Shown here: positions 1 to 33,534 of the stretch, piece by piece | Layout of the letters: each line of letters opens with the position of its first letter | Numbering within the stretch: position 1 is the first letter of the stretch | IMG/VR virus record: IMGVR_UViG_3300010389_000064 | Location: 1 to 33,534 of that record | Source: a virus | Length of the DNA: 33,534 nucleotides | Strand: one strand, 5' to 3' | Notes under the pieces: model-generated | Databases searched by the model: none | What the model was told of the DNA's origin: nothing | Seen by the model: only the letters and a program-made list of their open reading frames with translations | Made by a program: the position numbers and the translations under genes

Positions 1-19
1 AGATGTGTATAAGAGACAG
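1..19 (+). other. Tn5 mosaic-end library adapter remnant
   Basis: The first 19 bases are exactly the Tn5 (Nextera) mosaic end, AGATGTGTATAAGAGACAG. This is a sequencing-library sequence and not phage DNA. It places an artificial in-frame stop (bases 10-12) just before the first open reading frame, so that frame is wrongly seen as closed on its left side. Phage sequence begins at about base 20. Confidence 0.95.
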
Positions 20-21
20 AT

Positions 22-1740
22 ATAATACCAAAAACAGATTTAGAAATAAAAAAAAGTTATACAAATGATGACGAGGTAATTGAAAATAACAAAATAAAAT
101 TTATCGATAGTATATTAAATGGAGAAAAAATAGTAACTGGAGTAACATCGAATACATTTAATTTTCACAATGAATTTGACTATGATGCTGATTCTTATTC
201 TTTGGGAGAAGGTACATTCAGGTATTATACGAATTCTGAAAATGAAACTGGAGAAATAGAAACTCTAAAAATAACTTCAGGGGGGAAAAATTATGAGCGA
301 CTCCCATATATTTCTTCCGTTTCATCTTCAACTGGAACTGGTGCTATATTATTACCACAAAGCAATACAATAGGTAAAATAAATTCTGGAAATATTACTG
401 ATATTGGATATGATTATTCAATTGATTCAACAATAAAGCCAAGAATTAAATTCCCAACAATTCTAAGAGTTGAGCCATTATCAGCTGTGGAATCCATAGA
501 AATCACTTCTCCCGGATTGAACTATAATACTTCTCCGGATCTGATAGTAATAGATGGATTTACTAATAGTGTAGTTGATGATATTTTCTTGGATTATGAC
601 ATACAAGAAAATTCTGTAAAAATCATCAAGAACACAAAAGGATTATACAATGTAGAGCCAAAAATTATTGCGATTAATAACTCAAATGGTCTAGGTATAA
701 GTTCTATACAATATGATAATTCAAATAAAACTGTTAAAGCATATATCAATAAACAGTTTAGTGATCCCGAAACTTTCCCATTTGTGATTGGTGATAATGT
801 TCTGATTGAAAATATATCAACATTAGAGTCTACAAGTAAAGGATATAATTCCAGAAATTACAATTACTCACTATTTCCTGTAATTGGAGTTAATACAAGT
901 TTAGGTGGTTCTGGTGCTTATGTGGAGTACTCACTCCAAAATTATATTACTGGATCAGACACTCCTGGAACATTTGATTCCAAAAATTCTTCTGGAAGAA
1001 TAATATCAGAAAAATCATTACCAAAATTTAAAACTACATTGTCTAAGAATTCTTATATCATTGGAGAGAATATTACTAGTGATATAGAAGATTTTGGAAA
1101 AGTTTTAAAATTTGATAAAAATAATGAATTTTTAACTGTGGAGACAAAAAATGAATTTAGAGTAAACTCTTTGATTGTTGGCGAGACATCAAAATCTCAG
1201 GCATTTATTCGTGAAATTTTTAGTAACGAATCTTTTTATCAAGTCAATTCATCATCAATTGTTGAAAGTGGATGGAATAGAGAAACTGGATTTTTGAACA
1301 ATGAATTGCAAAGAGTCCAAGATAGTGATTATTATCAGTATTTCTCGTATGCATTAAAATCTGAAGTTCCAATTCAAGAATGGAATGATGTGGTGAGCAA
1401 TCTTAATCACACACTAGGATTTAAAAAATTCAGCGATCTGGAAATGAATTCGTCCCCAGAAATTTCTGGTATCCAAACGGCACAAAATGATGGATTATTC
1501 TCTGCTACATGTGACTTAAATAATACAGTAGATATTGATTGTATACAAGATTATGATCTCGTCTCTGAAAATAGTTTGTATGTTGATGGTACATTAACAT
1601 CAGATGAAATCGCATTTAATTCTGTGATTTTGCAAGATTATTCGGAATCAATAGGCAATAGAGTATTGACCATAGATGACATAAGTGATGAATTCAATAC
1701 CTCAGTAACTAGAACCTTTGTAACATCATTCAACATATAA
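22..1740 (+). CDS. Large virion structural protein, 5'-truncated (baseplate-associated)
   Basis: The frame is open from the end of the adapter (base 22) to TAA at 1738-1740, giving 572 residues with no ATG near the left end. This is the C-terminal part of a larger protein. A TTG at 202 could be taken as a start, but coding continues upstream of it. The sequence is rich in Ser, Asn, Thr and Gly and holds Gly-Tyr type repeats (ITSGGKNY, ITSPGLNY) and a YYQYFSYALKSEVP stretch, both of which I recall from very large marine T4-like phage structural proteins. Its position just before gp8 suggests a baseplate wedge or tail component. The next gene continues in the same frame after this stop and two codons, so both may be parts of one ancestral protein. 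No enzymatic motif is visible. The exact T4 counterpart (gp6 or gp7) is not resolved. Confidence 0.75.
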   Translation: MIPKTDLEIKKSYTNDDEVIENNKIKFIDSILNGEKIVTGVTSNTFNFHNEFDYDADSYSLGEGTFRYYTNSENETGEIETLKITSGGKNYERLPYISSVSSSTGTGAILLPQSNTIGKINSGNITDIGYDYSIDSTIKPRIKFPTILRVEPLSAVESIEITSPGLNYNTSPDLIVIDGFTNSVVDDIFLDYDIQENSVKIIKNTKGLYNVEPKIIAINNSNGLGISSIQYDNSNKTVKAYINKQFSDPETFPFVIGDNVLIENISTLESTSKGYNSRNYNYSLFPVIGVNTSLGGSGAYVEYSLQNYITGSDTPGTFDSKNSSGRIISEKSLPKFKTTLSKNSYIIGENITSDIEDFGKVLKFDKNNEFLTVETKNEFRVNSLIVGETSKSQAFIREIFSNESFYQVNSSSIVESGWNRETGFLNNELQRVQDSDYYQYFSYALKSEVPIQEWNDVVSNLNHTLGFKKFSDLEMNSSPEISGIQTAQNDGLFSATCDLNNTVDIDCIQDYDLVSENSLYVDGTLTSDEIAFNSVILQDYSESIGNRVLTIDDISDEFNTSVTRTFVTSFNI

Positions 1741-1746
1741 TCCAAT

Positions 1747-4700
1747 ATGGCAACTAAAGTTAGAGCAAAGAAATTTTTTCTCACAGTACAAGATGATAGA
1801 TTCGAAGACAGAAAACAATCTTCTATTCTTTCAGTTTTGACCGATGGTAGTGAATTATATTTAAATCAATATGGGAAAATGTTTACTGAGGATGAACTAG
1901 GTAGTTTTGATATTATTAAAGTTGAGGATCAGGCTGTATTAGAATTTTATCCACTAGATGGGAGAAATACTGAGTATCAATATAGTTTTATATCATACGA
2001 CACAAAACAAAATATATTCGACAGCGATTCGTATAATTTTGGTAATACTGTAAATGTTTCATCTGACTTCTCCACTGTTGGTGCAGCATCTTCTCAGGTT
2101 ATATATCAAATTCCACAAAACTATACTTCTGCAAAAATTTTAGTTGAATTATCTTCACCAACTGGTGAAAATTATGAATACAATGAGATAAATTTGGTTT
2201 ATGACGGTTCTGAAGTTAATTTCTCAGAATTTGGCAGAATAACATCATCTAATGACCAATATAAAAATCTAGTTGGGATTGGAACTTATGATGTTATATC
2301 CACTGGATCTGGACTAGACTTAATTTTTTATTCTGATATTTCAAGCCCACTGAATTGTAATACATTTGGTGTTTCGATCGCAAGTACTAATTCTAGTGCT
2401 ATCAGTGCTAGGCCATTAAGGTACGCTAATGTGGGATCCAAAACTGTATCTATTGCATCATCCTCCGAACCAACTGCAGAGTTTGTTGCTTCATATTCAC
2501 TTAATTATAATTTTGCATATTTTGTAGTCCAAATTACTGATGTGACAAATAATGAGATTCAACTTTCGGAAATTGCAGTTCTTAATAATGAAATAACTTC
2601 GACAATTATCGAATATGGTAATGTATACTCTAATAATTCCTTAGGTGATTTCAATTCCACAGTTAGTACATCAGTTGAGTTACTGTTTACGCCAAATCCA
2701 GACATTGATGTTTCCATTACTTTACTGCAGCATTCTGTATCTTATCTACAGTTTGCATCATTCCCTGTTTCAATTAGCTTTAAAAATGCAGAGCTATCAA
2801 CTGGAATTAGTAAATTTTCATCAAGTAGTGACTTAAACTTTAAAAAAGATTTTGATTTGACTCATAAATTTGCACCAATTTTTGAGAGAAGATTTAATGG
2901 CTCTGTGGAGTATACAACTTCAAATTTATCTGGAGTGGATTTAGAGAATGATTTGATTTATATTCCAGGTCATTTTTTTAATAGTGGGGAAAAAGTAACC
3001 TATAAATCAGATTTATTTTCATTTATTCAACTATCAACGACTGAACTTTCTTCTACTGCTGGCGTTGGCACTAATATCATTAATGTTAATTCTGTAATAG
3101 GAATAGAAGCAAATGATTACTTTAGTGATTCATATATTCCAATTATTTCTATAAATGGAAATTCAGTTTCTTTGGCTAGTACAATCTCTTCTGAAATTAC
3201 GGTCGGTTCTGCGGTTACTTTTTATGGTCTTTTTGAGTCGGATTCCACTGAAGTTTCCACTCTTTCCAGTATTGGCATCGCAAACACATACATTTCTGGA
3301 ATTGGAATAACTGATAAGTTGAGTGGAGATCTTTATGTCTACAAATTTGACAATAAATTTATTGGATTATGTACTTCTCCAAGTGATGCATTAGCTACAT
3401 CACCAAATTTAATTGATTTGACTTCAGTTGGGATTGGTGATAACCATTATATCACAGCGACAAATCAAAATGCAAAGTGCATAATTCTCATTGATAATGT
3501 AATTCAATCTCCAATCGTTTCAACTGGAATTACAGCAACCATTCAAAATGACTTAGAACTTTTAGATACAACTCTGTATTTTTCTGGAATAAGTTCATTT
3601 TTTGGCGGTGATCTCATAAAAATTGATGATGAGATCATGAAAATAACTTCAGTTGGAGTTGGTAGTACAAATTTCGTTGAAGTGGAAAGACCTGTTATGG
3701 GAACTATTTTATCTGATCATCAAAAAGACTCTTTGATAAGAAAACTAAAAGGAAATTATAACATAGTAAACAGCAGAATATATTTTTCTGAAGCTCCTTA
3801 TGGACCAATATACGATGAAGTCAACGGAGATGTAAACATAAGATCCACATTCCAAGGTAGAGTTTTCTTAAGATCTGGAGTTCCTGGGTCTGATGAGAGT
3901 ACTTATGAGAAAAATTATGTTTTTGATGATATAAATTCGCAATTTGATGCAGTAACAAAGGACTTTGCTCTGAAATCAAATGGACAAGATATAACCGGAT
4001 TTTCAACATCTAACTCAGTTTTACTGGTCAATAGTATATTCCAAAGCCCAGAGGATAATTATAATTTATCCGAATTTGGGTCAGAAACGCAAGTCAATTT
4101 TACTGGAACTGCAACATCCGCACTTTATGATCCGAATAATGCCGGAGTTCCAAGAGGTGGAATCATCGTATCTGTTGGTTCTAGTAATGGTTTTGGATAT
4201 CAGCCATTAATTTCCGCTGGTGGGACGGCAATAGTATCAGTTGCCGGAACAATTCAGTCAATCAGTATTGGAAATAGTGGATCTGGATATCGATATGGTA
4301 TTCAACCAATAGTAAGAGTTGGAGTACAAACTCTAAGTACCGAATCACCAAACATAGAATATGTTGGTATAGCTTCTATAGTTGGTGGTAACATCGTTAG
4401 TGTTGCGATAACAAATCCAGGAGCTGGATACACATCAACAAATCCACCACAAGTTGTTTTTGATAGTCCTTTATCTTATTCCAATCTTAACCTGACTCAC
4501 ACATCAAATAGTAGTGGTGTTGGGACACAAGCAAAAATTGATATTGTTGTTGGCCAAGGATCTAGTGTAATTGATTTTACAATAAAAAATTATGGATATT
4601 CTTACGAAATTGGTGATATACTAACTATAGAAACAGGCGGATTAAGTGGTATACCAACAGACACATCAAAATTATTTGAGCCATTTTTAATTATTGTAGA

Positions 4701-6243
4701 TAGAACTTTCGCAGACGAATTTAGTGGATGGTCAGTAGGAGAACTACAAAAATTAGATGATATAGATTCTTTGTTTGATGGATTTAGGCGATCATTTCCA
4801 ATATCAGATAACGGAAATAGATTTGCAATCATAACAAAAGATGGATCAAATATTGATCTCAAATCTGCATTATTAATTTTTATCAATGATGTCCTACAAG
4901 AACCTGATGTTGCATATACATTTAATGGTGGAAGTATAATTACATTTACCGAAGCACCAAAAAGTGGAGATAAATGTAGAATTATATTCTATAAAGGAAC
5001 TCCAAATATTGATGTGGTTGATGTTGATGTATTAGAAACAGTTAAAGTTGGGGATACACTTAAACTAGTAGGAGATCAATACAAATCAATAGAAAATAAT
5101 CGACTTGTAACAGATATTATTCTCCCAGATACAACAGAAACGAGTCCATATAACTCAATTGGTGTTACTTCGGATCTTCAATTACTAAGGCCAGTAAAAT
5201 GGTGCAAGCAAAGAAATGATACTATAATTGATGGCATTGAAGTCAACAAAGATAGAATAAGATATGAACCAGATATCTTCCCGGTGAGTAATCTAATTCA
5301 ATCTGTGAGTGTTGGTTCAACTCAAATTTTTGTGGATTCAATTAAAACTATATTTGATCCAGAATCTGAGAATGTATCGGAAGCAATCACAAATAAGATT
5401 GAGATTGTCGATAATAATGAATTATCTGTTGCAATTGCCACAGCTATAGTCTCTGCTTCTGGTACAATACAATCTGTTGATATAATCGATGGGGGAGTTG
5501 GATATACAACAAATCCTGCGATTTATGTTCAGTCTCCAATTGGAATCGGTTCTACTGGAATTGCATCTCTCGTGTCCTCCATTACTTCGGGTATAGTAAC
5601 CACAATAACAGTCACTTCACCTGGATTTGGGTATACACCCACAAATCCACCAGTGATTCTTATTGAATCTCCAAAACTTACAAGAGAATATATTGAAGAT
5701 GTCTCTTATTTTGGAGATTTTGGAATCATTTCCGGAATCAGTACAGCAAATGTTGGACTAGCTTCCACTGCTTTAGTTTTTGACTTGCATATACCACAAG
5801 ATTCTTATTTAAGAAATCTTTCAATCACAGATCCAATTATAACAGAAAGTCAACTAGAAGAAGGATACTATTTTAAAGTATCAAATTCAAGTGTTGGAAA
5901 TGGAGTAACTTCACTTAGAAATGGTGGAACTGTGATCGGAATTGGAACCACCGGAATAGACAATATCTATCAGGTTATTTCCGTTTCAACTGGAACAACT
6001 GATGTTTATGGTGTTGGTGGTGCTACAGTTGCGAAGGTAACTGTCAGTATTTCTGATTATAATGGATTGACTGGTATTGGCTACAGCAATTATTATGGAG
6101 ATTATAGTTGGGGACTTATTAATATTCCAAATATCACAAATTCTTTCTCTGTTGAAAGTGATTATGGTGTAGTTGGATTGAATAGTACTCCAATTGTTAG
6201 ACGATACAATCAACTTAGAATTCAAAATTATAATGATCTATAA
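1747..6243 (+). CDS. Giant virion structural protein (1498 aa), probably baseplate
   Basis: This encodes 1498 residues starting at an ATG six bases after the previous stop and in the same frame. There is no recognisable Shine-Dalgarno sequence, so translation may depend on coupling or readthrough. The N-terminus (KKFFLTVQDDRFEDRKQ) looks like an internal domain boundary and not a typical N-terminus. Residues of about 800-965 and 1235-1320 hold Gly-Tyr repeats (GSGYRYG, PGAGYTS, GGVGYTT, PGFGYTP). A DDEIMKITSV...VERPVMGT module lies at about residues 605-660. There are no catalytic motifs, signal peptide or membrane segments. Its position before gp8 points to a baseplate wedge or a tail-surface protein. 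T4 gp7 is also a very large wedge protein beside gp8, but I cannot confirm homology by eye. It is a large beta-rich phage structural protein of unresolved exact role. Confidence 0.8.
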   Translation: MATKVRAKKFFLTVQDDRFEDRKQSSILSVLTDGSELYLNQYGKMFTEDELGSFDIIKVEDQAVLEFYPLDGRNTEYQYSFISYDTKQNIFDSDSYNFGNTVNVSSDFSTVGAASSQVIYQIPQNYTSAKILVELSSPTGENYEYNEINLVYDGSEVNFSEFGRITSSNDQYKNLVGIGTYDVISTGSGLDLIFYSDISSPLNCNTFGVSIASTNSSAISARPLRYANVGSKTVSIASSSEPTAEFVASYSLNYNFAYFVVQITDVTNNEIQLSEIAVLNNEITSTIIEYGNVYSNNSLGDFNSTVSTSVELLFTPNPDIDVSITLLQHSVSYLQFASFPVSISFKNAELSTGISKFSSSSDLNFKKDFDLTHKFAPIFERRFNGSVEYTTSNLSGVDLENDLIYIPGHFFNSGEKVTYKSDLFSFIQLSTTELSSTAGVGTNIINVNSVIGIEANDYFSDSYIPIISINGNSVSLASTISSEITVGSAVTFYGLFESDSTEVSTLSSIGIANTYISGIGITDKLSGDLYVYKFDNKFIGLCTSPSDALATSPNLIDLTSVGIGDNHYITATNQNAKCIILIDNVIQSPIVSTGITATIQNDLELLDTTLYFSGISSFFGGDLIKIDDEIMKITSVGVGSTNFVEVERPVMGTILSDHQKDSLIRKLKGNYNIVNSRIYFSEAPYGPIYDEVNGDVNIRSTFQGRVFLRSGVPGSDESTYEKNYVFDDINSQFDAVTKDFALKSNGQDITGFSTSNSVLLVNSIFQSPEDNYNLSEFGSETQVNFTGTATSALYDPNNAGVPRGGIIVSVGSSNGFGYQPLISAGGTAIVSVAGTIQSISIGNSGSGYRYGIQPIVRVGVQTLSTESPNIEYVGIASIVGGNIVSVAITNPGAGYTSTNPPQVVFDSPLSYSNLNLTHTSNSSGVGTQAKIDIVVGQGSSVIDFTIKNYGYSYEIGDILTIETGGLSGIPTDTSKLFEPFLIIVDRTFADEFSGWSVGELQKLDDIDSLFDGFRRSFPISDNGNRFAIITKDGSNIDLKSALLIFINDVLQEPDVAYTFNGGSIITFTEAPKSGDKCRIIFYKGTPNIDVVDVDVLETVKVGDTLKLVGDQYKSIENNRLVTDIILPDTTETSPYNSIGVTSDLQLLRPVKWCKQRNDTIIDGIEVNKDRIRYEPDIFPVSNLIQSVSVGSTQIFVDSIKTIFDPESENVSEAITNKIEIVDNNELSVAIATAIVSASGTIQSVDIIDGGVGYTTNPAIYVQSPIGIGSTGIASLVSSITSGIVTTITVTSPGFGYTPTNPPVILIESPKLTREYIEDVSYFGDFGIISGISTANVGLASTALVFDLHIPQDSYLRNLSITDPIITESQLEEGYYFKVSNSSVGNGVTSLRNGGTVIGIGTTGIDNIYQVISVSTGTTDVYGVGGATVAKVTVSISDYNGLTGIGYSNYYGDYSWGLINIPNITNSFSVESDYGVVGLNSTPIVRRYNQLRIQNYNDL
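4160..4640 (+). repeat. Gly-Tyr repeat module array inside the 1498-aa structural protein
   Basis: Degenerate protein repeats of about 45-60 residues follow a pattern of I-x-I/V-x-x-x-G-x-G-Y-x-x-x-P-x-V. Examples read here are NGFGYQP, GSGYRYG, PGAGYTSTNPPQVVF and YGYSYEIGD. A second cluster lies at about 5460-5670 (GGVGYTTNPAIYVQSP, PGFGYTPTNPPVILIESP). The same repeat type is found in gp14, gp8, the DUF4815 protein and the partial first gene. Confidence 0.7.
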
Positions 6244-6246
6244 CAT

Positions 6247-6255
6247 TAATAAATA
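6247..6255 (+). promoter_or_regulatory. Candidate T4-type late promoter before gp8
   Basis: TAATAAATA matches the T4 late promoter element TATAAATA in all but one position. It ends 20 bases before the gp8 ATG and starts just after the previous stop codon. T4 late transcripts begin shortly downstream of this element, so the leader would be very short. The motif is common in AT-rich DNA, and the support here comes from its repeated placement before gene starts. Confidence 0.5.
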
Positions 6256-6274
6256 CAAAAAAGTCTGTAAGTAA

Positions 6275-7813
6275 ATGTCTGCGATTATAACAGATCAATT
6301 TAGAATTTTAAGTGCGGAGAATTTTTCTCTTTCAGTTGCATCAACTGCAAATGCATATTACTCTTTTGTTGGATTAACAAATTCAACCGAGTATAAAACT
6401 GACTGGGAACAAACTCCACTATCTCCGATTGACTCGTTTGATAATTATAATGATGTTTGGGACACCATAATTGGATTAAAAAAAATAAATTCAGATGATG
6501 TCAGACAAGTAATCAGAAGAATTGATTGGGTATCTGGTGATATATATGACATGTATCGTCATGATATAAGTAGAAATAACTTGTCAAGACCGTCTAATAA
6601 AACAAGTCTCTACGAATCAAATTTTTATGTGGTGAATAGTGATTATAGAGTTTATATTTGTTTACATAATGGAACTGACCCAGAAAATCCAAATGGCAGA
6701 CCTTCTCTGGATGAGCCCACATTTACTGATTTGGAGCCAAGGCCAGCTGGAGTAAGTGGTGATGGTTATATCTGGAAATACTTATACACAATTAAGCCAA
6801 ACGATATTATAAAATTTGATTCTCTAAATTATATTCCAACACCAAAAAATTGGGATACAAATACTGAAAATGCCTCCATTAGGGAGAATGCCGATAGTTC
6901 TCCCAGTGGACAACTTAAAATTATTACTGTCACAAATAGAGGAAGTGGTTTAGGAACATCAAGATCTTATACAAATGTGCCAATTGTGGGAGATGGTTCT
7001 GGCGCAGAAGCAACTATTGTAGTTGGAAATGATTCCACTGTAGAATCGATTAATGTAACATCAGGTGGCCAAAATTATACCTATGGTATAGTCGATATAA
7101 CCTCTGCTGGATTAACTGGAGATGCATTACCAAGTTTTGATGTGATTATTCCTCCACCTGGTGGACACGGAAAAAATATCTACAGAGAACTTGGCGCAAA
7201 AAATATCTTAGTTTATTCTAGAATAGAAAATGATAACTTAAATCCGGATTTTATCACTGGTAATAAGATCGCTAGAGTTGGAATCATAAAGAATCCTGTT
7301 TCATTTGATACAACTAGTACTTTAATCACACAAAAAGCAAGTAACACATATGCGATAAAATTATCTGGAGATTATGAAACTGCAACATTTCTCCCAAACT
7401 CTAGAATAACACAAACTGTTTCTGGAATTGGAACTGCAGTTGGTAGAGTAGTTTCTTATGATAATAGAACAGGAGTATTGAAATATTGGCAAGATAGAAG
7501 TATTGTTGGATTTGAAACTGGAGGAAGTTCTTTGGCTTATACTCCAGAATTTGGATTAAATCTTATTAGATTCTCATCTTCTGGCGGAACCATCAATGGA
7601 GCTTCAAACAATTTATCTATAGATACTGCTTTCACTGGTTTCAGTACCACCATAAATAATATGACATACAATCTTGGTCAATATTTTGCAAATGGTCTAG
7701 CAAACCCAGAAGTCAAAAAATATTCTGGTGAATTAATTTATATTGACAATCGACCATCAATTACTAGATCACAAAACCAAAAAGAAGATATCAAAGTTAT
7801 TTTGCAATTCTAA
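6275..7813 (+). CDS. gp8: Baseplate wedge protein gp8
   Basis: This 512-residue protein is recognised as the T4 gp8 family, a structural subunit of the baseplate wedge. T4 gp8 has a GDGYVWEYLF segment and a C-terminus near SGEMIYMENRP; here GDGYIWKYL is at residues 162-170 and SGELIYIDNRP lies close to the C-terminus. The N-terminal third (NDVWDTIIGLKKI, VIRRIDW) also matches the family. At 512 residues it is much longer than T4 gp8 (about 334). The extra length is central and includes Gly-rich repeats (VTNRGSGLG at about 215, VTSGGQNYTYG at about 265) of the kind seen in neighbouring proteins. It follows the giant structural gene by 31 bases and precedes the DUF4815 gene by 9 bases. The start is supported by the upstream late-promoter-like motif. 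Confidence 0.92.
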   Translation: MSAIITDQFRILSAENFSLSVASTANAYYSFVGLTNSTEYKTDWEQTPLSPIDSFDNYNDVWDTIIGLKKINSDDVRQVIRRIDWVSGDIYDMYRHDISRNNLSRPSNKTSLYESNFYVVNSDYRVYICLHNGTDPENPNGRPSLDEPTFTDLEPRPAGVSGDGYIWKYLYTIKPNDIIKFDSLNYIPTPKNWDTNTENASIRENADSSPSGQLKIITVTNRGSGLGTSRSYTNVPIVGDGSGAEATIVVGNDSTVESINVTSGGQNYTYGIVDITSAGLTGDALPSFDVIIPPPGGHGKNIYRELGAKNILVYSRIENDNLNPDFITGNKIARVGIIKNPVSFDTTSTLITQKASNTYAIKLSGDYETATFLPNSRITQTVSGIGTAVGRVVSYDNRTGVLKYWQDRSIVGFETGGSSLAYTPEFGLNLIRFSSSGGTINGASNNLSIDTAFTGFSTTINNMTYNLGQYFANGLANPEVKKYSGELIYIDNRPSITRSQNQKEDIKVILQF

Positions 7814-7822
7814 GTAAGGATT

Positions 7823-10800
7823 ATGCCACAAGAAACTAATCTCAATGTATCACCATATTTTGACGACTTTGATAAGAGTAATAGTTACTATAGAGTTTTG
7901 TTTAAGCCTGGATATCCAGTACAGGCTAGAGAACTAACAACATTACAATCAATATTACAAAATCAAGTAGAACAATTTGGCTCTCACTTTTTCAAAGAAG
8001 GTGCAAAAGTAATACCTGGACAATTAACTTATGTTAGTAACTTTTATGCCGTAGAAGTAAATGATGAGTTTTCCGGAACTCCGGTTGGTTTATACCTGAA
8101 TAATCTTGTTGGTACCATAATTTATGGGAGATCATCTGGAGTAAAGGCAAAAGTTATCAAGGTAATAACAGCAGAAGAATCCGAAAGAGGAAACATAACC
8201 CTATATGTAGATTACTTGGAATCTTCTTCTAGTGATCTATCGAGAAGAGAATTTTCTGATGGAGAAGTTTTATATTCTGATACCGCAATACAATTTGGAA
8301 ATACTTTCATTTCTTCTGGTGAGGGCTTTGCATCCACAATATCAACAAATTCTACATCAACTGGATCTGCATTTGCTCTATCGAATGGTGTTTATTTTTT
8401 AAGAGGTACATTTGTAGAAGTACAAGATGAGATATTGGTTCTCGATCAATATACCAATAAACCAAGTTATAGAGTTGGATTATTGGTTAATGAAGAAATC
8501 ACAACTTCTGATGATGACCCATCATTGACAGATAATGCTCAAGGTTTTAATAATTATTCCGCTCCAGGTGCAGACAGATTAAAAATCACTGCAACATTAT
8601 TCAAAAAAGATATTAATGATTTCGACAATGCAAACTTTGTTCAGCTAGCAACTGTACGAAACGGCGTTTTAAGAGAGATAAACAACAATACAGATTATAA
8701 TATTCTTGGCGACGAATTGGCAAAAAGGACATTTGATGAATCTGGACATTATTATATTAAATCATTTACAACATATTGTAAGGAAAGTTTAAATGATGGT
8801 ATTGGAAATGGTGGGATATTTAAAGAAGGTGAATTAACTTATTCTGGATCGGTACCTAGTGAAGATCTAGCGATTTATAAAGTGAGTCCTGGCAAAGCCT
8901 ATGTTAAAGGTTATGAAGTTGACTTTCAGGGACCAACTTTACTAGATGTGCCAAAACCAAGAACCACAAAAACTGTACAAAGTCAAGCAGTCAACTTTGG
9001 TTTCAATCCAACATTAACTGTAAATAATGTAACTGGTTCACCTTTCATTGAATTCAATACATCAAATACACTCAGCCTAAGGAGTGAAAGAGTTTCCAGT
9101 GACCCAGGATCTGCTGCAGGTGAGGAAATTGGTATTGCTAGAGTTTATGACTTTGTTCTCGAACAAGGTGGATATGATGTAGAAAATCTAGAGACCAATA
9201 GATGGGATTTAACTCTATTTGATGTCCAAACATATTCAAAATTAACCTTAAGTGAGCCTGTTACCTTAACTATACCAACTTATATCCAAGGAGAGCAAAC
9301 TGGCGCTACTGGATATCTAAAAGATGTAGTATCTAGTGCAAGTACAATAACAGTTTATCAAATTAGAGGAGAATTTTCAGAAAAAGAAAATATCATTATT
9401 AGTACTTCAAATGAAAATGAATCTTCAAGATATGTAACAAATATTAAAAATTATGGTATATCGGATGTAAAGTCTGTATATTCATCTAGTGTCGGATCTG
9501 GAATTACATTCACTGCAGATACTGTACAGTCTATATCCAACATTATCGGTAATGCAACAATAACTCAAGCTAGTGGTGGCATTTCTACAGTCACTGTAAA
9601 TGGTGCTAATATATCTGGTATTGTAACGACGGGAAATATCATAAGATATAGTCAACCAGGAATTTCTACAGCCGCTTTCGCAAAAGTTGAAGATGTTTTT
9701 TATCTCGCATCTGAATTTCAAATTTCTCCCGTTGAAAGTGTCGTAGGTGTTGCATATGGGAACTTACCAACATCAGAAATTAACATAACTGACTTATCAG
9801 TAGTTACAACTAAATTACAATCCAGTGGAGATAGCGGAAATTCAGCAAGTAATAACTCACTTTTTAGTGCTTTACCAAAATCAAACATAGAATCAGTAAA
9901 TCTCGATGAATCTCAAATAACTATAAGAAAACAATTTAATAATATTAATATATCCAGCAATTCTACAGATCCAATTGATGCTGGACAGAATGAAGTATTT
10001 TTACCATTTGATGAAGAGAGATATATTCTTATCAGAAGTGATGGTACTCTCGAAACTTTAACCTCTGATAAATTTGAATTCCAGTCTGGATCTACAAGAT
10101 TGGTAATCAATAACTTAGGTTCAAATGACACTGGTGCAGTTTTGATTGCCACACTCAGAAAAACGAAAATTAAATCAAAATCAAAGAAAAAGAAAATAGT
10201 AGATAGTATTATAATAAATAAATCTTCAAATTCATATTCTGGAATCGGACAATCTACCACAAATGATGGACTCACATATGGAAATTATCCCTATGGAACT
10301 AGAGTACAAGATAAGGAGATTTGTTTAAATTATCCAGATATTAATTTACTTTATGGTGTGTTTGAATCTAAGGACTCTAGTGATCCAGATTCCCCATCCG
10401 CAACAATTGGTTCTATGGATGGGGCTTCTGCCACTACAAACGACTTAATAATTGGGGAAACTTTAATTGGATCTATAAGTGGTGCAAGAGCACTTTATGT
10501 AGAAAGAAAGAGTGATACATCAATTGGATATATTTATGAAAATAATATTAATTTTATCAATGGAGAACTCGTATCATTTACTCAATCTAATGTTAATGGA
10601 GTTATTGGATCTATTAATGTTGGGAGTAATAATATTACTGATAGGTATAGACTCGACAATGGCCAACGAGAGACATATTTAGATTATTCCAGACTTATAA
10701 GAAACGCATCATCCCCGGAACCAGAAAGAAAATTAAAAGTCTTTTTCATGCGTGGGTTCTTTGAACTTTCAGACGATGGTGATATTACAACTGTTAATTC

Positions 10801-13800
10801 TTATAATACATTCAATTATAAAAATGAAATTCCTTCAATTTCTGGATATAGAGTGACAGATTTGATCGACTTAAGACCTAGGGTAAGTGATTATACGGTT
10901 TCGGAGGGAAATAGATCACCATTTGAGTTTAGTGGTAGAGATTTTTCCGGTTCAAATCATAGCTCCAAAAATATTATTTCTTCTGATGAATCTTTAATTT
11001 TAACTTACTCCTATTATTTACCAAGAATTGATAGAATTTACTTGAACAAAGATAAATCATTTGTTGTTAAGTATGGAAACCCATCTGATAATCCAGTATT
11101 ACCAGAGGAAGTTTCTGGGGCAATGAATATTGCCAACATTTTTCTTCCTGCATATCTCTACAATACTTCTGATGCAAGAATTGAATTTGTTCAACATAAA
11201 AGATATCAGATGCGAGATATTTTCAATCTCGAATCTAGAATCAAAAATTTAGAATATTACACATCGCTATCACTACTAGAAACAAACACTCAAAATTTAT
11301 TCGTTGATGATGGACAGGGACAAAACCGATTTAAGTCTGGATTTTATGTTGATAATTTTGGTTCCCTATTAACTCAAGATTTATCAAATGGAGTAAAAAA
11401 TAGTATTGATACTAAGAGAGGTGAGTTGAGGCCATCTCATTATACAACTAATCTAAAATTAGAAGTTGCAAATAATACTATTTCTGGATTGGGGACATCA
11501 ACCCAATTAAACGGAGATAAAAAGTATGCAGAAGTATTAGGATCTAACATCAAGCGAAGTGGAGATGTTGTAACACTAGATTACTCCGAAACTTCATGGT
11601 TAAGACAACCATTTGCCACTAGAACTGAAAATGTGACTCCTTTCTTCGTAAAACTTTGGGAAGGAACAATTCAACTGTATCCAACTGTTGATGTATGGAT
11701 AGATACAAATCGCCTAGAATTAAATAATGTGGAAATGGAGGGTTCTTTCCTTGGTATAGCTGAAGCACTAAGAACAGAAATAACCACAAATGAAGATGGT
11801 GAAAGGCTTGGAGTCAGTCCAATAATATGGAATTCATGGGAAACTACAGGTATAGATCTTAGAAACCGAATTCAGCAGACTAGTTCAACTAGTAGTAGTA
11901 GTGGGGTGGAGCGTGGAAATAGGCAAGGCACTGCAGCAGAGTTCCAAAGATTCGTTGGTGCAGTTCCTCCTGGTGGAGTACCATCAACATTTAGAGTTGG
12001 CACAGCAAGAAATGTAACTACTACCACTACAAGAACGACTACGAATACTTTTAGGGTAGTTGAGCTGGATCAACAAAGAACGGGAATACAAAATACAGTT
12101 CGTGAGCAAATTGATACCGAATCTTTAGGAGATAGAATTGTAAGAAGAGATGTCATATCTTTCATGAGATCTAGAAATATAGAATTCACTGCTAGGAGAT
12201 TAAAACCCCACACCGAAGTTTATCCATTTTTTGATGGTGTAAATGTGAGTGATCATTGTTTTAGTAAACTAGTTGAAATTGAAATGATTTCTGGATCATT
12301 TGAAGTTGGAGAAACTGTTGTGGGTGGGATATTAAACACTTTTGTCACCGGGACAAACCAAGAAACTGTAGTTTTTAGAGTAGCACAATCAAATCACAAA
12401 TATGGTCCATATAACAACCCAACAGATGTTTTTGATAGAAATCCATATAACAGAGAAGTAAACATACCAGAATCTTATTCATCCACAAGTACAATATTAA
12501 ATATAGATACATTTTCACTTTCAGATGAGTCAAATACAGAATTTAATGGTTGTATCAAACAATCAATGAATTTATTTGGACTAAGTTCTGGAGCTGAAGC
12601 TGTAGTAACTAATGTAAGACTAGTAACCGATAGAGTAGGAACCTTAATTGGTTCATATAGAGTTCCAAATTCTTCCATTGATAATAATCCAGCATTCGAA
12701 ACTGGTCGATCTAGATTTAGATTAACTAGCAGTTCTACGAATTCACAAATCCCTGGTGTTGTAACAACCGTAGCAGAAGAAACTTTTTACTCTCAGGGTG
12801 ATATAGATTCCATGCAAGAAACTACTCTTTCTCTTCGCAACGCGAGAGTAGAGGTAGATGATAGTTTCAGACAGGAAAGATCACTATCAGATGAATTGCT
12901 AGTAGATTCGAGAACCACTGTTTCTAGTTCAACTTCAGGTGGTAATGCTAGACTCACTGGAGAATATAGAGATCCTCTGGCACAATCATTTATAGTTGAT
13001 GATCCAACTGGAATTTACTTGACAAAAGTTGATCTATATTTTAGAACTAAAGATGAGACACTTCCTGTAACAGTACAAATTAGAGAGGTAGAACTTGGAA
13101 CACCAAGTCAAAAAATACTTCCATTCTCCGAAGTAGAGTTGACACCAGATAAGATTAACTTATCCGAGGATGCATCAATACCAACATCATTCGTATTTGA
13201 GTCTCCAGTATACTTAGAAAGCCAAAGAGAATATGCAATTATTGTAATTTCAAACTCCAACGAATATAATGTTTGGATTTCGAGATTGGGAGAATCTGAT
13301 GTTGCAACATTAGCAACAGAGCAGAATCAAATTTTAGTCACCACACAAAGACTACTAGGTTCTCTATTTAAATCACAAAATGCTTCAACCTGGACTCCAA
13401 GTCAATATGAAGATTTAACCTTTGAATTGTATCGTGCAGACTTTGCAACATCTGGTTTTGTTCAGCTATTCAATTCAGATTTGCCAGAAAATCTTCAGGT
13501 GATGACTAAAGATCCTATCACTTTAGAATCAAATAAAGTAAAAGTATCTCTATCTTCTACCATAACAAATACAGATCTTTCTCTTGGTAATACAATTATA
13601 CAACAGCCAGCCGGACTTTCCACCGCTTTTGGTAATTTAGTTGGTTATGCTGGTAGTGCATTTGGTACATTAAATGTTGTGGCTGCTGGAGTCGGTTATA
13701 CCGGATCAAACTTCACTTACACTGGAGTTGCTTTAACAAGTATAACTGGATCTGGTGTCAATGCAACTGCAAATATCACTATTAATAATGGTGGAGTCGT

Positions 13801-15427
13801 TGCTGCTGGCGCTACTATCCTGGTTGGTGGATCTGGTTATGTTGTTGGTGATATTCTAGAACCAATTTCTATTGGAACACAAAATCTAGGATTAGGAATG
13901 AGACTAAGTGTGTCTGAAATTGCAGGAAGGAATGAACTAATTATTGACGGTGTACAAGGAGAATTTAGTACTGTCTCTAGTGATAAAATAAAATTCGTGA
14001 ATAACTCTGGAGTAACAACTGATTTCAGTAACAATGGAACAGAATTCTCCATCTCTAATCTTAATACAATAACAAGTGGAGACCACATAAAAGTATTCCA
14101 CAGAAATCATGGAATGCATTCTTCCTCGAATATTGTTACCATCAGAGATATAAAATCAGATGTTGATTTAGTATCATTAGTTACACAATATCCAGCTGCA
14201 ACTGGAACATCAAATGAAATAGTCGTCTCTGATGCATCTAATTTTACTACATTTGAGAATATTCCAGTAAGTCCATCATATAAAGGATATATCAGAGTAC
14301 TAGATGAAATTCTTAGTTATGAAGGAGTTAATCTATCTACTAATACTCTAACTGGAGTATCTAGGGAAATTGATTCTACAAAAGGATTCAATTATCCTGT
14401 AGGCACATTAGTTGAAAAATATGAGTTAGGTGGTGTATCACTAAGAAGAATCAATAAAACTCACAATTTATCTGATGTATCTGATACAATTCAGGATAAA
14501 ATTGGAGTCAATCATTATTATGTTAAGATCGATATGTCAACAAATGGGAATGATAGAAGCATTAATGCTGGCTATGGAAAGCTAAAATTCAATAGAACTA
14601 AGCAAACTGGTGGGTCAAGTGGTAAGGCAACTTATAATATTCCATTTGAAGCTGTAATTCCAAATATTAGACAAATTGCACCAACTGGAACTGGAATACG
14701 ATCTTCCGTAAGAACTGTTAGTGGAACAAGTTTAGGCGGAAACGAGGTTTCATTTGTAGACCAAGGTCTTCAGGACATAACAAACTCTAGAATTAACTAT
14801 TTTGATTCACCTAGAGTGATTGCATCTAAGATCAATGAAACTAGCTATCTGAGTGATTTGCCGGGAAATAAATCACTGAATGTAAACACATTTTTTACAT
14901 CATCAGATTCTAGAATTAGTCCAAGTATAGATCTTTCAAATAACAGCCTTGTCCTAATCAGCAATAGAGTTAATAGTCCAATTTCAAACTATGCAAATGA
15001 TCCAAGAGTAAATACAATTTCCGATGATCCAAATCTCTTTACTTATATTTCTAATTTAATAGCACTAGAAACTCCAGCATCATCCATTAAAATTTTATTA
15101 GATGGTTATGTCCACAATGATTCGGATATAAGGGCATTTTATTCCATTGAAAATAGTAATGTTTTTGTTCCATTCCCCGGATATGCCAATATTGACACAA
15201 ATGGTACTGTGATTGATGATAGAAATAGTGATGGTAGTTCTGACAAAAAGATGGTCAAGCAAGATAGATTTATCAATAGTCCACTACAGTCTGACTTCAA
15301 AGAATATTCATTTACTACTAACTTAAATGAAACATTTAAGCAGTTTAGAATAAAATTAATTGGTACAAGTGAAAATCAAGCATATGTTCCTATCATTAGA
15401 AATCTCAGAGTAATTGCACTTGCATAA
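7823..15427 (+). CDS. Giant DUF4815-type virion structural protein (2534 aa)
   Basis: This 2534-residue protein is the largest in the window. Its N-terminus (NVSPYFDDFD, YYRVLFKPGYPVQARELTTL) is the hallmark of DUF4815 proteins, which are widespread in cyanophages and pelagiphages, are found in virions and are thought to be baseplate or tail-fibre proteins. Visible parts include a Lys-rich patch at about residues 773-790 (SKSKKKK), a Thr-rich run at about 1395-1410, repeated IGETLIGSISGA-type modules, a Gly-Tyr repeat region at about 1940-2020 (GVGYTGSNF, GGSGYVVGD) and a DEILSYEGV module at about 2155. The C-terminus (FRIKLIGTSENQAYVPIIRNLRVIAL) looks like a conserved beta-rich end. No catalytic motif is seen. 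It fills the T4 position between gene 8 and gene 13, where T4 has genes 9 to 12. The AAGGA before the ATG is only two bases away, so initiation may be coupled to gp8. Confidence 0.88.
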   Translation: MPQETNLNVSPYFDDFDKSNSYYRVLFKPGYPVQARELTTLQSILQNQVEQFGSHFFKEGAKVIPGQLTYVSNFYAVEVNDEFSGTPVGLYLNNLVGTIIYGRSSGVKAKVIKVITAEESERGNITLYVDYLESSSSDLSRREFSDGEVLYSDTAIQFGNTFISSGEGFASTISTNSTSTGSAFALSNGVYFLRGTFVEVQDEILVLDQYTNKPSYRVGLLVNEEITTSDDDPSLTDNAQGFNNYSAPGADRLKITATLFKKDINDFDNANFVQLATVRNGVLREINNNTDYNILGDELAKRTFDESGHYYIKSFTTYCKESLNDGIGNGGIFKEGELTYSGSVPSEDLAIYKVSPGKAYVKGYEVDFQGPTLLDVPKPRTTKTVQSQAVNFGFNPTLTVNNVTGSPFIEFNTSNTLSLRSERVSSDPGSAAGEEIGIARVYDFVLEQGGYDVENLETNRWDLTLFDVQTYSKLTLSEPVTLTIPTYIQGEQTGATGYLKDVVSSASTITVYQIRGEFSEKENIIISTSNENESSRYVTNIKNYGISDVKSVYSSSVGSGITFTADTVQSISNIIGNATITQASGGISTVTVNGANISGIVTTGNIIRYSQPGISTAAFAKVEDVFYLASEFQISPVESVVGVAYGNLPTSEINITDLSVVTTKLQSSGDSGNSASNNSLFSALPKSNIESVNLDESQITIRKQFNNINISSNSTDPIDAGQNEVFLPFDEERYILIRSDGTLETLTSDKFEFQSGSTRLVINNLGSNDTGAVLIATLRKTKIKSKSKKKKIVDSIIINKSSNSYSGIGQSTTNDGLTYGNYPYGTRVQDKEICLNYPDINLLYGVFESKDSSDPDSPSATIGSMDGASATTNDLIIGETLIGSISGARALYVERKSDTSIGYIYENNINFINGELVSFTQSNVNGVIGSINVGSNNITDRYRLDNGQRETYLDYSRLIRNASSPEPERKLKVFFMRGFFELSDDGDITTVNSYNTFNYKNEIPSISGYRVTDLIDLRPRVSDYTVSEGNRSPFEFSGRDFSGSNHSSKNIISSDESLILTYSYYLPRIDRIYLNKDKSFVVKYGNPSDNPVLPEEVSGAMNIANIFLPAYLYNTSDARIEFVQHKRYQMRDIFNLESRIKNLEYYTSLSLLETNTQNLFVDDGQGQNRFKSGFYVDNFGSLLTQDLSNGVKNSIDTKRGELRPSHYTTNLKLEVANNTISGLGTSTQLNGDKKYAEVLGSNIKRSGDVVTLDYSETSWLRQPFATRTENVTPFFVKLWEGTIQLYPTVDVWIDTNRLELNNVEMEGSFLGIAEALRTEITTNEDGERLGVSPIIWNSWETTGIDLRNRIQQTSSTSSSSGVERGNRQGTAAEFQRFVGAVPPGGVPSTFRVGTARNVTTTTTRTTTNTFRVVELDQQRTGIQNTVREQIDTESLGDRIVRRDVISFMRSRNIEFTARRLKPHTEVYPFFDGVNVSDHCFSKLVEIEMISGSFEVGETVVGGILNTFVTGTNQETVVFRVAQSNHKYGPYNNPTDVFDRNPYNREVNIPESYSSTSTILNIDTFSLSDESNTEFNGCIKQSMNLFGLSSGAEAVVTNVRLVTDRVGTLIGSYRVPNSSIDNNPAFETGRSRFRLTSSSTNSQIPGVVTTVAEETFYSQGDIDSMQETTLSLRNARVEVDDSFRQERSLSDELLVDSRTTVSSSTSGGNARLTGEYRDPLAQSFIVDDPTGIYLTKVDLYFRTKDETLPVTVQIREVELGTPSQKILPFSEVELTPDKINLSEDASIPTSFVFESPVYLESQREYAIIVISNSNEYNVWISRLGESDVATLATEQNQILVTTQRLLGSLFKSQNASTWTPSQYEDLTFELYRADFATSGFVQLFNSDLPENLQVMTKDPITLESNKVKVSLSSTITNTDLSLGNTIIQQPAGLSTAFGNLVGYAGSAFGTLNVVAAGVGYTGSNFTYTGVALTSITGSGVNATANITINNGGVVAAGATILVGGSGYVVGDILEPISIGTQNLGLGMRLSVSEIAGRNELIIDGVQGEFSTVSSDKIKFVNNSGVTTDFSNNGTEFSISNLNTITSGDHIKVFHRNHGMHSSSNIVTIRDIKSDVDLVSLVTQYPAATGTSNEIVVSDASNFTTFENIPVSPSYKGYIRVLDEILSYEGVNLSTNTLTGVSREIDSTKGFNYPVGTLVEKYELGGVSLRRINKTHNLSDVSDTIQDKIGVNHYYVKIDMSTNGNDRSINAGYGKLKFNRTKQTGGSSGKATYNIPFEAVIPNIRQIAPTGTGIRSSVRTVSGTSLGGNEVSFVDQGLQDITNSRINYFDSPRVIASKINETSYLSDLPGNKSLNVNTFFTSSDSRISPSIDLSNNSLVLISNRVNSPISNYANDPRVNTISDDPNLFTYISNLIALETPASSIKILLDGYVHNDSDIRAFYSIENSNVFVPFPGYANIDTNGTVIDDRNSDGSSDKKMVKQDRFINSPLQSDFKEYSFTTNLNETFKQFRIKLIGTSENQAYVPIIRNLRVIALA

Positions 15428-15429
15428 TC

Positions 15430-15660
15430 ATGAATTTAATTCCAGTAGAAGGACAAAAAGATCTTTATAGAGATCCAAGAACAAATGCAATCATCAATAC
15501 AAACAAAAATGATTATGAATGTTATATTATGAGAAGAGAATCACTCCAAAATCAAAAGAAAAAAATCGAACTTATCGAAGATGAAATTACAGACATTAAA
15601 AGTGACCTCAGCGAAATCAAAACTTTATTGACCAGGATAATAAAAAATGAATCCAAATGA
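15430..15660 (+). CDS. Small conserved phage protein with coiled coil
   Basis: This 76-residue protein begins two bases after the DUF4815 stop codon. The N-terminal half (NLIPVEGQKDLYRDPRTNAI) has the pattern I recall for small conserved proteins of marine T4-like phages, often annotated as hypothetical or virion proteins. The C-terminal half (residues 36-72) has heptad-like spacing of Ile and Leu (IELIEDEITDIKSDLSEIKT) and should form a coiled coil. Its last 14 bases overlap the next gene, which implies translational coupling. It is cotranscribed with baseplate genes, so a structural or assembly role is likely but not shown. No membrane segment or signal peptide is seen. Confidence 0.8.
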   Translation: MNLIPVEGQKDLYRDPRTNAIINTNKNDYECYIMRRESLQNQKKKIELIEDEITDIKSDLSEIKTLLTRIIKNESK

Positions 15661-15829
15661 AATTGAACTTGAGAACTTAAGCAAGAACTTTGAGTATTTT
15701 AAATATTCTTCGGAAATTGATAAAATAGAAAATGTAGATGACTTAAGGAATATTGCCAAGTCTTATTATAAATTATATCTAAAGCAACAGGAAGTAATTT
15801 CTTCACTTCCATTTGAAAATTTTCAATAA
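15647..15829 (+). CDS. Small acidic hypothetical protein
   Basis: This 60-residue protein overlaps the end of the preceding gene by 14 bases in another frame. It is predicted to be helical and rich in Glu, Lys and Asn (ELENLSKNFEYF, LRNIAKSYYKLYLKQQEVIS). I do not recognise a named family. The tight overlap with a conserved upstream gene, and a late-promoter-like motif overlapping its stop codon that serves the next gene, fit a real gene in a compact late operon. It has no cysteine motifs, signal peptide or transmembrane segment. A role in virion assembly is possible from context only. Confidence 0.7.
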   Translation: MNPNEIELENLSKNFEYFKYSSEIDKIENVDDLRNIAKSYYKLYLKQQEVISSLPFENFQ

Positions 15830-15832
15830 ATA
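15824..15832 (+). promoter_or_regulatory. Candidate T4-type late promoter before gp13
   Basis: CAATAAATA lies 21 bases upstream of the gp13 ATG and overlaps the TAA stop of the preceding small gene. Motif and spacing match the elements before gp8, gp15, gp20 and the gene at 32137. Confidence 0.55.
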
Positions 15833-15853
15833 CTAATATAGACTAGAAGAAAA

Positions 15854-16669
15854 ATGGCACAACCATCTACTAGACAAGAACTAATTGATTATTGCCTAAG
15901 GAAATTAGGTGCTCCGGTATTGGAAATTAATGTTGCCCAAGAACAGTTAGAAGATCTAGTAGATGATGCCATTCAATTTTTCCAGGAAAGACATTTTGAT
16001 GGAGTCGCACAAACTTTTCTAAAATATGAAATTACTCAAGAAGACTTAGATCGAGCCAGAGGAAAACAAGGAGTTGGTATCACAACAGTAACCGGGGATA
16101 AAGTATACGAATATCAAGAAACTGCAAATTATTTGCAAATTCCTTCTTATGTAATAGGAGTTAATAAAATATTTCAGTTTGAAGGATCTAATAGCATTTC
16201 GAGTGGAATGTTCAGTATTAAATATCAGTTGTTCCTAAATGATGTCTATTATTGGGGTTCAACTGAGTTATTGACATACTCAATGGTTAAGACATACCTC
16301 GAAGATTTGAATTGGTTACTTACCACACAAAAACAAATTCGTTTTAATAAAAGAGAAGATAAGTTATATTTGGATATAGATTGGGCAAGTTTAACTGTTG
16401 GTCAAGTTATTGTGATTGACTGCCATCGAGCATTAAATCCAGCAGAATCCACTAAAGTTTGGAATGATTCTTTCCTAAAGCAATACTTAACTGCTCTCAT
16501 AAAACGACAATGGGGACAGAATTTAATTAAATTTAGAGGAGTCAAACTTCCTGGTGGTGTAGAACTAGATGGAAGGCCAATTTATGATGACGCACAAAGA
16601 GAGATTGACATTATTATGGAAAGAATGTCTAGTACTTATGAACTTCCACCTTTAGATCTTGTGGGATAA
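15854..16669 (+). CDS. gp13: Neck protein gp13 (head completion)
   Basis: This 271-residue protein is recognised as the T4 gp13 family, a neck protein that with gp14 closes the portal end of the DNA-filled head so that the tail can attach. The N-terminus (STRQELIDYCLRKLGAPVLEI, then EDLVDDAIQFFQERHFDG) is highly characteristic of this family in marine T4-like phages. The C-terminal part (NDSFLKQYLTALIKRQWGQN, GGVELDGRPIYDDA) is also typical. Its length is close to T4 gp13 (about 309), without the large repeat insertions of its neighbours. It lies three bases before gp14, as expected for partner proteins, and has its own late-promoter-like motif. Confidence 0.93.
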   Translation: MAQPSTRQELIDYCLRKLGAPVLEINVAQEQLEDLVDDAIQFFQERHFDGVAQTFLKYEITQEDLDRARGKQGVGITTVTGDKVYEYQETANYLQIPSYVIGVNKIFQFEGSNSISSGMFSIKYQLFLNDVYYWGSTELLTYSMVKTYLEDLNWLLTTQKQIRFNKREDKLYLDIDWASLTVGQVIVIDCHRALNPAESTKVWNDSFLKQYLTALIKRQWGQNLIKFRGVKLPGGVELDGRPIYDDAQREIDIIMERMSSTYELPPLDLVG

Positions 16670-16672
16670 TTT

Positions 16673-18046
16673 ATGTTAAATCCATTCTTTCTTCAAGGGT
16701 CAAAATCAGAACAAGGATTAATACAAGATCTGATCAACGAGCAGTTGAAGATTTATGGAGTTGATGTACATTACATTCCAAGAAAATATATTACCAAAAA
16801 AACTATCATCAAAGAAGTCATTGAATCGGAATTTGATGGTGCATATCCAATAGAAGCTTATGTGGACACTTATGAAGGATATGAAGGTGCTGGAACACTT
16901 CTAACAAAGTTTGGAGTTCAGCCATATAACGACTTAACTCTCATTATATCAAAAGAAAGATTTGAAAATTATATTTCTCCACTGATTAAAGATCAGACCG
17001 ACGTGGAGTTGTCCACAAGACCAAAAGAAGGAGATCTTATATATTTTCCGCTTGGGGATAGATTATTTGAAATTAAATTTGTTGAGCATGAGGTTCCTTT
17101 TTATCAATTACAGAAAACTTATGTCTATACACTAAGATGTGAACTATTCAGATATCAAGATGAATTGATTGATACTGGAATAGATTATATCGATGATAAT
17201 GTCGAACAACAAGGTTACATTCAAACCTTTGATATGATTGGTGCAGGTGTTACTGCCACTGCAACTGCAACGATAGTCAATGGTGGTGTAACATTTGTGC
17301 AGGTTACCAATCGTGGTGATGGATATAAGACAGCACCGACAGTTAAGTTTTCTCCACCAACATCGGGTTTAGCGGCAACTGGTATTGCAACAATGATTGG
17401 TGGAATCGTAGACTTGTGTGAGCCAGATTCAAGTCGTCTTCGAGTTCAAGGAGTGGAAATCGCCAATGCTGGATATGGATATACTACACCACCAACAGTT
17501 GCATTTTATGGTGGAGATGGGCAAGGTGCAACTGCCGTCGCATCTATTGGAGATGGAATCGTTGGAATTATTACTGTAACTAATGGTGGCTCTGGGTATG
17601 TCCAAGAGCCAATTGTCCAATTTATTGGCAATGCTACGATTCCGGCTCAGGCAAGAGCAGTTTTAACCGATGGTGTTGTTACTAGAATTGGAATTACAAC
17701 TACTGGAATTGGATATACTCAGGCACCAATTATACAAATTCAAAGTCCTTATATGGTTGGTTATGGCACTTATCTATACAATGAGACTGTAGTTGGTTCT
17801 TCATCTGGATATACAGCAAGAGTGAAATCATGGAATGCAACTACAAATAAATTAGAAGTTTCTAATGTCACTGGAGATTTCATTCCAGGTGAAACTCTTG
17901 TTGGATCTGCTTCTAGTGCAAGCTACGAGATTAAGAAAACAGAGATTGACAACTTGATTGATCCGTTTGCTCAGAATAAAGAAATTCAGATTGAAGCCAA
18001 TACAATCATTGATTTTAGCGAAAGTAATCCATTTGGTACACCATGA
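16673..18046 (+). CDS. gp14: Neck protein gp14 with a Gly-Tyr repeat insertion
   Basis: This 457-residue protein is recognised as the T4 gp14 family, the partner of gp13 in the neck. Residues 1-175 (NPFFLQGSKSEQGLIQDLINEQ, GVDVHYIPRKY) and the C-terminal end (about 421-457, IEANTIIDFSESNPFG) are the conserved core. T4 gp14 is about 256 residues. The extra length is a block at about 195-420: four Gly-Tyr repeats (RGDGYKTAPTV, AGYGYTTPPTV, GGSGYVQEPIV, TGIGYTQAPII) and then a NETVVGSSSGY...GDFIPGETLVGS module. These repeats are also found in the baseplate proteins of this window. They may form a surface-exposed beta-rich decoration, which is an inference. The gene follows gp13 by three bases. 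Confidence 0.92.
   Translation: MLNPFFLQGSKSEQGLIQDLINEQLKIYGVDVHYIPRKYITKKTIIKEVIESEFDGAYPIEAYVDTYEGYEGAGTLLTKFGVQPYNDLTLIISKERFENYISPLIKDQTDVELSTRPKEGDLIYFPLGDRLFEIKFVEHEVPFYQLQKTYVYTLRCELFRYQDELIDTGIDYIDDNVEQQGYIQTFDMIGAGVTATATATIVNGGVTFVQVTNRGDGYKTAPTVKFSPPTSGLAATGIATMIGGIVDLCEPDSSRLRVQGVEIANAGYGYTTPPTVAFYGGDGQGATAVASIGDGIVGIITVTNGGSGYVQEPIVQFIGNATIPAQARAVLTDGVVTRIGITTTGIGYTQAPIIQIQSPYMVGYGTYLYNETVVGSSSGYTARVKSWNATTNKLEVSNVTGDFIPGETLVGSASSASYEIKKTEIDNLIDPFAQNKEIQIEANTIIDFSESNPFGTP
17255..17746 (+). repeat. Four-copy Gly-Tyr repeat insertion in gp14
   Basis: Four degenerate copies follow the pattern V-x-x-x-G-x-G-Y-x-x-x-P-x-V, spaced about 40-50 residues apart, between the conserved N-terminal and C-terminal parts of gp14. 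Between copies the linkers have a G-x-A-x-A-x-A/V-x-x-G-x-V pattern. The block accounts for most of the extra length of this gp14 over T4 gp14. Confidence 0.75.
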
Positions 18047-18062
18047 GCTAAATTTTTAATTT

Positions 18063-18070
18063 GTTAAATA
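18063..18070 (+). promoter_or_regulatory. Candidate late promoter before gp15
   Basis: GTTAAATA, a one-mismatch form of the ATAAATA core, lies 22 bases upstream of the gp15 ATG in the 45-base gp14-gp15 gap. An AAGGA ribosome-binding site at 18078-18082 follows nine bases before the ATG. Confidence 0.42.
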
Positions 18071-18091
18071 ATATTATAAGGATTTCCTAAC

Positions 18092-19096
18092 ATGTTTGAA
18101 TATTTTTATCACGAAATAATTAGAAAGACAGTAGTTTCTTTCGGAACTTTGTTTAATGGAATTACCATTAAACACAAAGATGATGCTGGAAACATAAAAA
18201 ATTCAATTCGAGTTCCATTAGCATACGGTCCAACTCAAAAATTCCTAGCAAGATTAGAGCAAGTTCCAAATTTGAACAAGCCAGTTCAAATGAATCTACC
18301 AAGAATGTCATTTGAACTCATTGGTATGTCTTATGACTCATCTAGAAAGTTGACAATGACTCAAACTTTCTTGGCGAGAGACAAAGATAACAACCAAATC
18401 AAGAGAGCATATCTTCCAGTTCCTTATAATTTAAATTTTGAGCTGAGTATTATGACTAAACTCAATGATGATATGCTTCAGATTGTTGAGCAAATATTAC
18501 CATACTTTCAGCCAAACTACACTTTGACTGTAGATCTAATTCAAGAAATTGGAGAAAAAAGAGATATTCCCATTGTTCTTGATAACATCTCAATGACTGA
18601 TAATTATGAAGGAGATTATACGGAGCGTAGAGCATTAATATATACCTTAAAATTCACAGCAAAAACATATTTGTTTGGTCCAGTATCTTCAGATTCTGTT
18701 TCTAGCGAAATTATCAAGAAAGTATCTCTTGGATTTGTTGCTGGAGAAGCTTCTGGTGTTGCTAGAAGAGAAGTTACTTATAGTGTAGAGCCTCGTGCAA
18801 TTCAAAATTATACCGGAACTGTCACTACAACGGTAGCAATTGATATTGAGAGATCTGATACTCTAATTCAAGTATCTGATGCTTCTGGTATCACTGCTGG
18901 TTCTTATATTGATATAAACCAAGAAGAATTATATGTTGAATCTGTCTCTGGCAATACACTTACCGTAAGAAGAGGTCAAGATTCTACTACAATTCTATCT
19001 CATGTCTCTGGCTCTGAAGTGAAGCTAATTACTGCGGCGGATGATTTACTGATAGAACCTGGAGATGACTTTGGGTTCACAGGATCTTTAGATTGA
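18092..19096 (+). CDS. gp15: Tail sheath stabiliser / tail completion protein gp15
   Basis: This 334-residue protein is recognised as the T4 gp15 family, which caps the finished tail and joins it to the neck. The N-terminal region (MFEYFYHEIIRKTVVSFGTLF, VPLAYGPTQKFLAR, LPRMSFELIGMSYDS) is the family signature. T4 gp15 is about 272 residues. Here a C-terminal extension from about residue 240 carries a SDASGITAGSYIDINQEELYVESV...GNTLTVRRG module that is also seen in the 1498-aa and DUF4815 proteins. The start is supported by an AAGGA sequence nine bases upstream and by a late-promoter-like element. The gene sits between gp14 and gp16 as in T4. Confidence 0.93.
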   Translation: MFEYFYHEIIRKTVVSFGTLFNGITIKHKDDAGNIKNSIRVPLAYGPTQKFLARLEQVPNLNKPVQMNLPRMSFELIGMSYDSSRKLTMTQTFLARDKDNNQIKRAYLPVPYNLNFELSIMTKLNDDMLQIVEQILPYFQPNYTLTVDLIQEIGEKRDIPIVLDNISMTDNYEGDYTERRALIYTLKFTAKTYLFGPVSSDSVSSEIIKKVSLGFVAGEASGVARREVTYSVEPRAIQNYTGTVTTTVAIDIERSDTLIQVSDASGITAGSYIDINQEELYVESVSGNTLTVRRGQDSTTILSHVSGSEVKLITAADDLLIEPGDDFGFTGSLD

Positions 19097-19109
19097 ATGG
19101 AGGATCAAC

Positions 19110-19565
19110 ATGAAAATGACTAAAAAATACAAAAAACTAAATGAGACATTTAACATAGACGACAATTCTGATGAAGTTATTCATCCAGAAATTGCAGAAG
19201 AAACTCCAAAAGAAATTGCAACAAAAAAAGAATCTTTAATTGATGATATTCGAAAAGATTATGAGTATACTCGTGGTAATTTATACTCAATTATAGAAAA
19301 AGGACAAGAAGCGATTAACAATGTCTTAGAACTAGCACAAGAGACCGATACTCCAAGAGCTTATGAGGTTGTTGGCCAGTTGATTAAAAATGTTTCTGAT
19401 GCCACCGATAAACTTATGGATCTCCAGAAGAAGATTAAGGCTCTTGATGAAACAAAAGCACAAAGAGGCCCAACTAATGTCACTAATGCATTGTTTGTTG
19501 GTTCAACTGCAGAATTGTCAAAGATGCTTAAGAATCAGTTAAAAGGTGTTTCGGAAGATAAATAA
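19110..19565 (+). CDS. gp16: Terminase small subunit gp16
   Basis: This 151-residue protein is recognised as the T4 gp16 family, which recognises DNA and regulates the large terminase during packaging initiation. The region from about residue 40 to 120 (YEYTRGNLYSIIEKGQEAI, DTPRAYEVVGQLIKN, ATDKLMDLQKKIK) fits the central helical core; T4 gp16 has a similar DSPRHMEV segment. Its length is close to T4 gp16 (164). A strong GGAGGA (19099-19104) lies five bases before the chosen ATG. A second in-frame ATG at 19116 is two codons later and would have 11-base spacing, so either start is possible. It is separated from the large subunit by one 486-codon gene. Confidence 0.9.
   Translation: MKMTKKYKKLNETFNIDDNSDEVIHPEIAEETPKEIATKKESLIDDIRKDYEYTRGNLYSIIEKGQEAINNVLELAQETDTPRAYEVVGQLIKNVSDATDKLMDLQKKIKALDETKAQRGPTNVTNALFVGSTAELSKMLKNQLKGVSEDK
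19557..19564 (+). promoter_or_regulatory. Candidate T4-type late promoter after gp16
   Basis: GATAAATA overlaps the stop codon of gp16 and lies 32 bases upstream of the next ATG. Overlap with the upstream stop codon is also seen for the element before gp13. Confidence 0.45.
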
Positions 19566-19595
19566 AAATAAATTGCTTTTTATTGACTTATAAAA

Positions 19596-21056
19596 ATGAA
19601 AAGAATCAACGAAGATCACAAAGAAATCAACAGTGGCAAGAAAAAAGACGATGAAGGTTACATGGCTAGAATCGAGTTAGATTCTATTGAACGGTCAATA
19701 AAAAATTTAAGAAAAGTGATCAAGAAGAGTGATACTCAACTTCCTGCCTGGGTACAATCAAAAATCACTAGAGCAGCAGATTATATTGATTCTGCCACAG
19801 AGTATCTTCAGAGCGATCAAGATTTAGATGAGAATATATCTTATGACATAAATCCACAAAAACACAAAAAAGAAACTAAAAAAAATAAGGCAACTAAGAT
19901 AATAGATCGGCCTGGAACTTATGGTGAAGGTGAGGCAGCGCAAAATGTAACAAAAAAATTAGGTGGAACTGGTGCAATTCGTGTACCAAAATATAAACAT
20001 TTGCCACCATATTATAGAGAGCCACAAAATGAAGAAACCTCACTAGTAGATCAAATCCTATCAGAAATGGGATGTGGCTGCGATAAGAAAAAGAAAAATA
20101 AAAAACTTCAATACGAAGAAAAAGATCCAAAAGGTCCAGTACAACCATATAAAACACCAGAAGAAATTGCAAAGAAGCATGGTGTATCATTGGAGTCAAT
20201 CAAAGCCCAACTAAAAATGGGTATGGAAGTAGAAAAAGAACATACTTCTGATGAGACCGATGCAAGAATTACTGCTCTACAGCACATAGATGAAGTTCCA
20301 AATTATTATACAAAACTCAAAAAAGTAGAATCACAACAAGAAAGTAAAATCGTAAGAGACATGTTTGGTAATGTTTCTTATGAATTTATAGATCTTATTA
20401 GTGCTGATCCCATTATTTCAGAAGGGAAGAAAAAGAAAGCAAAGAAAATGGAAGGTGAAGATCCTTGTTGGAAAGGATACGAAATGGTAGGAACCAAAAA
20501 GAAAAATGGAAAAGAAGTTCCTAACTGCGTTCCAGTTTCTGAAGCCATCATGCCCCAAAAGAACGGACATAATATGTCTGTGACTCTTATGTGGCGAGCG
20601 AAGTATTATAATATTCAAATGTTCTTCCCACAACTAAGAATTCCAAATCGTAGGGAAATTGCAGATGAAGCAAATAAAGTATATCCAGGTTCCAAGGTGA
20701 TTACTTATGCTCCTTGTGCGATACAGAGTAATGTTCCTGTGATTCAAGTTCCCGATAAAAAGTCGAAGAACTATCTTATGAATAATGGGACTATTGGAGA
20801 AGATTGGCAAGCAGTAAATCGTAAAGATAGAACAGATGGCATGAGCCAGAAGGCAGTTGATACTTATCGCAGAGAAAATCCAAGATCAAAACTTAAGACT
20901 GCAGTAACTGAACCAAATCCAACAGGAGAAAGAAAAAATCGCCAAAAAAGTTTTTGCTCTCGATCTGAGGGACAGAAAGATATGCACAATATAGATTGTT
21001 CGTCCACTCCAGATAAGCCAATATGTAAAGCTCGTAGACGCTGGAATTGTCGTTAA
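19596..21056 (+). CDS. Multi-module Lys-rich phage protein between terminase genes
   Basis: This 486-residue protein has no clear enzymatic function. Modules in order: residues 22-75 (MARIELDSIERSIKNLRKVI, LPAWVQSKITRAADYIDSA), a helical segment I recall from cyanophage proteins; 101-145, RPGTYGEGEAAQNV and a KHLPPYYREP motif; 183-245 (YKTPEEIAKKHGVSLESI, EHTSDETDARITALQHIDEVP), which fits DUF5661; about 288-312 (PCWKGYEMVGTKKKNGKEVP); 325-375, a segment with a YPGSKVITYAPC end; 450-486 (KSFCSRSEGQ, CKARRRWNC), which fits DUF6321. Lys-rich linkers (160-180, 275-285) join the modules. It looks like a mosaic of short domains often found separately in marine phage proteins. The start is the first ATG after gp16. 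Its position between terminase subunits suggests a virion or packaging-associated role, but this is not shown. Confidence 0.82.
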   Translation: MKRINEDHKEINSGKKKDDEGYMARIELDSIERSIKNLRKVIKKSDTQLPAWVQSKITRAADYIDSATEYLQSDQDLDENISYDINPQKHKKETKKNKATKIIDRPGTYGEGEAAQNVTKKLGGTGAIRVPKYKHLPPYYREPQNEETSLVDQILSEMGCGCDKKKKNKKLQYEEKDPKGPVQPYKTPEEIAKKHGVSLESIKAQLKMGMEVEKEHTSDETDARITALQHIDEVPNYYTKLKKVESQQESKIVRDMFGNVSYEFIDLISADPIISEGKKKKAKKMEGEDPCWKGYEMVGTKKKNGKEVPNCVPVSEAIMPQKNGHNMSVTLMWRAKYYNIQMFFPQLRIPNRREIADEANKVYPGSKVITYAPCAIQSNVPVIQVPDKKSKNYLMNNGTIGEDWQAVNRKDRTDGMSQKAVDTYRRENPRSKLKTAVTEPNPTGERKNRQKSFCSRSEGQKDMHNIDCSSTPDKPICKARRRWNCR

Positions 21057-21073
21057 ATTAAATTTAAATTATT

Positions 21074-21976
21074 ATGGCCGAAGAACATTATTTGGGCAAT
21101 CCGCTTCTAAAGAAAGCGAATACCCAAATTGAATTTACAGAAGAACAAATTATAGAATTTGCAAAGTGTGCAAATGATCCTGTATACTTTGCAAATAATT
21201 ATATTCAAATCGTTACTCTCGATCATGGTTTACAACCTTTTGAGATGTATCCATTCCAAGAGAGGATGTTGAAATCTTTTCATGAAAATAGATTTAATAT
21301 TTGCAAACTACCGCGACAGTCAGGAAAATCGACAACCGTAGTTTCATATCTACTTCATTATGCTATTTTTAATGATAATGTCAACATTGCAATTCTAGCT
21401 AACAAGGCACAAACAGCACGAGATCTTCTCGGTCGTCTTCAAACTGGATATGAGAACCTACCAAAGTGGTTACAGCAAGGTATTTGCTCATGGAATAAAG
21501 GTTCATTAGAACTAGAGAATGGCTCTAAGATCTTCGCTGCTTCTACATCAGCTTCTTCTGTTCGTGGCAGTACTTATAACATTATTTTCTTGGACGAATT
21601 TGCGTTCGTTCCAAATCAGGTTGCTGATTCATTCTTTAGCTCTGTATATCCTACGATTACTTCTGGTAAGTCTTCAAAGGTGATTGTCGTCTCCACACCA
21701 AAGGGATTAAATCATTTCTATAAATTATGGGATGATGCAAAGAAAGGAAAGAACGAATATGTTCCAATTGAGGTTTTTTGGACTGATGTTCCAGGAAGAG
21801 ACGAAGAATTTAAGAAAACAACCATCGCCAACACAAGCGAAAGTCAATGGAGACAGGAGTTTGAAAGTGTTTTACCTGAAACATTGATAAATATTAGTGT
21901 AGATGGTAGAATGATGGAGACCACAATTGGACAACTGTATAATGACCTATCCGACCAAGGATCAACTAGAGAATGA
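21074..21976 (+). CDS. gp17: Terminase large subunit gp17, N-terminal part fused to split-intein N-fragment
   Basis: Residues 1-264 are the ATPase half of the T4-type packaging motor. The P-loop is RQSGKSTT at 81-88, Walker B is IIFLDE at 170-175, and the STPKG coupling motif is at 207-211. After QWRQEFE the protein leaves the terminase family and enters 36 intein residues (265-300, SVLPETLINISVDGR...) ending at TGA. The rest of gp17 is encoded from 23045, resuming with CEFLGSVDTL exactly where the extein stops here. The product is therefore expected to be trans-spliced to the second part. The first intein residue is Ser (AGT) where related inteins usually have Cys. The start ATG follows the previous gene by 17 bases with no clear ribosome-binding site. 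Confidence 0.93.
   Translation: MAEEHYLGNPLLKKANTQIEFTEEQIIEFAKCANDPVYFANNYIQIVTLDHGLQPFEMYPFQERMLKSFHENRFNICKLPRQSGKSTTVVSYLLHYAIFNDNVNIAILANKAQTARDLLGRLQTGYENLPKWLQQGICSWNKGSLELENGSKIFAASTSASSVRGSTYNIIFLDEFAFVPNQVADSFFSSVYPTITSGKSSKVIVVSTPKGLNHFYKLWDDAKKGKNEYVPIEVFWTDVPGRDEEFKKTTIANTSESQWRQEFESVLPETLINISVDGRMMETTIGQLYNDLSDQGSTRE
21866..21973 (+). other. Split intein N-fragment (36 aa) in gp17
   Basis: The fragment starts at Ser265 of the upstream gp17 part, directly after extein EFE, and runs to the stop codon. It has a block A pattern (S-x-L-P-E-T-L-I-N-I-S-V-D-G). It is very short, since most split inteins have N-fragments of about 100 residues. The shape and insertion point fit the atypical split inteins of phage terminases known as the AceL-TerL type, whose N-fragment is about 25 residues. 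Block B is in the other fragment. Confidence 0.88.
21886..21893 (+). promoter_or_regulatory. Possible late promoter for the homing endonuclease
   Basis: GATAAATA occurs inside the coding sequence of the intein N-fragment, 48 bases upstream of the endonuclease ATG at 21942. It could give the endonuclease its own late transcript. The match is short and the region AT-rich, so chance is a real alternative. Confidence 0.25.
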
Positions 21977-23045
21977 TTATTTTGTGTTAAATATGAGCCA
22001 AGATCAGATAGCACAAAAATATGGGTATAAAACTCGACAAGTTATTGGCAGACTTTTTAAAAAATATGGAATCAAATCAAAATCAAAAAGCGAATTAGCA
22101 ATTGAGCGAGATAAACTCAAAAATCCTATCCCCGAAAAAGAAACTCTAGAAAAATTATACGAAGAAACAAATTCATTGAGTGAAATCGCAAGGATTTTAA
22201 ATGTATCAAGGAAGAAAGTTTCGGATTGGATGTCCCATCATGACATAAAAGTAACATATTTCAAGAATGACATTTGTAATGATGAATTGTTTGAAGAATT
22301 ACATTTCATATCAGTAAAAGAAGCTTCAATTAAATATGGAATATCAACTTACAAAATTAAAGTTCGTGTACCATATGTCCCCAAAGTCAATTATACAAAG
22401 GAAAGAATAAAAGAAATTATTTCCTTATACGATACAAATAATCAAGGTTTTTCCAAAGCAATATCTTTGGAAGATGAAAATGTATACAACACTATTATAA
22501 ATTTGACTAGCAATCACTATCTATATGGGGATAAAATTACAGAAAAAGTTTATAGAATTATTCATGATTTTGAACCTAATGACATTCAAACTTGCAAAAG
22601 TTGTGGAGTGAAAATTAAATTTTACACCATGGAATTGGGATATGGTAATAGTGATTTGCAAATTTGCTCACATTGTGTTGCCAAGCAATCTGCAGTTTCC
22701 AAACCATCGCAAGAGCTATTCTGGAAGATCTACAACAAACTAACTTTAAATGATTGTTATTTTTCTGAATTAAATTATGAAAAAACTGTTGTAGTTACTG
22801 AGAGTGACAAGATTATCTTCAAAGACCATAAGAAATTAAACAAAACAAGATATGTTCTAGATTTTGTCTGTAAAGATAAAGTCATAGAATTTGATGGGAG
22901 ATATTGGCACTCCGATGAAGAAAAAGAAATCGCAAAAGACCTATTTTTGGAGTCTAAGGGATTAAAAATTTTACATGTCACTGATGTTGAGTACAATCAA
23001 GATCCACAAGAAACCTTAAATAAATGCATAAGATTCCTAACATAA
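21942..23045 (+). CDS. Free-standing Vsr-like (EDxHD-type) homing endonuclease
   Basis: This 367-residue protein lies in the break of the split gp17 intein gene. Residues 1-45, 65-103 and 115-142 each look like helix-turn-helix DNA-binding units (SQDQIAQKYGYKTRQVIGR; SLSEIARILNVSRKKVSDW; ISVKEASIKYGISTYKI). A zinc-ribbon-like set follows: CxxC at 218/221 and 242/245. Residues 254-366 resemble a Vsr-like nuclease: SQELFWKIY (E258), YVLDFV (D307), VIEFDGRYWH (E316, D318, H323) and LHVTDVEY (D348). Vsr-like endonucleases between the halves of split-intein genes are the known fractured-gene arrangement from marine metagenomes. It probably cleaves an uninterrupted gp17 allele to spread the insertion. 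The ATG at 21942 is preferred; a TTG at 21927 is in frame. It overlaps the upstream part by 35 bases, and its TAA overlaps the next ATG. Confidence 0.85.
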   Translation: MTYPTKDQLENDYFVLNMSQDQIAQKYGYKTRQVIGRLFKKYGIKSKSKSELAIERDKLKNPIPEKETLEKLYEETNSLSEIARILNVSRKKVSDWMSHHDIKVTYFKNDICNDELFEELHFISVKEASIKYGISTYKIKVRVPYVPKVNYTKERIKEIISLYDTNNQGFSKAISLEDENVYNTIINLTSNHYLYGDKITEKVYRIIHDFEPNDIQTCKSCGVKIKFYTMELGYGNSDLQICSHCVAKQSAVSKPSQELFWKIYNKLTLNDCYFSELNYEKTVVVTESDKIIFKDHKKLNKTRYVLDFVCKDKVIEFDGRYWHSDEEKEIAKDLFLESKGLKILHVTDVEYNQDPQETLNKCIRFLT

Positions 23046-23389
23046 TGAACCTACCAGATACAGTAGTAAAAAATCATAAGAACATAAAAATACTCACACC
23101 AAATGGATATGAATCATTCTTTGGTGTGAATAAGATCAAAAAAGATGCTTATGCACATTTGATTTTTGAGAACGGCAAAGAACTTAAGTGTTCACTGGAT
23201 CATCCATTATCAACAATAGAAGGAATCATAAAAGCAAAAGATCTCGATAAAAATACTGAAATTTTAACAAAGAGCGGAGGCACTTTCTTAAAATCTCGTA
23301 GAGTTATCAAAAAAAATATAGAACTCTTTGATATAGTAAACTCAGGTAAAGATCATCTCTATTATACAAACGATATTGTATCTCATAAC
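23045..23389 (+). other. Split intein C-fragment (115 aa) in gp17
   Basis: The fragment runs from the Met at 23045 to the His-Asn before extein Cys (IVSHN, then CEFLG). Block B is GKELKCSLDHPL, with S-L-D-H in place of the usual T-x-x-H. Block F lies near ELFDIVNSGKDHLYYTN and block G is DIVSHN. The stretch NIKILTPNGYESFFGV resembles my memory of the AceL-TerL C-fragment (NIKILSPNGF). It carries most of the intein fold, so the split lies just after block A. Confidence 0.88.
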
Positions 23390-25318
23390 TGCGAATTTCT
23401 TGGTTCTGTTGATACATTAATTTCTGGTGCAAAACTAGCAACACTAACTCAAGATAGACCAATAAAATCAAATGCTGGTCTTGATATACATGAGGATCCA
23501 ATAGATGATCATCAATATGTAATTACGGTGGATGTTGCTAGAGGAGTGGAAATTGATTATTCTGCTTTTGTTGTTTTTGACATTACTACATTTCCATATA
23601 GAGTGGTAGCAAAATATAGAAATAATGAAATAAAACCAATGATGTTCCCGTACATCATTAAAGATACTGGAAAGGCATACAATAATGCATATTTACTTTG
23701 TGAAGTAAATGATGTTGGTGATCAAGTAGCAGCTGCATTACATTATGATTTAGAATATCCAAATGTTTTAATGTGCTCAATGCGAGGAAGAGCGGGACAA
23801 ATTGTCGGCCAAGGGTTTTCTGGTAAGAAGACTCAAATGGGCGTAAAGATGTCAAAGAATGTCAAAAAAATTGGCTGTATAAACTTAAAAGCAATCATCG
23901 AAGAGGAAAAATTATTACTTAGTGATTATGAAACTATTTCAGAATTAACAACATTTGTTCAGAAGTATAATTCATTTGAAGCCGAAGAAGGTTGTAATGA
24001 TGACCTTGTTATGTGCATTCATAGAGATGCAAAAATAACAACTGAGGATGGAATAAAAACTATAAAATGGATAGTTGACAACAAATATACCGGAAAAGTT
24101 TTATCAGTAGATGAAAATAATAATTTCGTTTGGAGTAGAGTGATCGGACACTCATCAATGCCAAACACAAATAAAAAATGGATTGGAATAAGAGGAAAAT
24201 CAAAGAATACATTAATATGCACAACAGACCATAAGGTTGCATATATTGATGATATATTCAATCCAGAAATAAAATACACCGAAGCAGAAAATATGCTAGG
24301 GAAATATAATGTTATTTTACCTGGCCAGAGATTCCACAAAACGAATCCACTATTCAATAAAGATCAAGTATCAGCTTTAGTTGGAACTCTATTAGGAGAT
24401 TCTTCCATATCAAAGACTGGGAAATTTGTTTGTGCTCATGGGAAAACACAATCAGATTATGCAGAACATAAATGCGAACTCTTTAATTCAAATTTGAGGA
24501 TAAAGAAAAAGAACGAAAAAATCACATATTGGATAGATGGACTCACAAATGAGCATACAAGATTTTTTAGGCAAGAAATGTATCCAAATGGAACTAAAGA
24601 AATAAAAAACATTCTACCGTTTGTTGATGAAATTTCTTTAGCATATTGGTATATGGACGATGGTAGTAGAAGAGGAAATTCTTTAGTTTTATGTACAGAT
24701 AGCTTTACTTATGAAGAACATCAATTGATCGTAGATTATTTTAAAATTAAATTTAACATAAAATCTGAAATTTCAACAATATTTAATGTAAATCCAGTAA
24801 CTAAGAAAAAAACAAAAGCACATAGAATTTACATCAGATCGGAGAATTCCAATCAGTTTTTTGATATTATTTCTCCGTATGTAATTGAATCAATGCGATA
24901 TAAATTGCCGGACAAATACCATGATGTAGAAATAAAAAAATTAAATAATAAATGCCTAGATTTTGGTAGCGAAAAAATAACTAAAATTATGGACAGAAAT
25001 ACAAAAGGTTTCGAGAGTAGGTTATATGATATAACTGTAGAAAATACCCATAATTTTATTGCCAATGGTATGGTAGTTCACAATTGTTTAGTCATTTTCG
25101 CCTGGCTCATTGTTCAAGATTACTTCAAGGAAATGACGGACAATGATGTTCGCAAAAGACTTTATGAAGAACAACAAAATCAACTAGAGCAAGACATGTC
25201 TCCGTTTGGATTTATCATTGATGGTAGAGAAGATAATAATTTTGTAGATTCCGATGGAACTCGTTGGTTTACTGATGAGTATGGCGATATGTCATATATG
25301 TGGGAATATAATTTCTAA
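23045..25318 (+). CDS. gp17: Terminase large subunit gp17, C-terminal part with split-intein C-fragment and a second intein
   Basis: The ATG overlaps the endonuclease stop (TAATG), which suggests translational coupling; an upstream in-frame ATG at 23024 is less likely. Residues 1-115 are the intein C-fragment. Residue 116 starts the C-extein (CEFLGSVDTL). The RNase H-like nuclease that cuts packaged DNA follows, with catalytic acids at D163 (ITVDVARG), E220 (LLCEVNDVG) and the Asp pair D319/D320 of NDDLVM, matching T4 D401, E458 and D542. Residues 324-680 are a second intein, inserted between NDDLVM and CLVIFAWL. Residues 681-757 are the C-terminal tail. Removing both inteins and joining to the N-part gives 264 + 208 + 77 = 549 residues, a normal size for marine T4-like gp17. 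Confidence 0.93.
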   Translation: MNLPDTVVKNHKNIKILTPNGYESFFGVNKIKKDAYAHLIFENGKELKCSLDHPLSTIEGIIKAKDLDKNTEILTKSGGTFLKSRRVIKKNIELFDIVNSGKDHLYYTNDIVSHNCEFLGSVDTLISGAKLATLTQDRPIKSNAGLDIHEDPIDDHQYVITVDVARGVEIDYSAFVVFDITTFPYRVVAKYRNNEIKPMMFPYIIKDTGKAYNNAYLLCEVNDVGDQVAAALHYDLEYPNVLMCSMRGRAGQIVGQGFSGKKTQMGVKMSKNVKKIGCINLKAIIEEEKLLLSDYETISELTTFVQKYNSFEAEEGCNDDLVMCIHRDAKITTEDGIKTIKWIVDNKYTGKVLSVDENNNFVWSRVIGHSSMPNTNKKWIGIRGKSKNTLICTTDHKVAYIDDIFNPEIKYTEAENMLGKYNVILPGQRFHKTNPLFNKDQVSALVGTLLGDSSISKTGKFVCAHGKTQSDYAEHKCELFNSNLRIKKKNEKITYWIDGLTNEHTRFFRQEMYPNGTKEIKNILPFVDEISLAYWYMDDGSRRGNSLVLCTDSFTYEEHQLIVDYFKIKFNIKSEISTIFNVNPVTKKKTKAHRIYIRSENSNQFFDIISPYVIESMRYKLPDKYHDVEIKKLNNKCLDFGSEKITKIMDRNTKGFESRLYDITVENTHNFIANGMVVHNCLVIFAWLIVQDYFKEMTDNDVRKRLYEEQQNQLEQDMSPFGFIIDGREDNNFVDSDGTRWFTDEYGDMSYMWEYNF
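24014..25084 (+). other. Contiguous LAGLIDADG intein (357 aa) in gp17 nuclease domain
   Basis: The intein starts with Cys (CIHRDAKITTEDG, block A) and ends with VVHN before extein Cys. Block B has T70-T-D-H73 and block F is RLYDITVENTHNFIANG. The endonuclease part has two LAGLIDADG motifs at intein residues 121-130 (LVGTLLGDSS) and 209-217 (LAYWYMDDG), with Asp at 129 and at 215/216. The LAYWYMDDG form is typical of the LAGLIDADG family also found in group I introns. All splicing and nuclease residues I can check are present, so it looks active. Confidence 0.92.
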
Positions 25319-25340
25319 AAATTCACTAAAATACTGTTTT

Positions 25341-25349
25341 TCATAAATA
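25341..25349 (+). promoter_or_regulatory. Candidate T4-type late promoter before gp18
   Basis: TCATAAATA contains the full ATAAATA core, 37 bases upstream of the gp18 ATG in the 68-base gap after gp17. GGGAG at 25376-25380 is a plausible ribosome-binding site. This is one of the longest gaps in the window, and it precedes the highly expressed tail sheath gene. Confidence 0.55.
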
Positions 25350-25386
25350 TTTTTTAGAGAAATAGAGTATTTTTAGGGAGAAAAAC

Positions 25387-27579
25387 ATGGCGACTCCTCA
25401 ATTGTCTCCAGGCATTCTTGTCAGAGAGGTTGATTTAACTGTAGGAAGAGCTGATAATGTTATTGATAACATTGGAGCTATTGCAGGACCTTTTGCAATT
25501 GGCCCTGTAGAAGAACCGATTGACATCACAACAGAGCAAGAATTAATCAACACTTTCGGTAAGCCTTTATCAACTGATGCTCAGTATGAGTATTGGATGA
25601 GTGCATCATCATATCTATCTTATGGTGGTATTCTTAAGGTTGTTCGTGTAGATGATGACAACCTTAAAAATGCAAGAGTTGGTTATAATACTACAGCAAC
25701 TGTAGATATCAAAAACTTTGATGTTTATAACAATCAAGAAACTGGATCTTATCACTTTTCTGCAAAGACTCCCGGTACTTGGGCAAATGGTCTTAAGGTT
25801 TGTGTAATTGATGATAAGGCAGATCAGATTATTGGAATTAATACCACTGATCCTGGAGTAGCAGGTGCACAAATTGGCTATGGTGTTACTGTTTCACTAT
25901 CTGGAGTTGCTTTTGCTGGTGTTGGCACTACATCAGAATTCAGTGGATATTTAAAGGGTATTATTACTGGTGTAACTACTAATACCACTGGAAATTCAAC
26001 TTTTGATGTTAAGATTGTATCTAGAGTAACTTCTGCAGGAGTAGAAACTGAAATAGATTACGCACAAGGTTCCGAACTCACTGCAATCTCAGCTGGTGCC
26101 AATTTAACTTTCATCAATAATTCTGGCACTTCAACCGGAACCGGATCATACACTGCTCTTACTGTACAAGACTGGTATGATCAACAAACTCTTGGCTTAA
26201 CCAATTCTACTCTATTCTGGAGATCTATTGCGCCAAAACCAGTCACAAATCAATATGCGGCAACTAGAAACTCTAAAAATGATGCATTGAACATTGTAGT
26301 TATTGATGACACTGGTTCACTCACTGGAGTACAAGGAAATATTCTCGAAAAGCATGTTTCTGTCTCCAAAGCAACCGATTCTGTATCTGGTGTAAATTCA
26401 CCACAAAAAACTTGGTACAGAAACTATCTTGCCAATTTCTCCAATTATGTCTATTCTGGAACAAATTACTACACATCAACTGATGTTCTAAATGGCATCA
26501 CTCCGGTTGCAACTGGTTTCAGTACTTATTCTGGTGTTCCTTCAGCATCATTCACTCCATTGAGTGTTGCCAGTGGTGGTTGGAATCAAGAGGCGCAAGG
26601 AACTTTATTTAATGCAATCGGTAATGTAACCTTTGAACTTGCTGCTGGTGCAGATTATGCTGGAAATGGCGCAAAGGCTACTCTTGGTGCACTTAACACT
26701 GCATATGATCTATTTGCAAATGAAGACGAGATCGAGGTTGATTATCTAATTTGTGGCCCTGGGCTAGAAACAAAAGAAGATTCTCAAGCAAAAGCAAATA
26801 AACTTATCTCAATTGCAGAAAACAGAAAAGACTGCGTTGCAGTCATTTCTCCAGATAGAGCATCTGTAGTTAATGTGACGAATACAACTACTCAAACAAA
26901 TAATGTAGTTGACTTCTTCTCACCACTATCATCTTCTTCATATGCAGTCTTTGATAGTGGTTATAAGTACACTTATGATCGCTTCAATAATCTATTCCGT
27001 TATATTCCATGTAATGCCGATGTTGCTGGTCTGATGGCTAGAACTAATGTGACTGCATATCCGTGGTTCTCTCCTGCAGGGCAGCAGAGAGGTGTTCTGA
27101 ATAATGCAATTAAACTTGCATATAATCCAAATAAATCCCAAAGAGATCTTCTTTATAAAGCAAGAGTCAACTCCATCATTAATCAGCCTGGAACTGGAAT
27201 TCTACTCTTTGGCGATAAGACTGCATTATCTTATGCATCAGCATTTGATCGAATAAATGTTCGTAGACTGTTCCTTACCGTTGAGCAGGCTCTTCGCAGA
27301 TCTGCAGAAGCTCAACTCTTCGAACTCAACAATCAAACTACGAGAGCAAACTTTGTAAATATTGTTGAACCATATCTAAGAGATGTTCAGGCAAAGAATG
27401 GTGTTTATGATTTCTTAGTTGTTTGTGATAGCACCAACAATACTCCTGATGTAATTGATAATAATGAATTCAGGGCTGATATTTTCCTGAAGCCAACTAG
27501 ATCCATCAACTATATTACATTGACCTTCGTTGCTACAAGAACTGGTATTTCCTTCGAGGAAGTAGCAGGTAGAGTTTGA
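25387..27579 (+). CDS. gp18: Tail sheath protein gp18
   Basis: This 730-residue protein is recognised as the T4 gp18 tail sheath, the contractile outer tube of the tail. The N-terminus (PQLSPGILVREVDLTVGRAD, AIAGPFAIGPVEEP) and the C-terminal region (YLRDVQAKNGVYDFLVVCD, FLKPTRSINYITLTFVATR) are characteristic. It is somewhat longer than T4 gp18 (659), with a Gly/Thr/Ser-rich insertion at about residues 155-245. The RIPGTG-like site reads INQPGTGILLFGDKT, followed by NVRRLFLTVEQALRR, which fits the conserved C-terminal sheath core. The start has GGGAG six bases upstream. It is followed by the tail tube gene as in T4. Confidence 0.96.
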   Translation: MATPQLSPGILVREVDLTVGRADNVIDNIGAIAGPFAIGPVEEPIDITTEQELINTFGKPLSTDAQYEYWMSASSYLSYGGILKVVRVDDDNLKNARVGYNTTATVDIKNFDVYNNQETGSYHFSAKTPGTWANGLKVCVIDDKADQIIGINTTDPGVAGAQIGYGVTVSLSGVAFAGVGTTSEFSGYLKGIITGVTTNTTGNSTFDVKIVSRVTSAGVETEIDYAQGSELTAISAGANLTFINNSGTSTGTGSYTALTVQDWYDQQTLGLTNSTLFWRSIAPKPVTNQYAATRNSKNDALNIVVIDDTGSLTGVQGNILEKHVSVSKATDSVSGVNSPQKTWYRNYLANFSNYVYSGTNYYTSTDVLNGITPVATGFSTYSGVPSASFTPLSVASGGWNQEAQGTLFNAIGNVTFELAAGADYAGNGAKATLGALNTAYDLFANEDEIEVDYLICGPGLETKEDSQAKANKLISIAENRKDCVAVISPDRASVVNVTNTTTQTNNVVDFFSPLSSSSYAVFDSGYKYTYDRFNNLFRYIPCNADVAGLMARTNVTAYPWFSPAGQQRGVLNNAIKLAYNPNKSQRDLLYKARVNSIINQPGTGILLFGDKTALSYASAFDRINVRRLFLTVEQALRRSAEAQLFELNNQTTRANFVNIVEPYLRDVQAKNGVYDFLVVCDSTNNTPDVIDNNEFRADIFLKPTRSINYITLTFVATRTGISFEEVAGRV

Positions 27580-27600
27580 TCATAAAATAATTAACAATAA

Positions 27601-27608
27601 AAGGAGGT
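27601..27608 (+). promoter_or_regulatory. Strong ribosome-binding site for gp19
   Basis: AAGGAGGT lies seven bases before the gp19 ATG. It is the best Shine-Dalgarno match in the window and fits the need for many copies of the tail tube protein. Confidence 0.8.
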
Positions 27609-27615
27609 ACTAACA

Positions 27616-28263
27616 ATGTCTACACTAAGAACAATCACTGGTTTCAAAGAAAGACTCTCTGGTGGTGGCGCAAGACCAAATCTATTTGAAGTCGAGATCC
27701 CAAATTTCCCATCAGAACTCCAGAGTTTCTGGAATACTGGTGCAGGTCAGGAAGCAGAAACATTTAAATTTATGTGTAAAACTGCTAATCTACCAGCTTC
27801 AAATGTTAATCCAATTGATGTACCATTTCGTGGTAGAATTTTAAAAGTTGCTGGTGACAGAACATTTGACCCATGGACAGTAACTATCATAAATGATGAA
27901 GATTTCAAGCTTAGAACTGCATTTGAGAGATGGATGAATGCAATCAGTAAACTAGAAAATAATACTGGGGCAACAAATCCATCTTCATATATGACTGATG
28001 CATATGTTCATCAACTTGGTAGAGGTGCTGGTACAGTAAATTCCACCAATAATTCTGCTACAACACTTAATGGTTCTCCAATTCAACCACTAAGAAGCTA
28101 CAAATTTTATGACATCTTCCCAACTAATGTCAGTGTAATTGATCTTTCTTATGAGAGTGCAGACGTAATTGAAGAGTACACTGTAGAATTCCAGGTACAA
28201 TATTGGACTGCTGGCCAAGGTTCTGACAACACTTCTGATGCTACAGGAGCCGTGATTAGCTGA
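27616..28263 (+). CDS. gp19: Tail tube protein gp19
   Basis: This 215-residue protein is recognised as the T4 gp19 tail tube subunit, which forms the inner tube through which DNA passes. Diagnostic stretches are ARPNLFEVEIPNFP near the N-terminus, FKFMCKTANLPASNV, PFRGRILKVAGDRTFDPWTV and the C-terminal SYKFYDIFPTNVSVIDLSYE. It is longer than T4 gp19 (163), mainly through a Ser/Thr/Asn-rich segment at about residues 120-155. It directly follows gp18 and has an excellent ribosome-binding site. Confidence 0.96.
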   Translation: MSTLRTITGFKERLSGGGARPNLFEVEIPNFPSELQSFWNTGAGQEAETFKFMCKTANLPASNVNPIDVPFRGRILKVAGDRTFDPWTVTIINDEDFKLRTAFERWMNAISKLENNTGATNPSSYMTDAYVHQLGRGAGTVNSTNNSATTLNGSPIQPLRSYKFYDIFPTNVSVIDLSYESADVIEEYTVEFQVQYWTAGQGSDNTSDATGAVIS

Positions 28264-28269
28264 TAAATA
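28261..28269 (+). promoter_or_regulatory. Candidate T4-type late promoter before gp20
   Basis: TGATAAATA begins on the stop codon of gp19 and ends 24 bases before the portal gene ATG. Overlap with the upstream stop and a 20-25 base distance are shared with other such elements here. Confidence 0.55.
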
Positions 28270-28293
28270 GGATATACAGTTCAAGAATAAATT

Positions 28294-31200
28294 ATGGCAA
28301 GACTATTTGGTTTTTCGATTGAAGATTCAAATAAAAAGTCACCATCAGTATTATCCCCCATTCCTCAAAATAACGAGGATGGGGTTGATCATTATCTGAC
28401 GAGTGGTTTTTTTGGATCTTATGTTGATATTGAAGGTGTTTACAGAACTGAGTTTGATTTAATCAAGCGTTATAGAGAGATGGCACTACATCCAGAAGTA
28501 GATAGTGCCATCGAAGATATTGTTAATGAGGCTATCGTATCGGATACAAATGATTCACCAGTTCAAATTGAATTATCCAATTTAAATGCCAGTGATGGAC
28601 TCAAGAAAAAAATTAGAGAAGAATTTAAGTATATTCTAGAACTATTAGATTTTGACAAAAAAGCACACGAAATTTATCGAAATTGGTATATTGATGGGCG
28701 ACTTTACTATCATAAAGTCATTGATCTTAAAAATCCACACCTAGGAATTCAAGAACTACGATATATCGACTCGATGAAGATGCGATATGTCCGCCAAGAA
28801 AAGAAAGTTAAAAAAGATAATAATGCACCAAGATCTACCAATGGTCTTATTGGTGATCAAAATCCAATGAACTTTAAGTTTCCAGAGATTGAGGAATACT
28901 TCATTTATGATCCAAAGAGTTCTTATCCTGTTGGTGGTGGCATTGCCAATATGGGTACTGCATCACCAGATAGAGGAGTAAAGATTGCAAAGGATGCGAT
29001 TACTTATTGTACTTCTGGTCTTGTAGATCGAAACAAAGGAACTACTTTATCTTATTTGAATAAGGCTATTAAGGCATTAAATCAGTTGAGAATGATTGAG
29101 GATTCATTGGTTATCTATCGTTTGTGTTTGATTGGCGATTCACGAGTCAAGACAGACAATGGATACTCATACATCAAAGATATCAATGTTGGTGATGTTG
29201 TATATGCTTATGACAACAGAGTTGATGCTCTGGTCAAAACTCCAGTCACCAATAAGTGGCTAACTGGAACTAAAAAAACTTATACCGTAAAATCAAAGCA
29301 TCATAGCATCACAGGAACAGATACTCACCCTGTTCTTGTTTATGATTCCAATACAAAAGAAGTTAAGTATGTACCCATCAAGGATCTGATTCCTAAAGTA
29401 CATTCACTGACTTATATCAAACCAGAATCTACGAATGATATTGTATTGTTCAATGATGTCAGAGAGAAAGCATACTCAATTGTTGATACTCAATTCTGGC
29501 CAACATTTAAACTAGAAGGAAAAGAAAAGTTCATTGAAACTTTATCAGAAAAAACTGGAGTAAAAGCAACCAGAATCAGAAACTTCCTTTATGGATCGCA
29601 ACACCTAGAAGAATCAAGTCTAATTAAGCTCAAAGAAGAGTTTAATGAATTGAATAATATTGAGTATAATGAAAAATATGAAGGATTCTGTAATAATGAG
29701 CTTAATCTCCCAGAGTTCGTAACTCCTGAGTTTGCTCGTCTATTTGGATTCTTGCTTGGCGATGGATCGGTAAGCAAATACAGAGTTGTTTTTGCTGAAG
29801 GAGAAGACGAAGAACAAAATCTATATTATGCAAATCTTATGAAAACTTTCTTCGGAAATTGTACAAGATACGATTCAAAGAATAGAAAATATACAAACTA
29901 CACAACAAGCAATACTCTCGCTGCAGAACTACTAATTTCTCTTGGCTACATTCCAGGAGCAAAAAATAAGAGAATTCCAAGTTGGGTATTTAATGCATCT
30001 GATGAAATTAAGAGGCAACTTGTTCTTGGTCTATTGGATGCTGATGGTCATTATCGTGATCTTGTGAATGGATTCTCATGTGAAATCTCATTGTGCAATA
30101 AGCAACTCATTGAAGATATCAAGGAACTTTGGACTTCTATTGGTTTATGTTCTGGTCAGATCCGCCATAGAATAAGAGAAGAAAAACTGAGAATTGTTGG
30201 TGAGGAAAAAGAACCTCGACTAATGCCAAGATCAGAATCTTATGAACTATATCTAAGCGAATATGAACTTCCGAAGTTTGAGAAAATTATGTCTATTGAG
30301 TATCATTCCGAGGAAGAAGTTTATGATATAGAAGTTGAACACGAAAAACATAATTTCGTGGCTAACGGCATCGTGGTACACAACTCAAGAGCACCTGAGC
30401 GTAGAATCTTCTACATTGATGTTGGCAATCTACCAAAAGTAAAGGCAGAACAATATCTTCGTGATGTTATGATGCGGTATCGCAATAAACTTGTATATGA
30501 TGCCTGTTTAGCAATGGATACTAAAGTTCCATTATTGGATGGTAGAACTCTTACTCTTACTGAAATTACAGAAGAATTCAACAAAGGAGAAAGACTTTGG
30601 ACTTATTCCTGCGATCCAAATACTGGAAAATTTGAGCCAGGTATTATTAGTTGGGCAGGTGTAACTAGAAGAAACGAAAAAGTAGTACGAATAACACTTG
30701 ATAATAATGAAACAATAACATGTACATTAGATCATAAGTTTCCAGTTTGGGACAAAGGAAAAGTAGAAGCCAAAGATTTACAAATTGGTGATTCCATGAT
30801 TCCTTTCTACTCAAAGAAAGAAAATGATTACACACAAATATTTGAAAATGAATCTGGCCAATGGAAATTTGTTCATGAGTTAATTTCTGAGTGGAAAGAT
30901 CAAAATCATATTCTCAATGAATATAATGACAAAGAAAATGATAAAGTTGTGCATCATGTAGATTGTAATGTTTGCAATAACACACCAGAAAATCTAATGA
31001 GGTGTGATGTAGCTGATATTCAAGAATATTCAACTAAAGATTTAGTATCTTATAAAAATCATAAGATTAAAAACATTGAATTTCTAGATGAAACTATGGA
31101 TGTAGGAACTCTCACGATTGATAAAGAGGAGCTATATCATGATCATCATACCTTTGCATTAAGTGCTGGAGTTTATACCTGTAACTCAACTGGGGAAATT

Positions 31201-31917
31201 AGAGATGACAAAAAATTCATGAGTATGCTTGAGGATTTCTGGCTTCCTCGTCGTGAAGGTGGTAGAGGAACCGAAATTGACACTTTACCAGGTGGCCAAA
31301 ATCTAGGTGAAATCACAGACATCAACTACTTCCAATCAAAACTATACAAAGCACTAAATGTTCCATCATCTAGAATTGATGGAGAAAGTGGGTTTAATCT
31401 TGGAAGATCATCAGAAATTCTAAGAGATGAGCTTAAGTTTAGTAAATTCGTTGGTAGACTCAGAAAGAGATTTTCCAATATGTTTAGTGATATGCTTAAG
31501 ACTCAGCTAATCCTAAAGAACATCATTACTCCAGAAGATTGGGAACTAATGAATGAGCACATTCAATATGACTTTCTATATGATAATCATTTTGCAGAGC
31601 TAAAGGATTCCGAATTGATGACAGATAGACTTAACATGCTATCGATGGCAGAACCTTACATTGGAAAGTACTATTCTCAAGATTATGTTCGTAGGCACAT
31701 TCTTCGTCAAACTGACCAAGAAATTGTGGAGCAAGATGAACTCATCAAAAAAGAAATTCAAGATGGAATCATTCCAGATCCAAGTATTCCAGTAGATCCG
31801 AATACAGGTGTGCCAATGGATATTGGAGATAATATTCAGGGTGATATGGGAAAAGTTCCAATTGAACCACAACCAAGTGAAAAAGGAATTAAAACTCCCA
31901 AAGGTGGAGAAATTTAA
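28294..31917 (+). CDS. gp20: Portal protein gp20 interrupted by two inteins
   Basis: This encodes a 1207-residue precursor. The exteins are the T4 gp20 portal, the ring at one head vertex through which gp17 pumps DNA. N-extein 1-277 (MARLFGFSIEDSN, FDLIKRYREMALHPEVDSA, RMIEDSLVIYRL) is interrupted before Ser by intein 1 (278-697). The middle extein is 698-737 (SRAPERRIFYIDVGNLPKVK to KLVYDA), then intein 2 (738-964), then C-extein 965-1207 (STGEIRDDKKFMSMLEDFWL, LPGGQNLGEITD). Removing both inteins gives 560 residues, normal for marine T4-like portals (T4: 524). The frame is continuous through both inteins. Both +1 residues are Ser. The start is supported by the upstream late-promoter-like motif and the family N-terminus. 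Confidence 0.96.
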   Translation: MARLFGFSIEDSNKKSPSVLSPIPQNNEDGVDHYLTSGFFGSYVDIEGVYRTEFDLIKRYREMALHPEVDSAIEDIVNEAIVSDTNDSPVQIELSNLNASDGLKKKIREEFKYILELLDFDKKAHEIYRNWYIDGRLYYHKVIDLKNPHLGIQELRYIDSMKMRYVRQEKKVKKDNNAPRSTNGLIGDQNPMNFKFPEIEEYFIYDPKSSYPVGGGIANMGTASPDRGVKIAKDAITYCTSGLVDRNKGTTLSYLNKAIKALNQLRMIEDSLVIYRLCLIGDSRVKTDNGYSYIKDINVGDVVYAYDNRVDALVKTPVTNKWLTGTKKTYTVKSKHHSITGTDTHPVLVYDSNTKEVKYVPIKDLIPKVHSLTYIKPESTNDIVLFNDVREKAYSIVDTQFWPTFKLEGKEKFIETLSEKTGVKATRIRNFLYGSQHLEESSLIKLKEEFNELNNIEYNEKYEGFCNNELNLPEFVTPEFARLFGFLLGDGSVSKYRVVFAEGEDEEQNLYYANLMKTFFGNCTRYDSKNRKYTNYTTSNTLAAELLISLGYIPGAKNKRIPSWVFNASDEIKRQLVLGLLDADGHYRDLVNGFSCEISLCNKQLIEDIKELWTSIGLCSGQIRHRIREEKLRIVGEEKEPRLMPRSESYELYLSEYELPKFEKIMSIEYHSEEEVYDIEVEHEKHNFVANGIVVHNSRAPERRIFYIDVGNLPKVKAEQYLRDVMMRYRNKLVYDACLAMDTKVPLLDGRTLTLTEITEEFNKGERLWTYSCDPNTGKFEPGIISWAGVTRRNEKVVRITLDNNETITCTLDHKFPVWDKGKVEAKDLQIGDSMIPFYSKKENDYTQIFENESGQWKFVHELISEWKDQNHILNEYNDKENDKVVHHVDCNVCNNTPENLMRCDVADIQEYSTKDLVSYKNHKIKNIEFLDETMDVGTLTIDKEELYHDHHTFALSAGVYTCNSTGEIRDDKKFMSMLEDFWLPRREGGRGTEIDTLPGGQNLGEITDINYFQSKLYKALNVPSSRIDGESGFNLGRSSEILRDELKFSKFVGRLRKRFSNMFSDMLKTQLILKNIITPEDWELMNEHIQYDFLYDNHFAELKDSELMTDRLNMLSMAEPYIGKYYSQDYVRRHILRQTDQEIVEQDELIKKEIQDGIIPDPSIPVDPNTGVPMDIGDNIQGDMGKVPIEPQPSEKGIKTPKGGEI
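29125..30384 (+). other. Intein 1 of gp20 with LAGLIDADG endonuclease (420 aa)
   Basis: The intein runs from Cys (CLIGDSRVKTDNG, block A) to VVHN before extein Ser. Block B has T65-D-T-H68, and block F is VYDIEVEHEKHNFVANG. LAGLIDADG motifs are at intein residues 206-214 (LFGFLLGDG, D213) and 301-308 (LGLLDADG, D307). Residues 130-180 have a helical SEKTGVKATRIRNFLYG segment that may aid DNA binding. All key splicing and nuclease residues are present. Confidence 0.94.
30505..31185 (+). other. Intein 2 of gp20 with degenerate HNH region (227 aa)
   Basis: The intein runs from Cys (CLAMDTKVPLLDG) to TCN before extein Ser. Block B has T74-L-D-H77. The last two residues are Cys-Asn; the usual penultimate His is replaced. 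The HHTFALSAGVYTCN end fits an intein type seen in phage proteins. An HNH-like segment at 150-164 (HHVDCNVCNNTPENL) keeps the first His pair and the Asn residues, but no His is found where the last HNH His would be (165-180). The endonuclease is probably decayed, while splicing may still work. Confidence 0.88.
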
Positions 31918-31926
31918 TTCTAAATA
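31918..31926 (+). promoter_or_regulatory. Candidate late promoter before the gp67-like gene
   Basis: TTCTAAATA is a one-mismatch form of the late element just after the gp20 stop codon, 24 bases upstream of the ATG at 31951. CTAAATA forms are known in some cyanophage late promoters. Confidence 0.42.
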
Positions 31927-31950
31927 ATAAGAACCTATATTTTAAATCTT

Positions 31951-32100
31951 ATGGACGAACTTATGGATATGATTGCATCTGACGAATCTCCTTCTCAGAT
32001 TAGCGATAAAATTAAAGATATTCTTTATGGAAAATCCGCAGACAAAATTGATGAATTTAGACCTTATGTTGCCACATCATTATTTGGTGAAGAGGAGTGA
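31951..32100 (+). CDS. Small prohead-core-like protein (gp67-like), 49 aa
   Basis: This 49-residue acidic protein has the sequence pattern MDELMDMIASDESPSQISDK followed by IKDILYGKSADKIDEF and an acidic end (FGEEE). Short proteins with a SDESPS-x-x-SD-x-IK pattern follow gp20 in marine T4-like phages, where they are often called prohead core protein gp67 or left unnamed. In T4, gene 67 also follows gene 20 and encodes a small acidic scaffold-core protein that is cleaved in head maturation. Position, size and charge all fit. Actual homology to T4 gp67 is uncertain. It has a late-promoter-like motif upstream and another just downstream. Confidence 0.78.
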   Translation: MDELMDMIASDESPSQISDKIKDILYGKSADKIDEFRPYVATSLFGEEE

Positions 32101-32106
32101 AAATTC

Positions 32107-32115
32107 CAATAAATA
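32107..32115 (+). promoter_or_regulatory. Candidate T4-type late promoter before the 161-aa gene
   Basis: CAATAAATA lies 21 bases upstream of the ATG at 32137 and seven bases after the gp67-like stop codon. It is the same nonamer, at the same spacing, as the element before gp13. Confidence 0.55.
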
Positions 32116-32136
32116 ACTAAAAAGTTTTAAAATATA

Positions 32137-32622
32137 ATGACCATAAACACAAAAGATTTATATCATGGATCAGTTGGTGTTGGTACAACCGCACCATATC
32201 AAAGTGTTCCTGCTACTGCAATTGTTGATGAATTTGGAAATATTATTTCCGAGTTTACAATCAGTGCTGGCATTGTAACAGTAACTAACATTGTCAACGA
32301 AGTTGAAATTAAAAATGACACTGGAAATCCAATACCAACCAGTGTTCCGGTAAGAACTCCTACCACAGCAAGTGTTTCGAGTTCTGCTAATAGTGTAACA
32401 ATTGCTGCTTCAAATGCCAATCGTAGAGGAATACTCATAAATAATCAGAGCACTTCTAATTTATATTTGAGTTTCTCAACTCCAGCAACGGTCTCAAATT
32501 CCTTTATAAAAATGGCACCAGATTCCGTATTGTTCTTTGATCAACAAATGATAGTCACAGGTTCCATTTTCGGAATTTGGTCTAGTGCGAATGGTTCAGC
32601 AAAAGTTACGCAGTTTGTATAA
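32137..32622 (+). CDS. Putative virion structural protein (161 aa)
   Basis: This 161-residue protein is rich in Ser, Thr, Asn, Val and Ile with no catalytic motifs. The N-terminus (YHGSVGVGTTAPYQSVP) resembles short phage structural proteins. The C-terminal part (RRGILINNQSTSNLYLSFS, then IFGIWSSANGSAKVT) has the beta-rich pattern of small phage capsid or fibre-surface proteins, in which a NANR...NNS..LY...G motif leads to a G-IWSSANG end. I recall this from unrelated phages but cannot name the family. It is placed between the gp67-like gene and a fibre-like gene and linked to the latter by a TAATG overlap, so a structural role is likely. The exact role is unknown. Confidence 0.72.
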   Translation: MTINTKDLYHGSVGVGTTAPYQSVPATAIVDEFGNIISEFTISAGIVTVTNIVNEVEIKNDTGNPIPTSVPVRTPTTASVSSSANSVTIAASNANRRGILINNQSTSNLYLSFSTPATVSNSFIKMAPDSVLFFDQQMIVTGSIFGIWSSANGSAKVTQFV

Positions 32623-33341
32623 TGAGCGGTTTTTATGCATCACCTAATGTAAGAGGTGAAGACAAACAGATTCAATATAATGAAAATGGTGTTCTATCGG
32701 CATCATCAGATTTAATCTGGGATCATACGTCTAAAAGATTTGGCGTTACCGGAAATATGAGTATTTCTGGTGTTTCGACATTTTCTTCAAATGTAAATGT
32801 TAACAGTGATTTGAATATCTCTAGTGTTGGGATTGGAACTACATTTACAACATCTCTACAATTAATATCACCAACATTTAATAGAGTAATTTCTTTCCCT
32901 GATGCAACCGGAACTATTGGTTTAGTACCAGGAAATTCTGGAATGATTCCTTATAATTCTTCTGGTAATTTTGATTCGGGAAATTTATTTTATGATTCAT
33001 CCAGAGGTACTTTTGGATATAGTAGTACTTCTGGTGGTACAGTAACACAAAGTTCTAGTAAGAGTACTGGAGTAACTCTTAATGTACCATGTGGTCAAAT
33101 TACAATGAATGGTGCTGCACTATCGGCAAATACAACTGTAAGTTTTGTAATGACGAACAGTTCGGTTGATTCTAATGATGTTCTGATATTAAATCACATT
33201 TCTGGTGGAACGGTTGGTTCTTATTCACTTAATGCACAACCTGCAGTTGGAATTGCCACAATTAATGTAAGAAATATAACTTCTGGTAGTTTATCCGAAT
33301 CTATCGTCTTACGATTTGTTGTTATTAAGGGAGATAGTTAA
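32622..33341 (+). CDS. Putative tail fibre or adhesin-like structural protein (239 aa)
   Basis: This 239-residue protein starts inside the previous stop (TAATG). The N-terminal third (KQIQYNENGVLSASSDLIWD, then KRFGVTGNMSISGVSTFSSN) has the Q-x-Q-Y/F-N-x-x-G-x-L/F-x-x-S-x-x-x-x-W-D pattern common in phage tail-fibre and fibre-associated proteins of marine phages. The rest is Ser/Gly/Thr-rich with short beta-type repeats. No chaperone-type C-terminal domain or enzymatic motif is seen. A fibre or virion-decoration role is likely; the receptor or partner is unknown. It also ends in a TAATG overlap with the next gene, so the last three genes form one coupled unit. Confidence 0.72.
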   Translation: MSGFYASPNVRGEDKQIQYNENGVLSASSDLIWDHTSKRFGVTGNMSISGVSTFSSNVNVNSDLNISSVGIGTTFTTSLQLISPTFNRVISFPDATGTIGLVPGNSGMIPYNSSGNFDSGNLFYDSSRGTFGYSSTSGGTVTQSSSKSTGVTLNVPCGQITMNGAALSANTTVSFVMTNSSVDSNDVLILNHISGGTVGSYSLNAQPAVGIATINVRNITSGSLSESIVLRFVVIKGDS

Positions 33342-33534
33342 TGACATTAGTTATTAAACAACCAACTCAAGGAAAACTTGTTTTTCAGAAAGATTATTTT
33401 CCTACGCCATCGTTGGATTTAAGATTTGCCGAAACGAAATCTCTACAGGATTATATTACCGATAAGTATCTTATTGACTTCACCCGCGCCAGTAGTGGGA
33501 CGTATGTGGGCAGCGATGGGCTGATTAAGACGGC
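33341..33534 (+). CDS. Structural or lectin-like protein, 3'-truncated
   Basis: The ATG overlaps the upstream stop (TAATG), and the frame stays open to the window edge for 64 codons. The sequence has LVFQKDYFPTPSLDLRFA followed by an IDFTRASSGTYVGSDGL motif. This F-T-R-A-S-x-x-T-Y-V...G pattern is common in phage structural proteins that carry lectin-type beta-sandwich domains; the domain itself lies beyond the window. The last 54 bases are about 63 percent GC (34 of 54), against about 32 percent in the preceding 60 bases, an abrupt change discussed as a finding. The function is probably in the tail or virion surface. Confidence 0.65.
   Translation, partial: MTLVIKQPTQGKLVFQKDYFPTPSLDLRFAETKSLQDYITDKYLIDFTRASSGTYVGSDGLIKT

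What the first reader, a model, noticed from the sequence alone, without database searches (positions are those of the whole stretch)
21074..25318. Terminase large subunit gene fractured by an atypical split intein with a homing endonuclease gene in the break
Seen: the ATPase half of gp17 ends at EFE, is followed by 36 intein residues and a stop; an unrelated nuclease gene follows; then a 115-residue fragment with blocks B, F and G ends in SHN directly before CEFLGSVDTL, where gp17 resumes. Nothing of gp17 is missing or repeated across the junction. Known: fractured genes with split inteins and free-standing Vsr-like endonucleases were described from marine metagenomes, and AceL-TerL is an atypical split intein of a terminase from a lake metagenome. 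Inference: this is another natural member in a near-complete late-gene context, with the split just after block A. The very short N-fragment and unusual first residue make it worth characterising.
Basis: partly seen in the sequence, partly recalled or inferred. Interest (0 to 1): 0.92.

Follow-up and report, generated by a model that had tools for sequence, protein, structure and literature searches.

The report
Split-intein terminase with mobile endonuclease gene
A virus of the cyanophage type carries its DNA-packaging motor gene in two pieces that are almost certainly stitched back together at the protein level by a split intein of an already known type (GOS-TerL/AceL-TerL), and relatives from other samples show how the nuclease gene sitting in the break spreads, moves with only one half of the intein, and is lost.

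Summary
TerL (gp17) stops after ...RQEFE plus a 36-residue N-intein with Ser1. A Vsr/EDxHD-like endonuclease gene follows, overlapping both neighbours, then a 115-residue C-intein ends in SHN before CEFLG. Relatives with an uninterrupted gene (L005, 99.6% identical) prove an exact insertion. The C-intein's nearest solved relative, by sequence and predicted fold, is the engineered consensus of AceL-TerL and GOS-TerL (6DSL_B). Ser1/Cys+1 with 36/115 residues matches the characterised GOS-TerL (Ser1/Cys+1, 37/115). So this is a new member of a known kind; the 'unusual first residue' is typical of a 13-member clade. My survey adds: about 80 relatives at this TerL site. Ser1 alleles carry Vsr-like nucleases or none; Cys1 alleles mostly GIY-YIG. 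Two contiguous mini-inteins sit at the same site. Endonuclease scars in L003 and L102 show repeated loss with the intein kept. A near-identical tract (21713-23146; 0.8% against 11.5% divergence outside) shared with L002 marks a recent exchange of upstream flank, N-intein and nuclease, largely without the C-intein. Splicing and homing are inferred, not shown.

The parts
21074..21865 (+). TerL (gp17) N-extein, ATPase domain, 264 aa, ends ...WRQEFE
   Evidence: Pfam Terminase_6N E=1.1e-23; PHROG terminase large subunit; contiguous with C1 in L005 and others
21866..21976 (+). N-intein (IntN), 36 aa, Ser1, block A SVLPETLINI, then stop
   Evidence: aligned with IntN of relatives at the same site
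21942..23045 (+). Free-standing homing endonuclease gene (367 aa from ATG): HTH repeats, Cys-rich zinc-ribbon-like part, C-terminal Vsr/DUF559-type nuclease domain; overlaps IntN by 35 nt and IntC by TAATG
   Evidence: DUF559 2.4e-7, MTES_1575 REase 1.2e-5, HTH families; HEN family alignment A3; weak profile match to 3R3P (mobile intron protein, I-Bth0305I) E=0.055; ORF edges
23045..23389 (+). C-intein (IntC), 115 aa, block B S-x-x-H (SLDH), block F Asp, penultimate His, terminal Asn
   Evidence: CatC 6DSL_B phmmer 2.4e-20; AF2 pLDDT 92 and Foldseek top hit 6DSL_B E=4.5e-9 TM 0.82; invariant residues
23390..24013 (+). TerL C-extein part 1 (starts at Cys+1, CEFLGSVDTL), 208 aa
   Evidence: Pfam Terminase_6C 1e-11
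24014..25084 (+). Second, contiguous intein of TerL, 357 aa, LAGLIDADG endonuclease, DDLVM|C...VVHN|C
   Evidence: Pfam LAGLIDADG_2 7.6e-31 and Intein_splicing 2.2e-19; empty in L002, L003, L005; homologue at the same site in L035
25085..25318 (+). TerL C-extein part 2, 77 aa and stop
21713..23146 (+). Near-identical exchange tract shared with L002 (12 differences in 1434 nt against 173 in 1506 outside); within it 0 differences in the last 153 nt of N-extein and in IntN
   Evidence: log-likelihood gain 84 against at most 10 in 30 shuffles

Best explanation
The locus is a fractured TerL gene of a T4-like (cyanophage-type) virus. Two precursor proteins are made, TerL-ATPase + 36-aa IntN and 115-aa IntC + TerL-nuclease. 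They associate, fold into one Hint domain and trans-splice by the class 1 pathway with Ser1, the block-B Ser/His pair, the terminal His-Asn and Cys+1. A contiguous LAGLIDADG intein in the second half is removed by cis-splicing, giving an uninterrupted 549-residue terminase. The gene in the break encodes a Vsr/EDxHD-like homing endonuclease that would cut intein-less TerL alleles at the EFE/CEF codons during co-infection, so that repair copies the element. The sequence shows exact insertion, intact catalytic residues, purifying selection on IntC, empty and occupied alleles, HEN decay with intein retention, and an exchange tract covering flank + IntN + HEN. Splicing, cleavage and homing themselves are inferred. 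It is a GOS-TerL-type intein.
For: Exact empty sites. Same arrangement in L002, and in L003 with a decayed HEN. CatC match 2.4e-20 and fold match TM 0.82. Ser/His of block B, D, H, N and Cys+1 conserved. IntC dN/dS 0.05-0.07 against L002 and L003. Ser1 clade support 100/99 with residue 1 left out. Joined IntN+IntC aligns end to end with contiguous mini-inteins L154/L159 at the same site, score 153 against shuffle maximum 28. Exchange tract. No Rfam intron in 20500-26000.
Against: No experiment or peptide evidence. The 36-aa IntN alone has no PDB match, is not distinguishable from shuffled letters when aligned alone to the cis intein (12 against a shuffle maximum of 27), and rests on position, block A and relatives. 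Pfam's intein model matches the joined intein only weakly (E=0.0055, below cut-off). The Vsr assignment rests on DUF559 and a weak 3R3P match. Both sequences compared in the tract analysis are metagenome contigs.
Confidence: 0.93

Rival explanations
1. The two TerL halves are not spliced; they work as two separate non-covalent subunits (as in the two-piece ribonucleotide reductase reported for a phage), with relic intein ends.
For: A nuclease insertion that leaves a working two-piece protein is known for a ribonucleotide reductase (Friedrich 2007, cited in PMC10448857). The split lies after the ATPase domain.
Against: IntC is under purifying selection (dN/dS 0.05-0.07) and keeps its catalytic residues over 37 aligned relatives; relic ends would decay. 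L003 and L102 lost the HEN but kept the intein.
Confidence: 0.04
2. Assembly artefact: the split and the HEN come from chimeric joining of reads.
For: Window and L002 are metagenome contigs; the near-identical tract could in principle be shared by misassembly.
Against: The same order occurs in L002 and L003 with 87-89% identical flanks, in dozens of further loci, and in cultured phages with a split at this TerL site (Vibrio VP-1, K469). The tract is 99.2% identical, not 100%.
Confidence: 0.02
3. Nucleic-acid-level element (group I/II intron or frameshift/bypass) carrying the HEN, joined at RNA level.
For: HENs commonly ride on introns in phage genes.
Against: No Rfam hit at E<=1 in 20500-26000. 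Flanking coding sequence is intein at both ends. HEN-less alleles are just two overlapping or adjacent ORFs (L103, L105, L111, L181).
Confidence: 0.01

Closest known systems
GOS-TerL split intein (Bachmann & Mootz 2015, as reviewed in PMC11766414)
   Same: Host gene TerL, atypical split after block A, Ser1/Cys+1, IntN 37 / IntC 115 against 36 / 115 here
AceL-TerL and the engineered consensus Cat (PDB 6DSL)
   Same: CatC is the top sequence and fold match; atypical split of a TerL intein
   Different: Cys1/Cys+1, 25/104 (AceL) and 30/104 (Cat); the window falls in a separate Ser1 clade; Cys1 relatives at this site mostly carry GIY-YIG nucleases
Fractured genes with split inteins and free-standing Vsr-like endonucleases (Dassa et al. 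2009; paper not held, known by citation and from memory)
   Same: Two precursor ORFs with split intein ends and an independent HEN gene between
   Different: From my own knowledge the classic cases (gp41, NrdJ, IMPDH) split at the usual endonuclease position; here the split is right after block A
AceL NrdHF (PMC7891396)
   Same: Phage gene fractured by a split intein with a HEN gene between
   Different: Class 3, 98/48 split, GIY-YIG nuclease, other host gene
I-Bth0305I (EDxHD family, PMC3943268)
   Same: Phage HEN of elongated multi-domain build with a Vsr-like catalytic domain
   Different: Intron-borne; only a weak profile match (E=0.055)

Membership tests
GOS/AceL-type atypically split TerL intein | Inserted in TerL at the EFE|CEF position | tested here: met
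   Exact empty site; that AceL/GOS use this same position is from my own knowledge
GOS/AceL-type atypically split TerL intein | Split just after block A: IntN about 25-37 aa, IntC about 104-115 aa | tested here: met
   36/115; literature values
GOS/AceL-type atypically split TerL intein | Sequence and fold relationship to the consensus Cat intein | tested here: met
   6DSL_B E=2.4e-20, TM 0.82
GOS-TerL subtype | Ser1 / Cys+1 nucleophiles | tested here: met
   SVLPETL... and HN|CEFLG
Class 1 split intein | Block B Thr/Ser-x-x-His, block F Asp, block G His-Asn, Cys/Ser/Thr+1 | tested here: met
   S-L-D-H, invariant D96, H114, N115, Cys+1
Class 1 split intein | Trans-splicing activity | not testable with these tools
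   needs co-expression
Class 1 split intein | IntN and IntC form one Hint fold | tested here: inconclusive
   IntC alone models as the C part of a Hint fold; joined chain could not be submitted; joined sequence aligns end to end with cis mini-inteins L154/L159, whose own model was poor (pLDDT 63)
Fractured gene with free-standing HEN | Independent HEN ORF between two split-intein ORFs | tested here: met
   ORFs 21074-21976, 21942-23045, 23045-25318
Vsr/EDxHD homing endonuclease family | Vsr-like catalytic domain plus DNA-binding modules | tested here: inconclusive
   DUF559 above cut-off and HTH modules; conserved DF..K.IEFDG.YWH; 3R3P only E=0.055
Vsr/EDxHD homing endonuclease family | Cuts the intein-less allele | not testable with these tools
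   no assay

The most novel reading that the evidence does not exclude
IntN and the endonuclease gene form one mobile cassette that homing exchanges between alleles already carrying IntC, so that new N-fragments are repeatedly paired with a resident C-fragment; the dispensable tail of GOS-type IntN would be a relic of overlap with the nuclease start. Evidence not excluding it: the tract shared with L002 covers flank + IntN + HEN and fades inside IntC; L003 has 95% IntC but 46% IntN identity to L002.
Probability: 0.4. Interest if true: 0.6.

Novelty: new member of a known kind. Interest (0 to 1): 0.42.

Why it matters
Short-N split inteins are protein-labelling tools, and few natural ones have been characterised. 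The survey adds dozens of candidate pairs, a Ser1/Cys+1 clade, two contiguous relatives at the same site, and a series from empty site through HEN-bearing and HEN-scarred to HEN-free split intein. That makes the origin and homing cycle of split inteins testable in one gene.

Tried and rejected
Rfam search for introns: nothing. PDB search with IntN alone: nothing. AF2 of the contiguous relative L154 from two sequences: pLDDT 63, its fold search is meaningless and was not used. The papers of Dassa 2009 and Bachmann & Mootz 2015 are not held, so GOS-TerL identity could not be checked. A claim that Ser1 arose twice was dropped: one Ser1 clade is not rejected (AU p=0.475). The link Ser1 = Vsr-like and Cys1 = GIY-YIG rests on few independent clades (exception L086) and is reported as an observation only.

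Full report
OBSERVATION. ORF 21074-21976 encodes 264 residues of TerL (Terminase_6N, E=1.1e-23) ending WRQEFE, then 36 residues SVLPETLINISVDGRMMETTIGQLYNDLSDQGSTRE and a stop. A nuclease gene runs from ATG 21942 to 23045, overlapping the N-intein by 35 nt and the next gene by TAATG. From ATG 23045 a 115-residue C-intein ends in SHN at 23389, directly before CEFLGSVDTL. In L005, 99.6% identical in the N half, and in more than 60 further loci the two extein parts are contiguous with no residue lost or gained.

A SECOND INTEIN. The downstream ORF is not just IntC + TerL. It holds a contiguous 357-residue LAGLIDADG intein at DDLVM|C...HN|CLVIF (24014-25084; LAGLIDADG_2 7.6e-31, Intein_splicing 2.2e-19), absent from L002, L003 and L005 and present at the same site in L035. 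The 549-residue product requires both to be removed.

WHAT THE SPLIT INTEIN IS. The best PDB sequence match of the joined intein is CatC, the C part of the consensus of AceL-TerL and GOS-TerL (6DSL_B, E=2.4e-20). A model of the window's IntC with 36 relatives has pLDDT 92, and its first Foldseek match is again 6DSL_B (E=4.5e-9, TM 0.82), followed by gp41-1 and other inteins including VidaL. Catalytic residues are in place: Ser1, block B S-L-D-H, Asp, His-Asn, Cys+1. According to the review PMC11766414, GOS-TerL is a natural atypical split intein of 37/115 residues with Ser1/Cys+1, whose IntN can be trimmed to 27 residues. The window allele is 36/115 with Ser1/Cys+1. It is therefore a new member of that type. 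The original GOS-TerL and fractured-gene papers are not held, so sequence identity with GOS-TerL was not tested.

SURVEY. A profile of the C-inteins found 79 viral and 3 genome-contig loci. IntN fragments of about 24-46 residues followed by a stop are the rule (longer in a few, e.g. 56 in L162), with Cys1 or Ser1. A tree of joined inteins, built without residue 1, places the window in a clade of 13 Ser1 alleles (support 100/99), with L140 and L182 as further Ser1 alleles; one Ser1 clade is not rejected (p=0.475). Ser1 alleles carry Vsr/DUF559-like nucleases (window, L002, L108-110, L140, L182) or none; Cys1 alleles mostly carry GIY-YIG-type ones (most were assigned by similarity within alignment A2, not each by Pfam). 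L086 is a Cys1 allele whose Vsr-like nuclease is in frame with IntC without a stop. In Vibrio phages VP-1 and K469 a GIY-YIG-like nuclease is fused in frame to IntN (read from the sequence). L154 and L159 have contiguous mini-inteins of 134 and 132 residues at the same site; the joined window intein aligns to them end to end (score 153 against a shuffle maximum of 28).

MOBILITY AND LOSS. Against L002 the window differs by 12.7% in 21074-21712, by 0 of 153 nt in the last part of the N-extein, 0 of 108 in IntN, 0.8% in the HEN, 4.3% in 23043-23300, 14.6% in the rest of IntC and 11.4% in the C-extein. The best single segment is 21713-23146 (log-likelihood gain 84 against at most 10 in 30 codon shuffles). 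I read this as a recent conversion that moved flank, IntN and HEN onto a genome that already had IntC. Consistently, L003 has 95% IntC identity to L002 but only 46% IntN identity, closer to L104 (57%). HEN scars remain in L003 (its start, and 12 of the last 13 residues) and in L102 (37 residues at 59%, 5e-13, and the last 18 at 61%), with weaker traces in L103 and L104. L105, L111 and L181 have no HEN at all. The intein is kept after HEN loss, and IntC is under purifying selection (dN/dS 0.05-0.07), as expected if splicing is needed to make TerL. The last 10-11 residues of IntN overlap the HEN start in another frame. I infer that the trimmable tail of GOS-TerL is a relic of such an overlap.

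MECHANISM. Shown: exact insertion, conserved active residues, fold of IntC, selection, empty and occupied alleles, exchange tract. Inferred: association and class 1 trans-splicing to TerL, cis-splicing of the second intein, cutting of empty alleles by the HEN and homing by repair in co-infected cells.

CONTEXT. TerL is 74-76% identical to Synechococcus T4-like phages and a joined portal extein stretch 95% to Prochlorococcus phage P-TIM68. Portal gp20 contains two further contiguous inteins (29125-30384 with LAGLIDADG; 30505-31185 with an HNH-like part), and its exteins are contiguous in other phages. The window thus has four inteins in the two genes of the packaging motor.

VERDICT. Real, well supported and correctly interpreted, but a member of a characterised kind. 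The fresh content is the population evidence for exchange of the IntN+HEN unit and for serial HEN loss.

Noticed in passing
window 29125-30384 and 30505-31185: Portal gene gp20 carries two contiguous inteins (420 and 227 aa); the second has an HNH-like part and ends ...VYTCN|STGEI, with penultimate Cys instead of His. Four inteins in two packaging-motor genes.
   Followed up: partly
L003:2161-3477: L003 TerL has a further contiguous 439-aa intein at VVS|C...GHQ|TPKG, ending in Gln rather than Asn.
   Followed up: no
L089-L093, L096: Split inteins with Vsr-like endonuclease genes at another TerL site, inside the Walker A motif (GK|C...HN|TT); Vibrio phage VP-1 has a contiguous mini-intein there.
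   Followed up: partly
L100 (Campylobacter phage Los1), L101 (phage phiS): TerL fractured at Walker B (DE|C...HN|CAF). In Los1 the C-half follows the neck gene and no N-half is adjacent; in phiS a nuclease-like stretch is fused to IntN. Annotated only as terminase or packaging protein.
   Followed up: no
L086:3428-4666: Vsr-like endonuclease in frame with IntC without a stop: a one-ORF HEN-IntC-TerL arrangement.
   Followed up: partly
L181, L182: Ser1 TerL split inteins in contigs binned into a Chloroherpeton MAG and a Bacteroidetes MAG, presumably phage contigs.
   Followed up: no
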